This document shows, piece by piece, positions 1-64,000 of a DNA stretch of 64,000 nt; position 1 is the stretch's first letter, and each line of letters opens with the position of its first letter. Location: NCBI RefSeq assembly GCF_014192515.1, contig NZ_JACHYB010000002.1:868001-932000 (forward strand), written 5' to 3'. The translations under genes and the position numbers were made by a program. The notes under the pieces were generated by a model. The model did no database searches, was not told where the DNA came from, and worked only from the letters and a program-made list of their open reading frames with translations. This DNA is from Microbacter margulisiae. GTDB taxonomy: Bacteria; Bacteroidota; Bacteroidia; Bacteroidales; Paludibacteraceae.

Positions 1-27
1 CTACAATGTTTTTTCTCATTTGATTGA

Positions 28-1290
28 TTAATTAGTAGTTTGATAATAACTATTTTTTGACTGTTTATATTTAGTCGTAAGCCATAGGCGGATAACCCAA
101 AACAGAATGATATACAGTACCGCAAAGCCCAGTGCCTCCCAGGCTGAAGGAATAGAAGGTGTCTCATCATTCGGATTGCTGCTTAGGGGATCTGTCAAAC
201 GGGGCAATGCATCGTTTGACCATTTATTTAGCACCGTCCCGTGATACAGAAGTATCAACCCCGGATTAGAACGTATCATTGTTTTTAATGTCGTAGGATC
301 AGTAGTACAAATTGGAAACCCGACTTTGTTGACTTGCTGGAAATGAGCTATAACGTCACTAGCTGAACCCGTAAGCATGTAAAAAGCATAATGATTCTGT
401 TGAGCAAACTGGTAGATATGTTCAATTCTTGCAAGATGATTTGTCGACATTTGATCCAAATCATATGATACCAACAAAAAAAGATACTTATTTAAGTTCA
501 ATATACTGTCTGTCAGATCATTCATATTAGCATCGCGAATGGAAAAATCATGAATGGCAGGAGTAAATCCCTTTTTAATCAATCGCGTATGTTGTGCTAC
601 AAACGTCCACGTCGAATCTGGATAATTCTCTAAGGAAAATTCTTTCTGCACTCCATTTTTTTCTAAAGTAAATGTCGTCGAATAGACATTTGCCTGAGCT
701 CCAGGAGGAACAGCCATCTCCTTCGGAAGATTTTTTCCTATTTTGTAAGGACGAAAATCGATCATTGGCAAATAATGATAATTAACATGTGCAAAAGCCA
801 TGGCAAAAATCAGGGAATATCCCATTAAAACCCATTCCGCCTTGGGTTTTAAGATCACTGTATGATAACGCATTAAAATAAAGATGGCTATTACCAGCAG
901 CGATAAGATTATGTTTTTATCGAAAGTAGCCCAATTGCCAATCACCAAGGCATCTCCAAAACAGCCGCAGTCTGATACAGGATTTTTCAAAGCAATCCAA
1001 AGCGTTAATGGCGTCATTACTATCATAAAAACAGCCGCAGTGATCATTGTAATTTTCAATCGAATACCAGCAAGTAGATTTAATCCGATCAATAATTCAA
1101 TAACAGACAACGCAACCGCAAATACAAGGGCCGATCCAGACAAGCGCTCCAATCCCATCACCGCAAAGTAATCCTGAAATTTGTACGCAGTACCTAGCGG
1201 GTCAATCAATTTGACAAAACCCGAAAAGACAAAAACTACACCAAGTAACCAGCGGAAAATTTTTAACAAATTGGTTAGTAAAGAGTTCAT
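28..1290 (-). CDS. DoxX-type membrane protein, BT_3928-like
   Basis: A 420-residue inner-membrane protein. Residues 1-150 form a four-helix DoxX/MauE-like module with hydrophobic segments near 10-30, 47-75, 78-100 and 122-140. The short Cys pair motif DCGCFG lies in the loop at about 107, as in MauE/DoxX relatives that work next to thiol-redox proteins. A fifth helix near 152-172 leads into a soluble domain of about 200 residues, and a final helix sits near 385-405. The architecture and sequence resemble the Bacteroidetes BT_3928 family, whose biochemical function is not established. It follows the DUF1599 gene by 38 bp on the same strand, so the two are probably co-transcribed. In related genomes this pair usually precedes tpiA, which would lie just off the left edge; that is inference. 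The family call is fairly secure and the function is open. Confidence 0.8.
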   Translation of the reverse strand: MNSLLTNLLKIFRWLLGVVFVFSGFVKLIDPLGTAYKFQDYFAVMGLERLSGSALVFAVALSVIELLIGLNLLAGIRLKITMITAAVFMIVMTPLTLWIALKNPVSDCGCFGDALVIGNWATFDKNIILSLLVIAIFILMRYHTVILKPKAEWVLMGYSLIFAMAFAHVNYHYLPMIDFRPYKIGKNLPKEMAVPPGAQANVYSTTFTLEKNGVQKEFSLENYPDSTWTFVAQHTRLIKKGFTPAIHDFSIRDANMNDLTDSILNLNKYLFLLVSYDLDQMSTNHLARIEHIYQFAQQNHYAFYMLTGSASDVIAHFQQVNKVGFPICTTDPTTLKTMIRSNPGLILLYHGTVLNKWSNDALPRLTDPLSSNPNDETPSIPSAWEALGFAVLYIILFWVIRLWLTTKYKQSKNSYYQTTN

Positions 1291-1328
1291 GATGAAAAGT
1301 TCGTGCTATTTGTCTTTTGCATATATAA

Positions 1329-1901
1329 TCATTCCGGAGACTGAATTGTTGATTCAGAGTCAGGCTCAAATTCAAGTTTGATCAAGGCGAAAACAGCATA
1401 GTTGATCATATCAGCATAATTTGCATCGATACCTTCAGATATCAGAGTCTTTCCTTTATTATCTTCAATTTGCTTGGTACGGTAGAGTTTGGTTAGGATA
1501 AGATCAACATATGAAGCAATACGCATTGAGCGCCATGCTTCACCATAATCATGATTTTTAGCCATCATCAATGCTTTGGATTGCTGAGTATAAAAATCAT
1601 AAAGAGTTAAAGCATCCTGTGGAGATAAATCAGCCTCTTCGGCATATCCTTTTGCCAATTGAATCAATCCGATTACACCATAGTTAACAATCGCAATCCA
1701 TTCATTTTTAGCACTTTCATCAATCATAGCTTCCTTTTTCGTTTCAAGCGAACGAATCCGGCTTGCTTTGATAAACAATTGATCGGTAACTGATGCAGGA
1801 CGTAAAATACGCCAGGAACTACCGTAATCCATCAGCTTTTTAGAAAAAATATCACGGCACTGACGAATAATTACATCGTATTGCTGATCGGTAGTAAGCA
1901 T
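1329..1901 (-). CDS. DUF1599 domain protein
   Basis: A protein of about 190 residues belonging to the DUF1599 family of Bacteroidetes. Two homologous halves are visible. Each has a D-Y-G-x-x-W-R motif (DYGSSWRILRP in the first half, DYGEAWRSMRI in the second) and each is followed by an N-Y-x-V helix near its end (NYGVIGLIQL, NYAVFALIKL), so it looks like an internally duplicated fold. Starting at the methionine at 1901 gives MLTTDQQYD. A longer frame to 1925 adds eight hydrophobic residues and has a poorer context. No catalytic role is known to me. It lies 38 bp upstream of the DoxX-like gene and probably shares its transcript. Confidence 0.8.
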   Translation of the reverse strand: MLTTDQQYDVIIRQCRDIFSKKLMDYGSSWRILRPASVTDQLFIKASRIRSLETKKEAMIDESAKNEWIAIVNYGVIGLIQLAKGYAEEADLSPQDALTLYDFYTQQSKALMMAKNHDYGEAWRSMRIASYVDLILTKLYRTKQIEDNKGKTLISEGIDANYADMINYAVFALIKLEFEPDSESTIQSPE

Positions 1902-2066
1902 AAAATTGATATTGAAAAGAAACAAGACTGGTTATTTCTTATGGTTCAGACAGAAACCAAATCCAATCTTCTGATTATGATAGACCATTAATGATGTTCA
2001 AAGGTACTCAATTTTTTGGGTTTGGACAACTTCAGCAAAACCATGACAGAGCAGATGCAAGTAAAA

Positions 2067-2096
2067 AGCCGTCTATCCAATTGAGAATAGACGGCT
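2067..2096 (-). terminator. Rho-independent terminator of rpsP
   Basis: A perfect 10-bp inverted repeat (AGCCGTCTAT / ATAGACGGCT) with a 10-nt loop. On the minus strand it is followed by a T-run. It begins about 30 bp after the rpsP stop codon. Confidence 0.85.
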
Positions 2097-2127
2097 TGAA
2101 GAACAACAAGCACAAAGTGCTATTTTT

Positions 2128-2676
2128 TTAATTTGCAGCCTCTGTTGATGCTGTTGCAGCTGCGGCAGCAGCTTCTTTGGCAGCCTCAACAGCCTTAGCA
2201 GCAAGCGCAGCCGATTCTTCAGCTTGTTTTTTTGCCAAAGCTTCAACTTTAACCTGATTTTTTGCCACTTCTTCTTCGTGACGTTTTTTGCTTTTTTCTT
2301 GCAATTCAGCAGATAATTTGTCTTTCAATGAATCCACAGATGCAATACGAGCGGATTTCCATGCAGCAAATCGTTTCTGAGCTTCTACTTCATCAAATGC
2401 ACCTTTTTTTACGCCTCCCTGCAAATGCTTCATCAATAAGACACCTTCATCCGAAAGAATATTACGAGCTGTATCCGTTGGTACTGCGCCAACATTTACC
2501 CAATACAAAGCACGATCAAAGTTAAGATCAATCGTTGCCGGATTTGTATTAGGATTATACGATCCGATTCGCTCAATAAATTTTCCATCACGCGGTGCCC
2601 GACCATCGGCGATAACAATGTGATAATAGGCATATCCCTTGCGGCCGTGTCTTTGTAGTCTGATTTTCGTTGCCAT
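2128..2676 (-). CDS. rpsP: 30S ribosomal protein S16
   Basis: Small-subunit ribosomal protein bS16, 182 residues. The N-terminal 85 residues carry the family signature: [13 protein letters not shown] at the start, then the conserved [19 protein letters not shown] stretch and GSYNP. The start at 2676 (MATKI) is chosen over the frame's upstream end at 2736 because bS16 proteins begin here. The family core is about 80-90 residues; the remaining C-terminal tail of nearly 100 residues is rich in Lys, Glu and Ala, as is usual in Bacteroidetes S16. A TAnnTTTG promoter box lies about 60 bp upstream and a strong terminator lies directly downstream, so it appears to be a single-gene transcript. Confidence 0.97.
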
Positions 2677-2735
2677 TGATTGTTGAATTAAATAAATAAA
2701 ATAAAAGCCTAAGTGCTTTTTCTCGAAAAGCGGCA

Positions 2736-2743
2736 CAAAGGTA
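2736..2743 (-). promoter_or_regulatory. Bacteroidetes -7 promoter box of rpsP
   Basis: On the minus strand this reads TACCTTTG, a match to the Bacteroidetes -7 consensus TAnnTTTG. It would give a leader of about 50 nt before the rpsP ATG. No clear TTTG -33 box was found at the expected spacing. Confidence 0.5.
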
Positions 2744-2850
2744 CGCTTTTTTTCAATTGGTTGTATTTGTTTCTCAAGATTGCTCCCTTTTTTCTATTGG
2801 ATTTATCAATATTGAGTCGTCTTAGGTAAAATCAAACTACTAATAGATAA

Positions 2851-2887
2851 AAAAAGGTTTGCAAGCAATAAGCTCACGAACCTTTTC
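2851..2887 (-). terminator. Terminator of the M23 peptidase gene
   Basis: On the minus strand, an 11-bp stem (GGTTCGTGAGC with its partner GCTTGCAAACC, including G-U pairs and a mismatch) is flanked by A- and T-rich tracts and ends in a run of seven T. It lies about 30 bp after the peptidase stop codon. Confidence 0.7.
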
Positions 2888-2918
2888 TTCTCTATTATTC
2901 AATATGATTAATTTCTGA

Positions 2919-3761
2919 CTATCTTCTGTGGTATCTTCTTTTTGCTTTATGCGCTCTGGCCAAACTTTTTCTAAAATTAGAAGATGGAGTTAAATGAGCA
3001 TATTCATAATCAAAAGATCCGCGCTTAGTGATTTCGTAAGTATCGTGCCATGGTGTTCCATCTGCAAAGTCAAATATCTTTTCCGGATTAATAGCATTAC
3101 CCAGATAACGTACTTCAAAATGCAAATGTGGTCCTGTGGAACGCCCTGTACTACCTCCTAATCCTAAAACATCTCCAGCTTTAAGATATTCATTTTCACG
3201 AACCAGTATCTTGGATAAATGTCCGTAAATTGTTTCCAGTCCATTATCATGGCGAACAACAACATAGTTGCCGTATCCGCCCGGTTCATAACCTGTAATA
3301 CGAACCCTACCATCAAAGGCGCAACGAACAGGATCACCAATATTTAACTTCAGATCCGTTCCGTAATGCATGCGATGAAAACGACTTCTCCACCCAAAAT
3401 GCGATGTAATCCATGATTGTACAGGAGGAACAAACTGCGAAACATCAATCTTAACAGAATCTGGCAGTTTGGAAACAGGCATATGATATGGATTTATTCT
3501 ACTGTTTGTCCATGATTCGTAAATACCACTGGCAGGAATATTCGAATCATCTTCAGTAGCATTGGGATCCTCTTCTTGTTGCATCTTTTGCAACATCAAA
3601 GCATTTAAAGCATTAATTTGGCGTTGCACGTCATCTACAGCGGCTAATTGTCGAGGATGCGAATAGTGGTGCCTTACGTGTACTCTTTTCTTAGCAAAAG
3701 CATGAGGTGCAAATCCGTAAGAAAACAGCCAAATAAAGGAGAAAAAAATCACTTTCTTCAT
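2919..3761 (-). CDS. M23 family peptidase (LytM domain), secreted
   Basis: A 280-residue cell-wall endopeptidase-type protein. Residues 1-23 look like a Sec signal peptide ending in HAFA. A low-complexity, charged linker follows to about residue 100. The LytM/M23 domain occupies about residues 110-230. It carries the zinc-binding H-x-x-x-D signature (HYGTD) and the later H-x-H (HLHFEVRY), so both metal-ligand motifs are intact. M23 enzymes cleave peptide crosslinks of peptidoglycan, or act as regulators of amidases when the motifs are lost; here an active enzyme is expected. A basic tail (KAKRRYHRR) ends the protein. The gene lies 19 bp downstream of ndk on the same strand, and a terminator follows it. 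Confidence 0.92.
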   Translation of the reverse strand: MKKVIFFSFIWLFSYGFAPHAFAKKRVHVRHHYSHPRQLAAVDDVQRQINALNALMLQKMQQEEDPNATEDDSNIPASGIYESWTNSRINPYHMPVSKLPDSVKIDVSQFVPPVQSWITSHFGWRSRFHRMHYGTDLKLNIGDPVRCAFDGRVRITGYEPGGYGNYVVVRHDNGLETIYGHLSKILVRENEYLKAGDVLGLGGSTGRSTGPHLHFEVRYLGNAINPEKIFDFADGTPWHDTYEITKRGSFDYEYAHLTPSSNFRKSLARAHKAKRRYHRR

Positions 3762-3780
3762 AGCTCTCGTTGTGGGTTTA

Positions 3781-4245
3781 TCAATTCAGTTCATCTGGTG
3801 CATACAACGCAGTTGACATCACCGTTTTATAATCAAAAAGTTCTTCCGGCTTAAAAAACCGGTCTATCTCTATTTGTGCAGTCGCTAATGAATCTGAAGC
3901 ATGAATAAGATTCTTCAAAGCGCTGATACTATAATCTCCACGAATTGTCCCCGGCGTTGCATTACGACCATTTGTAGGTCCCACCATTTCACGAACGAGT
4001 CTGACAGCTTCTTTCCCTTTTACGCACATCGCAATTACTGGCGTTTTTTGCATAGCTTCCTTGAGTATAGGGAAGAAAGGTTTACTAACTAAATGGGAAT
4101 AATGTTCTTCTATTAATTCGTCCGAAAGGCGGATCATTTTCATTCCAACAATAAGTAAGCCTTTTTTCTCCAATCTGGAAAGAATTTCTCCAACCAAACC
4201 ACGCTCTATAGAGCTAGGTTTCAACAAAATAAGTGTTCTTTGCAT
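3781..4245 (-). CDS. ndk: Nucleoside diphosphate kinase
   Basis: A 154-residue enzyme that transfers the gamma phosphate between nucleoside tri- and diphosphates through a phospho-histidine. The N-terminal TLILLKPSS and the GPTNGRNATPGTIRGD segment are typical. The active-site histidine is seen in NLIHASDS, the form common in Bacteroidetes where other phyla have NxxHGSDS. Length is that of the family. It precedes the M23 peptidase gene by 19 bp and they may share a transcript. The start at 4245 gives the standard N-terminus (MQRTLILLKP). Confidence 0.96.
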   Translation of the reverse strand: MQRTLILLKPSSIERGLVGEILSRLEKKGLLIVGMKMIRLSDELIEEHYSHLVSKPFFPILKEAMQKTPVIAMCVKGKEAVRLVREMVGPTNGRNATPGTIRGDYSISALKNLIHASDSLATAQIEIDRFFKPEELFDYKTVMSTALYAPDELN

Positions 4246-4326
4246 GGTATACTAATTCGATATAATTCTAATTTCAGGTCAAAGTAAGAAATAAAAAATG
4301 ATATCTCCAAATTTAGTGAACCTTTT

Positions 4327-6426
4327 TTAGCTGATTTTTTTCCAGTCTATAGTGCCTTTTTGCATTTTTTGGAGTTGCTTTTTCAATATTGTATGTTCAG
4401 GACGTTGCAATAGGGGGTCTTCCTCAAGCATTTCCATGGCTATTTTTCGTGCAAATTGAAGCATTTGTCCATCTCGGGCTAAATTGGCAACACGTAAAGT
4501 AAAAGGAATTCCGCTTTGTTGCGTTCCTTCAATATCTCCGGGTCCTCTAAGCTTCAAATCTGCGTCTGCAATTTCAAAGCCATCATTCGTGCGGGTCATA
4601 ATCTCCATTCGCTTCCGGGTGTCTTTTCCGAGCTCAAAAGGAGTCATAAGTATACAATACGACTGATCACATCCGCGGCCTACTCTTCCTCTCAACTGAT
4701 GAAGTTGTGAAAGTCCGAATCGTTGGGCACTTTCAATGATCATCACCGATGCGTTAGGCACATTGACACCAACCTCAATAACAGTAGTAGCAACCAGAAT
4801 TTGTATTTTTCTTTCTGCGAACTGGGTCATTGCGGCTTCTTTTTCGGTTGGAGTCAGACGTCCGTGTACCATACCTGCACTAAACTTAGGGAATCGTTCT
4901 TTAATCATATTGAATCCATCGGTGAGATTTTGAAAATCCATCTTTTCCGATTCTTCAATAAGCGGATACACGACATAGACCTGACGTCCTGCCGTAATTT
5001 CTTGTTCTATAAAATGATACAACGCACCTCTCCTTTTTTCATAAAAATGAAGCGTTTGGATTGGCTTCCTTCCCGGAGGCAGCTCATCGATCACAGACAC
5101 TTCCAGATCCCCGTACAACGTCATGGCCAGGGTACGGGGAATGGGAGTGGCAGTCATAACTAAGATATGAGGAGCCAATTCATTTTTCATCCACATTTTA
5201 GCCCGTTGGGCAACGCCGAAACGATGCTGTTCATCTATAACCACTAAGCCTAAATTGGCAAATTGTACTTCATCTTCCAACAAAGCATGGGTTCCAACCA
5301 ATAAATGAAGTGACCCTGCCCGTAATTGCTCATGCAATCTTACCCGGTCTGACTTACGCGTAGAACCTGTCAGTAAACCAACTGTAACATTCATTTTTTG
5401 CAAGAAACGACTGATGGTCTCAAAATGCTGTATTGCCAGAATCTCTGTTGGGGCCATAATACAAGCCTGAAAGCCATTATCCATTGCAATGAGCATCACC
5501 ATCAAAGCGACCAAAGTTTTGCCACTTCCCACATCGCCTTGTAGCAATCGGTTCATCTGATGTCCACTCCCAACATCGGCTCGTATCTCGCGGATTACCT
5601 TTTTTTGAGCATTTGTCAGTTCAAAAGGCAAGCAATGATGATAAAACGTATTGAAATAAGCCCCTACGTGCGCAAACATATAACCTTTCGATTGCATGGC
5701 CCGCTGTTTTGCTATCCGTAAAAGAGAAAGCTGAATATAAAAAAGCTCTTCAAATTTAATGCGCTGTTTTGCCTTAGAGAGTCTCTGTGCATTTACAGGA
5801 AAATGCATAGTGCTTATCGCCTCATGCAAAGGCATCAAAGTGAATTTTTTTATCAAATATGACGGAAGTGTTTCGGGAATTGGTTCTAACAGATTATGAA
5901 GCAATGTAAACATGATCTTCTGAATCGCCTTTGAATTCAGAAAATTAGATTTCATCTTTTCTGTCGTACCATAATAACCCTGCAAAATACTATTTGTCTG
6001 CAATGTATTTTGGTCAACTGACTCAATTTCAGGATGAGCAATAGAAAACCGACCATTGAAAACAGTCGGTTTCCCAAAAATAATATACGGAGTATCAACC
6101 TGATATTGTTTTTGAACATATTGAATCCCCTGAAACCAAATCAATTCCAATGACCCTGTTCCGTCAGCAAAACGGGCAGTTAACCGCTGGCGACGACCTT
6201 CTCCCTGCCTTGAGAAATGGACAATACTCCCTTTCAGTTGCACATATCCAACGTCATGTTGCAATTCGGCAACGGAATAAAACCGGCTTCGGTCAATATA
6301 TTTATACGGGAAATAATAGAGTAGATCTTCGGCTGTCTTTATTTGCAGTTCATTTCGTAATAATTCGGCCCGTTTGGGGCCAATGCCAGGAATAAACTGA
6401 ATATCGCTTGTATTGAGATCAATCAT
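4327..6426 (-). CDS. recG: ATP-dependent DNA helicase RecG
   Basis: A branch-migration helicase of 699 residues that remodels stalled replication forks and Holliday junctions. The N-terminal third is the wedge/OB-fold domain. The helicase core carries Walker A GDVGSGKT (about residue 305), the RecG-specific DEQH box in DEQHRFG (about 405), the TATPIPRT motif, and a motif VI region QRFGLSQLHQLRGRVGRG that leads into the TRG motif. I start at 6426 (MIDLNTSDIQ), just before the conserved GIGPKRAELL element; an in-frame ATG at 6450 would add eight residues. It follows ispD on the same strand with a gap of about 120 bp. Confidence 0.96.
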   Translation of the reverse strand: MIDLNTSDIQFIPGIGPKRAELLRNELQIKTAEDLLYYFPYKYIDRSRFYSVAELQHDVGYVQLKGSIVHFSRQGEGRRQRLTARFADGTGSLELIWFQGIQYVQKQYQVDTPYIIFGKPTVFNGRFSIAHPEIESVDQNTLQTNSILQGYYGTTEKMKSNFLNSKAIQKIMFTLLHNLLEPIPETLPSYLIKKFTLMPLHEAISTMHFPVNAQRLSKAKQRIKFEELFYIQLSLLRIAKQRAMQSKGYMFAHVGAYFNTFYHHCLPFELTNAQKKVIREIRADVGSGHQMNRLLQGDVGSGKTLVALMVMLIAMDNGFQACIMAPTEILAIQHFETISRFLQKMNVTVGLLTGSTRKSDRVRLHEQLRAGSLHLLVGTHALLEDEVQFANLGLVVIDEQHRFGVAQRAKMWMKNELAPHILVMTATPIPRTLAMTLYGDLEVSVIDELPPGRKPIQTLHFYEKRRGALYHFIEQEITAGRQVYVVYPLIEESEKMDFQNLTDGFNMIKERFPKFSAGMVHGRLTPTEKEAAMTQFAERKIQILVATTVIEVGVNVPNASVMIIESAQRFGLSQLHQLRGRVGRGCDQSYCILMTPFELGKDTRKRMEIMTRTNDGFEIADADLKLRGPGDIEGTQQSGIPFTLRVANLARDGQMLQFARKIAMEMLEEDPLLQRPEHTILKKQLQKMQKGTIDWKKIS

Positions 6427-6548
6427 GCCGTAAGAAAATGTCTTAAGCAAAAACCATTTTACAACTTGAGCCCAACCATCTTTATCACAGCAGAACGAAC
6501 CGTCAATCCTGATAGATAACGGACTATCATAATGCTGAAAAATTTCGT

Positions 6549-7223
6549 TTATTTTTTATCCAACGAAAGAATCCATTCTGCAACTTTCAAATCTACCGGA
6601 TTGGTAATCTTAATGTTCCGACGCTCTCCTTCAATTATATTTACTGCAATACCAAATGAATCAACCAATGAAGCGTCATCTGTATAATTATCCGGTTGCG
6701 CTTTGCGATAGGCCATCTTTAAAACAATGGAATTGAAAATCTGAGGTGTCTGGACAGTGAAAAAGTCATTCCGATTGACACTTTTTGTTCCATGGTTGGT
6801 ACGCTGACGAATAGATTCTACAATTTCAGATGCCGGAACTGCTGATCCCATTTTTTCAGCCACATCGAAGCATCTTTGAATCAAATCAATGCTAACCAAC
6901 GGACGAACTCCGTCATGTACAGCAATAAGACCTTCCCCCTGCACCATTTCTACAGCATGCGACACAGAATCATAACGGGTATCTCCACCCGGTACGATTT
7001 GATGGGGTATTTTAAAATGATATTTTATGCAAAGCTTCCCCCATGTATTAAAATGTTCCTGAGGCAATACAACAAATATCTTCATACCAGCGTCAAAACG
7101 GGCAAAAGCTTCAATTGAACGCATCACAACAGGCATTCCATCCAACTCCAGAAACTGTTTTGGGAGTTCCGTTCCCATTCTGACTCCTTTCCCCCCGGCT
7201 ACAATAATTGCAAATCGCTTCAT
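6549..7223 (-). CDS. ispD: 2-C-methyl-D-erythritol 4-phosphate cytidylyltransferase
   Basis: A 224-residue enzyme of the non-mevalonate isoprenoid pathway. It joins CTP and methylerythritol phosphate to give CDP-methylerythritol. The N-terminal nucleotide-binding loop reads VAGGKGVRMG, followed by the PKQFLEL motif. Other family elements are VHDGVRP near residue 110 and TVQTPQIF near 155, plus YTDDASLVD. Length equals the family norm. It is the first gene of a probable ispD-recG pair. Confidence 0.95.
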   Translation of the reverse strand: MKRFAIIVAGGKGVRMGTELPKQFLELDGMPVVMRSIEAFARFDAGMKIFVVLPQEHFNTWGKLCIKYHFKIPHQIVPGGDTRYDSVSHAVEMVQGEGLIAVHDGVRPLVSIDLIQRCFDVAEKMGSAVPASEIVESIRQRTNHGTKSVNRNDFFTVQTPQIFNSIVLKMAYRKAQPDNYTDDASLVDSFGIAVNIIEGERRNIKITNPVDLKVAEWILSLDKK

Positions 7224-7717
7224 AGTGTTTTTAAGTTACATAGATATTATCAAATACAACTGAAAATATGGCATATTGCCACATGAATAGCAGCGAATAT
7301 CTATAAGATTGTATTAACGAGGCAAACTTAAACAATAAATTTCAAACCACGAAGTTTTGACAAGATATACAGTAAGGGAAAAGAAAAAACAAGATTAACA
7401 GCAACTTTCACGTAACAGCAATGACAGTTTCGCCATACCGTTTAATATTGAAGTGCGATAAACTATTCGTCCAATAACATCATAAAACAAAAAAAATGAA
7501 TTCTGAGAGCTAATTTCATGTATAATTAATTCACCCTACTTTCTTGCTATTCCATTTCCAATTGAATTCACAGAATTTTTTGTACGCAGGAAATTTTCAT
7601 CCGGTGATTAGCCATTTTATATTCCATACAATAAGACTTCCTCATTCTTAGCTTGCCGGGAATGTCCTATTCCTGACAAAAGGCCAGTACTATCTTTAGA
7701 AAAATATACAATAGTCC
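7224..7717. other. Intergenic region, boundary between housekeeping genes and PUL
   Basis: About 490 AT-rich bases with no convincing ORF. It separates the housekeeping block from the polysaccharide region. I see only a weak 5-bp hairpin (GGAAT/ATTCC) near 7660-7673 downstream of the esterase stop, too weak to call a terminator. Confidence 0.5.
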
Positions 7718-8656
7718 CTACTTTACGAGACCATGCATTCTAAGCCATCTGATACAGGCTTGCGGCCAGGATGATTCTGTATCATGTGTCCAGTTTGCCA
7801 ATCCAAAACCATGCCCTCCTCTTTCATATAAATGAAGCTCACAGGGAATCTTATATTTCGTAAGAGCCAATGCATAATCGATACTGTTCTGCACTGGAAC
7901 CACATTATCGTCCAGCGATTGTACCAAAAAAGCCGGAGGGGTATTCTGATTGACCTGCAATTCATTTGAATACAACTGTACCAATGCCGAATCCGGATGC
8001 TCTCCCAGCAAATTAATACGCGAACCCATGTGAGTAATTTTTTCCCTCATCGAAATTACGGGATAAATTAAAAGGGAGAAATCGGGTCGCGCACTGACTG
8101 AATCTTTCATTTTATAAACCTTTTGATTATAATGCGTTGACAATGTAGAAGCGACATGTCCACCAGCGGAAAAACCCATGATACCTATTTTGTGGGGATC
8201 AATGTTCCATTGTTTCGCATGGCTGCGCACGATGCGCATCGCCCGTTGGGCATCCTGTAGCGGGCCAATGGTTTTATCGACCATAATTGCCGAGTCGGGC
8301 AGGCGGTATTTTAAAACAAAAGCCGTGATACCAAGCGTATTCATCCACTCTGCAACCTGCGATCCTTCATGCTTGATGGCCAATAGACTGTATCCCCCGC
8401 CAGGACAAATAATAACTGCCGTACCGTTAGCTTTGTCTGCCGGTGCAGGATAATAATCAAGCGTAGGATCGGATATGTTCTTTTCCCATGTAAAGTACTG
8501 ATTGGAACCGATTTGTGCTTTATAGGACGGATCAGGTTTTGAGTTCGGAACTCCATTGGGCCAGAGTTTAATTACATTGGTTTGAGCTGTTGCGGCACTA
8601 AAAGAAAATATCAACGCAACAATAATCAGATTCAGTTTAAATGTGACTACTTTCAT
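7718..8656 (-). CDS. Secreted alpha/beta-hydrolase esterase (acetyl/feruloyl esterase-like)
   Basis: A 312-residue esterase-type hydrolase with an N-terminal signal peptide (cleavage near SAATA, residue 24). It has the oxyanion loop CPGGGY, the nucleophile elbow GFSAGG (Ser near 166), the acidic residue in QSLDDNVVP near 250 and the histidine in ERGGHGFGL near 283, a complete Ser-Asp-His triad. The fold class is that of BD-FAE/Axe-like enzymes, which remove acetyl or feruloyl groups from plant polysaccharides. It starts 5 bp after the stop of the SGNH esterase, so they are co-transcribed. Removing acyl groups would help the glycosidases of the neighbouring PUL. Substrate is not readable from sequence. 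Confidence 0.85.
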   Translation of the reverse strand: MKVVTFKLNLIIVALIFSFSAATAQTNVIKLWPNGVPNSKPDPSYKAQIGSNQYFTWEKNISDPTLDYYPAPADKANGTAVIICPGGGYSLLAIKHEGSQVAEWMNTLGITAFVLKYRLPDSAIMVDKTIGPLQDAQRAMRIVRSHAKQWNIDPHKIGIMGFSAGGHVASTLSTHYNQKVYKMKDSVSARPDFSLLIYPVISMREKITHMGSRINLLGEHPDSALVQLYSNELQVNQNTPPAFLVQSLDDNVVPVQNSIDYALALTKYKIPCELHLYERGGHGFGLANWTHDTESSWPQACIRWLRMHGLVK

Positions 8657-8661
8657 CTTTT

Positions 8662-9315
8662 CTATTTATTTGAATTGTGTTCTAAATCTTTCGCTATAAC
8701 GTCTGCCATGATTCTGGCGCCTTCTACATCGGGATGAATCCCGTCAAAGAAATATTGACCATAGGGTTTCATTTGGTCGTGGAGATCCATCACATGAAGA
8801 TGATTTTTTTGAGCGACGTTTTTTATTATAGGGATGATCCATTTGGTTAATGTAGAATCATTAATCGTCCATTTACTTTTAAATGCCGGAACAGGCAGGC
8901 AAAGATAAATCGCTGGCCTGGGATGTATCGTTTCAAAAGTATCTACCAACGCCTGATAATCCCTGGCAAAGCTGGTCGAATCCCAGTTTTGGGTTTTAGT
9001 ATCATTGGTGCCAAGCTGAATAATAATGATATTGGGCTTATATGCAAATACATCGTAAAACTCCTTGCATGTCCAATAGGGGAAATCTCCATGTTTCCTA
9101 AGCGTGGTGGCGCTTCGTCCCAGATTCATTACCGTATAACCCTTTCCTAAAATGCTGTCGAGCTGAACCGGATAGGAGGTTTTACTTTGGCATGGCAATC
9201 CATACCCTTCGGTGATGCTATCGCCTACACAGGCAATTTTTTTCTCTGTTGAACAGGAGGAAAATAAAAGAACCAATAGTGATAACGCTAAAATTATTCC
9301 GTTTGCATGTTTCAT
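8662..9315 (-). CDS. SGNH/GDSL-type esterase lipoprotein
   Basis: A 217-residue lipoprotein esterase. The signal peptide ends in a lipobox (LLFSSC, Cys at about 21). SGNH block I is VGDSITEG (Ser near 33), block III is QLGTNDTK with its Asn, and block V is DGIHPDVEGA with the Asp-His pair, so the catalytic set is complete. This family in PULs contains carbohydrate acetylesterases. It lies just upstream of the alpha/beta-hydrolase gene (5-bp gap). The two esterases probably deacylate the polysaccharide in the periplasm or at the outer membrane. Confidence 0.85.
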   Translation of the reverse strand: MKHANGIILALSLLVLLFSSCSTEKKIACVGDSITEGYGLPCQSKTSYPVQLDSILGKGYTVMNLGRSATTLRKHGDFPYWTCKEFYDVFAYKPNIIIIQLGTNDTKTQNWDSTSFARDYQALVDTFETIHPRPAIYLCLPVPAFKSKWTINDSTLTKWIIPIIKNVAQKNHLHVMDLHDQMKPYGQYFFDGIHPDVEGARIMADVIAKDLEHNSNK

Positions 9316-9592
9316 TTCAAGTCTATTTTTAATTTACCAAATTACGATATGCAAATTCATTCCAGAGATTTGAGAAAAAGTGATTTGCGGCCATCGGATC
9401 CGCAAATCACTTCCAAACTTCCTAAGAATCTTGATGGATTGCTTCCCTGCAGATACTACAATAAAAACCAAATAAAGGACTGTTTTTTCTGCATCCGACA
9501 GAGGCAAAGATACAAAATTTTGATTTATAGAATCTAACTTCTCTCGACAGATGTATATTCTCTTCATATTTGTAACAGAAAACTCTTTCTTC

Positions 9593-11221
9593 CTAGTTCG
9601 ATATATCTTTACTTCTCATTAGCCAAGAATATGGCACTACTGGGTTTTCTTCATAATCAAACCAGTCGAAATCGGCAGGATTGACATTAGCCTTTCCATT
9701 GCCCGAGGCATACATTCCTATATAAGTACCTATAAACCCGCCTATTTTTTCAGTAGACAAATCTTTAGTTGTGGCTGAACCAACAAATTCTGCTTTATTT
9801 CCTTCTTCTTGTACCCAAAAACTGTATTTAAAAGCAGTAGCTCCAATTCTCAAAATAATGTCCCCATCAGGAATTTTTTTGTAAGTCACACTTACAGCTT
9901 TATTATGCAAATACTTTCGTAACATAACAACCCGTTTGCCGTCAAGAAGTGTTATAAGAAAATCATAATGATTCTGATCATCACCTCTTACCACTAAACC
10001 CGCTTCTTCATTTGGGGTAGTAGGAGTAAAGCTAATCTTCGTCGAAGCAACCATATTAAAAGCAGTTTGGCGACGGCCAATAAAAGCCGGAGAATCCTGA
10101 TCTTTAAGACTTATTCTTGAGCCGTACAGACGTAAGAACCCAGGTCGTGCCGTTAGCGACCAATCGGCCGAATATGGATTACGGATAAAATTCCAACAAA
10201 GTCGAAGTGTAGTACGGCTAAAATTATCGCGTATTGGATCCTTCCCCCAACTATATTCAGGAAGATTAGGAACAACGTATTCTGGATTCACGACCCCATT
10301 AGTTCCCCCCTTTGGCCAGCCATCGGCATTCCATGTAACAGGTGCAAGAAAAGTTTCACGACCCAAATGATGATAATGCCCTCCCTGTGGCCTGATTCCA
10401 AGACACACTAACCACCAGCTACTATCCGGAAGCTGCACTAAATCGGCATGGCCTATTGCCTGAAATGGATTATCGAAATCGTTTTTATTGGAAATGACGG
10501 GATTTATTGGACTTACCTCATAAGGCCCCCAAGGAGACCGACTCCTCTGTATTACTTCCATGTGCTGATAACCCGTCCCGCCTTCGGCAGACATTAAGTA
10601 GTAATATCCGTTTATTTTGTACAAGTGCGGCCCCTCAGGACTTGAGCTACCTGTTCCATGTGCAATTACTTTAGGAGCTTTGTAGAACTTGCCTGTAGCA
10701 AGATTCAAGGTTGCCAACAAAAAATTACCTTTATTATCAGGGCAAACGTAGTAGACGCTGTCATTTGCAAATAATAAAGATGGATCAACTCCCCAATTAT
10801 TAACCCAATGAGGATCCGACCATGGTCCTGCAGGATTTGTTGCCGTTACATAAAAAGCTCCTTGCGAACCATGTCCGCCATAATTGGTACATGTAACATA
10901 AAAAGTGCCATTGTGATATCGGATTGTAGGGGCAAAATTTCCACCTGAGGAATAAGCTCCTCCCAGAGGACAATTGCTTGTACGCGACAAAACATAACCA
11001 ATCATTTTCCAGTGTACTAAATCTTTACTATGGTAGATTGGCAAACCAGGAAAATACTCAAAACTGGAAGTAACCAGATAAAAATCATCGCCAACCCTAC
11101 AAACGCTTGGATCAGGATTCATACCTGTAAGTACGGGATTTTTGAATGTTGTTTGACCCATGGCTCCACTTATCAATACAACAAGGAAAAAGGTAACGAA
11201 TGCAATATTTTTCAACATCAT
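9593..11221 (-). CDS. GH43 glycosidase (arabinofuranosidase/xylosidase type)
   Basis: A 542-residue secreted glycoside hydrolase of family 43 with a signal peptide of about 22 residues. The five-bladed propeller holds the three acidic residues of the family: general base Asp in MNPDPSV (residue 37), pKa modulator Asp in GVDPSLL (about 145) and general acid Glu in SPEGPHL (about 195). A C-terminal beta-sandwich of about 190 residues follows (from about 345), as in GH43 enzymes of the xylosidase/arabinofuranosidase groups. In xyloglucan PULs such enzymes remove alpha-L-arabinofuranose. It follows the GH5 gene of the SusC operon after a strong hairpin, so it probably has its own promoter or depends on read-through. 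Confidence 0.9.
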   Translation of the reverse strand: MMLKNIAFVTFFLVVLISGAMGQTTFKNPVLTGMNPDPSVCRVGDDFYLVTSSFEYFPGLPIYHSKDLVHWKMIGYVLSRTSNCPLGGAYSSGGNFAPTIRYHNGTFYVTCTNYGGHGSQGAFYVTATNPAGPWSDPHWVNNWGVDPSLLFANDSVYYVCPDNKGNFLLATLNLATGKFYKAPKVIAHGTGSSSPEGPHLYKINGYYYLMSAEGGTGYQHMEVIQRSRSPWGPYEVSPINPVISNKNDFDNPFQAIGHADLVQLPDSSWWLVCLGIRPQGGHYHHLGRETFLAPVTWNADGWPKGGTNGVVNPEYVVPNLPEYSWGKDPIRDNFSRTTLRLCWNFIRNPYSADWSLTARPGFLRLYGSRISLKDQDSPAFIGRRQTAFNMVASTKISFTPTTPNEEAGLVVRGDDQNHYDFLITLLDGKRVVMLRKYLHNKAVSVTYKKIPDGDIILRIGATAFKYSFWVQEEGNKAEFVGSATTKDLSTEKIGGFIGTYIGMYASGNGKANVNPADFDWFDYEENPVVPYSWLMRSKDISN

Positions 11222-11860
11222 AAATTATTAAACTTGAACTTTTTAAACTTTATTTCGATATAAACATTATTATCATTTATTTATCTGCCAGTAAAGCTAT
11301 TTAGTTGATGTACAATGACTGCTTTTTACTGACAATAGATAAGACCCTCTGGGAAGAGACGACAAATTCACATTGATTGGTATATGCCCGTCATGATTTA
11401 CAACAAAAGCTTTGATTTGTCGACCTTCCCTGGTCAAACACAACTATATCGCCCCAACCACCATTTTAGAAAATCGGGACAACACCATCAAAATCAAACT
11501 CAGTAATATCCTTTGCATTAAGAAATGACCACAGGAACGTCAACACAAAAGGAAGAGTGTTTTTTATTTAAATTAGAATTGAAGGGGTAAACATAGAAGT
11601 AAAACCATAATAGCTATAGCTCGTGCAAACCACTCACCTATTGACAAGTAGCTGGTAGAAATCTAAAAAATACTCATTGGCACGGACTCAGTACTTCTGA
11701 CACATGGAGACTTGAATTATTGCTTGTTACTGTTTCTATGGCAAATTCTCTTTCTCTCCGATTGTTATCGGAGAGAAAGAGGTTGAGATAAAGCTTTTAA
11801 GACTTAAAAAAAGGGATTCTTGCAATATTTCATTAACTGATAATTAGGCACTTTATATTA
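11222..11860. other. Intergenic region between GH43 and the SusC operon
   Basis: About 640 bases without a plausible gene. It contains the strong hairpin at 11748-11781. The rest shows no repeats or clear promoter that I can support, although the promoter of the GH43 gene must be here if it is transcribed separately. Confidence 0.5.
11748..11781 (-). terminator. Strong hairpin after the SusC/D-SGBP-GH5 operon
   Basis: A perfect 15-bp inverted repeat (CTCTTTCTCTCCGAT and its complement) with a 4-nt loop, about 80 bp after the GH5 stop codon. The T-rich tail on the minus strand is short (GAATTTG), so this could be a terminator or a 3'-end stabilising hairpin that lets GH43 be expressed at a lower level. 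Confidence 0.65.
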
Positions 11861-13333
11861 TCAATTCGATACTGCATTCTGTATTGAATCCAAAAGCTGT
11901 TTATTCTGTACGGCACCGGTATTCCTGTTAATGATTTCACCGGTATCCCATATAAACGGCAAAGCACCATGAGTTAATGCCGAATGACAAACATAGCTGT
12001 ACCAATGACCACGAGAAGCTAAACTAAGCTTCAAATTATCGCCTGTCAGACTACTATTTGGCGGAAATGCACCCAGCTCACCCACTATCACAGGAATACC
12101 TTTGTCAACAAATTCTTTTTTCATCAACGAAAACACGCCATCCACATAAGGTTCTTCACCGTAAGTTGCATTATGCGACAGGTCAGTAGTGGAATGATAA
12201 TTTTGTCCCCAGTAAAAAAAAGCTGTTGTAGGATCAGTATCCAAACAGAAATTAAAAGGAGCATAATAGTGAAACTCTAACATCAATCTATTGGGCACAT
12301 TGTCATGGGGCATACCAGGCAAACCACCGGGTGTGAAGTAATCAGCCAAATCGCTGGAAGTATTTGGAGCTTGAATTATCAACGTACGATACGCATTTCT
12401 ACCACCGGTTGAACGCACCGCATTAATAAAAATCTGATGATAGTCGTATAAATTGGTCACGGTGGGCAAAGTGAAAGAAAAATTAGCAGTATTGCTAGAT
12501 GGCTCATTGGCACTGGCAAACATGAGGTGCTCATCAAAACCTCGCATTGTTGTAGCTATTTGCTCCCAATATGCTTTTTGCTTGGCTTTAATAGTATCTA
12601 ACTGAGCACCGGTAGCGTTGCAGTCCAACCATCCACCATCCCAGTGAATATTAATCATCGTGTACATTCCATCATTGATACAATATTGCACTACTTCCTT
12701 TACCCTGTTGAGCCAAGCCGGGTCTATTTGTGCTGTTGCCTTGTTGATGATGTGAGAATAATCATATGCGATAGGAATTCGAATGGAAGTAAAGCCGGCT
12801 TTTTTTAGAGAATCAATGTATAGCTGCGTGATCACCGGATTGCCCCAACCGGTTTCGCCGCCTGGTGCTTCCATTGTATTTCCTATATTTATCCCTAACT
12901 TAAACTTAGCGGCCAATTGAGCAGCCGTACTACCCATTCCTGTTGAATCAGGTGCTATCGGTGATGTGTTATAAGATGGAAAAATATTCGCAGCTTGAAA
13001 AACTGTAATTCTTCTTTCTTGTCCATTTGTACTGATGATATTTAAGATTAATGAACGACTTAATGACGAATTAGCCGCTGCGGTCAATCGAATAGTGTCA
13101 TTACCACTATTTCCTGATATCGGGCTTACATGCAACCATTCAAATCCTGTTGTATCAATGCTCCAGGAAGCATTGCAAGTAAACGTAAGGGACTTGGTTC
13201 CACCTGTTTGAGGTATCGTATCTGTTGTATTAGAAATGGTAAGTTGCGGAACTGGCTCTTCATTTTTACAAGAATTGAAAAGCAGAAATGAAAGCAATAT
13301 TCCTGCAATACCAATAAATAATTTATTCTTCAT
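11861..13333 (-). CDS. GH5 endoglucanase with BACON domain, lipoprotein
   Basis: A 490-residue surface lipoprotein: signal peptide with lipobox (LLFNSC), a BACON domain at about residues 30-110 (PQTGGTKSLTF, W-L-H-V, VFQAA), then a GH5 (beta/alpha)8 barrel from about 135. Acid/base Glu is in SANEPSS (about 275) and the nucleophile Glu in VGELGAF (about 418). The HWDGGW and GETGWGNP motifs are those of GH5_4-like endo-beta-1,4-glucanases, including xyloglucanases with the same BACON-GH5 layout such as BoGH5A. The start at 13333 gives a normal signal peptide; the upstream extension to 13393 is not needed. It ends the SusC-SusD-SGBP-GH5 operon and is the probable surface enzyme that cuts the backbone. 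Confidence 0.92.
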   Translation of the reverse strand: MKNKLFIGIAGILLSFLLFNSCKNEEPVPQLTISNTTDTIPQTGGTKSLTFTCNASWSIDTTGFEWLHVSPISGNSGNDTIRLTAAANSSLSRSLILNIISTNGQERRITVFQAANIFPSYNTSPIAPDSTGMGSTAAQLAAKFKLGINIGNTMEAPGGETGWGNPVITQLYIDSLKKAGFTSIRIPIAYDYSHIINKATAQIDPAWLNRVKEVVQYCINDGMYTMINIHWDGGWLDCNATGAQLDTIKAKQKAYWEQIATTMRGFDEHLMFASANEPSSNTANFSFTLPTVTNLYDYHQIFINAVRSTGGRNAYRTLIIQAPNTSSDLADYFTPGGLPGMPHDNVPNRLMLEFHYYAPFNFCLDTDPTTAFFYWGQNYHSTTDLSHNATYGEEPYVDGVFSLMKKEFVDKGIPVIVGELGAFPPNSSLTGDNLKLSLASRGHWYSYVCHSALTHGALPFIWDTGEIINRNTGAVQNKQLLDSIQNAVSN

Positions 13334-13402
13334 GTATTTATTTTTTAAATGTTTTTTAGAAAATGGTACGGGATCTATGTCCCGTACCCTCATTATTGGT
13401 TA

Positions 13403-14932
13403 CTATTTAATTTTTACCACTCTGACATTATCAATGGCAGCATAAAAACCAGTTTCAGTTGGTGAAGTACTGAAATTATGAAGGTAAATACTCAAACTTG
13501 TATTACCGGTACTCCCCAATAAATCCGTTAAACTTGGAACCGAAGCACCCTCTCCATCACCCAGTGTTGGATCGCTTGCCCGGAATGCAGACAAAGGAAT
13601 GGTCACTGTTCTCCAACCCCTGGTGGAAAAAGCTGCTGTACTTGAAGCAGAGATTTGCCATGGTTCATAACGAGCTATATAGTTACCGGCAAAACCACTT
13701 ACCAAACAAAGAGTACCACCATTCCAGGGGTGAGGAACACTTATTTCAAATTGAATTGCCCAGTTACCAACAGGATCCGAAAGATTAGCTGTCGGTACCC
13801 ATTGATTAGCTCCAATCGGGAAATTATATTTACCATCACCCGATGTTCCATCACCACTTTTCATAATACCAGTATTATAAGACACAAACATACTGTTGTC
13901 TGTCCCCAATACTCCATCAAAGTCAGATTTTACGGCAATCCAACCGCCACTGTTTGCGACACTATTAACAGTAAGGGAAACGCCTCCCCACCATCCCCAA
14001 CCAAAATAATTACCCCACTCCATATTAGCTAACATGCCGTCAGTTGATATTTGAGTATTAACATTGTAAACGGTAGAGGCTGTGCCATAAGTGCTCACGA
14101 TTTTAACTGGTGCGCATTGCGAAAGCGAAGGTGCCACAAACCCAACAGAAGAACCATTGGGAGCTTCTTTAAAGCTTGTAATACTTGCGCCGGCAAAACT
14201 TAAACTTTGAATACCATTCAAATTCGCTCCATAAACATATACTGAATCGCCTTCCGAAGGATTTGCATTAGAAACGCCTGAAATTATTGGTACTATAGAA
14301 ATATCATAAGTATAAATACCGGAGGCTGCTGTAACTCTTACATGCCAGGGCATTGGCTGCGTGATAGCCGGAAGCTTGAATCCTATGCGACTACCATCTT
14401 GTGCCGTTGTAAATGGCGAAATGGTATCTCCTGCAATGGTTACGTTTTTAATCAAATACAAATTGGTACCATAAATATAAACCGAATCACCTACTACATC
14501 ACTTGCAGACATTGAATTGCCGGTGATGGTACCCGGAAGTGAATTTACACTTAATTTAAAAGTAGTTGTACCGGCTGTGGTAATATATGTTACAGTATTG
14601 AGATCGGCTGCAGATACACTGTTAAAGGGTATTGACGAAGGGATTTGAAGTACAGCCTTGTCATTTGCAAACAGCTCATAATTAAATTGTGCAGGCACTC
14701 CGTCAAAAAGAATTGCAACAGCATTTTTTAAATTTTGTCCTTGAATGACAATCCATTGTCCGGGTATTATACTTGTTACCAATGTATCATTGGGGGCTGC
14801 TGCATAATTGCGAATGCTTGTAATTACCGGGGCTAATGCCAGGTTGTCTTTATTACAAGACGACAAAGTGATTAAAGCAAACGTCATGCAAAGAAGGATG
14901 AAACTATTTATCTTTTTATGTAATGTTCTCAT
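13403..14932 (-). CDS. Surface glycan-binding protein with IPT/TIG domains
   Basis: A 509-residue lipoprotein (lipobox ITLSSC). After the anchor come repeated Ig-like IPT/TIG domains; similar 'VYIYGTNL' and 'VYVYGANL' strands are visible near residues 155 and 230. A C-terminal beta-sandwich from about 300 is rich in Trp and Gly (NYFGWGWWGG). This matches SGBP-B proteins of xyloglucan PULs, where Ig-like spacers hold a C-terminal glycan-binding domain away from the membrane. It lies between SusD (18-bp gap) and GH5 in the operon and probably captures the polysaccharide at the surface. It has no catalytic motif. Confidence 0.85.
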   Translation of the reverse strand: MRTLHKKINSFILLCMTFALITLSSCNKDNLALAPVITSIRNYAAAPNDTLVTSIIPGQWIVIQGQNLKNAVAILFDGVPAQFNYELFANDKAVLQIPSSIPFNSVSAADLNTVTYITTAGTTTFKLSVNSLPGTITGNSMSASDVVGDSVYIYGTNLYLIKNVTIAGDTISPFTTAQDGSRIGFKLPAITQPMPWHVRVTAASGIYTYDISIVPIISGVSNANPSEGDSVYVYGANLNGIQSLSFAGASITSFKEAPNGSSVGFVAPSLSQCAPVKIVSTYGTASTVYNVNTQISTDGMLANMEWGNYFGWGWWGGVSLTVNSVANSGGWIAVKSDFDGVLGTDNSMFVSYNTGIMKSGDGTSGDGKYNFPIGANQWVPTANLSDPVGNWAIQFEISVPHPWNGGTLCLVSGFAGNYIARYEPWQISASSTAAFSTRGWRTVTIPLSAFRASDPTLGDGEGASVPSLTDLLGSTGNTSLSIYLHNFSTSPTETGFYAAIDNVRVVKIK

Positions 14933-14950
14933 AAAGCTAATTTTTAAGGA

Positions 14951-16534
14951 TTAATAATATGGCACCGGCGCTTCGTCTAATTTTGGATCTGATGTAACCT
15001 CCGATGCCGGTAATGGCAAAGTAAAATTGCTAATGGTTGCCGGAACAATATCTATCGGACCTCCCGCTGAACCTGCCGGAGTGGGCGTAGCAACGCCATT
15101 TGCATAGCTAAATGTTATATTTTGCTGCGCATTAAGCATATCAATGGCTTTTTGAGGATTGTAATACGAAAGCCGAACTAAGTCTGTCCAGTACTGACCT
15201 TCTAAAGCAAGTTCAACTCTTCGTTCTTTCATAATGGAATCCATATTGATTACTGTCACCGGATCCAGCCCTGCTCTTATACGTACTTTATTAAAATAGG
15301 TCAGTGCATCTGGATCAGAAGTAGTTGCATTATTACCAAGAATTGCTTCAGCATATATCAAATAAACATCAGCTAAACGGAGAAGTGCATTATCTTCGAT
15401 AGATGAATTCTGATCCATCGTTGGAGAATTATTATCTTTATCAGTCCCAACGATGTGTTTTTTCATTGCAGCACCGGTTGCCGTATAACCGCCCCCTGCA
15501 GCATTTAATTCCGGGTAATAGTCTCCGGGAAGCATAAAGGTCGCTTTGCGCCTTACGCTATCTTGCGCAGAATAAAGCTCATATAAAGCGTAGGTTGGGG
15601 CTAAGGGTGTCCATGCGCCTGTTTGTTGAGGCATAATGTCGTTACTGGGTGAATAATGCTGCAGCATATTCCCATCTAACCAACCAACACCAGGTGCCCA
15701 TTGCAATGCAAATAATGATTCCTGATTGTTATTGTATTGCGTTTTGAAAAGATTGGCGTAGTTTGGCAGTAATGTCAATCCACTATTTTTGCAAACATTG
15801 CCTGCATATTTTTTAGCACTATCCAAGTATGCCACATTACGAATACCTCCACTTTGTCCAAGACCTGCCATTGTTAAATACACTTTCCCCAACATGCCTT
15901 GTGCCGACCAGGTGGTTACCCTACCGGCAACATCCGTAGCAGGGAGGTTTTGTGCTGCATAAGTCAAATCGTTAGCGATAAATTTATATACATCACTAAG
16001 AATATTGCGGTTAAGTAAAGGATTTTTTATCAGTTTGGAGTTGTCCTCGATAATGGGGACTGCCCCAAAAAGTATCGCTAGATTATAATATGCCATTGCC
16101 CTGATAAATCTTGCTTCCCCTAAGGCAGCATTTTTATCACTTACAGCTATATTCGGAGATCCATATTGTTCAATTCCGTTAATGGTTGAGTTGCATTGTG
16201 CAACCGTATTAAATAACCCTGTCCATGCGCTTTGCAAAACACTGTTCTGTGCAGTAATAGTACGGGTTGCCAATTGAATATAATCTCCAAACCATGAATA
16301 ATAAAGATTTCCGGATAGTATATCGCCTAATTGCAGATAGGCGCTGTAATTCCAATTACCCCAAGTCGCCCCTCCATATAAATTGGCGGTAGCCAATCTT
16401 AAATCAGCTTTAGTTTGATAAAAATTATCAGAACTGATTTGTGATTGCGAAGGACGATCTAAAAAACTCTTGCTGCATCCGGCAATTGTTGCTGCAAATA
16501 GTATCAGTATTACTATTTTATTAAATGATTTCAT
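14951..16534 (-). CDS. SusD-like outer-membrane glycan-binding lipoprotein (PUL 1)
   Basis: A 527-residue RagB/SusD protein, the lid of the SusCD import complex. The signal peptide ends in a lipobox (ATIAGC). TPR-like helices follow (GEARFIRAMAYYNLAILFG is the typical SusD segment near residue 130), and the C-terminal region holds the conserved NKVRIRAGL, MKERRVELALEGQYWTDLVR stretches. The start at 16534 (MKSFNK) is preferred to the frame end at 16567, because it gives a short lipoprotein signal. It follows SusC with a gap of about 60 bp. Confidence 0.95.
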   Translation of the reverse strand: MKSFNKIVILILFAATIAGCSKSFLDRPSQSQISSDNFYQTKADLRLATANLYGGATWGNWNYSAYLQLGDILSGNLYYSWFGDYIQLATRTITAQNSVLQSAWTGLFNTVAQCNSTINGIEQYGSPNIAVSDKNAALGEARFIRAMAYYNLAILFGAVPIIEDNSKLIKNPLLNRNILSDVYKFIANDLTYAAQNLPATDVAGRVTTWSAQGMLGKVYLTMAGLGQSGGIRNVAYLDSAKKYAGNVCKNSGLTLLPNYANLFKTQYNNNQESLFALQWAPGVGWLDGNMLQHYSPSNDIMPQQTGAWTPLAPTYALYELYSAQDSVRRKATFMLPGDYYPELNAAGGGYTATGAAMKKHIVGTDKDNNSPTMDQNSSIEDNALLRLADVYLIYAEAILGNNATTSDPDALTYFNKVRIRAGLDPVTVINMDSIMKERRVELALEGQYWTDLVRLSYYNPQKAIDMLNAQQNITFSYANGVATPTPAGSAGGPIDIVPATISNFTLPLPASEVTSDPKLDEAPVPYY

Positions 16535-16596
16535 ACGTATATGTTTATATGATTGTTTAGAAGTCATCCTGTTATGACAGGAACCGGCTTATAATA

Positions 16597-19500
16597 TTAT
16601 AATTCAAGATTAAACCCTAAAGTATATACCCTCGGCTGTGGATAATAGCCACTATCCCATCCGGCTTGAAGTGGATTCCAGGAACCTATTTCCGGATCCA
16701 TTCCACTGTATTTTGTAATGAGGAAAGCATTGGCTACGGTAACATATAACCGCAATGACTGTAAATGAACTTTTTTCATTATGTTTTCCGGTAATCTATA
16801 TCCGAGTGTTATGTTTTTACAACGTATAAAAGAGCCATCCTCAATATACAAATTACTGGGGCGCTCATTTTCATTGGTATTGTCGTTTCTCAACCCCACG
16901 ATGTTCGTATTAGGATTCGTAACATACACGTTATTCACATCGGTAGCCGAACCGCTGGGATTTATCAATGCTAATCTTGCATAATTCATTACCGAAGTAA
17001 AATAGGAAGTGTTATTTTGGGGATTTGTTTGAGCGATTGCTAATTCGTTAAATACTTTATTCCCGACACTTCCCGCAAAGAAGATATCTAAGTCGAAGTT
17101 TTTATAAGTAAAAGAGTTGTTAAATCCAAACTGGAATGTAGGTAGCGGAGAACCTAAAAATTTTTGATCTTTTGAATCGATAACACCGTCACCATTCAAA
17201 TCCTTAAACATGCGGTCGCCATACCATATTCCACCACCTGCGGGAGAAATAGGCCGGGGGTTACCATTCTGGTCAACAGGCAAAGCATGCGTTTTGAAAT
17301 CCTTTGCAGTAGCGAAAATCCCATCATACACGTATCCGTAAAATGAGCCAATAGGCTGTCCTACAACCGTTTTTTCCACCACATAGCCGTTATAGGTTTC
17401 ACTTAAATTGGCAGCGGCTCCACCGGAACCCAAACTTACTACTTTATTGGCATTGTGACTAAGCGTAAAATCAGTTCTCCATGTAAAAAGACTATTATCA
17501 ATATTTGTCGAGCTGATTCTAAAATCAAAGCCTCTGTTTTGAACAGAACCCACATTTACATAAGGAGCATTGAGTGCACCGGGCGAATATCCGGTAGTAG
17601 TACCTGAATATAATGGAAGCGGAAGCTGCAGTAAAAGTCCATCTGTTCGTCTATTATAAAGATTTAATGTAAAGTTAATTCTCGAGTTTAAAAATGCACA
17701 ATCCAGCCCTAAATTGGAATCCTTTGTTTTTTCCCATTGCACATAAGGATTGCCTAAATTGTTTTGAAATTGAGCAACACCCGATAAGCCATTGGCTGCC
17801 GATGCAAGTTGTGTCACATATGTGTTGCCCGGGATGTTCTGATTATTTGTTAACCCATAACCTATGCGCAGCTTCAAGTCATTGATAAATCTTATATTTC
17901 TAAAAAACAATTCTTTATTAATTCTCCATGCAAATGCCTCTGAATAGGTAGCTACCCAACGATTTCCTGCAGGAAAATTGGAAGAGCCATCTCCACGCAC
18001 ATTGCTCGTCAACAGATATTTATCATCCAAATTAAGATTAACACGGCCAAAATAAGATTCCAAGGCAGGACCCGACTGTTTAACACCGGTATTACTTGCC
18101 GTGGTGGCATCTCCACTATTAATCGAAGTTACATTGTTGGATGGAAAATTTGTGCGTTTTGCCGATACACTGGCAGAAGTGCTTAATTGCGCTTCATGTC
18201 CGACCATTACGTTGACATTGAGTTTTTTAAATGCATGATTGTAAGTTAAATAATTCCGGACGTCCGTAGAATAATATTGACCGGAATAATATTGGGCAGA
18301 ATTGATATTATTTACCGCTTTACCAAATTGATACGTAGGCATAAACTGATCTTCTGTTGAAAAATCAAAATTGCCGGATACCTCATTTCTTAAAGACAAA
18401 TCTTTTGTAAATTGAATTTCAAGATATATATTACCAAAGAGTTGGTTTCCTCCTTTCGTGTCCTTAACTAACAACGCCATTCCAACAGGATTATTTACTT
18501 GGTTCACCCAACCGCTTGTATTGGTAACGCCACCCCAAGAGCCGTCGGGATTTTTCACAGGAATATCCGGAGTTAAATTCAATGCAGTAGAAATTACATT
18601 TGAAGTGGTAGAATTTACATTTTCATCTGTATGTCCCAACTGAATACTTGTTCCTATTTTTAGCCAGTCAGTGGTATTATTGTCTAAGTTAAATCCTACT
18701 GAATATCTTTTGAATTCTGAGCCTAACGCTATTCCTTCCTGATCAAAATAGGAGGCAGAAAGCATGTATTTTGTTTTAGTATCTCCACCACTTAACGTTA
18801 TTGTATTGTTACTCATAGGCGCTTTGCGAAACAATTCCTTTTGCCAATTGGTACCTGTTCCCAAATATTGAGGATTAACAAATTCAGGTCTGGCATCAAA
18901 ACCCCAAACCTGGGCCCTGGCGTTAAGCAGCGTTGCAAATTGCTGTAAATTTACGGTTGGAAGTTCTTTAGGAATTTCTTGATAACCATAATTAAAATCG
19001 TAAGTTACCCTAGGTTTGCCAGCATGACCTCTTTTGGTTGTAATAACAATCACTCCGTTAGTAGCCTGCGATCCATAAATGGCTGTTGCAGAAGCATCTT
19101 CCAGCACATCAATTGATTCAATATCAGAAGGATTGATCGAGTTCAATGGGTTCGACCCACCACCGGGATCGCTGACAGGAGGGATTATAACACCATCAAT
19201 TACATACAATGGAGAATTTGAACCACTAATAGATGATACACCGTGTATCTGCACCGAGACACCTCCACCGGGTTGCCCTGATATTTGCTGTATCATTACA
19301 CCTGCAACTTTCCCTTGCAGTGCCTGGTCAAAAGTGGTAGGTACTGTTTTGCGAAGGTCGTTTCCCGTAATGGAAGAGATGGAACCGGTAAGATCTTTTC
19401 TTTTCTCTTTTCCATAGCCAATTACCACCACTTCGTCCATTTGCTTAGCATTTTCTTCAAGCATAATCAACATATCACCCGATGTAACCCGTACATCTTT

Positions 19501-19764
19501 AGACATATAGCCAACATAAGAAATATGCAAAACAGCATCCTTCGCCACATTATTTAGGGTAAATTTACCATTAACATCTGTAATGGTTCCCTGAGTAGTT
19601 CCTTTGACGGCGACAGCAACTCCAATAAGGGGATTTCTTGAAGCGTCGATGATTTTTCCCGTCACTCTAACCTGAGTTTGCGTTACATCAAGATTGCCTG
19701 TTTGTGCAAAAACAAAGACAAACATTGACAGAAACGCTACGATCAAAATGATTTGTTTCTTCAT
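16597..19764 (-). CDS. SusC-like TonB-dependent transporter (PUL 1)
   Basis: A 1055-residue outer-membrane importer. It has a signal peptide (about 20 residues), a carboxypeptidase-D-like regulatory domain at about 30-115, a TonB box region (MDEVVVIGYG), the plug (about 120-235, with the SusC signature PLYVIDGVI) and a 22-strand barrel to the C-terminal aromatic/Leu end. There is no N-terminal STN domain, which agrees with control by an HTCS and not by a sigma/anti-sigma pair. First gene of the SusC-SusD-SGBP-GH5 operon. About 420 bp upstream is the conserved regulatory block at 20181-20250 that is shared with the GH42-led operon. Confidence 0.96.
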   Translation of the reverse strand: MKKQIILIVAFLSMFVFVFAQTGNLDVTQTQVRVTGKIIDASRNPLIGVAVAVKGTTQGTITDVNGKFTLNNVAKDAVLHISYVGYMSKDVRVTSGDMLIMLEENAKQMDEVVVIGYGKEKRKDLTGSISSITGNDLRKTVPTTFDQALQGKVAGVMIQQISGQPGGGVSVQIHGVSSISGSNSPLYVIDGVIIPPVSDPGGGSNPLNSINPSDIESIDVLEDASATAIYGSQATNGVIVITTKRGHAGKPRVTYDFNYGYQEIPKELPTVNLQQFATLLNARAQVWGFDARPEFVNPQYLGTGTNWQKELFRKAPMSNNTITLSGGDTKTKYMLSASYFDQEGIALGSEFKRYSVGFNLDNNTTDWLKIGTSIQLGHTDENVNSTTSNVISTALNLTPDIPVKNPDGSWGGVTNTSGWVNQVNNPVGMALLVKDTKGGNQLFGNIYLEIQFTKDLSLRNEVSGNFDFSTEDQFMPTYQFGKAVNNINSAQYYSGQYYSTDVRNYLTYNHAFKKLNVNVMVGHEAQLSTSASVSAKRTNFPSNNVTSINSGDATTASNTGVKQSGPALESYFGRVNLNLDDKYLLTSNVRGDGSSNFPAGNRWVATYSEAFAWRINKELFFRNIRFINDLKLRIGYGLTNNQNIPGNTYVTQLASAANGLSGVAQFQNNLGNPYVQWEKTKDSNLGLDCAFLNSRINFTLNLYNRRTDGLLLQLPLPLYSGTTTGYSPGALNAPYVNVGSVQNRGFDFRISSTNIDNSLFTWRTDFTLSHNANKVVSLGSGGAAANLSETYNGYVVEKTVVGQPIGSFYGYVYDGIFATAKDFKTHALPVDQNGNPRPISPAGGGIWYGDRMFKDLNGDGVIDSKDQKFLGSPLPTFQFGFNNSFTYKNFDLDIFFAGSVGNKVFNELAIAQTNPQNNTSYFTSVMNYARLALINPSGSATDVNNVYVTNPNTNIVGLRNDNTNENERPSNLYIEDGSFIRCKNITLGYRLPENIMKKVHLQSLRLYVTVANAFLITKYSGMDPEIGSWNPLQAGWDSGYYPQPRVYTLGFNLEL

Positions 19765-20600
19765 GTAATTAAAATTAAAAGATTAAAAATTCAATGCCAA
19801 CAATTTTCACGGCTAAACAGTACAACTAGTTGGCAAGTAGTACTGTTGCTCCCTTTTTTTATATTGGGCGGTTATGTAATATACCCTCTTTAATTGATCA
19901 AGAAGAAATACTGCATACGATCTGACAGTTTCTCATTAAACAAAGCGATATTTTCATTCCATCCAATTGACTGCATCTTGTCAGGCAAAAGCAAGAACCT
20001 AATGGTCCTTCTATTAATCAGGACAAACTGCAATATATGTTTCACTGAGAATTAGCAAAGCAAGAAAATATATGTATATCGTAAAGCATCTACTCCCCTG
20101 CTTTGATTTTACCAGAAAACATGTAAGTTCGTTCAAAATCAAATTAACATTTCAAGTGGCATATACTAATATTTTCATTACAAAAATATCTGCAATTTTG
20201 CAGGATCATGGTATCCTTTTGTTTCAGATAACTACCATATTTGTTGCATTTTCATACGATCACACATAATAGAAGCAGGATAAAAACACACATATAAAAC
20301 TACATACCAGAATATTAAAACAAACAGAAGCAAAAATATACTTGTAATTAACATACAACTATTCTCGTGAATGCAAGCTTAAATCGTTGTTTCTACATCG
20401 ATTAATATTCGGCGCACCATTAACAATTCTTCGAAGTATCAGATTAAATTTTTCATGCCAATCAGGCTTAAGAAAAGCAGTCAATAATAAGCCTCGTCAT
20501 ACAATTTTGTTTTTAGACTCCAGCAAGGATCAAAAAGGTGGATGATGTCAATGCCTGAAAAAAGTTTTTAAGGAGCAGTAGTTTTGAAGATAATTTTCAG
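19765..20600. other. Long upstream region of SusC
   Basis: No gene. It holds the regulatory block at 20181-20250, flanked on its upstream side by further similarity to the 43200-43285 region. Between the block and the SusC start there are about 410 AT-rich bases that would be an unusually long leader. I see no clear riboswitch-like structure in it. Confidence 0.5.
20181..20250 (-). promoter_or_regulatory. Promoter/operator block of the PUL 1 SusC operon, copy 1
   Basis: Read on the minus strand: a direct repeat of a TGCAACAA-like element (+ strand TTGTTTCA at 20219 and TTGTTGCA at 20241) 22 bp apart; an ATGGTA/TACCAT inverted repeat (20208-20213 and 20233-20238); a hyphenated palindrome CTGCAA-TT-TTGCAG (20190-20203); then a -7 box TATTTTTG (20181-20188). 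The same elements in the same spacing occur at 43123-43190 upstream of the GH42 gene. The predicted start near 20174 would give a long leader of about 410 nt for SusC. AraC-type regulators of the HTCS class often bind direct repeats two helix turns apart, so this is a good candidate HTCS site. Confidence 0.65.
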
Positions 20601-20601
20601 G

Positions 20602-20871
20602 TTAAAACCTGGATATACAGTTTGGAGTTGAGTCAATAATTTTGCCAGTTCGCAGGCCGCTTCGTTGAAGCGGGGAGTTGATAAAAAATACAAGCGGATA
20701 GTTCATGTGTTGTTTTGATAATCCGGTATTATATCGGCTGGGGTTTGGGGTACTTGTTTTATAAACATTCTCATTTTGGCCCTTCCCCATGTTAGATAGA
20801 GCTTCACTCTCTTTTCTCTTTTCTACGCTAGTTGCTGCTCCCTTGTTTTTGATGATTAAACCTGTTTCCAT
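20602..20871 (-). CDS. Doubtful small ORF, 89 residues
   Basis: An ATG-started frame in the gap between the SusC regulatory region and the repeat array. The product is polar, without signal peptide or membrane segment, and I recognise no domain. Its codons include a 7-bp hairpin (CCGCTTC/GAAGCGG at 20657-20673). It may be non-coding and is listed only because nothing else explains the stretch. Confidence 0.2.
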   Translation of the reverse strand: METGLIIKNKGAATSVEKRKESEALSNMGKGQNENVYKTSTPNPSRYNTGLSKQHMNYPLVFFINSPLQRSGLRTGKIIDSTPNCISRF

Positions 20872-20950
20872 TAGTTTTACATGATGTTTTGTTCATATAT
20901 GATAGGTTTCCTTCATCATGTAAGGTGTCATAGTAGTTTTCCCAACTGTT

Positions 20951-21218
20951 TTATAGGCTTTGCAAGCTCAATTCCGCGAAAACAAGCTGACATTGGCAAA
21001 ATACAGTTTAAAGTTGGCAAGTGTAACCTTGTATTGGCGAGATACGGCTTGCATTGGCGAAAAACACATTGATTTTGGCGAATGTAAGTTCACATTGGCG
21101 AAAATCAGGTTGCAGTTGGCAAATGCGTCCTTACTTTGGCGAGAAACAACATGAATCTGGCGAATGCAGGCTTACATTATGACTTTGCAAGCTTACATTG
21201 GCGAGAATCATCTTGCAA
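20951..21218. repeat. Tandem array with 20/21-bp period (TTGGCGAA units)
   Basis: About 13 degenerate units, most starting TTGGC, at 20993, 21014, 21034, 21054, 21075, 21095, 21116, 21136, 21157 (CTGGC), 21178 (degenerate) and 21198, with two weaker units before. Steps are 20 or 21 bp, mean about 20.5, close to two turns of B-DNA. From 21054 on, units alternate between a type with GAATG after TTGGC and a type with GAAAA or GAGAA, so the higher-order repeat is about 41 bp. Because 41 is not a multiple of three, the array cannot encode a periodic peptide. It lies 80 bp beyond the HTCS stop codon. Confidence 0.85.
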
Positions 21219-21301
21219 ACCATGTACCTGACTTCCTTTTTGCCTTGTCGTAAAAAGGAAGTAAATAGGGGCTTGTAGTACTTGCGAAAGGTGAAATAAC
21301 A

Positions 21302-24300
21302 CTAATCATTCTGCCTTGGATTTTTCAGACTACGCAAATATTCAGAAGGTGATATTCCAAATTCCATTCGGAAGTTTTTGGTAAATATTTTTGGGGAATT
21401 AAATCCAACGGCATAGGCAATCTCCGCTATTTGCAATTGACTTTTCTCCAGTAATTGACGACCTCGTTTTAGACGAACGGTACGAATAAATTCGGCAGGT
21501 CCTTTGCCGGTAATATTCATTAATTTCTTGTATAAATGACTACGACTCATTCCTACTGCATACCCCAGGGTCTCAACAGAAAATTCTGTATCACTCATAT
21601 TTTCCTCAACTACTTTGATCGCTTTTTCTATTAACTGTTGATCTAATGAAGTAATCGTTATCTCGCTTGGAGAGATATCCACCTTTTCACTAAAAGCAAT
21701 ATGGCACTTTTCCGTCCATTCAATAAATTTACGAACACGTAGCTTTAGAATATTAAGATTAAATGGTTTAGTTATATAGTCGTCTGCCCCCAGCTCTAAT
21801 CCTTCTATTTGAGATTCTTCAGCCGTACGGGCAGTCAGCAGGATGACCGGAATATGAGACCAAAGAATATTCGTTTTGATTAGTTTACAGAGCTCTGTGC
21901 CACTCATATTCGGCATCATTACATCACTTACAACAATATTTACATCGTACGCATTCAATTGTTCCATTGCTTCCTGTCCGTTATGCGCAGTCAATACAAC
22001 ATACTCATCAGAGAGGCTATCTGACATAAAATCACAAAGGTCTCGATTGTCATCTACAAATAATATTGTTGCCTTAGTTGGAATTTTAGGGCTTTCCGGT
22101 TGATCCGGAACCTCCTCTTCAGGGATTTGATTTGGGATTGGTTCCCCATCGGATGCATCGGCCTCAATAAAAGGAAGCGTAAATGTAAATACACTTCCCA
22201 CAGGCACATTATCAACTACCGAGACAACACCCCCATGCATGCGTACATATTCGTTTACAATATGCAGGCCAATTCCACTACCTGTTTTTTCTTGTCTGTC
22301 TGGAACCTGGAAAAAGCGTTCAAAAATATGTTGTTTTTCTGCGTCACTGATGCCAGAACCTGTATCAGAGACACTAACACTGATATTATCTTGCTGCCGA
22401 TGCATACTGACAATGATATTTCCTCCGTCCGGAGTATATTTAAAGGCATTGGAAAGGAGATTAATTAAAATTTTTTGGACTTTATCTGAATCGAATTGCA
22501 TAGATAAACTTTCCATTTCTTTTACCAAAGTGAAGGTTATTTGTCGGTCAGCGGCATAAACCTGAAATGAAGAATATATCTCATTGATAAGATTCACTAT
22601 GTCACCGTTCTTGAGATGTAATGTTTCGGCTCCAACATCTAATTTCCGGAAATCCAACAGAGAATTTATGAGTTGTAATAACTGCTCTGCGTTCTTGTTC
22701 ATTGTATAAAGTTTTTTATGAAGTCTTTCATCCGAAACTTCATTTAGCAACATCTGGATTGGAGTCATTATAAGTGTAAGAGGAGTACGTAAATCGTGAC
22801 TGATATTGGTAAAAAAACGCAATTTCATCTCATTAAGACTAATTTTCTGCTCATGTTCCAGTCGTATACGTTGCTGTTCCAGTTTTGTTCGGTGATGCTT
22901 CTTAGCACGCTGGATAATATATATGACAAGTACACTGAACATGAGAATATATAAAGCAATGCTCCACCATGACCAATAGAATGGCGGTGTAACTTTGATA
23001 TTTAAAACAGTTGGAATTTCATTCCAGGTACCGTCACTGTTACACGCTTTCATTAAAAGGCGATAATTACCGGGAGGAAGCGATGAGAATTCAATTTTGT
23101 TTTCTTGCGTTGACATCCACTGATTATTGAACCCTTCCAACTTGTAAACATATTCTACTCTGTCTGCATTAAGCAAATCTCCCGTAGTAAAATACAATGC
23201 AATCAGCTTATCATCATATCTGAATGTGAGCGCTGTGGTTTGTTCCAATGAACGTTTCAACAGCTTGTGTCCGTTATAGAGGGAATCTACCTGAATAACA
23301 TGACCTTCTATTTTTAATTCCGTAAAAGTTATTTTGGCAAGCGGCTGATTCTTTTCTGACATTTTATTTGAATTGACAAGGGTGTACCCATCTGCTCCTC
23401 CCAACAAAATATCTCCGTTACGTAGTTTGCAAATTGAATGGCTATTGAAATAGTTATTTTTCAGTCCATCTTTAGTAGAGTAATTTCTGCAAGTAAAATT
23501 TAGATTACCATACTTATCTCTTGTTTCAGAAAGGATTGATAGTCCGTTACTTGTTGTTACCAGAATATTCCCGTAATTATCCTGAACAATGCCATGAATG
23601 ATATTATCACACAATCCACTCGCTTTATCAATATAGTATAGAGTGTCTTTCTTCAAATCCCACACGGTTATGCCTTGTGCATGTCCAAGCCATAAGTTTC
23701 CTTCTCGATCTTTATATACATTTGAGATAAATGGTTGTTTGAATTTTTGTGTACCTCGATTATTCCCCAAATACACTTTTTGTTTGCCGGTAATGATATT
23801 TTTCACATAGAGGCCATAAGTAGTCCCAACATATAATTTATCTCCGCCGTCATAATACATATCCAGTGGATTGTCGATTTCTCCGTCAGGACTCTTCAGA
23901 AAGTCAAAAGCCCTATTATCAGGATTCAGGCATTGAATTCGCCCATTTAAGGAACCTACCCACAAAGTACTATTACAATCTTCTTGTAAATTCCAGATAT
24001 TGTTATTTGCTAAACTGCTATTACTAGCACTCAGTTGGGTAAGTTTTCCATTCTCATAACAAAACAGACCATGTTGATAAGTACCGATCCACACCCTGCC
24101 TTTGCTGTCTTCAAGCAAAGAGACTATGGCAAAGTTAGGCATCGGAAGTTTCTGAATTGAATTAGATATTTTGTCCTTAACAAATAGCCCCTCTCCATCT
24201 GTGCCAATCCATATATTCCCTTTTTTATCTTCTAAAATAGCATTAATGTTTCTACATTCATGGAGTTGTACATTAATAATATTCTGAAAACTCTCATTAA

Positions 24301-25321
24301 AGTAAGAGATTCCCGTCTTGTTATGTCCCAACCAGATTGTCCCGTTATTATCCCGATAAATACAATCTACATTATCAGAGGCAATGGATGTATATAGATC
24401 AGGATCGTGTCGAATATTAGTTAAGGTTTTTTTGTTTCTATCATATAAAAACACCCCTTTGTGGTCAGTACAAATCCAAACATGGCCATTTTCGTCGTCA
24501 AGAATACTTTGCACAACATCATTTTGGGTGTTTATGGTTGACCTTAAAATCACTTTCCTCCATTGTTGAATTGAATTTTCTCGATAATAAAGCAAATCGG
24601 ATTTATCTGAAAAGATCCATAATCCGTTATAACTATCCACATAAATCCTGTTGTAGCTATTTTCTATTTTTTTTTTGACAAAATCAGGCAATTTAATCCA
24701 TGTTATTTTACCGGTTTTATCCAACTGCCACAATGATCCGCCTTTACTGATTACATAAAGGCTTTCTCCATCATCACTTAAATTCAAAGTAGTAATGTCA
24801 GATTCTGGGAGTTTTACCCGAAATACTTTCAGCGTTTTTTTTCGTGTGTCAAAGTAAAACACTTTTTGATCACTCAACACCCACAAATCGTGATTTCTGT
24901 CAACATATATTTTATAACTGTTACCTACCGAAATAGATAACTTCTGTAAAAATTTGGGGATATCAGTAACAAAACAGTCTTTATCACGATCGTACACCAT
25001 ATAACCAAATCCAACATCTATCCAGATATTTCCAAGACCGTCTTCACTTAATCCTATAATATCATTTGTTAAAAGTGAATTTGGTGTATTAGGACGATTG
25101 GTATACACTTTGAATCCATAGCCATCATACCTGTCCAGTCCAGATTCAGTACCTATCCACAGGAACCCATAACTATCCTTTAATATTGCATTTACATGAC
25201 TATTAGAGAGCCCATCATCTGTTTGTAAATGATGGAATACATAGGAAGACTGCCCGTTAACCTGCAGATTATAAAACACAACAAAGACAAGAAGGAATAA
25301 CTTGCGTATATTATTTCCCAT
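21302..25321 (-). CDS. Hybrid two-component system regulator (HTCS)
   Basis: A 1339-residue one-protein sensor-regulator of PULs. Domains in order: signal peptide (about 1-23); periplasmic two-bladed-propeller sensor made of repeated reg_prop motifs such as LWIGT and VWIGT to about 725; Y_Y_Y domain about 727-785; one membrane helix near 790-805; HisKA with FFTNISHDLRTPLTLI (His near 842); HATPase with the N box KILINLLSNAFKYTP (near 953) and DTGSGI; receiver domain with VDDNRDL (near 1090), phospho-acceptor Asp in VVSDVMMPNM (near 1134) and KPF; AraC-type DNA-binding domain about 1240-1335. All catalytic motifs are intact. It lies between PUL 1 and a GH2 gene on the same strand and is the best candidate for the factor that binds the repeated promoter blocks at 20181 and 43123. 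Confidence 0.96.
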   Translation of the reverse strand: MGNNIRKLFLLVFVVFYNLQVNGQSSYVFHHLQTDDGLSNSHVNAILKDSYGFLWIGTESGLDRYDGYGFKVYTNRPNTPNSLLTNDIIGLSEDGLGNIWIDVGFGYMVYDRDKDCFVTDIPKFLQKLSISVGNSYKIYVDRNHDLWVLSDQKVFYFDTRKKTLKVFRVKLPESDITTLNLSDDGESLYVISKGGSLWQLDKTGKITWIKLPDFVKKKIENSYNRIYVDSYNGLWIFSDKSDLLYYRENSIQQWRKVILRSTINTQNDVVQSILDDENGHVWICTDHKGVFLYDRNKKTLTNIRHDPDLYTSIASDNVDCIYRDNNGTIWLGHNKTGISYFNESFQNIINVQLHECRNINAILEDKKGNIWIGTDGEGLFVKDKISNSIQKLPMPNFAIVSLLEDSKGRVWIGTYQHGLFCYENGKLTQLSASNSSLANNNIWNLQEDCNSTLWVGSLNGRIQCLNPDNRAFDFLKSPDGEIDNPLDMYYDGGDKLYVGTTYGLYVKNIITGKQKVYLGNNRGTQKFKQPFISNVYKDREGNLWLGHAQGITVWDLKKDTLYYIDKASGLCDNIIHGIVQDNYGNILVTTSNGLSILSETRDKYGNLNFTCRNYSTKDGLKNNYFNSHSICKLRNGDILLGGADGYTLVNSNKMSEKNQPLAKITFTELKIEGHVIQVDSLYNGHKLLKRSLEQTTALTFRYDDKLIALYFTTGDLLNADRVEYVYKLEGFNNQWMSTQENKIEFSSLPPGNYRLLMKACNSDGTWNEIPTVLNIKVTPPFYWSWWSIALYILMFSVLVIYIIQRAKKHHRTKLEQQRIRLEHEQKISLNEMKLRFFTNISHDLRTPLTLIMTPIQMLLNEVSDERLHKKLYTMNKNAEQLLQLINSLLDFRKLDVGAETLHLKNGDIVNLINEIYSSFQVYAADRQITFTLVKEMESLSMQFDSDKVQKILINLLSNAFKYTPDGGNIIVSMHRQQDNISVSVSDTGSGISDAEKQHIFERFFQVPDRQEKTGSGIGLHIVNEYVRMHGGVVSVVDNVPVGSVFTFTLPFIEADASDGEPIPNQIPEEEVPDQPESPKIPTKATILFVDDNRDLCDFMSDSLSDEYVVLTAHNGQEAMEQLNAYDVNIVVSDVMMPNMSGTELCKLIKTNILWSHIPVILLTARTAEESQIEGLELGADDYITKPFNLNILKLRVRKFIEWTEKCHIAFSEKVDISPSEITITSLDQQLIEKAIKVVEENMSDTEFSVETLGYAVGMSRSHLYKKLMNITGKGPAEFIRTVRLKRGRQLLEKSQLQIAEIAYAVGFNSPKIFTKNFRMEFGISPSEYLRSLKNPRQND

Positions 25322-25472
25322 AGTATGATTTTTAGTTGGTCCTCAGGATACAGAATTCGCCTTGACTTTTGAAATCTTAAATACCAAAAGAAGGGGAAGA
25401 ACATTTTTATGAATATCATTCACATCTTAAAACACATTTCCCCCATGATATACTTAGTACTGGACAAAGATA
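25322..25472 (-). promoter_or_regulatory. Promoter and leader of the HTCS gene
   Basis: A -7 box TATCTTTG (minus strand, 25465-25472) would start a leader of about 140 nt. The box and the first 50-60 leader bases, with the GGGGGAAATGTGTTTT segment, are repeated almost unchanged at 29914-29982 in front of a truncated GH5 gene. Confidence 0.6.
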
Positions 25473-25511
25473 CGATAAAATCACACTCCTCTTTGAATCT
25501 TTAAATATACA

Positions 25512-28448
25512 CTATTTTGTTTGAATTGCAGACTGCACCTCAGGATATAACTTACAGGGTTTTGTCCGGATCATAATCTTTGCTGTTGATAGGTCATCGG
25601 ATGTTGCCGACAAAATTAAAGTTCCGGGCGTCTTGTCTGACTGCACAATCACTTGTGCCAAGCCGTTAAATGCTTTTCGCCGCCACGTTAAAGCAGGCGT
25701 ACACACCTGAATAGTACCCGGATCAGTATTCAAAATTTCATACTGGTATTTCTTCTCAAAAGGAATTGCGACAACCGTATAGATGTTTTTCCCCTTATGA
25801 AGAATCGCATGATTAATCTCATAGCGTACAACCGGATCATTCCTTTTTATATGGCTAGCGATAAGATGCCCGTTGATATAAACATTCTCTGTTTCTCCAA
25901 GGCTTTTTGGCCACAAAGCAATGGTTGTATTTGATTCATAGGAGGACAAATAAAATTGTCCACAAATAATGCATGCTTTGAGAGAATCGTGCGGCTGTAT
26001 GTTGTAGTCACCCTGGGCCGTAGTCAATGAAGGCCAATATCGATCATTCCAAGTCTTGATAGCATCAGGATAATCTTGTTGTGATTTAATTAATTTGAAC
26101 GTGAGACTATCAATAGTCACAAGTTGATTGTTTTCAACAAACCGGTCTTTTTCGTGTGAAGAAGGATCTCCATTGCCAACGCCAATAATTTTTCCAGGCC
26201 CGGTCAGATGAAAATAGATCTCATTATCAGCATCAGGCACGAATCGGGCTTTTGCATCATTCATCCGAACCGTAATTACTGAAACATCCTCACCATCGGC
26301 TTTAATGACAGACCGATCCGGAATAAGCCGAATGGCAGCCGGAGGTCCGGACGTTTGTACACTGTCGGCAATAATTTGTTTTCCATTTTTAAATCCAAGC
26401 GCTAACAAAGTCCCCGGTTCATACGGAACAGTCCATGCCAGATGCGAATTTACAGGCATTATTTTGCCCCCCAAACTCTTATGATTCAAAAACAGTTCTA
26501 CCGAATCACAGTTGCTATATGCAATGATCTGAATCGGCGTACCTTTTTTTACATTCCAATTCCAATAAGGAGAAATGTGCAAAACAGGTTGTTTTCCCCA
26601 CCACGATTTTAGGTAATAAAAAATATCTTTGGGGTATCCACACATATCCAAAATACCAAATTGCGAAGAGACCTGTGGCCAGCCATATGGAGTAGGTTCT
26701 CCCCGGTAATCAAATCCCGTCCAATAGCATAAGCCAGCCAGGAAAGGCCGTGCAGCATAAAATTTCCATCCTGATTCTGTTCCGACATTTTGCGGCATCC
26801 GGTTTGTCGGCGCCATATGTGCTGTTGAATCATTCGTAATATAAACGCCCCGTGTCCCAATCGTATTACTTTCTTCCGTACCAATGCCCGACTGCCAGGG
26901 AAATTTAGCATGGTGTTCGTCTATATTACCTTGTACAATATAATTGTAACCCATTACCTGGGTGACCATTCCGATCCCATTATCCCAGCCGCCACTTACA
27001 GCAGCGGTAAAAGCCCGGGAAGAATCCAATCGTTCGGCATAGTCCTGCATGGTTCTGATAACTCGGGCTCCCTTTATATTACCCTCAATAGCCCATTCTT
27101 CATTACCTAATGACCAGAGAAATACACAAGGATGATTGCGATCACGGCAGATCATCTCCCTTAGTTGATGAAGTTGTTGTGGATTCGTCCCTACTTCCCT
27201 GTTTTCATCAATCACCAGCATTCCCAAACTGTCACAAGCATTCAAAAAAGCCGGTGAAGGAGGGTTATGGGAACAACGGATGGCATTATCACCCATCTCT
27301 TTTAATCGTTTGATACGGAAAACCTGCATGGCATCGGAAACTGCAATGCCTACTCCGGCAGCATCCTGATGATTATTTGTCCCTTTGATGGTCAGATGTT
27401 TTCCATTAAGAAAGAATCCCTTATCCGGATCAAAACGGACAGTGCGTATTCCAAATGATGTTGTGTAACGATCTGTAAGCGTATCATCCGAAACAACCTG
27501 TGTAATCAGTTTGTACAGATAAGGAGAGTTAACGTCCCACAATTCAGGATTTTTAACGGATAAAACACAATAAAATTCTTTATGTTCACCAGGTTTTAAA
27601 TTCAGGTTAGCGATTTTTCTTGTTGCAATGATATTGCTTTTAGCATCAACGATCGTCTGGGTAATTTCAAACACGCTGGTTTTTCGTCCATCGTTTGCAA
27701 GCGTAGCCCGCGCCATCACATCAGCAGAATGCTTTTTAGTAAGGGTAGAGGTAATAAAAGTACCATATTGAGCCACGTGAAGCGGCGAGGTGATATTCAA
27801 CCAGACATGGCGATAAATACCTGCCCCCTCATAAAACCAACCCTCTTCTCTGGTTGCATTCACACGAACCACAACCACATTGTTCCCATGATAATTTAGA
27901 TAATCGGTAATGTCATAGGTAAAAGGTAAATATCCGGAACTATGATGCCCAAGATAAAAGCCATTTACAAATACCTTTGCATCACGGAAAACTCCATCGA
28001 ACTGGATAGAAATACGTTTGCCAAGATCAGTTTCCGGGATAAAAAAAGTTTTGCGATACCATCCTATGCTGGTTTCCGGAAAACCTCTCCCAACTGTTTT
28101 GTACCCATGGCTTGAACTTGCCTTAGGACTAAAAGGCATTTCTACTGCCCAATCATGCGGAAGATTTAATAACCGCCAGCAACGGTCATCAAAACCAGGA
28201 GATGCGGGTCCATCACCATAGCCGGCTTTGGCCAGATATGAAAAATAACCTGTTCCAAAATTGAAATCTTTCTTTGTATCTATGGCATTTCCAAATGCAA
28301 ACCGCCAACCAAAGTCCATAAGCAAATGCTCCCTAATAGAAGAGGAATTGCCTTCTTTTGCCTGGTTTTTTCCAAAAGAAAATGCTGTTGCCAATAACAA
28401 CATACCCACAAAGCAGATAATTCCTTTGAACGGGTGCATTTTATACAT
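25512..28448 (-). CDS. GH2 beta-galactosidase-type enzyme with inserted C-terminal domain
   Basis: A 978-residue secreted GH2 enzyme. Signal peptide at the start (ATG at 28448, MYKMHPFKG; the frame is open to 28541 but that part lies in the IS end). Jelly-roll sugar-binding domain about 50-220 (LPHDWAVEMPF), Ig-like domain, then the barrel with acid/base Glu in SLGNEEW (about 449) and nucleophile Glu in GIGTEES (about 524). The C-terminal part includes the GVGNGDPSSHE motif (about 765). Compared with the paralogue at 35012-37486, about 155 residues are inserted between that motif and the shared KAFNG segment (about 920). The insert looks like another jelly-roll (NGHLIASHI). The gene stands upstream-to-HTCS on the same strand. 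An IS630 element sits directly upstream of its start and may have cut it off from its native promoter. Confidence 0.9.
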   Translation of the reverse strand: MYKMHPFKGIICFVGMLLLATAFSFGKNQAKEGNSSSIREHLLMDFGWRFAFGNAIDTKKDFNFGTGYFSYLAKAGYGDGPASPGFDDRCWRLLNLPHDWAVEMPFSPKASSSHGYKTVGRGFPETSIGWYRKTFFIPETDLGKRISIQFDGVFRDAKVFVNGFYLGHHSSGYLPFTYDITDYLNYHGNNVVVVRVNATREEGWFYEGAGIYRHVWLNITSPLHVAQYGTFITSTLTKKHSADVMARATLANDGRKTSVFEITQTIVDAKSNIIATRKIANLNLKPGEHKEFYCVLSVKNPELWDVNSPYLYKLITQVVSDDTLTDRYTTSFGIRTVRFDPDKGFFLNGKHLTIKGTNNHQDAAGVGIAVSDAMQVFRIKRLKEMGDNAIRCSHNPPSPAFLNACDSLGMLVIDENREVGTNPQQLHQLREMICRDRNHPCVFLWSLGNEEWAIEGNIKGARVIRTMQDYAERLDSSRAFTAAVSGGWDNGIGMVTQVMGYNYIVQGNIDEHHAKFPWQSGIGTEESNTIGTRGVYITNDSTAHMAPTNRMPQNVGTESGWKFYAARPFLAGLCYWTGFDYRGEPTPYGWPQVSSQFGILDMCGYPKDIFYYLKSWWGKQPVLHISPYWNWNVKKGTPIQIIAYSNCDSVELFLNHKSLGGKIMPVNSHLAWTVPYEPGTLLALGFKNGKQIIADSVQTSGPPAAIRLIPDRSVIKADGEDVSVITVRMNDAKARFVPDADNEIYFHLTGPGKIIGVGNGDPSSHEKDRFVENNQLVTIDSLTFKLIKSQQDYPDAIKTWNDRYWPSLTTAQGDYNIQPHDSLKACIICGQFYLSSYESNTTIALWPKSLGETENVYINGHLIASHIKRNDPVVRYEINHAILHKGKNIYTVVAIPFEKKYQYEILNTDPGTIQVCTPALTWRRKAFNGLAQVIVQSDKTPGTLILSATSDDLSTAKIMIRTKPCKLYPEVQSAIQTK

Positions 28449-28496
28449 ATGTATCTTTTCTAAGTAGATGTTCATAATTAGTTTATATAAAATATT

Positions 28497-29565
28497 TAGT
28501 TTTACTTTGCGTTCTATTATTATGGTAGATACGATTAGCAATGGGAAAGATAAAGAAACTGGAATTAACGGAAGCCCAACGAGGGGAACTGGAGCATGGC
28601 TTCCGCAAGGGCGCGAGCCACTGTTTGCGCATGCGTTGCCGAGCAGTTCTTCTCAAGGGGGATGGTCTGTCTTCAGCCAAAGCAGGCGCACAAACCGAGA
28701 TGAGTTTTGTATCGGTGAATTCGTGGGTAAAACGCTTTTTATCAGAAGGTATTGCCGGATTGGAAACTCGTTCGGGTCGAGGTCGGAAACCGATCATGGA
28801 TTGCTCAGACGAACAGGCTGTGCGCACAGCGATCGAACAAGACAGGCAGAGTGTGAGCAAAGCCAAAGTCGCTTGGCAGGAAGCTACCGGGAAAGAGGCG
28901 AGTGATCTGACCTTCAAACGTTTTTTATCAGCATTGACGCAAGATATAAGCGTATAAGGAAACGCCCAAGGGGAGTCCCCTCGCCGCAGCTTTATCAATA
29001 CAAGTATGAGAAGCTGCAAGAACTTGAACAACAGGAAAGAGAGGGACGTATCGCTCTCTACTATGCCGATGAGAGCCATATTTGTACCGAAGGGTACGTC
29101 CCCTACGGTTGGCAGTTGCCAGGAGAGGATGTAGGCATTGTCTCCCAACGAAGTGCAAGACTGAACATCTTTGGAATGATTGACCGAAGAAATCATTATC
29201 AGGGTTTTACCACCACTGAGAGTATCACCGCAGACAAGGTTGTCGATTTCCTCGACGCCTTTTCGTTTCATGTGCGTGAGCAAACCTTTGTGGTACTGGA
29301 TAATGCGACCGTCCATCGCAATCATAAAATAAGGGAGTTGCGTCCGGTCTGGGAGAAAAGAGAACTTTTCCTTTTCTACCTGCCGCCATATTCCCCATAC
29401 TTGAATATCGCTGAAACGCTTTGGAGAATATTGAAGGGAAAATGGATCAGACCACAGGACTATGGCAGTACAGACACACTTTTCTATACCACCAACAGAA
29501 CGTTGGCAGCTATTGGAAAAAGTATGTTTATTAACTACTCTCATAGTGTCGCTTAATTTTGATTA
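28497..29565 (+). mobile_element. IS630-family insertion sequence (approximate ends)
   Basis: A single transposase gene split in two frames (28541-29556) flanked by short imperfect inverted ends; GCG...CTAT elements are visible about 15-20 bp inside both ends, but I could not fix the termini. IS630 elements duplicate the target TA, and a TA is available at both presumed junctions. The element lies between the GH2 gene and the 3' fragment of a GH5 gene and is oriented opposite to them. Base composition is richer in GC than the surroundings. Confidence 0.75.
28541..29556 (+). CDS. IS630-family transposase made by -1 frameshift (orfA-orfB)
   Basis: The first frame (28541-28957, 138 residues) encodes the helix-turn-helix DNA-binding part (SSAKAGAQTEMSFVSVNSWVKRFL). 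The second frame, -1 relative to it and open from well before 28930 to 29556, encodes the DDE nuclease: first Asp in YYADESHIC, second in VVLDNATVHRN, Glu in YLNIAETLW. At 28921-28927 the sequence is TTTTTTA, positioned T TTT TTA in the zero frame, which is a canonical -1 slippery heptamer. Slippage there joins KRF to FISIDARYKRIRKR, the expected IS630 sequence, and gives a protein of 338 residues, the family norm. Without slippage a 138-residue DNA-binding protein is made, which could act as a repressor. An inactivating mutation is possible but the exact fit makes programmed frameshifting more likely. Confidence 0.85.
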
Positions 29566-29570
29566 CTTAC

Positions 29571-29913
29571 TTATTTGTCAATTTCTCCTTTTGCCGCTTT
29601 TTCAAAGAATTTGCCGCAATCCGTCAATTTAAATGTCTTCCACGATTCAATCATGCCGGGAGTCCATTGAGGATCATACACCCACCATATCCAGCTTATG
29701 CCTCTCCCTTCAAGATATTGAATAATTGCCTTTCCATAATCGCCATTATCTTTTATACTGCCGTCTCCCAACGTAAAGCCGATTTCAGTAGCAATGACCG
29801 GATATTTATTGGCGGCGAATCCAAAATCTTCTTCCCATTTCGGGACATACGGCGGCGTGCGTTTGTGTGGATAAGGATGGGTGACATAGCCAATTCCCCC
29901 GTCATTGAAAGAG
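29571..29913 (-). pseudogene. 3' remnant of a GH5 cellulase-type gene
   Basis: An open frame of about 114 codons without its own start. It reads YVTHPYPHKRTPPYVPKWEE, then the nucleophile segment VIATEIGF, then WIWWVYDPQW and the C-terminal end GKFFEKAAKGEIDK. These are the last two strands of a GH5-type barrel. The N-terminal two thirds and the acid/base Glu are missing. At about 29914 the coding sequence stops abruptly against a copy of the HTCS promoter/leader, with TGA in frame three bases beyond. The gene was therefore truncated by a rearrangement. It ends 5 bp from the IS end, so the IS inserted just after its stop codon. Confidence 0.75.
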
Positions 29914-29982
29914 CATTTTCATGAATATCATTCACGTTTTAAAACACATTTCCCCCGATATACTTAATTCATGACAAATATA
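29914..29982 (-). promoter_or_regulatory. Second copy of the HTCS promoter/leader
   Basis: About 70 bp nearly identical to 25412-25472: the -7 box TATATTTG (29975-29982), the GGGGGAAATGTGTTTT leader and the ATGATATTCAT segment are all present. Here it leads into the headless GH5 fragment, so it is an orphan promoter that would transcribe toward the IS. Confidence 0.6.
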
Positions 29983-30353
29983 CATAAAAAGAGAAATAAC
30001 GTACAGGGGATATCTCGTTTAGATAGTCGCTCATTAAAAAATCACTTTGATACTATGTGCTTATTTGATTAACAGATTTTCTGTTCTCTAGCCGGACAGG
30101 CGGGTAAAAATGAATGAATGATCGAATAACTGAGTAACACAAGCCCCTGTTCGCCATAGTATGTAAAGGATTCGGTGTATGACCTCAGCCTACGTCGAAC
30201 AGGAGTTGTAATCTGATTTGTTTGTTTATATCTATAGTGTGTTCAATGTGTTAATGATATCCATTGCGGTTTCTTGTTCCATAAACCCTTTTTACTTTGC
30301 AAAAGAATTCGGATTCTTTGGTAAAAACATCGATTCTTTTTGTACATATTGGC
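29983..30353. other. Intergenic region after the GH42-led operon
   Basis: About 370 bases with no convincing gene. It contains an 8-bp inverted repeat CCTGTTCG/CGAACAGG (30146-30153 and 30196-30203) with a 42-nt loop, which may be the transcription end of the beta-helix gene or part of a lost mobile element. Confidence 0.4.
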
Positions 30354-32717
30354 TCATTTCATCTTTAATTCAACCCGTTCTTTTAACTTTTTCTGGTTTC
30401 GGAATAGCACAACTTCAGTATTTGTTCCGATCACCGACATACGGGCTGCGGACAAATCATCCAGGTTGTTGATTTCCCTGTTGTCGAAAGACAGGATCAC
30501 ATCATTGGCCTGCAAAAAACCGGCTGCCACTGATCCGGCAGTCACTTTAACTACAAACACGCCCCGAGTGCTGTCCATGCCCGTAGCTGAACGTTCATCA
30601 AGTGAATTAAGATTCTTCACTTGAGCCCCCATGAAATCTATTATTTTATCAGTAGCCATTTTCTCACTTACATGTACTGAAGGTATAGGTATTTTTTTTG
30701 CCAGGGCTTTCAATCTCGGAGAAACAACTCCAAAATTGTCCATTGCAAAATTTTTGAAACCAACAGAAAAAGCTATCGATCCGGCTTTTAATCGGAAATC
30801 ACCTGCCCGCGGATTGACAAATTCAAGTCTCCCACACACCGAATGTTTATCGATGCCCCTGTCTTGCGCTGCCTTAAGCGAAGCCGAATCAGGAAAAACA
30901 TTATAGTCAACTTCTTTGCCCCAACTTTCCACGTTAATAGGTTGATATCCCATCGAAACGATATTGTGCATGAATATATCATTGCAGTTTTTAAACCATA
31001 CATGAGGATGAAAAGTATTGTTTATCATAATGTTGTTTTCTACAACACGATCGACACCTTCGCGAAGTTTGATACCTCCATTCAGACACAGGTTGTTACG
31101 GATGATATAATTACTAGAACCGTCGTCCAAATCGATGTCCCAGCCATGATCACAACGCATACGGTTGTTTTGAATGGTAATCGGTTTCACCACATCCAGC
31201 AGGGCGAGATTAAAGTTTTTTTCAACAATCGAATCCAACACTCTCTTATCGGCGCGCCAATAACGGTCGCGTCCCCACGAATTAAACGATCCATGGTCAC
31301 CGCTTTCTTCCACAGTATTGAACACATCGTTATATTCGATTGTATGACCGCCCCAGGTTCCCTCACTAACATTGATGCCGGCACGTGGCACATCGTAAAT
31401 AGTGTTATGACTTACGGTAATGCTTTGACACATGGACAATTCTACTCCTGCCGATTGTATTTCTACCTGTCCGAGGTTGAACATCAGGTTATCATAAACT
31501 TCGCATTTAGCAGGATAGTTGTTCGTTTTAGGGCCAGGAGTACAATCCAACTTATCGAGTGGAACAAACTGGTAATAGTTGAAGCATGGTGAACGCACGG
31601 CTTTCGGATCTCCAACAAAGCAAATTGCACTTGCGCCAATATCGGAAATCAGACAACCTGACACGGTGCAATATCGATTAAAATCGCTAAAAAACACCGC
31701 ATTGCCACCCAAATTATGTAGCGTACAATTTTCAAGGGAACATTTCTCCGCACCCTCAAAAAAGACAGCGCCACCACGATATATTGTCCAGTCGCTACGT
31801 AGTAGTGGTTCCTTATTTTCCATAAATGTGCGTAAGGTTTGTGTAAGGGTCAACCCTTCTACCGTGATGTTCTGAACCGGGTTAGCAGCCGAGCCTCTGA
31901 ACTCAAACAGATGAGCAATCTGCGGCGTTTCAAATTTTGCTGTTTTGAGATTCAATCCTTTAGGAGGATAGTAATACAATATTTGGGTCTTTTTATTGTA
32001 GAACCACTCGTTCACAGTATCCAGCTCCTCAAAAATATTCTCCACAAAAAGGTACTTTTTAGACATACCCATCGGACGATTGTTTTGCCATCCTCCTTCA
32101 AGCGTAAGATCTCCTTTGTCATTTTTCCCAGTGATAAGGTAGTGGACATCGCCCCATTCACATGGATGCAAGGCATGTACATATCCTCCTGCAGGCGATT
32201 TCCAGCGGGCAACCCGTTCCTTGGAAATGGCATCGGCGGACGTTCCTCCAAAAAAATGAGCAGCAGGGTTGTAATTTGGATACCGCGCCATATGTTGCAA
32301 TTGTCCGTTGACAAACAATTCATCAAAAATCAGTTTCTTTTCCACTTTTGCCTGCCAGATGCCGTTTTTATAAATCGTCCATTTCAAATGTAAAGCGACA
32401 CTCCCGCTAACGGTCACTTGCTGATTTTTAAAATTTCTTATTGTGAGTGACACGTTTTTTCCCGGGGAATCTTCGGAAGTAAAAACAATCGGATGGTTTA
32501 GGTAATACGTGCCACCTTTAAGATATACTACAACTTTTCCCGGCGTTTCCCTGGCAACATCTACAGCCCTGCTTATTGAAGCAAAAGGCCTGGCTTGTGT
32601 CCCCTGATTAGTGTCATTGCCTTTGGGAGAAACAAAAAAAGTTGTTTGTGCCTCAACGTTTATGCTTAGCAAAAACAAGGCAAAAAATACGTTGAATATT
32701 TTCTTAATTACCTTCAT
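30354..32717 (-). CDS. Right-handed beta-helix protein with C-terminal PDZ domain
   Basis: A 787-residue secreted protein (signal peptide to about residue 23). Residues 25-90 carry the SPKGNDTNQGTQARPFASI opening common to parallel beta-helix carbohydrate enzymes. Beta-helix coils follow to about 640, including the conserved EESGDHGSFNSWGRDRYW segment. A PDZ-like domain ends the protein (about 700-787: ARMSVIGTNTEVVLF). The layout resembles beta-helix glycosidases such as GH141 (alpha-L-fucosidase or xylanase) and GH120, but I cannot assign a family with certainty. It lies 8 bp downstream of the GH29 gene and is the last gene of the GH42-led operon. A role in cleaving a side chain of the same polysaccharide is inference. 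Confidence 0.75.
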   Translation of the reverse strand: MKVIKKIFNVFFALFLLSINVEAQTTFFVSPKGNDTNQGTQARPFASISRAVDVARETPGKVVVYLKGGTYYLNHPIVFTSEDSPGKNVSLTIRNFKNQQVTVSGSVALHLKWTIYKNGIWQAKVEKKLIFDELFVNGQLQHMARYPNYNPAAHFFGGTSADAISKERVARWKSPAGGYVHALHPCEWGDVHYLITGKNDKGDLTLEGGWQNNRPMGMSKKYLFVENIFEELDTVNEWFYNKKTQILYYYPPKGLNLKTAKFETPQIAHLFEFRGSAANPVQNITVEGLTLTQTLRTFMENKEPLLRSDWTIYRGGAVFFEGAEKCSLENCTLHNLGGNAVFFSDFNRYCTVSGCLISDIGASAICFVGDPKAVRSPCFNYYQFVPLDKLDCTPGPKTNNYPAKCEVYDNLMFNLGQVEIQSAGVELSMCQSITVSHNTIYDVPRAGINVSEGTWGGHTIEYNDVFNTVEESGDHGSFNSWGRDRYWRADKRVLDSIVEKNFNLALLDVVKPITIQNNRMRCDHGWDIDLDDGSSNYIIRNNLCLNGGIKLREGVDRVVENNIMINNTFHPHVWFKNCNDIFMHNIVSMGYQPINVESWGKEVDYNVFPDSASLKAAQDRGIDKHSVCGRLEFVNPRAGDFRLKAGSIAFSVGFKNFAMDNFGVVSPRLKALAKKIPIPSVHVSEKMATDKIIDFMGAQVKNLNSLDERSATGMDSTRGVFVVKVTAGSVAAGFLQANDVILSFDNREINNLDDLSAARMSVIGTNTEVVLFRNQKKLKERVELKMK

Positions 32718-32725
32718 AGTGCCAA

Positions 32726-34807
32726 TTATTCTGTAATTACACCGATTTCGGCATATCCTATATTGTTATCTCCCTCTGTATTATGCAAAGCCCTAAATTT
32801 GATATAACGGGCTTTTACCGCCGGAAAATTTTTGATTTGCCACAATGGGTTGTTTTTTATATTCGAAAATTCTCCCTGACTGATCAGATTCCATTTTTTA
32901 TTATCCTGCGAAACATAAAACTGGTAATTGGTAATGATGCCACCCCCCCATTGGTTCTGATCTGGTAGATATCTGAAACCACAGAGATTTTCTTCCTTAC
33001 CTAAATCGATAACCAAATCAACAGGCAATTTTTTGTCACTGCTTTGATGCCATGCAGTAGTTGGATCTCCGTCTAATATTGCGTATGCTTTTTCATCGTT
33101 GATTCCAATAATCTTCCAATCCTTTCGGGAAATGTCGAATGTTTCCTGACATACAGGGCTACTTTTACCTGAAGTAGGACTGTATGCAATCGCCTTCACT
33201 TCCACTTTCCCTTCTGTTGGAAAAGGACCGGTATATGTTTTTGATTTCGGGGTTGGGTCGCTTCCGTCCAATGTATAGTAGACAATCGATTCTTTATCTG
33301 CCGGGGTTATTATTATGTCACCGGATTGATTTCTAATAATAGAAGGAGAAGTCAGGATTTGCGGCGCATCATAAATTCCAATATTGGAAATTAAAGGACA
33401 ACATTTCGAATCGGTAATATTGAGACGCACTTTTGTTGCCTTTATGCTTGGAAAACAAAGAATACGTTTATATCCGATTGTTGTTGCTTTGGCTACTTCT
33501 TTCCAAGTGTTGTCAACAAGAGCCTCAACTGTGAAAGCTTTCACGCGTTGTCCCAAACGGATATATTCCTGCACTAAAAAACGGTTAAAAGTAGTTGGTT
33601 TGCCAAAATCTATTGTCAATGAGGCTTTTGTTACACTATCATCAGTAGCCCAATACGTGTTTTGATCATTGTCAACAGCTTTGTCAGCTCCATATTCTTC
33701 GCTGTTACCTCGAACGTTAGAGGCAGTGGTTTTCATATTTTTCGCCAAATCAACAGCAAATGCTTCCTTAACAGCTTTGGCAAATTCCAAAACAGCTTTC
33801 TCATCCCGTTTATTAATTAACCCACTGGGCATAATAGGAAAACTAAGTAATAAATTGGCATTACGGCCAATCGAATGATAATAAATATCCATAAGCTGTG
33901 GCAATGTTTTCACCTTGCTGTCTTCACTTTTATGATAAAACCATCCTGGTCGAATGGAAGTATTTACTTCAGCGGGCACCCACGCATTCCCATTTTCCAC
34001 ACCATAATGTAACATATTATAAGGTACATCACCTGTACTATCTAACAAACTCCAGTTTGTTGCGCCGACTGAACCTGCCTCGGTTCCGACCCAGCGCAAA
34101 TCAGCACGATCTCCTCCATCATTCCAGATTACTATATTCGGTTGTAGTTTACGAACCAGTTTGTAGGTATTTTTCCAATCGTAATACGTTTTACGATCAA
34201 TCATCCGGGTTTCATTTGTGCCGCCATACCAACCCGAACCTCCATTTGCACCATCAAACCAGATTTCAAAAATAGGTCCGTAGTTGGAGAGGAGTTCTTT
34301 TAGTTGATTTCGAAAATAAGTGATGTATGCAGGACTTCCATAGTCTGCGCTATGTCTATCCCAAGGCGACAAATAAATACCCAGTTTTAGTCCGTATTTT
34401 TTACAAGCTTTGGCAAGTTCGCGAACCACGTCTCCTTTGCCATGTTTCCAGGGAGCGCTTTTCACAGAATAGTCTGTATACTTTGATGGCCAAAGACAAA
34501 AGCCACAGTGGTGTTTTGCCACCAGAATAATCCCTTTCATTCCTGCTTTTTTAGCAATCCGGGCCCACTGGTCAGGGTTTAGTCTTTTAGGATTAAACAA
34601 CTTGACACTTTCATTTCCATATCCCCATTCCTGATTGGTATAGGTATTTAATGAAAAATGGATGAATGCATAATATCCCATTTCCTGCCATCGCATTTGA
34701 TTTGCACTTGGGACAGGACCACATGGGAGAGGAGGTGCCGTTTGGGCATAGCTAAAGCTGATTGAACACACTGAAAGAATGATTCCACACAACAAATACT
34801 TAATCAT
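32726..34807 (-). CDS. GH29 alpha-L-fucosidase with discoidin domains
   Basis: A 693-residue secreted enzyme (signal peptide about 21 residues). The GH29 barrel spans about 25-345 with the typical start MRWQEMGYYAFIHFSLNTY and the nucleophile Asp in EIWFDGANGG (about 184). An F5/8-type (discoidin) domain is at about 360-475, a chitobiase C-terminal-like Ig domain at about 485-555 (YYTLDGSDPTPKS), and a second discoidin domain at about 560-693. The added domains probably bind galactose-type sugars. The enzyme would remove alpha-L-fucose from side chains. It lies between the GH42 remnant and the beta-helix gene in the operon. Confidence 0.92.
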   Translation of the reverse strand: MIKYLLCGIILSVCSISFSYAQTAPPLPCGPVPSANQMRWQEMGYYAFIHFSLNTYTNQEWGYGNESVKLFNPKRLNPDQWARIAKKAGMKGIILVAKHHCGFCLWPSKYTDYSVKSAPWKHGKGDVVRELAKACKKYGLKLGIYLSPWDRHSADYGSPAYITYFRNQLKELLSNYGPIFEIWFDGANGGSGWYGGTNETRMIDRKTYYDWKNTYKLVRKLQPNIVIWNDGGDRADLRWVGTEAGSVGATNWSLLDSTGDVPYNMLHYGVENGNAWVPAEVNTSIRPGWFYHKSEDSKVKTLPQLMDIYYHSIGRNANLLLSFPIMPSGLINKRDEKAVLEFAKAVKEAFAVDLAKNMKTTASNVRGNSEEYGADKAVDNDQNTYWATDDSVTKASLTIDFGKPTTFNRFLVQEYIRLGQRVKAFTVEALVDNTWKEVAKATTIGYKRILCFPSIKATKVRLNITDSKCCPLISNIGIYDAPQILTSPSIIRNQSGDIIITPADKESIVYYTLDGSDPTPKSKTYTGPFPTEGKVEVKAIAYSPTSGKSSPVCQETFDISRKDWKIIGINDEKAYAILDGDPTTAWHQSSDKKLPVDLVIDLGKEENLCGFRYLPDQNQWGGGIITNYQFYVSQDNKKWNLISQGEFSNIKNNPLWQIKNFPAVKARYIKFRALHNTEGDNNIGYAEIGVITE

Positions 34808-35019
34808 ACTCCTAATAATTTATCTGTTTAATTTCTATAAATTCCGGCTCTTCCGGCGTTATCGTAAAGAATACTTCTTGATCTTTCTTTCATAGGAATC
34901 TCTTTAAGGGTCTCGCTTATGTTCAAATATAGTGGGGGGGGGCAATCCGCCTTGACATGACACCTGAAGGGAACCTCCGGCCCTTTTTGAATGGAAAGTT
35001 TGTGGATCAAGTCATTCAA
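34808..35019 (-). pseudogene. C-terminal remnant of a GH42 gene, frameshifted
   Basis: The frame from 35019 to 34828 encodes DLIHKLSIQKGPEVP, then a divergent stretch, then LYLNISETLKEIPMK and SILYD. This matches the C-terminal 75 residues of the GH42 at 40896-42935 (DLINKLAIQKGPDVP, LYLNISDAPKEIPMK, SILYD). The last part of the match (TPEEPEFIEIK, against APNEPEFIELK) lies in another frame at 34815-34860, so there is a frameshift. A run of nine G at about 34931-34939 lies within the divergent part. It overlaps the GH2 stop by a few bases and is not functional. Confidence 0.8.
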
Positions 35020-37486
35020 CTTTTATATCAACTTCGTCACTTTTAAGCGATTCAGAAGAAGCTTTTAATCGAATTTCACCGATTTGCTTATCGGACTGAA
35101 CAATTACCAGGCAATATCCGTTAAAAGCTTTACGCTGGCTGGCTTTATCGGGTTCGTGGCTACTTGGGTTGCCGTTACCGGTACCAATGATTTTACCGGG
35201 ACCTTCAATAGAGAATTTTACAAGATTATCGGCTGTAGGCACTACCCTACCCTTTGCATCTTTAATCGCTATCCTGATCACCGAAACATCACAACCATCA
35301 GCTTTGAGTGTGCTACAATCACTGTTTAATGCAACCTGTGAAGGAGCAGTCGTAGTTTCTACAATATCCTTGGTTACTACTTTCCCTCCTTTATAACCCC
35401 AAGCTTCTAATTTGCCGGGTTCATACACAAGATTCCAAATCAATTGATGGAAAGGAACTGCTTTTTGTTTTCCTATACTTTTTCCGTTGAGGAACAATTC
35501 CACTTCCTGGCAGTTGGTATAACAGTGCACTTGAATACTGTCTCCCTCTTTCCCTGGCCAGTTCCAATGAGGAAATATATGAACTACCGGCTTATTAGTC
35601 CATGCTGCCTTGTACGCATAATATCCATCTTTGGGGAACCCACAAATATCCATAAACCCAAACTGAGAAGTGACGCACGGCCATCTATAAGGCGTAGGTT
35701 CTCCCCTGTAATCGAACCCTGTCCAAACAAAGGTTCCACCAAGGTAAGGATACTTCACAATATCCGCCCAGTCTTCACCAGGAAAAGGTCCCCAGTTTGG
35801 TTCCCATTTAGTGAGGTTCGACACATAGCCTTTTCCCCAATCATTGGCATATTCGCCACGTGTAGAGACAAAACTTGTAGACTCAGTGCAGAATTCTATC
35901 CGGTTAGGGTATTTTTGATGATCTTTCACATAAGCCATTCCCTTGTCACCATAGTTGTAACCCACAACATCGAGTACATCGCAATATCCGTTTTCGTTGC
36001 GTCCATGATTCATTGCTGCTGTCACGGGACGGGTAGGATCAATTTTGTGAGTGGTTTCTACCATTGTTTTGAGGATTCTCCTGCCCATTGTAGTTCCTTC
36101 AAGCCATTCTTCATTTTCCATGCTCCACATAAAGATTGAAGGATGGTTACGGTCACGATACAACATGGTTTTCAAATCATTTAATCCTTCCTTACTACTC
36201 GACAAAAGACGGTTCTCGTCTAAAACGAGCATTCCCATACTGTCGCACATATCAAGTAACTCCGGTGAAGGAGGATTGTGCGAACAACGGTAAGCATTAC
36301 TTCCAACTTCTTTGAGCAGTTTTAATTTGTACCAGTTTATTTTGTTAGGAAGTGCAACGCCAATACCTGCAAAATCCTGATGATTGCAGGTTCCTTTCAC
36401 AGGGTAAAGTTTTCCGTTAAGAAAGACACCGTTGCGATTGATCACGATTGTCCTGACACCAAAAGTAGTCTCATATGTATCAACGATTTTTCCATTCGTA
36501 GAAACTTCTGTCAATACTTTGTACAGATTTGGAGTTTCGGGAGACCACAGCATGGGTTTGTGGATAGCACCTGTCTGTGCTATTTCAGTTGTGCACAACG
36601 GTGCAATAGTTTGTGACGAGGTTTTTGTATCCAGAACAACACCTCTTTTATCAACAATTTTCGAAATAAGCATCACTTTTTTAGCTACATCGTACTCGTT
36701 TTTTAACGTGGTTTTAAGGCTCACTGTCGCTTCTTCTTTCGAAATATGCGGGGTGGTTATATAAGTACCAAACCTGGCTACATGCAACCTGTCGGTTACA
36801 ATAAGCCAAACGTGTCTGTAAATACCACCACCTTCATACCACCAACCTTCAGGTTGCCGGGCATCAACTCTTACCAGAATAACATTTTTACCTTCATTGC
36901 CATAGCGCAAAAAATCTGTCAAATCGTAATTCGATGGAGTATAGCCGCTTGAATGATGTCCTAAAAGATGTCCATTCACCCAAACGGTACTATTCCTGAA
37001 AATCCCTTCAAACTCGATGGATATTTTTCGGCCTTCGTCTGATGCAGGTATTGCAAATTCTTTCCGGTAAAACCCAATACCGGTGGGCAAATATCCATTG
37101 GCTCCAGGTTGGCTACCCAAATTATCATCAGGTACAAAAGGGCCTTCCACCACCCAGTCGTGCGGAAGGTTGACCTCTTTCCAATCACGAGGATAAAATA
37201 CCCTGGCACTGTTAGTATTCGTATAATCAATAACGGTATCTGGCTGGTTAAGAACCGGCACGTTCACATCCGTTATCCCCCCCTGGCCTCCGGCTTTGAC
37301 AACATGTTTCATTGCAATGTCGCCTTTGTGAAATTGCCAATCGAAATCAAAATTTTCTCTGACCCTTATGCATGCACCGTTTTGCCGGATACTTTGTCCG
37401 TCCCCTTTTGCAGGATTCAGTAACAACAAGACAACTACTATCCTGCAAAATGTAATCCATCCATTTAATTTCTGGTTCCTTTCCAT
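35012..37486 (-). CDS. GH2 beta-galactosidase-type enzyme
   Basis: An 824-residue secreted GH2 enzyme. The start at 37486 (MERNQKLNGWITF) gives a membrane-leader of normal form; the frame extends to 37588 and overlaps the carboxylesterase gene's end, which argues for the shorter form. The sugar-binding jelly roll has LPHDWVVEGPFVPDD, the barrel has acid/base Glu in SMENEEW (about 459) and nucleophile Glu in EFCTESTS (about 534), and the C-terminal region has GTGNGNPSSHE and KAFNG. It is a paralogue of the GH2 at 25512 but lacks that enzyme's inserted domain. Beta-galactosidase activity on oligosaccharide side chains is likely; other beta-glycosides are possible. It follows the carboxylesterase gene. 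Confidence 0.9.
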   Translation of the reverse strand: MERNQKLNGWITFCRIVVVLLLLNPAKGDGQSIRQNGACIRVRENFDFDWQFHKGDIAMKHVVKAGGQGGITDVNVPVLNQPDTVIDYTNTNSARVFYPRDWKEVNLPHDWVVEGPFVPDDNLGSQPGANGYLPTGIGFYRKEFAIPASDEGRKISIEFEGIFRNSTVWVNGHLLGHHSSGYTPSNYDLTDFLRYGNEGKNVILVRVDARQPEGWWYEGGGIYRHVWLIVTDRLHVARFGTYITTPHISKEEATVSLKTTLKNEYDVAKKVMLISKIVDKRGVVLDTKTSSQTIAPLCTTEIAQTGAIHKPMLWSPETPNLYKVLTEVSTNGKIVDTYETTFGVRTIVINRNGVFLNGKLYPVKGTCNHQDFAGIGVALPNKINWYKLKLLKEVGSNAYRCSHNPPSPELLDMCDSMGMLVLDENRLLSSSKEGLNDLKTMLYRDRNHPSIFMWSMENEEWLEGTTMGRRILKTMVETTHKIDPTRPVTAAMNHGRNENGYCDVLDVVGYNYGDKGMAYVKDHQKYPNRIEFCTESTSFVSTRGEYANDWGKGYVSNLTKWEPNWGPFPGEDWADIVKYPYLGGTFVWTGFDYRGEPTPYRWPCVTSQFGFMDICGFPKDGYYAYKAAWTNKPVVHIFPHWNWPGKEGDSIQVHCYTNCQEVELFLNGKSIGKQKAVPFHQLIWNLVYEPGKLEAWGYKGGKVVTKDIVETTTAPSQVALNSDCSTLKADGCDVSVIRIAIKDAKGRVVPTADNLVKFSIEGPGKIIGTGNGNPSSHEPDKASQRKAFNGYCLVIVQSDKQIGEIRLKASSESLKSDEVDIKVE

Positions 37487-37548
37487 CTGGCAGACGGATT
37501 TTGCTTCGTTCAACATGAAAGCTTTACATATTTTCATTGGCATCATCA

Positions 37549-39111
37549 TTATTTCGCCCAAGCCTCTCCTTGTGGTGTCATACGCCATTTGAAATAAGCA
37601 TTAAGTACTTTAAGCGATTTGGCATTAGGCACCGGGCCAATATGCGGTGTCGGGCCAAAATACATCACCTTGGGATTGCTGTTGGTAAAAGCAGGCCATT
37701 CAGGTACACCTTTTCCATTCGGATTGCCATACTTCGTAAAATTAATCCAGTATGTGCCCATCGCTTTGGAAATCTCCAAATCGGATTTTGTCGTCTGAGT
37801 ATTCGACGGGTCTATATGCTGAAACACATAGACAACATCCTGTGCATGCGGCGAGCCATCACCATATTTGGGTGAACCCTTAGGATAATCCGGATGTTGG
37901 TCGAAAAAATAGTAATATACTTTTGATTTTCCTGTTTTGGACTGAAGCCGTGCCCATGTCCAGTTATGCCATCCAAAAGCGGCATCGCGTGAAAGGTTGC
38001 GGGCAGTTCGGGTAACTGAATGTTCACCACAAGGATACGCCTTTAGCAATGCACAGGCAAATTTTCCATACCGGGCTTTGACCCACTTTATATATTCCCG
38101 GGGTGTCCTTCCAGGCATAAAAGACAATCCTTCATCAGAATTATAACCGATAAGCACTGGGACGTCGTTGTAACTCCCGGCTTTGTACATTGCATACTGA
38201 CAATCAGGGATGACATACCCGTCAACAACAGGCCACGAACATCCAACGTCCCAACCCATAGGCAATTTATCGGCATCCATTTTTCTAAGTTCGGCAATGG
38301 AGGTTGCCCCGGCTTGATGAACATACGCCAGGCCTTCATCCTCAGCCTGCTTGAGGGTTTTCATATTTTCACCGGGATAGGTCTTCCCTCGCGTGGGTCC
38401 AAATGAGCCACCACTTTGTGAAATAGCACCACGAAAAAGTCCTTTTGCCAAAGGAGAAGCGCACAACATGCTAACTGAAATTCCACCTGCCGACTCTCCG
38501 AAGATGGTTACTTTTTTCGGATCGCCACCAAATGCGGCAATATTCTTTTGTACCCATTGCAATCCGGCAATCTGATCGAGCAAACCATAGTTACCCGAAA
38601 CATGATGAGGGTTCTCTGCACTTAGTTCAGGCTCTGCCAAAAAACCAAGCGGGCCAACCCGGTAAGCAATACTGACAAAGACGACTCCCTTTTGGGCTAG
38701 TTTTTCGCCATCGTACCAGGACTCGGCTGTTGATCCGGTGCTAAACCCGCCACCGTAAATCCAGACAAGTACCGGCAAATGTTCATCGTCCGATTTTGCA
38801 GGTGTCCATACATTCAGATAAAGGCAGTCTTCGCTTTTTCCTGCCGGTGGGTTGCCGGTCTGCATCGGCGAAGGGGCAAACGTGGTGGCTTGTCGAATGC
38901 CATCCCATTTTGCTGCAGGTTGTGGAGGCCGCCATCTTAAGTTGCCCACAGGCGGCGCGGCAAAGGGGATGCCCAAATAAACCGTCAATCCATTTTCGAA
39001 CTTCCCTTGCAATAACCCATCCTCCACTTTCACAGGAGCTGGTTGTTGGGCATTACTGGGTATAACAATAAGCAACATAAAGGTCGCAACTAAAAAAATA
39101 ATACGGCTCAT
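37549..39111 (-). CDS. Type-B carboxylesterase family protein, secreted
   Basis: A 520-residue secreted esterase of the carboxylesterase type-B/cholinesterase family. Signal peptide to about 21. The oxyanion motif is WIYGGGFSTG (about 125), the nucleophile elbow GESAGG (Ser about 205), the acidic residue lies in NSDEG (about 325) and the His in GSPHAQDVVY (about 423), so the triad is complete. In PULs such enzymes are found as acetyl or other acyl esterases of plant glycans. It sits in the GH42-GH43-esterase-GH2 operon. The specific ester is not readable. Confidence 0.88.
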   Translation of the reverse strand: MSRIIFLVATFMLLIVIPSNAQQPAPVKVEDGLLQGKFENGLTVYLGIPFAAPPVGNLRWRPPQPAAKWDGIRQATTFAPSPMQTGNPPAGKSEDCLYLNVWTPAKSDDEHLPVLVWIYGGGFSTGSTAESWYDGEKLAQKGVVFVSIAYRVGPLGFLAEPELSAENPHHVSGNYGLLDQIAGLQWVQKNIAAFGGDPKKVTIFGESAGGISVSMLCASPLAKGLFRGAISQSGGSFGPTRGKTYPGENMKTLKQAEDEGLAYVHQAGATSIAELRKMDADKLPMGWDVGCSWPVVDGYVIPDCQYAMYKAGSYNDVPVLIGYNSDEGLSFMPGRTPREYIKWVKARYGKFACALLKAYPCGEHSVTRTARNLSRDAAFGWHNWTWARLQSKTGKSKVYYYFFDQHPDYPKGSPKYGDGSPHAQDVVYVFQHIDPSNTQTTKSDLEISKAMGTYWINFTKYGNPNGKGVPEWPAFTNSNPKVMYFGPTPHIGPVPNAKSLKVLNAYFKWRMTPQGEAWAK

Positions 39112-39326
39112 CGCTATATTGAATTAGGGATTAATCATGCTATCACATTTAAGATAATCGTTGTACTTCTTCTAAAAAACCTTCTTTACAAAAAACTGAA
39201 TACTCGTTGGATTTCGAGAGCAACTCATAATATTATCATTCTCCTCCTCGTTTACAACGCAGAAGAAAATACGTTTCAGTATTAAACATCTATTATCCGT
39301 CCGTCCATGTTTCTCAAAACCACTAT

Positions 39327-40841
39327 CTATTTTATTGGTTTATACACAAAATTTTCAAACCTAACTATCCCGTCACCCATGGAACAAAGACCAATTCTTA
39401 CACTTAAAAATCCCCCGAACGCATTATGATTATAGCAAGAAGTGTCAAAAGAATTTTCTATTTTATTCCACCGTTTTCCATCAAGGCTGTAATACATATC
39501 TACGATGCTGTTTATAACCTTTAGTCGAAGAAATACGTGATCCTTAATAACTGCTTTTTTGGCAACAAACTGCCAACCGCGAAGATCAGCCAAAATATTT
39601 CCTTGTTCTGCTAATATTCCTGATTGTGCCGAACTGTTATAAAAAAGCACCAGTCCACCGGTTGCTTTCCCTTGCAGGAACATTTCTACCTGGGCTATGT
39701 ATGAATGATTCGACGCGGTGCACAACAACGGATGAGAATTGGCAGCCGAATCACCTTCCCCTTTAATCGCCAGGCAGGAATTGACAAAATGGTATCTGCT
39801 GGTGTCGTATTCGTCAAAAAATTGCCATTGCGGATGCAATGCAGGCCCATCAAACGTATCGCTTAAAGTAAACTTTGAAGGCAAAGAAGTTCCTTCGGGC
39901 CTTTTGATGGGTTTATCGGTTTCGATGCCTTTGGGAACTTTAAACCAACCGTCTTTTGTCCATTCGATAGGTTCGAGTAAGGTTTGACGTCCCATGTTAT
40001 AATGACCTTTTTCATATCCGTGAAAAACGATCCACCACTTTCCGGTTGTATCTTCGAAAGGTGTGCCATGTCCTTGCGACCACCATGTCTCTGCAATCGA
40101 CCTGGTATGAATAATAGGATTGTACGGCGAATTCACCCAAGGGCCAAAAGGGGACTTTGAACGAGCTGAAATGACCATGTGGCTGGTAGGAGGGCCTGCT
40201 GTTCCACCTTCAGCTACTGTCAGATAATAATAATCACCCCGCTTCATAAGTTTTGGGCCTTCCAGACAGAAACATTCAATACTCCAATCAGAGGGTATCG
40301 GCCAACCTCCATATGCAATTTTTAATGTACCTGTAACCGAAAGCCCATCGTCTGATAAAGGGACATACCCTCCATTACTAAAATACAGGTATCTTTTCCC
40401 TTTATAGGCAAAGTGAAAGGGATCGATACAGCCATTACTGATTTTCAAATCAACCGGACTGCTCCAGGGACCATTAACTGAACTGGCGGTAACCACATAA
40501 ATCGTATTATTTGCAGGAAAATAGATATAGTATTTGTTGTCGTACTTAACTAAATCGGGAGCCCAAACCGAACCCACATATTTGTGCAGAGCATGCGTTA
40601 CGGGCATCCAGTTAATCAAATCTTTGGAATGCCATATTAATAACCCGGGATAATATTGGAAAGATGAATTGACCATATAGTAATCGTCCCCAACACGTAG
40701 TATGCTTGGATCGGGATAATCTCCGGCAAAAATTGGATTTACATAATAGCTCTTGCCTTTGACATTGGGATGGGTCTGATATTGAGCATTGGCAAACAAA
40801 GGCAACTGCATCAACAAAACAGCAATTAGAATTTTACTCAT
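39327..40841 (-). CDS. GH43 glycosidase (arabinofuranosidase/xylosidase type)
   Basis: A 504-residue secreted GH43 enzyme, signal peptide of about 19 residues. General base Asp in DYPDPSI (residue 44), pKa modulator Asp in NGCIDPFH (about 139) and general acid Glu in CLEGPKL (about 193). The C-terminal beta-sandwich (about 325-504) resembles that of the GH43 at 9593 and the two are paralogues with diverged active-site surroundings. It follows the GH42 gene by about 55 bp. Likely removes arabinose or xylose from side chains. Confidence 0.9.
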   Translation of the reverse strand: MSKILIAVLLMQLPLFANAQYQTHPNVKGKSYYVNPIFAGDYPDPSILRVGDDYYMVNSSFQYYPGLLIWHSKDLINWMPVTHALHKYVGSVWAPDLVKYDNKYYIYFPANNTIYVVTASSVNGPWSSPVDLKISNGCIDPFHFAYKGKRYLYFSNGGYVPLSDDGLSVTGTLKIAYGGWPIPSDWSIECFCLEGPKLMKRGDYYYLTVAEGGTAGPPTSHMVISARSKSPFGPWVNSPYNPIIHTRSIAETWWSQGHGTPFEDTTGKWWIVFHGYEKGHYNMGRQTLLEPIEWTKDGWFKVPKGIETDKPIKRPEGTSLPSKFTLSDTFDGPALHPQWQFFDEYDTSRYHFVNSCLAIKGEGDSAANSHPLLCTASNHSYIAQVEMFLQGKATGGLVLFYNSSAQSGILAEQGNILADLRGWQFVAKKAVIKDHVFLRLKVINSIVDMYYSLDGKRWNKIENSFDTSCYNHNAFGGFLSVRIGLCSMGDGIVRFENFVYKPIK

Positions 40842-40895
40842 CTTCTGTGTTTTAATAATCAGCTTGAAATCAAGATATTTTATAGGATTAACAAC

Positions 40896-42935
40896 TTACT
40901 TTAATTCAATAAATTCAGGTTCGTTCGGTGCTATGGTAAAGTTGCCGGAATAATCTTTATCGTAGAGAATACTCTTGGATGCTCCTTTCATAGGAATCTC
41001 TTTGGGTGCATCGCTTATATTCAAATACAGGATATGGTTTTTGTCGATCTGTCTTGCCATGACACCGGCAGGAACATCCGGTCCTTTTTGAATGGCAAGT
41101 TTATTGATCAAATCATCCAATAATGGACTTAATAAAGCTCCTCTTGCCGGTAAACCGATATAAATGGCCGTTCCTTTACCATACGTATTCGAAGTAATAA
41201 TCGGGTAATTTTGATCCAGACTGGTTATATATCCGAGTACTTTAGCACCTTTCGGTTGAATTACATCATATTGGGAAGAATGAGTCTCAATATTTTCCCC
41301 GTTGTAACTCACGCGTATATGATCTCCTTTATAGGAAAGTCTCGATAATTCATTCATTGCATTAACAAGTTCATAGCTTCCCACCCGGATTCCGAAGACA
41401 TCATTCAACAAGCCCGGATGAGTACTGGCAAATACCTGATTTGCAGTATCTACCAGAGCTGAATAACTTGTCATCACCACTGTACCTCCATTCGATACAA
41501 AGTCACGGATTTTTTTTGCTGTTACCGAATCCATAACGGCCACACCTGGTAAAATTAATAATTTGTATTTTAAATCGCTTCGCCGGATATCAACCATTCT
41601 TACATCCATATTTCGGTTAAAAAACTGGTCAAAACAGGTTTGTACCTGATTTTCATGTTGTTCTGAATAAGCATAACTAACAATTTGGCTTGGGAAGGAA
41701 AAAGCCAAAGCCACTTCTGCTTTCTCTTTATAAGGAAAATATTTTTCTATCTTCTTAAATTCTGTGGCGATCTTTTTGTATTCGTAATATTTTCTATTTG
41801 GAATGCCGTCCCAGTCTGTCATGCCTTCCAGGTATTGTTCTTCACCTCCCCACATACTTTGCCATGTCCATCCGCAAACCATTTGGTTTCCATACATCAA
41901 TGAAGCATAGGCTGACTTACGGATTGAATTTGGCACAGCATTATGGGACGTAAACTCAGTACACCAAAAAGGATTCGTACTTTCATATTGAATGCGTACG
42001 ATTCCGAATGCAGCGCCATAAAGGCCGGTATTGTCAATCAGGGAATTCCCCGGATAAAACCCGTCCCCTTCCCGGGTCATTTTACCCGAATAAGCAATGG
42101 GGGCATAATCGAAATATCGCAGCGGACTATAATACCAGGCATTAGTAGTCAGCAAAACATTGGGTGCATTAGCATGTACCTTGTTTATGATCTTAAAAAG
42201 ATATTGGTTGACTTCGTCTGAAATAAAACGTCTGAAATCGAGCATTCTTTCGGGAGGGCCATCTATCTGGCCTGATACGGGAAGTCCAACTTCATCAAAG
42301 TTATCTATTCTTCGCGACCAACGCTGGCTTGCCCATGCTTTATTTAAATTATTGACAGTCGTATATTTCTTCTTCAGCCAGATAATAAACCTTTGTCTTG
42401 TTGTTTCGGAATAAGAAATAGGGCCATCGCCGGATTCGTTGTCAATCCCGAAAGCCAACAATGCGGGATACTTCGCATAATGCTTTGAAAGAGTATCTGC
42501 AAACTCTAACGCATACTTCTGAAACATGGGATCCCCTATGTCATCCATATAACGGTGGTTCGGGTATAGCACTTTGCCTTCCGGGTCTGTTACATTAATG
42601 GATGGATATTTAGCATGTAGCCAGATCGGTGCAGGTCGTACTGCTATATCCAGAATTACTTTAATTCCGGCTTTATGCATCATGTCCATAACGCTGTCAA
42701 ACCAACCGAAATCGTATTTCCCTTCAGAAGGCTCATAGCTATCCCAAGCCAAATGTCCCATACGAACAACATTAAACCCGGCTGCCTTCATTAGTTCAAT
42801 ATCGTGTTTTATTTTTTCAATATTTTTATCATCCTGAGGATGGTAATTCGTTCCAACATATAGTACTTGTGCATGCAATAAACATCCAAAAATAAACAGA
42901 AACATGGATGAAAATAGAATCTTGATCTTTGTCAT
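40896..42935 (-). CDS. GH42 beta-galactosidase
   Basis: A 679-residue secreted GH42 enzyme (signal peptide ending near LLHA). It has the family start YVGTNYHPQD, acid/base Glu in IDNESGDG (about 166) and nucleophile Glu in WCTEFTSH (about 325). A trimerisation-type domain follows (about 400-610; ILPGVAVMDS) and a small C-terminal beta domain ends it (ILYLNIS, EPEFIELK). GH42 enzymes remove terminal galactose. First gene of a long enzyme operon; its upstream region repeats the regulatory block found in front of PUL 1 SusC. A frameshifted copy of its C-terminus lies at 34808-35019. Confidence 0.92.
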   Translation of the reverse strand: MTKIKILFSSMFLFIFGCLLHAQVLYVGTNYHPQDDKNIEKIKHDIELMKAAGFNVVRMGHLAWDSYEPSEGKYDFGWFDSVMDMMHKAGIKVILDIAVRPAPIWLHAKYPSINVTDPEGKVLYPNHRYMDDIGDPMFQKYALEFADTLSKHYAKYPALLAFGIDNESGDGPISYSETTRQRFIIWLKKKYTTVNNLNKAWASQRWSRRIDNFDEVGLPVSGQIDGPPERMLDFRRFISDEVNQYLFKIINKVHANAPNVLLTTNAWYYSPLRYFDYAPIAYSGKMTREGDGFYPGNSLIDNTGLYGAAFGIVRIQYESTNPFWCTEFTSHNAVPNSIRKSAYASLMYGNQMVCGWTWQSMWGGEEQYLEGMTDWDGIPNRKYYEYKKIATEFKKIEKYFPYKEKAEVALAFSFPSQIVSYAYSEQHENQVQTCFDQFFNRNMDVRMVDIRRSDLKYKLLILPGVAVMDSVTAKKIRDFVSNGGTVVMTSYSALVDTANQVFASTHPGLLNDVFGIRVGSYELVNAMNELSRLSYKGDHIRVSYNGENIETHSSQYDVIQPKGAKVLGYITSLDQNYPIITSNTYGKGTAIYIGLPARGALLSPLLDDLINKLAIQKGPDVPAGVMARQIDKNHILYLNISDAPKEIPMKGASKSILYDKDYSGNFTIAPNEPEFIELK

Positions 42936-43454
42936 TGTTGTTATCGATTTAGTATATTACATATCAAACAGTTAGAATATGTCGTAACATTAAATAGAAA
43001 CGTCATTATTCTCTACATAAGAATTTACTGTCTCCCACATTAAACCTAAAATCTTGTTATACAACATTATAACGGCTTAATATGAACATTTTGTTGCCAA
43101 ACTATTGGTATAATTGCCATCACAAAAATATCTGTAATTTTACAGGATCATGGTATTATTTTGTTGCATACAACTACCATATTTGTTGCATTTTGCTACG
43201 GTCATGTATAATTAGGAATAGAATAAAACATATATACAAAACTACAAAACAGAATATTACAACAAATAAAGATCAAATTATATATGATCTATTATCTCTC
43301 CATTTTTGCTAGCTTCGACAAAATAAATCAACTCACCAGAAACTCAATGAACATTCAAAATAGCACATAAGCATTCATTGTAAGTCTATTTTAATGATGT
43401 TACACCTCATCTACCAATCCATGAAATTTATAACTCAAAGAAAATCCCAGCCTG
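42936..43454. other. Intergenic region upstream of the GH42 gene
   Basis: About 520 bases without a gene. It carries the regulatory block at 43123-43200 and, beyond it to about 43285, further similarity to 20250-20340. The remainder, next to the GH2 stop, shows no feature I can support. Confidence 0.5.
43123..43200 (-). promoter_or_regulatory. Promoter/operator block of the GH42-led operon, copy 2
   Basis: Minus-strand order as in copy 1: TGCAACAA direct repeat (+ strand TTGTTGCA at 43161 and 43183, 22 bp apart), inverted repeat ATGGTA/TACCAT (43150-43155, 43175-43180), palindrome CTGTAA-TT-TTACAG (43132-43145) and -7 box TATTTTTG (43123-43130). Predicted leader about 180 nt. The palindrome differs from copy 1 by one base in each arm and the two changes keep the symmetry. 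Confidence 0.65.
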
Positions 43455-46043
43455 CTAATTAACAGGAGTGCCATAAACCATAATCTCTTTAATTGAAGCA
43501 GGCCTATTGATCGAATCCGTGAAAGTTATCTTCAGAAAACGTACAACGACTTTAGAATCTACATCACAATTGCAATACCTTGCATTTTTGTTCATTACAT
43601 TTTGAGTAGCTATAGTTGTCCAGTGTTGATTATCTTTGGAAACTTCAATAGTATATGCTTCTGATTCCCCCGGAGGCAGCAACAATTTTATTTCGGAAAT
43701 CGTATATAGATTTTCAAGGTCTACCTGCCACCATTTTACAGGAGCATTGGCCTCGGACTGCCATATCGTGGTCGTGTCCTTATCATTAGCCTGACTTGCT
43801 AACTTCCCTGGCATTTCGCTACTGGCCAGGGTTGGTTTCTGAAAAGCTATATCTACTTTTTGATCTTTATTAGCGGATTCCTTTTTCAGAGTATAACGAA
43901 CGTAAGGAGGATACACGGTTTTTTGCGTTACTCCTTCGATATAACGAGGAGAACCCTTTGTTTCAATCATAACAGAATCACTTTGTAAACCCGGCGACAT
44001 TGCCCGGATTATGCTTTGTCCTCCATAATAGGAACGGAACTCAATGGCTGCTTTTCCATCTCTAATATCAATATCCGAATTGTGCTTAAAGGTTATCGAG
44101 TTCCCTGTAGGAAATTCTCCTGGACCCGATACAATTTGCAATGTTACATCAGGGGAATTGCTAAGCTGCTTTCCATTTTTATCTAAAACAGAAACAATGA
44201 GTTGAACATCATCAGTCCCATTCGTATTGGAAATGGTAGTTTTGTCTGCCGTCAGTTTCAATTTGGCAGGAATACCTTGTATGGCTGGAGGAGGCGGGGG
44301 GATATGTCTGTATTTATTGCGGTACCAATACCATATGTTTTTAGGTAGGCGAAAATAGTCAATCATGCCCATCATACCGAAATCCCCGGCCCGGGTACCA
44401 TAATCAAAGCCACACCATATGGCCTGCCCGCTTCGCCATGAAAATTTTTTCTGCTGCAGATCTCCCCAACCTGGGGCATATTGTCCGGGTCGTTTTGCAA
44501 TAGTTGAACCATATTCAGTAACAACATTGGGAATCCCGGGATTAATAAATAATCTGGCACCGTCTCCATTATATCCGGCAACATCACCTATCTTGTCTAT
44601 GTTTCCCCTTTGGCAACCTCCTATTGCTGCGGGACGTGTCGGATCCAGCTTATGCGATAATTGAACCAGTTCTTTTAAAAATTGTCTTACGCGAGGCATG
44701 GTACTTGCATCGGTAAAAAAGGGTTCATTACACATGCTCCATACAATTATAGACGGATGATTGCGGTGAATGCGAATCATATCCCGAAGATCGTTCTTCA
44801 CACTTTCTTCAAAATAAGGCTGATCTTGCGCATTCATTGGATAAGCTCCGGCTCCATCATACCAATTTCCGGTCTCTTGTTGCGTACCTCCGGATCCCCA
44901 AAAATCATTCTCTTCCCAAAGCAAAATCCCCAGTGTATCACAGTCATCTGAAAATGAAGGCGAGTGCGCATAGTGGGAACCTCGTATAAAATCCATACCG
45001 CAATCTTTGATCATACGAACATCACGAAGTATCCCTGCGTCGGTAACCGCACTGGCCCACCCAGCATGATCCTGGTGAACATCGGCTCCTCTAAAATAAT
45101 AATGTTTACCATTCAGAAAAAAGCCTTTATCTGCTGTCCATTTTATCCATCTGAATCCAAAAGGCGTTATGTATTTATCGATCGTATCTTTTCCTTCCAG
45201 AATAATACTTACTGCCTTATACATAAAAGGGTGTTGCGGACTCCAAAGTTTAGGCGCTTTTATCGAAGTTGTGGTTTGGTCAAACGCAATAGTCGAATCA
45301 TCCGGGATTATCACACTCGAAGAAACAGTGGATACAATTTTTCCGCAAGGATTTACAATGTCTGTTGTTAATGTATAATATCCTGTTTTATTGCTGTCAT
45401 TCCTTATTTCTGTTTTAATATTAACAATGCCAGATTTCCTGGAAAGATTAGGTGTTGTCACAAAGGTACCATACCAGGTAACATGTACCTGATTCGTAAC
45501 AACAAGATAAACATCACGATAAATTCCTCCTGTAAAATTAAAGTCACCATTACGGGGTGCCAGCCGTGGACTCCAGTCATTATTCAACCGGACTGCCAAC
45601 ACATTTCTCCCGGTCTGCACCCAATCCGTAATATCCAGAGAAAAACCCGTGTAACCTCCTTTGTGTATGCCAACCAGATGGCCATTGACATATATTTGTG
45701 CTACACGAAAAGCGCCTTCAAATTCTACAAATATCCGTTTGGATTTCCATTGAGCAGGAACATTAAAATATTTACGATACCAACCATATCCAGTATACCA
45801 ATGCGGTGACCGAAAATAGGGGATACTAAAATTATGTGGTAAATTTATAGTACTCCACGCCTTATCATCATATGATGTCGCTTCTGCTCCGGGATGATCA
45901 CCTAATTTAAACTTCCACTCGCGGTTGATATTAATCCTTTCCCGCGGTTCTGTGAACGCTTGGTCATTCTGACTATAGAGAAACACAGAACTATGAATAA
46001 AAAGCAATAATAACAATGCTCTCATTCTGATTATGACATTCAT
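43455..46043 (-). CDS. GH2 enzyme with C-terminal discoidin-like domain
   Basis: An 862-residue secreted GH2 enzyme. The ATG at 46043 (MNVIIRMRALL) gives a signal peptide to about 24; the frame extends to a TTG at 46052. Sugar-binding jelly roll with LPHNFSIPYF, barrel acid/base Glu in SMCNEPF (about 440) and nucleophile Glu in VVTEYGS (about 510). Ig-like domains follow (about 600-700) and a discoidin-like domain at about 730-862 (WWQVDLENLYTISEIKLLL) ends the protein. It is distant from the other two GH2 enzymes, so it may have another specificity (beta-galactosidase, beta-mannosidase and others are possible). It follows a GH29 gene with a gap of about 60 bp; the two form a small operon. 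Confidence 0.9.
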   Translation of the reverse strand: MNVIIRMRALLLLLFIHSSVFLYSQNDQAFTEPRERININREWKFKLGDHPGAEATSYDDKAWSTINLPHNFSIPYFRSPHWYTGYGWYRKYFNVPAQWKSKRIFVEFEGAFRVAQIYVNGHLVGIHKGGYTGFSLDITDWVQTGRNVLAVRLNNDWSPRLAPRNGDFNFTGGIYRDVYLVVTNQVHVTWYGTFVTTPNLSRKSGIVNIKTEIRNDSNKTGYYTLTTDIVNPCGKIVSTVSSSVIIPDDSTIAFDQTTTSIKAPKLWSPQHPFMYKAVSIILEGKDTIDKYITPFGFRWIKWTADKGFFLNGKHYYFRGADVHQDHAGWASAVTDAGILRDVRMIKDCGMDFIRGSHYAHSPSFSDDCDTLGILLWEENDFWGSGGTQQETGNWYDGAGAYPMNAQDQPYFEESVKNDLRDMIRIHRNHPSIIVWSMCNEPFFTDASTMPRVRQFLKELVQLSHKLDPTRPAAIGGCQRGNIDKIGDVAGYNGDGARLFINPGIPNVVTEYGSTIAKRPGQYAPGWGDLQQKKFSWRSGQAIWCGFDYGTRAGDFGMMGMIDYFRLPKNIWYWYRNKYRHIPPPPPAIQGIPAKLKLTADKTTISNTNGTDDVQLIVSVLDKNGKQLSNSPDVTLQIVSGPGEFPTGNSITFKHNSDIDIRDGKAAIEFRSYYGGQSIIRAMSPGLQSDSVMIETKGSPRYIEGVTQKTVYPPYVRYTLKKESANKDQKVDIAFQKPTLASSEMPGKLASQANDKDTTTIWQSEANAPVKWWQVDLENLYTISEIKLLLPPGESEAYTIEVSKDNQHWTTIATQNVMNKNARYCNCDVDSKVVVRFLKITFTDSINRPASIKEIMVYGTPVN

Positions 46044-46112
46044 ATTTTTCAAACTTAATTATATATTTTCTCCCTCCTTGTTCATACTGTTAATCAAGGA
46101 TGATCAAAAGAA

Positions 46113-47672
46113 TTATTTGTTTCTGAACGTGATTCTAAATCCAAGTACTTTCCATGCAGGGAGTACTGCCGGTTTGTCGATCACTAAGGCATCGTCTTGC
46201 TGATGCCATCTCACATGTTCCTTACTGCCTAGCATTGTGATGGAAGCAATGGCCTTCTTTTCGTATGGATTGTTTTTACGCAATGACACAATACGGATAG
46301 CCCCCGTTGGCTGGCCAAGACAAAAGGCATAGAGAGTCTTCCCCTTTGTGGTAAAGCGTATGTCCTGTGCGCTGTATTGCAGCTTGCTTTCGTTAAACAT
46401 CCCACTTTTCACTTCTTTGGCGTTGGCCGGGTTTTCCCCATATATTTTCCAGGGGCGTGATCCATAGATACCTTCTCCGTTGGCCGCCGTCCATTGGGCA
46501 ATGCCATGCAAAATGTGCAGCATATCCGGTTCCAGGTTCCCTTCGGGTGTCTGGACAACATTTATCAACAGGTTCCCGTTTTTACTGACGATATCCACCA
46601 GCATCTGGATAATCTCTGTTGCGCTTTTATATTGTTGGCCGGTCCGGTAAAACCAATCCCCTATGGAGGTGTCCGTTTGCCACGGATATTGGCTGATGGT
46701 GTCCATCACCCCGCGTTCCATGTCCTGGACAAAGCGCCCCTGCGAGGGTTCCTTGCAGGTATACACGGCTTCCAGTTGCCCATCGTGTTGTGCCATATTG
46801 TCATTATAAAAATGGGCAATGAGGCTTCGCCCGATATTCCCAAAAGGAAGGGCGCTGTCAGAGTACAGGAGATCGGGGTGGTATTTATCGATCAACTCCC
46901 GTATGCTATAATACCATTCATGCTGCCATTCCGGATTATTCGTCAGCCACCCGTTATCTCCCGGGGCTGCCTTGCGATGGTATAAATCAAAATATTTCGG
47001 GTTATTCGCATCATAGGGTACGCCTTTCATCGGGCCTGTGGTATCCATGCTGTGGGCTTTCTGGAACCAGGTGTAACTTGCCCCCAGGTGTTCCGATACA
47101 CCGAAATGGAGGCCTTCTTTCCTGGCTTCTTTTTCCCAGATGCCTACTACGTCTTTGTGTGGCCCGTAGTTGACTGCGTTCCACTTGTGGAGTTTGGAGT
47201 TCCACAGAAAGAAATCGTCATGGTGGACTCCCATGCTGACAAAGTATTTGGCGCCTACCTTCTTGTAAAGGGCCATCAGTTTGGCCGGATCCCATTTCTG
47301 TGCTTTCCACAGGGGGATGATATCTTTGTAGCCAAACTTCGAGGGATGGCCGTATCTTTTTAGGTGATCCTTGTAATCAGATGTTTCCCAACTTTGCCCG
47401 TGTTGAATGTACATATCCCGGGCATACCAGTCGCCATGTCTTGGTACGGATTGTGGCCCCCAATGTGCCCAAATCCCAAACTTGGCGTCACGGAACCATT
47501 TCGGATAGTGATACTGCTTGAGTGACTGGTCGGTGGGCTTGAATTTCCCCTGAGGGTACGGTATGCTATCAAATCCCGGCGGATAATAATCCATTTGTGC
47601 CCTCATCTGCGACGAACATAACAGTAGAACACTACATATAATGCTGATGCGAAAAATTTCATTGATCTTCAT
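46113..47672 (-). CDS. GH29 alpha-L-fucosidase
   Basis: A 519-residue secreted GH29 enzyme. ATG at 47672 (MKINEIFRISII) begins a signal peptide ending near MRAQ; the frame to 47729 is longer but has no advantage. Family motifs: WFRDAKFGIWAHWGPQSVP near residue 55, SMGVHHDDFFLWNSK, and the nucleophile Asp in LLYSDSALPFGN (about 271). A C-terminal beta-sandwich follows the barrel. It resembles the bacteroidal fucosidase group with HWGPQ. It precedes the GH2 gene at 43455-46043 and follows PUL 2 after a terminator. Confidence 0.9.
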   Translation of the reverse strand: MKINEIFRISIICSVLLLCSSQMRAQMDYYPPGFDSIPYPQGKFKPTDQSLKQYHYPKWFRDAKFGIWAHWGPQSVPRHGDWYARDMYIQHGQSWETSDYKDHLKRYGHPSKFGYKDIIPLWKAQKWDPAKLMALYKKVGAKYFVSMGVHHDDFFLWNSKLHKWNAVNYGPHKDVVGIWEKEARKEGLHFGVSEHLGASYTWFQKAHSMDTTGPMKGVPYDANNPKYFDLYHRKAAPGDNGWLTNNPEWQHEWYYSIRELIDKYHPDLLYSDSALPFGNIGRSLIAHFYNDNMAQHDGQLEAVYTCKEPSQGRFVQDMERGVMDTISQYPWQTDTSIGDWFYRTGQQYKSATEIIQMLVDIVSKNGNLLINVVQTPEGNLEPDMLHILHGIAQWTAANGEGIYGSRPWKIYGENPANAKEVKSGMFNESKLQYSAQDIRFTTKGKTLYAFCLGQPTGAIRIVSLRKNNPYEKKAIASITMLGSKEHVRWHQQDDALVIDKPAVLPAWKVLGFRITFRNK

Positions 47673-47817
47673 GTGGCTTGTTTTAATGGTGGCGTTTGGA
47701 TAATGTTTGTCATTTGATATCCGATTCATAATAATCTTTAGTGTAGATAATTTTAATACTTCACAACAGTGACATCAAAGGATGCCACATGGTCTTCATC
47801 CTGAAATTAAGAAAATA

Positions 47818-47876
47818 TAGAGGCTGATTGACATAAAACCAAATTCAAACCCAATTTCATGTTCAACCAGCCTCTA
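47818..47876 (-). terminator. Terminator of the PUL 2 SusC-SusD operon
   Basis: Minus-strand stem TAGAGGCTGGTTGA paired with TCAATCAGCCTCTA (one G-U pair), loop of about 30 nt, followed by TATTTTC. It lies about 30 bp after the stop of the small surface lipoprotein gene. Confidence 0.7.
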
Positions 47877-47906
47877 ACCTATTATCAACTAATACCAACC
47901 AAGCAA

Positions 47907-48740
47907 TTAATGAGAATTATAATAATCTTGAGAAACATAGTTGTAAAAGACCCAATTACTATTGTCAGTTGTAGCCATAATCTGCAATCCATTGGCAGTC
48001 AGGGATACAATCTTCAATTTTGCAAACCAATTTTGACCAGTGCCTTGTGATGTAGAATGTATAAGTTGTGCACCAGAAGTCTGCAACAAATTTTGATCCG
48101 GCCACAACATAAAATGACCACTTGCAGCTCCTAAAGAAGGTATCATTTTATTATCCGAGCTAAAATTTGCATTACCAATCAAATTAAAAGTCATGGTTCC
48201 ATAATCTCCTAACGGCATAACCCAACTATACCATGCGGCATCCCATTCCCATGTCGTACCATCAGCGTTTAAACCAGCGAAATATATCGGTCCGCTAAAT
48301 AATTTACTTGAACCATCAGCAGGATTTAGATCTAACACCCAGGTTTTCGATTTTCCATACCCTCCGGCAAGATCAACCCACATTTGACCGCTTACAGCTG
48401 CCGGATCAATTGTAGTGATATTCACCACATAAGGATCCGCTTGAGTAAGGCCTCCCGCGCCTTCAACACTATAATAAATAGTATCTGTCCCGGGAAAAGG
48501 AATATCAATCGTATCCACTACCCTGGTTGAATTTCCCATGGGGGTAACCCAATACGGAGTGACGTTAGGCGTTTCACTTGTCAAAATAACCTTATTAGGA
48601 TTTGAGGGATCCTGAGTCACACTAAATTTTAGGGCACTTTTATCCAATAATGCAGCCATATGTGGGTTATCAGGCGTACATGCCGTAAAGAGCAGACTCA
48701 ATCCCAATAGCGAAAAGAATATTTTAAATCTGTTTTTCAT
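47907..48740 (-). CDS. Surface lipoprotein after SusD, probable glycan-binding protein
   Basis: A 277-residue lipoprotein (lipobox LLFTAC, Cys about 21). Residues 30-110 form an Ig-like domain; 115-277 form a second beta-domain rich in Trp and Tyr (TTWEWDAAWYSWVMPLG, GHFMLWP). Position directly after SusD, lipid anchor and lack of catalytic motifs fit a SusE-like surface glycan-binding protein. It is the last gene of the PUL 2 operon. Family assignment is uncertain. Confidence 0.75.
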   Translation of the reverse strand: MKNRFKIFFSLLGLSLLFTACTPDNPHMAALLDKSALKFSVTQDPSNPNKVILTSETPNVTPYWVTPMGNSTRVVDTIDIPFPGTDTIYYSVEGAGGLTQADPYVVNITTIDPAAVSGQMWVDLAGGYGKSKTWVLDLNPADGSSKLFSGPIYFAGLNADGTTWEWDAAWYSWVMPLGDYGTMTFNLIGNANFSSDNKMIPSLGAASGHFMLWPDQNLLQTSGAQLIHSTSQGTGQNWFAKLKIVSLTANGLQIMATTDNSNWVFYNYVSQDYYNSH

Positions 48741-48767
48741 ATCAGTATTGTGTTAATTAGTGAGTAA

Positions 48768-50396
48768 TTACCAGCCAGCATTTTGTTTCAGAACGCCTCC
48801 GGACAATGTGATTTGATTTTCAGGAATCTGTTGAAATCCGCGGGTAGCCTCAATATTCGCTACGGTAATGGCTGGAGATGAAGTGCCGTCACTAAGATAA
48901 GAGGCAGTAGTATTTGCCACGATGGTAGTTGCTGCCGTTTGAATTCCCTGCCGTAACAAATCCCAATAGCGGATGCCTTCACCTGCAAATTCCAATCGAC
49001 GCTCATTCATGATGTCTGCCAACGTAATGGAAGTTGCAGCCGTTAATCCTGCACGGGTATGTACCCGATTGAAATCTATTAACGCTTGCCCTGAATTTGT
49101 CCCTAATTCTAATTCTGCCGCCATTAACAATACATCGGCATAACGCATATCAAAATAATCCTGTGGTTGTGCCACTAAATAATTGGTATTCGGGAGAGCA
49201 TTATTTAAAGAATCGCACATCGGGCTATATTTCTTCAGGTAATAGCCGGTATATTCGCGGTTATTGTCACCGGTAAATGCTTTCCCTGTAATAGTAGTAT
49301 ATTTAGTATCCAACCCCTCGTCCGTAATGGAAGTAATGGAAGCAAAGCGCCGGCTGTCTGATGCGCTAAAAGCATTCCATAGTTTCGGATCTACAGTAGC
49401 AGCACCCCATCCGTAAGCATAGGGATAAATGCTGGTACCGCCGCCAGCGCCAATACGCATACCGGTCATAATAGCAAAGGGATTTCCGGTAATATTTCCA
49501 CTATAATTCCCATTCCCGGTATATTTAATCGAGAAAATAACCTCCTTGTTATCCTCGCCGGCATAGGTCACTCCTTTGGCAGCCGAAGCAGCGGGCCATA
49601 ACGTGGTATAATCGGTTACAAGCCCATAACCACTGTTATCCCTCACATCATCGATTGCTGCCAAAGCATCGGCTTTGGTAAATCCTGCACAATCGGCCTT
49701 CCCATAATAACCTGTATAAAACAGAAAGACACGTGCCAGCATAGCTTCAGCAGCCCATTTTGTCGCCCTTCCGTTCACCACATTGGGATAAGGCGTTGAC
49801 GGTAGATTTGCTGCAGCATATTTAAGATCACTGATGATTTGGGCATAGGTACTGTCAGGACTGGCTTGCGGCACATTCGCCATAGTAGGAACCGTAATTA
49901 AAGGTACTTTCTCAAATAAGCGTACTAAATCATAATACAAATAGGCTCGCAGAAATTTTGCCTCACCTTCATCTGTTTTTGCTGATGCCGTATCCTTCCC
50001 CCAATTTACCTGCCCTATTTTTCCAATTAGGGTATTGCAACGGTAAATGGCTTGATAATAAGCTTCCCAATCACCCTCAAATAGGGAAACATCAGATGGA
50101 GAAACAGATTTATTAAACTCATCCATCATTTCATACCCATAACCATCCGAACTTCCGGTTCCTCCGAAACAGTTATCCGACTCCACTTCGGCCATCAATG
50201 GCACTGCAACTCCGCTGTTCCATATCAGATCCAGTCCATTATAACAGCCAACCAACGCAGTAGCGGCATCCGAAGGTGTCTGGTAATAGCTGTCACTGGT
50301 TTTTGAGCTTGTGAGTTGCGTGGTCAGAAAGTTCGTACAAGAACCCAAAGAGAGGATCGCAACAACAGCGATTGTAAAAATCTTATATGTTTTCAT
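48768..50396 (-). CDS. SusD-like outer-membrane glycan-binding lipoprotein (PUL 2)
   Basis: A 542-residue RagB/SusD protein. Lipobox LSLGSC (Cys about 20); typical SusD segments are GEAKFLRAYLYYDLVRLFEKVP near 145, and NERRLEFAGEGIRYWDLLR near the C-terminus. It starts 14 bp after the SusC stop. It would cap the paired SusC and bind the incoming oligosaccharide. Confidence 0.95.
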   Translation of the reverse strand: MKTYKIFTIAVVAILSLGSCTNFLTTQLTSSKTSDSYYQTPSDAATALVGCYNGLDLIWNSGVAVPLMAEVESDNCFGGTGSSDGYGYEMMDEFNKSVSPSDVSLFEGDWEAYYQAIYRCNTLIGKIGQVNWGKDTASAKTDEGEAKFLRAYLYYDLVRLFEKVPLITVPTMANVPQASPDSTYAQIISDLKYAAANLPSTPYPNVVNGRATKWAAEAMLARVFLFYTGYYGKADCAGFTKADALAAIDDVRDNSGYGLVTDYTTLWPAASAAKGVTYAGEDNKEVIFSIKYTGNGNYSGNITGNPFAIMTGMRIGAGGGTSIYPYAYGWGAATVDPKLWNAFSASDSRRFASITSITDEGLDTKYTTITGKAFTGDNNREYTGYYLKKYSPMCDSLNNALPNTNYLVAQPQDYFDMRYADVLLMAAELELGTNSGQALIDFNRVHTRAGLTAATSITLADIMNERRLEFAGEGIRYWDLLRQGIQTAATTIVANTTASYLSDGTSSPAITVANIEATRGFQQIPENQITLSGGVLKQNAGW

Positions 50397-50410
50397 ATTC
50401 GTATTTCATT

Positions 50411-53400
50411 TTAGAATTTAACACTAAGGCCAACCAAATAGGTTCTGGGACGAGGATACATGCCAACATCCACACCCTGACCAAAATTATAGTTTGAGCC
50501 GGCGCCCTGGGTACTGAATCCCACTTCAGGATCCATTCCGTTATATTTGGTGAAGGTAAAGAGGTTCTCTACGGAGCCATACAAACGGCATTGATGGATG
50601 TATTTGCAATTGATCAGTTTCGCAAAATCATAACCCAACGTAACGTTATTAATTCTCAGATATGCCCCATTTTGTAGATATAAATCTGAAAAATTGACCC
50701 AGTTGCTATTATTTAAAGTGACACGAGGCATCGTATTGGATGTGCCTGCTCCATGCCACCGGTTCAACATAGCCGTTGTCCAGTTACTATACTGGCTGGC
50801 TTCTTCCCGATAGGATTGTGCGATTTTATTTCCGGCGACTCCGCTTGCATCGACCGAGAAATCAAAGTTTTTAAATGTACAGGAAAGCGTAGCTCCAAAC
50901 ATGTGATGAGGATTCGGATCACCGATATCAGTTTTGTCGTTGGCATCGATAACCCCATCGCCATTAACATCTACATATTTCACATCACCCGGTTGGGCAT
51001 TGGGTTGTAACACTTTTCCGCTTTTACTTCTCCAGGCCAACACATCAGCTTCGGATTGGAAAATACCGGCTGTCTTGTATCCCCAGAAAAATCCAATAGG
51101 ATTTCCGGCTTGTGCACGATAGAATTCACCGGAATTGGCAAATAAAATGTTAGTGCCTCCATGGATAATCCTGTCCACCGTAGGTATGTTGGTCACATTA
51201 TTTCTATTGTAACTGTAGGTGCCGGTAACTGTATAGTGGAAATCCCTTCCGATATGATTGTTGTAAGACAATTGAACTTCAACTCCTTTGTTTGTTACAT
51301 CGCCGCCATTAATATACGGAGGGGTAGAAACTCCTGCTGTAGCCAGTAACGGAGCCTGTACCAGCCAATCTTTCGTAGTTTTGTTATACCAGTCAAAATT
51401 CACATTCAAATTTTCCAACAACCGGGCATCAAAACCGAAGTCAAGCTGATGGGAAGATTCCCATTTCAAATTCTTTGTCCCGATCGTGTTTGGATAAGAA
51501 CCCGGGACATCAGTACCGCCTAAATTATAGGTTGCATTCGATAATGCAATTAAAGATTCATAGGCAAAAGTGGTGGAAATGTTATCGTTCCCGTTGATCC
51601 CCCAGCTACCCCGTAACTTCAGGAAATCCAGCCAATTTTTCGTTGGGGCCATAAATTTTTCGTTGGTTATGACCCATCCTGCAGAAAACGAAGGGAATTC
51701 TCCCCATTGGTACCCTGGTGCAAACATGGTCGATCCGTCAGCACGAAGAACGACCGTAGCCAGGTAAGTTTCGTTATAATCATAATTAATACGGCCAAAG
51801 AACGAAGAGTGTGCCACAACCGGGTTTGCATTACCTGTTAAGGAAATCGTGTTAGTGACTACCTTCGTATCTGTTGAACTTGTCGAAGCAGCAATAGAAG
51901 TGATAGCCGAATTGCTTAAATAAGCGTATTGCAAATTTCCAAACAAGGTGCTCCCTTGATTTGAACCATATAACCAAGATCCGGTATACTGGCGAATCGA
52001 GTTACCAAGCAATACATCAAAATGATTTTTATTGACTTTGAAGATATAATTAGCCGTATTATCCCAATTCCAGGTATACCCTACAGAAGAAGATTGTGAA
52101 ATGGATTCAGTCGTATTGATGGCAGTGGCTGAAAGGTCGTATGTCGGAGAATACCCATGGTAAGCGCTGCCATCGTATTCCAATCCAAACGTCGACTTAA
52201 CAGTTAAGCCTTTAACCGGTTGAATGGAGAGGTAAACGTCTCCTAACAACTTATCGTAATTCGTCCTGCTTTGGTTGGTATACAACATCATTGCATAGGG
52301 ATTGGCTTCTCCGGTATCCCATGGTCCTCCGTTGTAAAATGTTGATTTCGTACTATTCAAAAAATTTCCATTGGCATCATACATGGCCAAAAAAGGGCTG
52401 GTATTAAAGACTCCCCGTAGAGAGCTATTGTATATCCCCTGATCCTGAATCCCTCTTTGGTTGATGTGCGAATAGGTGAAATGTTCTCCCAGTTTCATGA
52501 AATTACCATATAATTTATCTTCGGTATTTACCCGAAAATTATACCGCTGATAATCCGATAAACTAGCGCCTCCGATGATACCTCCCTGATCGGTATAGGA
52601 AAATGCCAAAGAATACATCGAAGCTGCATTTCCACCCGTTGCAGCAATGTTATAATTCTGCGTGGGAACATTCTTGGATAATACTTCATCCAGCCAGTTT
52701 GTACCAGGCCCCATAGCATTGATTTGAGCCTGCGTAAAAAATGGAGTTACTCCTGAGTTAATGGCAGCTTCATTTTGCAGGGTTGCATATTCCGGAGCAT
52801 TCAACAGGCTTAATTTTCGGGCAACATTCTGCAATCCATAATAGGTATCAAAAGAAATTTGTGCTTTTGGAGCTCCATTGACGCCAAAGCTCCCACCGCG
52901 CGTAGTAATTAAAACAACTCCGTTTGCACCATTGATCCCGTAGATAGCTGCCGATGCGGCATCTTTTAAAACATCAACCGAAGCAATGTCTGCATTGTCC
53001 AAATAACTGATGTCATTCGTGATCACTCCATCTACAACATAGGTAGGGTTCGAGTTTCCGATCGTACCAACACCCCGGATATTGACTTTAATGCCACCGC
53101 CAGGTTGTCCTGAAGTGGTTGTAATATTAACACCGGCAGTTTGACCCTGTAAAGCCTGCAGCGCATTGGTCGTACTTAACTTTTGTAAATCTTGCCCGCT
53201 GACATTAACGGTAGCTCCGGTGATCAGTTTTTTCTGTTGAACTCCATATCCCACAACAACGACTTCATTTAATTGCCTGTTGTTTTCGGATAGTGTTATT
53301 GTCTGATGAGCAGAATTCGCTACGATATCCTTGCTATTATATCCAATATAGGATACCACTAAATTGGTATTCAGCGGAATATCCGATATTGAAAAATTAC

Positions 53401-53809
53401 CATGCACATCGGTAATCGTGCCTTTCGACGTTCCTTTTACTATCACGGAAGCTCCGATTAAGGGTTCATTTTGAGAATCAACGACCTTACCCGTAAAAGT
53501 AATTGACGATGTTGCAGGTTTATTTTTCAGAATAATCTGTTTCCCGACGATCTCGTAACGAATGGAGGTATGTTCAAATACTTTCTGTAAAACAACCGGT
53601 AAACTTGCTTGCCTAGCTTCAACCGTTACCGGTTGATCTGTATTAATGGAATTGTCATACATAAAAGTATAGTCGCACTGTTTTTCAATGGCAGAGAGAC
53701 ATGCTTTTAATGGCACATTCTTGAGCGATAGGTCAATGGTGGGCGTTTGTGCATAAAGCATCCCCACTATTGACATAAATGCCACAATTAGGATAAATTG
53801 TTTCTTCAT
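50411..53809 (-). CDS. SusC-like TonB-dependent transporter with STN domain (PUL 2)
   Basis: An 1132-residue outer-membrane importer. After the signal peptide (about 20) comes an STN (secretin/TonB short N-terminal) domain at about 25-95 (LSLKNVPLKACLSAI), then a carboxypeptidase-D-like domain at about 105-185, the TonB box region (LNEVVVVGYG), the plug with NPTYVVDGVIT and the barrel. The STN domain touches a periplasmic anti-sigma factor in transducer-type receptors, which fits the FecR gene directly upstream. So this importer probably signals substrate arrival to a sigma factor. Confidence 0.95.
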   Translation of the reverse strand: MKKQFILIVAFMSIVGMLYAQTPTIDLSLKNVPLKACLSAIEKQCDYTFMYDNSINTDQPVTVEARQASLPVVLQKVFEHTSIRYEIVGKQIILKNKPATSSITFTGKVVDSQNEPLIGASVIVKGTSKGTITDVHGNFSISDIPLNTNLVVSYIGYNSKDIVANSAHQTITLSENNRQLNEVVVVGYGVQQKKLITGATVNVSGQDLQKLSTTNALQALQGQTAGVNITTTSGQPGGGIKVNIRGVGTIGNSNPTYVVDGVITNDISYLDNADIASVDVLKDAASAAIYGINGANGVVLITTRGGSFGVNGAPKAQISFDTYYGLQNVARKLSLLNAPEYATLQNEAAINSGVTPFFTQAQINAMGPGTNWLDEVLSKNVPTQNYNIAATGGNAASMYSLAFSYTDQGGIIGGASLSDYQRYNFRVNTEDKLYGNFMKLGEHFTYSHINQRGIQDQGIYNSSLRGVFNTSPFLAMYDANGNFLNSTKSTFYNGGPWDTGEANPYAMMLYTNQSRTNYDKLLGDVYLSIQPVKGLTVKSTFGLEYDGSAYHGYSPTYDLSATAINTTESISQSSSVGYTWNWDNTANYIFKVNKNHFDVLLGNSIRQYTGSWLYGSNQGSTLFGNLQYAYLSNSAITSIAASTSSTDTKVVTNTISLTGNANPVVAHSSFFGRINYDYNETYLATVVLRADGSTMFAPGYQWGEFPSFSAGWVITNEKFMAPTKNWLDFLKLRGSWGINGNDNISTTFAYESLIALSNATYNLGGTDVPGSYPNTIGTKNLKWESSHQLDFGFDARLLENLNVNFDWYNKTTKDWLVQAPLLATAGVSTPPYINGGDVTNKGVEVQLSYNNHIGRDFHYTVTGTYSYNRNNVTNIPTVDRIIHGGTNILFANSGEFYRAQAGNPIGFFWGYKTAGIFQSEADVLAWRSKSGKVLQPNAQPGDVKYVDVNGDGVIDANDKTDIGDPNPHHMFGATLSCTFKNFDFSVDASGVAGNKIAQSYREEASQYSNWTTAMLNRWHGAGTSNTMPRVTLNNSNWVNFSDLYLQNGAYLRINNVTLGYDFAKLINCKYIHQCRLYGSVENLFTFTKYNGMDPEVGFSTQGAGSNYNFGQGVDVGMYPRPRTYLVGLSVKF

Positions 53810-54180
53810 GTGATTAAAATTTTATTTATAGAAAATCATTTTGCCGACCTTCTCAGGTTAATAAAGTAATGATTGGTCGGCTCAATCTTTACTAGTCAAA
53901 GTAGCTATAATGAAGGAATATATCCTTCTACAACATCAAAATCCAATAGATTGATAGCACATAAATTATTGGCGTTCTATTGTTATACATAAATCTTGAA
54001 TATTAACAACAGAACAACAATCTTTACAATATGATCAATTTATTATTTGTATATTTGCCGACATAAAACAATAAGCACTCTTTTCCTATCTCAAAAGGAA
54101 AAACATCAGAATGTGTATCGCTTGTTGATGACATCAGGGAGCATGGAGAATGGCCGTTCTTCATGCTCTGTTGTTTTTTG
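53810..54180. other. FecR-SusC intergenic region of PUL 2
   Basis: About 370 AT-rich bases. It must hold the SusC promoter, which I could not identify on the minus strand, and contains a candidate plus-strand small RNA described separately (about 54064-54178). Confidence 0.5.
54050..54178 (+). ncRNA. Candidate antisense small RNA with promoter and terminator
   Basis: On the plus strand, opposite to FecR and SusC, there is a perfect -7 box TATATTTG at 54050-54057, with a weak -33 element (CTTTA) about 23 bp before. About 80 bp later a 12-bp stem with one mismatch (GAGCATGGAGAA at 54139-54150 and TTCTTCATGCTC at 54157-54168) is followed by TGTTGTTTTTTG, a good intrinsic terminator. The transcript would be about 115 nt and contains an inner hairpin TTTTCC/GGAAAA. 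Cis-encoded antisense RNAs at the same place in Bacteroides PULs with sigma/anti-sigma control (DonS type) repress the susC homologue. That parallel is inference. Confidence 0.5.
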
Positions 54181-55176
54181 TCACGGCCTGAATTTTACAT
54201 GCACCTCCTCTCCGTTTATCGTATAAGTAATAGGCGATATTTTATTGATTAATGCTAACGTTTCCGTCAATGATTCTGTTTTTAGAGTCAACCAGTAACG
54301 CATTTGTGGAGATGCATCGGCTACTTCAATATTTACGCCATACCACCGGCTAAGCTGATTAAACATTTCATCGGGAGTAGTGCCGTTAAACCGTATCTGA
54401 TTTCTGATCCATATGCTTTGATCAACTGCATTACAATTGGTTAATTTACTGAATAGGTTAGCTTTATTAATGGATACCATTTGATTAGGATGCAACAAAG
54501 CAATCTGGCTTTGGTCAATTGCCGATACCACTCTTGCTTCTCCCCTTACCAATGACACATTAATGATGGAATCATTGGGATAGGCTTCCACATCAAAAGC
54601 GGTTCCTATATCTTTTACATTTACAAATCCTGTTTCAACAACAAATGGACATTTTGGATTATGAACCACATCAAAATAGGCTTCTCCAACAAGCTTGATG
54701 ATACGCATCTTTTTATTATAATCGCTAGCGTACACAATTTTAGACCCTGAATTCAACCATACTTTCGTTCCATCAGGTAGCGTCATATGCGATTTCTGTC
54801 CGGGAGGAGTTTCAACATTAGCGTAGGTAACCGTCGCAGGCATGTGAAAGAAAAGAAGAAACGATATAAACAATCCTGCAACCAACGCTATCGAAGCCGC
54901 AACAACTGCAACCTGAGCTAATGTTTGTTTCGGATAGGAAGGGAAAATCTCATTCTCAGCATCAATATGGGATTGAACCATACTCCAAACCCTGGCTTTG
55001 GCAGGTATTACATCCTTATCTTTGTTCCCATGATCGTGATTCCATGTATGCAATAACTCCTGAAAAATAGTCTCATTGTTGGAAGATGCCTGTCTCCAGG
55101 CAACCAATGATTGTATTTCTTCAGCAGTACATTCTTCATCGAAGAATTTAATTATGAGAGCATAAGGCGTTTCCAT
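54181..55176 (-). CDS. FecR-type anti-sigma factor
   Basis: A 331-residue membrane anti-sigma factor. The cytoplasmic N-terminal part (1-90) is helical, one membrane helix lies near 92-112, the periplasmic FecR domain spans about 120-225 (TLPDGTKVWLNSGSKI), and a DUF4974-like domain spans about 260-331 (FNQLSRWYGVNIEV). It would hold an ECF sigma factor until the STN domain of the SusC partner signals. It lies directly upstream of the STN-bearing SusC on the same strand. No sigma-factor gene is found in the 480 bp upstream, where it usually lies. Confidence 0.92.
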   Translation of the reverse strand: METPYALIIKFFDEECTAEEIQSLVAWRQASSNNETIFQELLHTWNHDHGNKDKDVIPAKARVWSMVQSHIDAENEIFPSYPKQTLAQVAVVAASIALVAGLFISFLLFFHMPATVTYANVETPPGQKSHMTLPDGTKVWLNSGSKIVYASDYNKKMRIIKLVGEAYFDVVHNPKCPFVVETGFVNVKDIGTAFDVEAYPNDSIINVSLVRGEARVVSAIDQSQIALLHPNQMVSINKANLFSKLTNCNAVDQSIWIRNQIRFNGTTPDEMFNQLSRWYGVNIEVADASPQMRYWLTLKTESLTETLALINKISPITYTINGEEVHVKFRP

Positions 55177-55660
55177 TTCCCGGCGTTAATCTGTTTCCAA
55201 TCACAAAAAGACAAGTTTTACAATAAGTCTTTATAGATAGACACCCAAGATGCATTACACCCCTAAACAAAAGAAGAAAAAAAACACATATGGAGTATGT
55301 GCCGGATCTTAGAGTCTATTACACATCACAACAATATTTCTGTAATAGAAAGGAGATAATTTCCTGATATTCAAACTTGCATGTTTGACTTCCCCATTCT
55401 GCATGTATTCATAAACCAGGACATGCTTGATTTATTTGCTTTTTACCCTCTTCTTTTAAGGGTTTATCGGCAGTAAAGTGTCTAACATAATAGCCGGAGA
55501 AATGAACATCATGCTTCGGAAGCCTAAATATTGCTATTAAAGGCATCTCTGCATCAGACAAGAAATATGTTATTCAAAAAGATACTAACAGCACATTTTG
55601 AATAAGGCCGCTAATGCTTATTTATTGCAATTCATTAATCATCAATAAAATCAAGTGCGC
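55177..55660. other. Divergent intergenic region between FecR and GH5
   Basis: About 480 bases between the starts of two divergent genes. No sigma-factor gene or remnant of one can be read in any frame. Promoters of FecR and GH5 should be here, but I cannot point to a clear -7 box. Confidence 0.5.
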
Positions 55661-57382
55661 ATGAAATTCACAAAACAACTAACACTTGCCTCTGTTTTGG
55701 CATTAGGATTGACCTCGCTTACGGGATGTCAAAAAAACAATCAAAACATTCTACTGGTTAATCATGATCAACTTACCATGCCACAAGACGGTGGCAGTGA
55801 AACTATCGCCCTCCAGACTGATGCAGGTTCCTGGAATATTGTCAATCCGGGCTCAAGCTGGTTGACTTTGTCGAGCAGCAGCGGAACTGATAAAAATCCG
55901 ACCATTACCATGACGGTGAACACCAAAACCACTACGACACGTGCCGATACGCTTATTATTTCAGCCGGTAGCGCTACTCCGGTAAAAGTAATTGTTACAC
56001 AATTATCGTCTGCTTATCTATATAACCTGACGGCTGATAAAACATCGTTAGCCTTCACTCAGACAGGCAATACTGATACAATAAGTATTGCTTCAGAAGC
56101 ATCGCAATGGAATATCAGTTCAAAAGCCACCTGGCTGCAATTTAGTCAATCGACAGGCAGCAAAGGAAATACCACAATAGAAGTGACAGCCTCACAATAT
56201 ACCGGCACCGGGTCGAGGACGGATACCATAACAATAAGCGCACAGGATGCACCGACCATAAAAATACCTGTAACGCAAAATGGACCTTTATATCCTGATT
56301 ATAATACCTCACCATTACCACCTGATGCAACCGGAATGAGTCTTGATGCCCAACAACTGGCTGCAAAAATGACACTTGGCCTGAATATCTGGAATACCCT
56401 TGAGGCTATAGGTGGAGAAACCGCATGGGGGAATCCCCAAGTTACCCAAGCGTTTATTGATGCGGTTAAGAACAGTGGTTTTAATGCGATCAGGATACCC
56501 TGTTCATGGGATCAGTACGCCAATCAAACAACAGCCAAAATACAGGATGCATGGCTTCAACGGGTAAAACAGGTGGTACAATACTGCATCAACGATAATA
56601 TGTACGCCATCCTGAACATTCACTGGGACGGAGGATGGCTTGAAGATCACTGTGATCCTGCTGACCAGGCAGCCGTTAATGCAAAACAAAAGGCCTTCTG
56701 GCAGCAGATTGCTACTACCATGCGCGATTTTGACGAACACCTCATCTTTGCCAGCGCAAATGAACCCAGTGTTAGCAATGCCACACAAATGAAAGTGTTG
56801 TTATCGTACCATCAAACCTTTATCAATGCAGTTCGTTCTACAGGAGGGAAGAACAGTTATCGTGTTTTGATTGTCCAGGGTCCATCAACCAGTTTTGAAT
56901 TAACGCCCCAATTAATGACCCAAATGCCGACAGATGTGGTTCCAAATCGTTTGATGGTGGAAGTACATGAATATGAGCCTTCTCAATTTACTATTCTGAC
57001 ACAGGACGCCAGCTGGGGAAAAGTATTTTATTATTGGGGCAAAAATTATCATTCCACCACAGATCCGTCACACAATGCCACCTGGGGCGAAGAGTCCTAC
57101 ATAGATTCCACTTTCCAATTGATGAAAAAAGCATTTGTAGATAAAGGCATTCCTGTTGTAATAGGTGAGTTTGGCGCAACAGATCATTCAAATGTGGCAA
57201 GTGATCCTACCATGGCCAGGAATTCCTTTGTTCATTATTTAGGGTTTATCGCTCATGAAGCTCATACGTATGGAATGATACCGCTATTATGGTCCGGGGT
57301 CTTCAACAGGCAGACAAATACGGTTAATGATCAGCAGGCTTTGGATTCCTTACTCGTGGGAGTCGGTAAATCAATTCCATAA
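55661..57382 (+). CDS. GH5 endoglucanase with two BACON domains, lipoprotein
   Basis: A 573-residue surface lipoprotein. The ATG at 55661 is chosen; a GTG six bases upstream is also in frame. Lipobox TSLTGC (Cys about 22). Two tandem BACON domains are seen, about 30-115 and 120-208, each with the W-L-x-x-S core (SSWLTLSS, ATWLQFSQ) and ending VTQ. The GH5 barrel starts near 220. Acid/base Glu is in SANEPSV (about 366) and the nucleophile in IGEFGAT (about 502); HWDGGW is present, as in GH5_4-like enzymes. It is a paralogue of the GH5 at 11861, with one more BACON domain as a spacer. It is divergent from FecR/SusC of PUL 2 and is the likely surface endo-enzyme of that system. Confidence 0.92.
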   Translation: MKFTKQLTLASVLALGLTSLTGCQKNNQNILLVNHDQLTMPQDGGSETIALQTDAGSWNIVNPGSSWLTLSSSSGTDKNPTITMTVNTKTTTTRADTLIISAGSATPVKVIVTQLSSAYLYNLTADKTSLAFTQTGNTDTISIASEASQWNISSKATWLQFSQSTGSKGNTTIEVTASQYTGTGSRTDTITISAQDAPTIKIPVTQNGPLYPDYNTSPLPPDATGMSLDAQQLAAKMTLGLNIWNTLEAIGGETAWGNPQVTQAFIDAVKNSGFNAIRIPCSWDQYANQTTAKIQDAWLQRVKQVVQYCINDNMYAILNIHWDGGWLEDHCDPADQAAVNAKQKAFWQQIATTMRDFDEHLIFASANEPSVSNATQMKVLLSYHQTFINAVRSTGGKNSYRVLIVQGPSTSFELTPQLMTQMPTDVVPNRLMVEVHEYEPSQFTILTQDASWGKVFYYWGKNYHSTTDPSHNATWGEESYIDSTFQLMKKAFVDKGIPVVIGEFGATDHSNVASDPTMARNSFVHYLGFIAHEAHTYGMIPLLWSGVFNRQTNTVNDQQALDSLLVGVGKSIP

Positions 57383-57518
57383 GGTTAATAACTTGATCAA
57401 TATACACACACCAAACTACCTATATACAATATGAAACGAACACGACAAGCAAAACTTGACACACAAGGGAATGTTTATGTGGGAGTTCCATGTGACATTA
57501 AAAACAAATTATAAACAC

Positions 57519-59120
57519 ATGAAAATACAACTAAAATTATTACTAAGCATTGGAATGCTGTTTGGCATTTTCACCATAATTTCTGCTAAAAATAAATCTT
57601 TAGAACAAGGAAATCCTCAGGAAAGGCTTATCCGGATAGATTACAACCAGGTAACAGGGGCTTTCAATACCATGTACAAGGAATGCGTTGGAGCAGGCCG
57701 TGCCAACGAAGGATTACGGGCTGACTGGCAGGAACAACTGGCAACGGCAAGAAAAGCATGCGGGTTCAAATACATCCGCATGCACGGGCTGTTGGATGAT
57801 GACATGGGCGTATACAAGATGGGCAGGAACGGAGAGCCTGAATACAACTATCAATACATCGATGTGTTGTATGACTACTTGTTGAGCATCGGGATGAAAC
57901 CCTTTGTGGAACTTGGGTTTATGCCTTCAGCCCTGGCCAGTGGCGATAAAACCATATTCTGGTACAGGGGTAATGTGACTCCCCCAAAGGATTATGCAAA
58001 GTGGGCAGAGCTGATCCGCCACCTGGTACTCCATTTCACCCAGCGCTACGGAGCCGATGAAGTCAAAACATGGTACTTTGAAGTATGGAATGAGCCCAAC
58101 CTGTACAATGGGTTCTGGACAGGCAGCCAGGCCGACTATTTCAAATTGTATAAATACACGGCAGAAGCCATCAAAAGCGTCAATAAGGATTACCGGGTCG
58201 GAGGCCCCGCCACCGCCGGAGCAGCATGGGTACCTGACATGATAGACTATTGCTACAGGAACCAGGTACCGTTGGATTTTATCAGTACCCACAGCTACGG
58301 CGTAAACCAGGGCTATTTAGACCAATACGGCAATACAGGCACCGTATTGAGCAAAGACCCCAAGAGCGTGAGCGGAGACATCATCAAGACCCGGCAACAA
58401 ATAAGCGAGTCACCCATGCCCCATTTACAACTCCACTATACGGAATGGAGTTCCTCCTATACACCCTCCGATCCCATCCATGACAGCTACCATGAGGCTG
58501 CTTATATTCTGGAAAAGATTAAACAGACAGGAGATGCAGCTAATAGCATGTCTTATTGGACCTTCACCGATATCTTTGAAGAAGCAGGGCCAAGATTCAG
58601 GCCTTTCCATGGGGGATTTGGGCTGATGAATTATGAAGGCATCAAGAAACCGGCATTTTACGCCTATGACTATCTGAACAAGCTTGGAAAGACAGAACTG
58701 GCAGATAAGGACAGCTCCTCCTGGGCATGCAGGGATGACAAGGGTGGTATTCAGGTGCTCTTCTGGAATTACACCTACACCTTACCCGATTCCACCAATG
58801 ACCAGCAGTATTATATCCGCAACCTGCCCTCCAAGCCGGCCGGAAAGGTCAAAGTGGAACTGACAGATGTTCCCGAAGGCACTTATTGCCTTGAACTCTA
58901 CCAGATCGGTTATCATGTGAACGATGCCTACACCACCTATCTGGAAATGGGGAAACCGAACCAGTTGACAAGGCAGGAAGTGGCGGCGATAAAACAGATT
59001 GATAACGGTTCGCCGGTTCGCAAGGAGATTGTCCAGGTTTCAGCAGGCGGAACATTCTCCCGGGAGCTGAACATGCGGCAAAATGATGTCTATCTGGTAA
59101 CCCTGAAGAAAGTGAACTAA
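57519..59120 (+). CDS. GH39 beta-xylosidase-type glycosidase
   Basis: A 533-residue secreted GH39 enzyme. ATG at 57519 (MKIQLKLLLS) begins a signal peptide to about 24. The barrel has the acid/base Glu in EVWNEPNLYNGFW (about 191) and the nucleophile Glu in LHYTEWSSSY (about 308), both as in GH39 beta-xylosidases. A C-terminal beta-sandwich ends the protein. It removes xylose or a similar unit; some GH39 enzymes act on arabinose. It lies 136 bp after the GH5 gene on the same strand. Confidence 0.9.
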   Translation: MKIQLKLLLSIGMLFGIFTIISAKNKSLEQGNPQERLIRIDYNQVTGAFNTMYKECVGAGRANEGLRADWQEQLATARKACGFKYIRMHGLLDDDMGVYKMGRNGEPEYNYQYIDVLYDYLLSIGMKPFVELGFMPSALASGDKTIFWYRGNVTPPKDYAKWAELIRHLVLHFTQRYGADEVKTWYFEVWNEPNLYNGFWTGSQADYFKLYKYTAEAIKSVNKDYRVGGPATAGAAWVPDMIDYCYRNQVPLDFISTHSYGVNQGYLDQYGNTGTVLSKDPKSVSGDIIKTRQQISESPMPHLQLHYTEWSSSYTPSDPIHDSYHEAAYILEKIKQTGDAANSMSYWTFTDIFEEAGPRFRPFHGGFGLMNYEGIKKPAFYAYDYLNKLGKTELADKDSSSWACRDDKGGIQVLFWNYTYTLPDSTNDQQYYIRNLPSKPAGKVKVELTDVPEGTYCLELYQIGYHVNDAYTTYLEMGKPNQLTRQEVAAIKQIDNGSPVRKEIVQVSAGGTFSRELNMRQNDVYLVTLKKVN

Positions 59121-59237
59121 AAAAACATTTCGCATATTATATTGTTTTTGATTGTATATCAGCCAGTTTTTCCCTTTCGCAAGTTGAATTAAGTATAATG
59201 AAAATAACCAATCAGAAACCCAACAAACATATTCATA

Positions 59238-61172
59238 GTGAACACACCGAAACTTGAATCAGCATTAAAAAAACTATTCATCATAAATCTTTTCTGTTTA
59301 TTCTCTCTCACCGGAAAATCACAGAACAGCCAAATTAATCTGGTTAATTCCGGTTTTGAAAATAAGAATCTTACCCCTTGGATAATTATTGGTAATGGCG
59401 CCACCCTTTCGAATACCACTGTACATTCCGGAAACCAATCGGTGGAAATCAGTGCGGGGACTATCGTCCGGATGCCCATCACACTTAAGCCCTCATCTGT
59501 ATATGAACTGACCGGATGGCTGAAGACCGAAAGTGGTTCGGGAGAAGTCAAGATAGACATTACCGGGGTGGGAGATCATAATACGGGAGTTTCCAGTGCA
59601 CTGGCCGACTGGAAAAAAGTAAAACTTAAATTTACAACCGGAGCTGATCAAACTAAAGCTAATGTTGACATCCAAAATCCGGAAAATATTTCAAATCTAA
59701 AAGCTTGGGCAGATGATATCAATATAAAATACCTGGGTAAATATGTACCACAATCCATCAAAGGCATCCATCCTTTGTCTCCACGCATCCCCGTAAGCGA
59801 TCTAGGTATCCGGCAACAAAATAATTCGAAAATGGCTTGGCTTTTGGATGCAAAGTTCGGCATGATGATCCATTGGGGATTATATTCCGGACCAGCCCAG
59901 GGAGAATGGTATATGGAAAACAAAGGAATATTGCCTAAAGAATATGATAAGCTTGCTTATCCGGAAAGTGGGAAATTCTATTTTGCGGCAGATAAATTTA
60001 ATGCCGATCATTGGGCATCCTTAGCCAAGGTGGCAGGAATGAAATTTATGGTCATGGTTACGATGCATCATGAGGGATATGCTCTTTTCAAGACTGCATT
60101 CCCGGGCGCCTTCACCAGTGAACAGACCCATCATCGGGATTTTGTAAAAGCCTATGTAAAAGCCTGCCGCAAATATGGATTAAAGGTGGGATTATACAAA
60201 ACCCTGATCAATTGGCAATATCCCGGTTATTATGATGTTACCGGAACAGACTGCAAGCCGAATACCTTTGGATACACTACCAACATCGCACATAAAGAAA
60301 ACGCCCGGTTGATGAAGAATGAACTCTATTGCCAGACAAAGGAGTTAATGACCCATTACGGCAAAATTGATTTGCTGTTTTGGGACGGAGGATGGATTGC
60401 CCAGCAGGGAACAGATGCCCAGGGAGACTATTTTTGGGAACCGGGAAAATATCTCAATCCAAATAATCCATGGCCGGTAGATCGCAAATATCAGGTTTTG
60501 GATAAAACAACAGGGATTCCTTTAGGGTTGATGGGTATTGTTCGGAAGTATCAACCGGATGTCGTAGCCAATTCACGTTCCGGCTGGATTGGCGACTATG
60601 CAGTCGAAGAGGGCAGTGCTCCCGTTACGGGCCCGGTTCGATCGGAAGAAGTATGGGTGAAAGCCATGAGTATGTCGCCTGCGTGGGGTTATACGCCTTA
60701 TGCCAATGATACTGCCCATGTCATTTCCTATGGAAAATTAAAACGAATGATAGCTGACTGTGTGGTTCGCAACATGATACTACTGTTGAATGTCGGCCCC
60801 GACAGGCATGGTCAGATACCCGGCTTAGAACAAGATGTACTGAGAAAGACCGGACAATGGCTTAAATACGTAGGCGTTGCTGTTTACGGCACGCGGGGAG
60901 GACCATGGAATCCCAAAGATGGCGAATATGGATTTACGTATAAAGGAAATACCATTTATATTTATCTGCTGGACGGATTTAAGGACAAAGAATTTATTGT
61001 TCCTCCTCTGAACAAAGGACAAAAGGTAATCAGGGCCTATTCTGTGACAGATGGGAAACCCGTCACTTTTCAACAAAAAGACAACCAGGGTATAGTATTA
61101 AAAGATTTTCATAGAGAGGATAAAGAGGTTACGATTTTAGCTATTGAATTAAATAAGCCTGTCTTGCCATAA
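59238..61172 (+). CDS. GH29 alpha-L-fucosidase with N-terminal carbohydrate-binding module
   Basis: A 644-residue secreted protein. The start is a GTG (59238); no ATG fits upstream because the nearby ATG frame stops. Signal sequence to about 28, then a CBM4/9-like beta-sandwich (about 35-170; LVNSGFENKNLTPWI, YELTGWLKT). The GH29 barrel begins near 205 (AKFGMMIHWGLYSG) with the nucleophile Asp in LLFWDGGW (about 383). A C-terminal beta domain follows. Third GH29 of the window and the only one with this binding module. It follows GH39 with a gap of 117 bp. Confidence 0.92.
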   Translation: MNTPKLESALKKLFIINLFCLFSLTGKSQNSQINLVNSGFENKNLTPWIIIGNGATLSNTTVHSGNQSVEISAGTIVRMPITLKPSSVYELTGWLKTESGSGEVKIDITGVGDHNTGVSSALADWKKVKLKFTTGADQTKANVDIQNPENISNLKAWADDINIKYLGKYVPQSIKGIHPLSPRIPVSDLGIRQQNNSKMAWLLDAKFGMMIHWGLYSGPAQGEWYMENKGILPKEYDKLAYPESGKFYFAADKFNADHWASLAKVAGMKFMVMVTMHHEGYALFKTAFPGAFTSEQTHHRDFVKAYVKACRKYGLKVGLYKTLINWQYPGYYDVTGTDCKPNTFGYTTNIAHKENARLMKNELYCQTKELMTHYGKIDLLFWDGGWIAQQGTDAQGDYFWEPGKYLNPNNPWPVDRKYQVLDKTTGIPLGLMGIVRKYQPDVVANSRSGWIGDYAVEEGSAPVTGPVRSEEVWVKAMSMSPAWGYTPYANDTAHVISYGKLKRMIADCVVRNMILLLNVGPDRHGQIPGLEQDVLRKTGQWLKYVGVAVYGTRGGPWNPKDGEYGFTYKGNTIYIYLLDGFKDKEFIVPPLNKGQKVIRAYSVTDGKPVTFQQKDNQGIVLKDFHREDKEVTILAIELNKPVLP

Positions 61173-61300
61173 GTGTTCTATGAAAATGCAGCCTTTAGGT
61201 GCAGGAAATTGAGGATTCTTACGAAAAAGATAAATTGGAACTATAGTAAGCAACGGAAATACGTAGTGCCATCAATCTTCCCGGAGTCCATCTACCACAT

Positions 61301-61316
61301 AAAGTCAAATGACTTT
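61301..61316. promoter_or_regulatory. Operator-like inverted repeat upstream of the SASA-domain esterase
   Basis: AAAGTCA-AA-TGACTTT, a perfect 7-2-7 inverted repeat, about 90 bp before the ATG at 61403. It has the size of a dimeric repressor site. No experimental support. Confidence 0.3.
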
Positions 61317-61353
61317 ACAATATGAGAGTGTGCCTGGCTAACCTTACACCCTG

Positions 61354-61379
61354 CTCAACGGAGGGCGCTCTCCGTTGAG
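61354..61379 (+). terminator. Hairpin between GH29 and the SASA-domain esterase
   Basis: A perfect 10-bp stem CTCAACGGAG / CTCCGTTGAG with a 6-nt loop, ending 23 bp before the ATG at 61403. No T-run follows. It could end the GH29 transcript or act as a 5'-leader structure that affects translation of the next gene. Confidence 0.45.
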
Positions 61380-61402
61380 TGTTATAAAAACAAAGCACAA
61401 AC

Positions 61403-62803
61403 ATGAAAAACATTTTCCTTACTATTTGTCTGTTATTGGCAGTGCATTATACGAGCGCCAGAGTGCAACCGAACAGCCTGTTTAGTGATCACATGGTTTT
61501 ACAGAAAGGAGTACCTGTGCCAATATGGGGAACTGCCGATAACGAAACCCGGATAACGGTAAAATTTAATGGACAGACCGTTTCCACCATAGCCCAACAT
61601 GGCAAATGGATGGTAAAACTATCTCCTATGAATTATCTTTTTACTCCATCATCCATGGTCATCACAGGAGAACAAGACACGGTTACTATTCACGATATAT
61701 TGGTAGGAGAAGTCTGGCTGTGTAGCGGACAATCAAATATGGAACGACAATTGGGGCCACGTCCGCCGCAACCTTTGATTGATCATTGGGAACAAGAACG
61801 GGATGCAGCCAACTATCCATTGATCAGAGAATTTTATGTGCCTGAAAAATATGCATCGAAAACTATCAATGACGTGCATGGCAACTGGACGGTTTGTTCT
61901 CCTAAAACTGTAACAAACTTTTCGGCTGTAGGGTATCTTTTTGCCCGAGATCTCTATCAACAGTTGAAAGTTCCTGTCGGTATTCTTTTTTCAGCCTATG
62001 GAGGAACTCCTGCCGAAGACTGGACAAGTAAAGCTGCCTTAGATGGCAATCCGGAACTTAAACATCTGGCAGAACATTACGATTCGGTTATGGATGCGCA
62101 CTGGCATCCGGAGGGTGAAGTCATGAACGGATTGTACAATGGAATGATCTACCCGCTTATTCCTTTTGCTGTAAAAGGAGTAGCATGGTATCAGGGAGAA
62201 AACAACAGTTGGCGCCCCAGGCAGTATGCCATTGTGCTGGCAAATATGATTAAAGACTGGCGGCAAGATTTTCATCAGGGCAATTTCCCATTTCTGATCG
62301 TTCAGATAACTCCCAACAAAGACATGGTTCCCGAATTAAGGGAATCTCAATTCAAAGTATCTCAAAAGATAAAAAATACAGCTTTGATCGTGACCACTGA
62401 CTGTGGGGATGCCAATCAGATCCATTCTCCACACAAACAACCGGTAGGTGAAAGACTAGCCCTTGCCGCCAGAGCACTGGCCTACAAAGAAAAAATTGAG
62501 TATTCGGGGCCTACTTTCCATTCGTTCAAAATTGAAAAGAATAAAATTATTCTCCATTTCACCCACACTGGAGAAGGGTTATCCACCAAAGGAACCGGAG
62601 TATTGAGAGGATTTACCATTGCTGGAAACAATAATCGTTTCGTGCCGGCAACTGCAATAATGAAAGACCGGGAAGTGATAGTGTACAGCAATCAGATTCA
62701 GAACCCTGTTGCTGCACGGTATGGATGGGCAAATGTTCCTGATGTCAATTTATATAACAGCGAAGGACTTCCTGCCTCGCCTTTCAGTACAGATAGTAAT
62801 TAA
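61403..62803 (+). CDS. Sialate-O-acetylesterase-domain (SASA) carbohydrate esterase
   Basis: A 466-residue secreted SGNH-fold esterase. Signal peptide about 19 residues. An N-terminal beta domain (LFSDHMVLQKG, VPVPIWG) is followed by the SASA domain with nucleophile Ser in WLCSGQSNME (about 112), the Gly motif AYGGTPAEDW, WYQGENN, and the Asp/His pair in DANQIHSPHK. Homologous domains deacetylate sialic acids, and the CE20 family includes a xyloglucan acetylesterase with this fold. In this neighbourhood a plant-glycan acetylesterase is more likely. Length is within the Bacteroidetes short form. Confidence 0.9.
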   Translation: MKNIFLTICLLLAVHYTSARVQPNSLFSDHMVLQKGVPVPIWGTADNETRITVKFNGQTVSTIAQHGKWMVKLSPMNYLFTPSSMVITGEQDTVTIHDILVGEVWLCSGQSNMERQLGPRPPQPLIDHWEQERDAANYPLIREFYVPEKYASKTINDVHGNWTVCSPKTVTNFSAVGYLFARDLYQQLKVPVGILFSAYGGTPAEDWTSKAALDGNPELKHLAEHYDSVMDAHWHPEGEVMNGLYNGMIYPLIPFAVKGVAWYQGENNSWRPRQYAIVLANMIKDWRQDFHQGNFPFLIVQITPNKDMVPELRESQFKVSQKIKNTALIVTTDCGDANQIHSPHKQPVGERLALAARALAYKEKIEYSGPTFHSFKIEKNKIILHFTHTGEGLSTKGTGVLRGFTIAGNNNRFVPATAIMKDREVIVYSNQIQNPVAARYGWANVPDVNLYNSEGLPASPFSTDSN

Positions 62804-63392
62804 AGATGTTTATGACCGAAGAAAATAATAGTTCTATCTAACGGTTACAACAAACATCTTCTGATTTTTAGCTGCAAAAGCAAAACAAGTTTCACCCTAA
62901 AACTGAAATTATAACCAGGAGAAATTACGATCTACCCTGGATTCTCTTAAGATTGCAGTACTGCGTTTCGTTTTTCGTGTTATTTCTTCTTTCGTTTTCA
63001 ATTCTTTACAACTTATCCTTCCAAATTAAATCCTGCTCTGTTGCCTCATCCATGCCGGGTTCGAGGTGTCGCTCATTGTGGCATTGCTCAACATCAAAAA
63101 AAGAATCGCTTTATGTGTTCCGGTCGAACATCAGGAAGAAGCTGGAACTGGATAAAGATGAGAATCTCTCCTCATTTCTTGCCAAAAAACAGGTGCCTTT
63201 TCAGGGCAATTTATAGGGCTTTTTGATCAGTTAATATGCTTACATTTTCAAAAGCCTGTATTTGATTGAATATTAACTAAATGCGAATCGTTAAATAACG
63301 CAAAGTTAATATGTCGGTTTTTTTGAACTGTACAGTCCAACTCTGTTATTATCCCTTACTTTGTGGCGCCCACCCATTCAAAATCAAATACT
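62804..63392. other. Intergenic region after the esterase
   Basis: About 590 bases. Small frames (for example 62953-63216) are overlapping and unlike known proteins, so I do not call them. The region marks the end of the polysaccharide block. Confidence 0.4.
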
Positions 63393-63944
63393 ATGAGCGC
63401 TGCTTATTTTTATCCAGAATCTGCTTTACTGCCATTTCGTTCGATTATTCATCCGATGCAACAGATGAATATTGTTCCCGATATAAACCGGCAAACATCA
63501 ATATCCATTGCTATGCTTCTCCGCACAGTCCGGGTCTTACAAAATGACATAGCTTTTATGCAATCCGGGATTTACCCTATGCAATGTTACACAGACTCTG
63601 TGCAACGTGGAATTCACCCTGTGTCATGTTACACAGGTGCAATGCAACGTAACATTTACACTGTACCATGTTACCCAGATACAATACCACGTAACATTAA
63701 CCTTATGCAGCGTTCCATAAGAACTGTGCAACGTGGAATTTATCTTATGCAATGTTCTACTGACATTATACAACATGGAATTTTCCTTGTGCACCATTAC
63801 ATCGGTAGTATGCAACGTGGAATTCACCCTGTGCAACGTTGCACAGACCTTATACAACGTCGCACAGACAGTTTACATTCTATGCTTTACATCATGGGCA
63901 GTGATACACATAGCGTTCTTATAAACAATCAATTATTCACTTAA
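63393..63944 (+). CDS. Possible heptad-repeat protein encoded over a 21-bp array
   Basis: An open frame of 183 codons from the ATG at 63393. The first 50 residues are not repeated (MSAAYFYPESALLPF); the rest follows seven-residue periods such as MQRGIHP, VQRCTDL and MQRNIYT. Because the DNA unit is 21 bp and free of stop codons, all frames through the array tend to stay open, also on the other strand. So the frame may not be a gene. It would end 12 bp before the next start codon. Confidence 0.25.
   Translation: MSAAYFYPESALLPFRSIIHPMQQMNIVPDINRQTSISIAMLLRTVRVLQNDIAFMQSGIYPMQCYTDSVQRGIHPVSCYTGAMQRNIYTVPCYPDTIPRNINLMQRSIRTVQRGIYLMQCSTDIIQHGIFLVHHYIGSMQRGIHPVQRCTDLIQRRTDSLHSMLYIMGSDTHSVLINNQLFT
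63538..63915. repeat. Tandem array with exact 21-bp period (TGCAACGTGGAA units)
   Basis: About 18 units with no change of register: TGCAA or its variants at 63559, 63580, 63601, 63622, 63643, 63664, 63685, 63706, 63727, 63748, 63769, 63790, 63811, 63832, 63853, with degenerate units at both ends (63538, 63874, 63895). Units of type TGCAACGTGGAATT and of type TGCAATGTTACACA alternate over much of the array, giving a 42-bp higher-order repeat. It lies directly upstream of the gene that begins at 63957. Confidence 0.9.
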
Positions 63945-63956
63945 ATTTTTATTTTT

Positions 63957-64000
63957 ATGAAGAAAATCAGAGCACTTTACGACTTTATCCGGTTTCCTAT
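63957..64000 (+). CDS. Start of an unidentified gene (cut by window end)
   Basis: ATG at 63957 after an AT-rich leader, reading MKKIRALYDFIRFP before the window ends. Too short to identify. It begins 40 bp after the repeat array. Confidence 0.4.
   Translation, partial: MKKIRALYDFIRFP

Follow-up and report, generated by a model that had tools for sequence, protein, structure and literature searches.

Introduction

Among the closest described relatives of the element analyzed here are the plasmid iterons and tandem operators, which are direct repeats of ~19–22 bp lying upstream of a gene in phase with the DNA helix, with inverted symmetry in many of the units. REP elements are dispersed palindromic copies of a single sequence with a transposase (RAYT) as partner. 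In the contingency loci formed by variable numbers of tandem repeats (VNTR) in promoters the upstream units are homogeneous and are gained or lost whole, and the period differs between loci. Regulatory DNA is usually found through a common sequence. Direct repeats of the heptamer TAACTGA, of period 7, have been described in Beggiatoaceae, Cyanobacteria and some Bacteroidetes; these are intergenic, many before start codons, with two sets in Paludibacter propionicigenes, and show no pattern in the downstream genes (PMC4679880).

The arrays that we describe share with iterons and tandem operators the helix-phased direct repeats upstream of a gene, with dyads kept among units and relatives. They differ in that there are many copies per genome, the sequence is specific to the locus, and the product of the adjacent gene had, in the searches made, no match among initiator or repressor families. 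We have not filed them as either kind, because this would require that a binder and a function be shown. Unlike the TAACTGA repeats, they have a period of ~21 or 42 bp and a varying sequence, and they stand before one kind of gene (PMC4679880). As with REP/RAYT there are palindromic repeats beside one gene family, but these are tandem and locus-specific, and the partner is a helical-FN3 protein, so that they are not members of that class. Like CRISPR arrays they are evenly spaced units near an associated gene, but they lack an invariant repeat with unique spacers, the similarity is graded over whole units and the period is at most 42 bp, which sets them outside that class too; by eye, no cas genes were noticed among the ORFs at the array loci. 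In contrast to promoter VNTR loci, one period is found across >100 loci, and arrays can be highly degenerate.

Results

A phased array directly before a gene

The source genome, that of Microbacter margulisiae, comprises 3.56 Mb in two contigs, of which the window is the 64,000-nucleotide stretch C2:868001-932000. The gene that follows the array belongs to what we call family A. The relevant features are:

62953..63216, + strand: remnant of a regulator-like ORF, with a long open counterpart upstream of paralog L008 (similarity by eye)
63030..63410, + strand: leader 5′ of the array; its identity to the corresponding leader at paralog L008 is 93.4%
63393..63944, + strand: open frame spanning the array, judged not to be a gene
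63547..63882, + strand: array core, in exact register throughout, made up of eight double units of 42 bp and thus of sixteen 21-bp units
63957..64000, + strand: start of the family A gene, which leaves the window; the whole gene is G000:C2:931957-932571, 204 aa
about 20911-21252, no strand assigned: TTGGC array, an orphan of period 41, beside which a family gene was looked for and none found

The autocorrelation of the array over 300 bp is greatest at a lag of 42 bp, where it reaches 0.64 (window mean 0.27, sd 0.034); the next lags by z-score are 63 bp (0.49) and 21 bp (0.53). Among 500 dinucleotide shuffles of 63300-64000 the maximum was 0.39. Tandem Repeats Finder (TRF) reports 63570-63860 with a period of 42, 6.9 copies, 67% matches and 1% indels. 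Compared with the 42-bp consensus 80 of the 336 positions differ (24%), against 107 of 336 for the best 21-bp consensus, and thus the alternation of two units is real. There are no indels relative to the 42-bp consensus, so that the register is kept though a quarter of the positions have changed. The 381-bp leader differs from that of L008 by 24 substitutions and one gap, on which basis a few indels might be expected in the array. Although these leaders are near-identical, the arrays that follow them have just a weak residue in common. Elsewhere in its own genome the array has one 20-bp match; otherwise it matches only itself, including an 18-bp inverted internal match. The open frame that spans it was judged not to be a gene because the differences between units are spread evenly over the codon positions (27, 29, 24). 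Degenerate edges extend to about 63538 and 63915, and ~75 bp separate the array from the downstream ATG.

The exact 21-bp register and the two-unit pattern of 42 bp that made up the original prediction are upheld by the autocorrelation, the shuffles and the consensus counts, as is the position directly before a gene start, the real ATG being at 63957. The about 18 units then proposed become 16 clear 21-bp units, and an array is present over the proposed extent of 63538..63915, but with fuzzy ends around a clear core of 63547-63882. The TTGGC array, which had been given the same period, has one of 41 bp, not 42 (with a shorter analysis window 61 ties with 41). To call the two arrays unrelated proved too strong; the class is indeed held by spacing, but stretches of 31 and 37 bp of the TTGGC array match array units of paralogs L010/L011 at 94 and 92%.

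Arrays in the source genome

The family A gene is found at 12 places in the genome, and 11 of the 12 paralogs have an array of their own, directly upstream and of 41, 42 or 21 bp in 10 cases. At L016 the array lies beyond an inserted transposase gene, part of an element that we take to be IS256-like. L015 lacks its first residues and adjoins the same element, and no array was found there within 15 kb. The element (~1.45 kb) is seen beside the array, or between array and gene, at L026, L027 and L183, sitting as if it favoured the places of arrays; the copies in L026 and L027 are 100% identical, and that in L183 was judged from its ORF.

The rest of the genome was sampled by 29 control stretches of 20 kb and by random 1-kb tiles. 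Three of the 29 stretches hold an array with its best period in the class at a stricter cut. That at L034 stands before a 224-aa gene of a second family, B, while L182 and L183 have no family gene, L183 being again beside the IS; with the TTGGC array of the window these are arrays without a gene. Other repeats in the control stretches have best periods of 11, 12, 14, 23 or 64–67 bp. Arrays with the 64–67-bp period lie at L028:8453-9660 and L173:631-5341 in contig C1 of this genome, one of them beside paralog L017; both are likely to be CRISPR repeats with their spacers. Near paralogs L010/L011 (L021, L022) a stretch with 33-bp periodicity is found, together with a ~380-bp repeat present in several copies, and AT-rich 11/22-bp repeats of similar sequence occur in unrelated places at L189:18198-18440 and L190:6631-6850.

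By eye, a regulator-like gene or its remnant (LuxR-, AraC-, Crp- or GntR-like) lies upstream of the array at 10 of 13 loci in this genome; outside the family of the window a regulator-like appearance is not the rule, most of the upstream genes having none.

Arrays in other genomes

How widespread is the association? With the source genome counted, family A was found in 8 of 101 genomes at the level of the taxonomic family, 25 of 295 at that of the order, where some matches are the FN3 part of larger proteins, and 42 of 395 at that of the phylum, where most are. Named genomes with the family include Methylococcaceae and Crenothrix MAGs and Sphingobacterium isolates, and 12 genomes reached through such named loci have 12–25 matches each. 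Family B was found in 5 of 295 and 2 of 395 genomes, and a third family, C, in 7 of 247.

From these, 163 loci were taken, leaving out FN3-part matches in larger proteins, second records of loci of the source genome, the fragment L084, the family B locus L194 (28 bp upstream) and matches without a fetched locus. Seven loci with <400 bp upstream and 13 duplicates were then dropped to leave 143; L016 is among the duplicates because its nearest kilobase is the IS, and L064 (same-genus genome G060, a Paludibacter MAG) has the same sequence as L069. An upstream array, defined by an autocorrelation of 0.5, a threshold of our own choosing, with ends set automatically, is present at 113 of the 143 loci in Bacteroidota and Methylococcaceae-type MAGs, the other 30 falling below the threshold; loci from one genome or clade are not independent in this count. 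By family the figures are 94/120 for A, 9/9 for B and 10/14 for C. In a scan of 14–49 bp the best period is 42 in 71 arrays, 21 in 34, 41 in four, 40 in three and 20 in one, and there is no other. A wider scan (10–69 bp) places the peak of L057 at 63 bp (0.73, compared with 0.52 at 42), and likewise that of L044; both are multiples of 21.

Controls gave far fewer arrays. Downstream of the gene 15 of 133 loci have one, seven of them in the period class. Above the cut are 14 of 580 random 1-kb tiles of the source genome (eight in class, one being the L034 array), six of 119 tiles away from the gene in the named loci (none in class) and six of 1430 mononucleotide shuffles. By our own estimate there is very little doubt that the class of arrays exists; it is large, apparently undescribed, and present in at least two distant bacterial groups.

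The associated proteins

The product of the window gene is predicted to consist of a helical bundle and an FN3-like domain. The AlphaFold2 model (pLDDT 91.8) has N-terminal helices and a beta sandwich, and the pTM of 0.54 makes the arrangement of the domains uncertain. A Foldseek search with this model gave 165 matches in the PDB at E ≤ 0.001, and most of the best 50 are FN3 domains aligned on the sandwich; among those 50 none falls on the helical part and none is a DNA-binding fold. In a further search with the N-terminal domain the matches listed nearly all contain FN3. Pfam fn3 was found in three of 10 family A members, and with the Foldseek matches this places family A among FN3 proteins, though the family search matched no family to the protein of the window itself. 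No DNA-binding, initiator, repressor or partition family matched family A in the family and structure searches made. Matches in PHROGs are weak, the best being a 'major tail protein' family (three of 10 members, E 0.0002), which we take as FN3 likeness.

The predicted model of the family B protein (pLDDT 88.8) has the same order of elements as that of family A: a short strand is followed by three long helices, then by a short helix with a strand, and finally by the sandwich; family A has one additional short helix. This comparison is one of the order of predicted elements. Homology in sequence was tried and rejected as a link, since the profiles give no secure connection (hhalign probability 3%, E 0.014). 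Family C, at 124 aa, has by eye no FN3 domain and the length of the helical part alone, from which we infer its relation to A and B. Behind the family B gene, at L034:2689-4522, come genes that look by eye like a muramidase and a holin, a pair resembling those of phage lysis.

Symmetry of the units and inheritance with the gene

The units are dyad-symmetric. The score is 5.48 compared with 3.81 in column-permuted arrays (sd 0.13, 52 arrays), and by a second score 3.04 compared with 2.14 (sd 0.05, 62 arrays). Units of 21 bp tend to have one purine-rich and one pyrimidine-rich half (z 5.6). In 65 arrays GGAA/TTCC is enriched 2.4-fold over the permuted level, compared with 1.17-fold over mononucleotide shuffles in 59 flanks; k-mer excesses of this kind are partly compositional, because column permutation destroys dinucleotide order. 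A Bacteroidota promoter motif, TANNTTTG, favors neither strand in the DNA to either side of 76 arrays, and placement of a promoter by this means was rejected.

The sequence of the arrays follows that of the genes. All 1,540 pairs of 56 arrays were compared, each pair being scored as above 12/12 permutations or not and binned by protein identity. The fraction above runs 7, 11, 15, 28, 56, 43, 71 and 75% over rising bins, from 7% for pairs without protein similarity, through 28% at 40–50%, 56% at 50–60% and 43% at 60–70% identity, to 71–75% above 70% (the last bin being >85%). For the flanks it is 5–9% of pairs up to 50% identity, and at 50–60% it is 12% for DNA before the array and 25% between array and gene. 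Above 60% identity the spacer between array and gene is at least as similar as the array (73% compared with 43% of pairs at 60–70%), and therefore the contrast in conservation rests on the 40–60% range. It is suggestive and not exact, since the test on arrays gains power from having many copies to compare; the array control was column permutation on both strands and the flank control shuffling on one. Thus the arrays seem to hold their motif for longer than the neighboring intergenic DNA. Similarity that tracks protein identity indicates that arrays are inherited with the gene, with occasional replacement.

Individual pairs illustrate this. At L013/L016 the 1,845 bp upstream are 97.2% identical and the genes 75% identical in DNA, yet the arrays are no more similar than permuted controls. 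The arrays of L006/L008 retain a weak residue (21 compared with 10.8, a score that none of 100 permutations reached). A single 41-bp gap separates L007 from L009. Between L056 and L062 there is a single 42-bp gap, within the array or at its edge, with two single-base gaps nearer the gene and many small gaps in the more distant upstream DNA. No difference is seen between L010 and L011, and one of 16 bp, at the far edge, between L045 and L046; in L056/L057 and L095/L119 the gaps are several, of mixed lengths, and only partly sum to units. L010/L011 and L007/L009 lie in segmental duplications. Homogeneity also varies, from 0.98 at lag 42 in L013 to 0.64–0.70 in the decayed array of the window. 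The proteins of L007, L008 and L009 look recombined, the N-terminal part of L007 deriving from L009 and its C-terminal part from L008; the L007 array goes with that of L009, unlike the L008-type C-terminal part of its protein.

The original prediction was of a class defined by spacing and not by sequence, which would fall if the genome had no further arrays. Those beside the paralogs bear out the class, and its spacing is held while sequences differ. The arrays are not sequence-free, however, because their similarity follows that of the genes, dyads are present and GGAA/TTCC is enriched. The array was also described as if it were an upstream region, and it does lie upstream of a gene; its tie to one kind of gene could not be seen from the window.

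Discussion

We consider the chances about even that the array offers a dimeric DNA-binding protein a series of sites, and that it is inherited with the gene that it probably controls. It would then be a non-coding element acting at the level of DNA and belonging to the downstream gene. With dyad-symmetric sites two helical turns apart, copies of one such dimer could line up along the same face of the helix, and the bound dimers would set expression of the helical-FN3 gene in the manner of tandem operators or iterons. Array and gene would pass on as one cassette, the binding sequence drifting with the clade of the gene while spacing and symmetry are kept. Spacing in helical turns, symmetric units, position before the gene and similarity that follows the clade together point to cooperative binding of dimers acting on this gene. 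We infer the binding, the dimeric state and the target from these features. Periods of 40–42 bp are four helical turns, and suit DNA rather than codons; a 10.5-bp component in the variability along units (z 3.0) also speaks for this reading.

What might the binder be? The candidates are the product of the gene itself, a neighboring regulator and a common factor. That the array is the operator of the neighboring regulator is an idea made attractive by the 10 of 13 loci of this genome, but it was rejected, since L013 and L016 have the same upstream region (97%), including by eye an AraC-like regulator, and unlike arrays, and since regulator-like genes are by eye mostly lacking upstream outside the family of the window; the L013/L016 pair is evidence against such a regulator as binder. 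A gene product that bound its own array would explain their co-divergence, but a DNA-binding fold was not seen in it. An extended version of this, which we think unlikely, is a class of cassettes in distant groups, each with a helical-bundle protein with or without FN3, in which the product of each paralog would recognize its own array.

It is a little less likely again that the arrays are architectural DNA, bending or supercoiling through spacing alone with no specific binder. Whatever its sequence, DNA that repeats at a multiple of the helical repeat will bend coherently, and a period of two or four turns with unlike sequences is as expected; the 10.5-bp component of variability fits as well, and AA/TT and AAA have some 10.5-bp signal (z 3.1 and 5.2). 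But AA/TT and AAA peak at 7 bp, and phased A-tracts were rejected on an A/T content that is unphased at 10.5 bp (z −1.6, 62 arrays). Moreover the sequence follows the clade of the gene, bending has no need of strong dyads, and three turns (31–32 bp) is never the best period in the 14–49-bp scan.

The same low standing goes to a neutral satellite, in which slippage or unequal crossing over would create the arrays and duplication spread them before they decay, with the gene as passenger. The coexistence of homogeneous and decayed arrays, the unit-sized gaps, the segmental duplications and the orphan arrays would all fit such a history. Satellites would not, however, all choose 21 or 42 bp, nor precede three kinds of gene in distant groups, and the retention of sequence beyond that of the flanks at 40–60% identity and the lack of indels at 24% divergence are also against it.

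We regard it as rather improbable that the array is transcribed and each unit forms a hairpin, as a leader RNA or small RNAs. The folding energy on the gene strand lies below that of column-permuted controls (mean z −2.0, 61 arrays), but the opposite strand is equal (−2.2), so neither strand is favored. In 40 arrays compensatory double changes number 29 compared with 31.3 expected, and paired columns have 118 G-U and 123 A-C cells, giving no compensation. The sequence TGGAGCA in L014, L091 and L105 had suggested hairpins whose loop is fixed while the stems vary freely; these were rejected on the absence of compensatory changes in these 40 arrays. The single Rfam match in 61000-64000 of the window is to a miRNA model on the minus strand, far below the gathering score (E 0.19). 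With no covarying pairs, the arrays do not belong to a structured-RNA family.

Plasmid iterons, too, are direct repeats of ~21 bp ahead of a gene, and dyads with phasing would fit cooperative loading at a replication or centromere-like partition site for which the gene product served as adaptor. This is very unlikely given the 12–25 gene matches per genome in 12 genomes and the lack of a match to initiator or partition families in the searches made. An origin in phage or plasmids was rejected in its own right, the protein of the window having no match in phage or plasmid collections and none of its 48 pattern matches in IMG/VR being confirmed.

That the arrays encode a heptapeptide-repeat protein can be dismissed as highly improbable, for although open frames are in excess (1.77 compared with 1.10 column-permuted, 52 arrays; in part compositional, as for the k-mers) and at L006 and L008 one frame runs from a common ATG to just before the gene, codon-phase constraint is absent, variability having no period-3 signal (z −2.1) and third positions taking 0.338 and 0.330 of the differences in singly open frames on the two strands, and the 40- and 41-bp arrays cannot keep a reading frame.

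An array with its gene, in which spacing is kept while sequence drifts, was not found named in the family, RNA or literature searches; no description of the class was found in the open-access literature, subscription papers being outside the scope of that search. We therefore present it as new; should the binder turn out to be a regulator of an established type, the class would be a variation on something already known. Since what the arrays have in common is period, symmetry and the gene that follows, searches based on sequence miss the class.

The row of dimer sites that we favor would be directly testable, as regards both binder and turnover, in the pairs with near-identical flanks but unlike arrays. 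Two protein families of unknown function, alike in the order of elements in their models, are linked by the class, and an array before a gene is a single expected signature that can be looked for in many genomes. Should each paralog product prove to recognize its own array, there would be up to about 25 parallel circuits in a genome, insulated from one another, in which recognition diverges while the geometry stays fixed.
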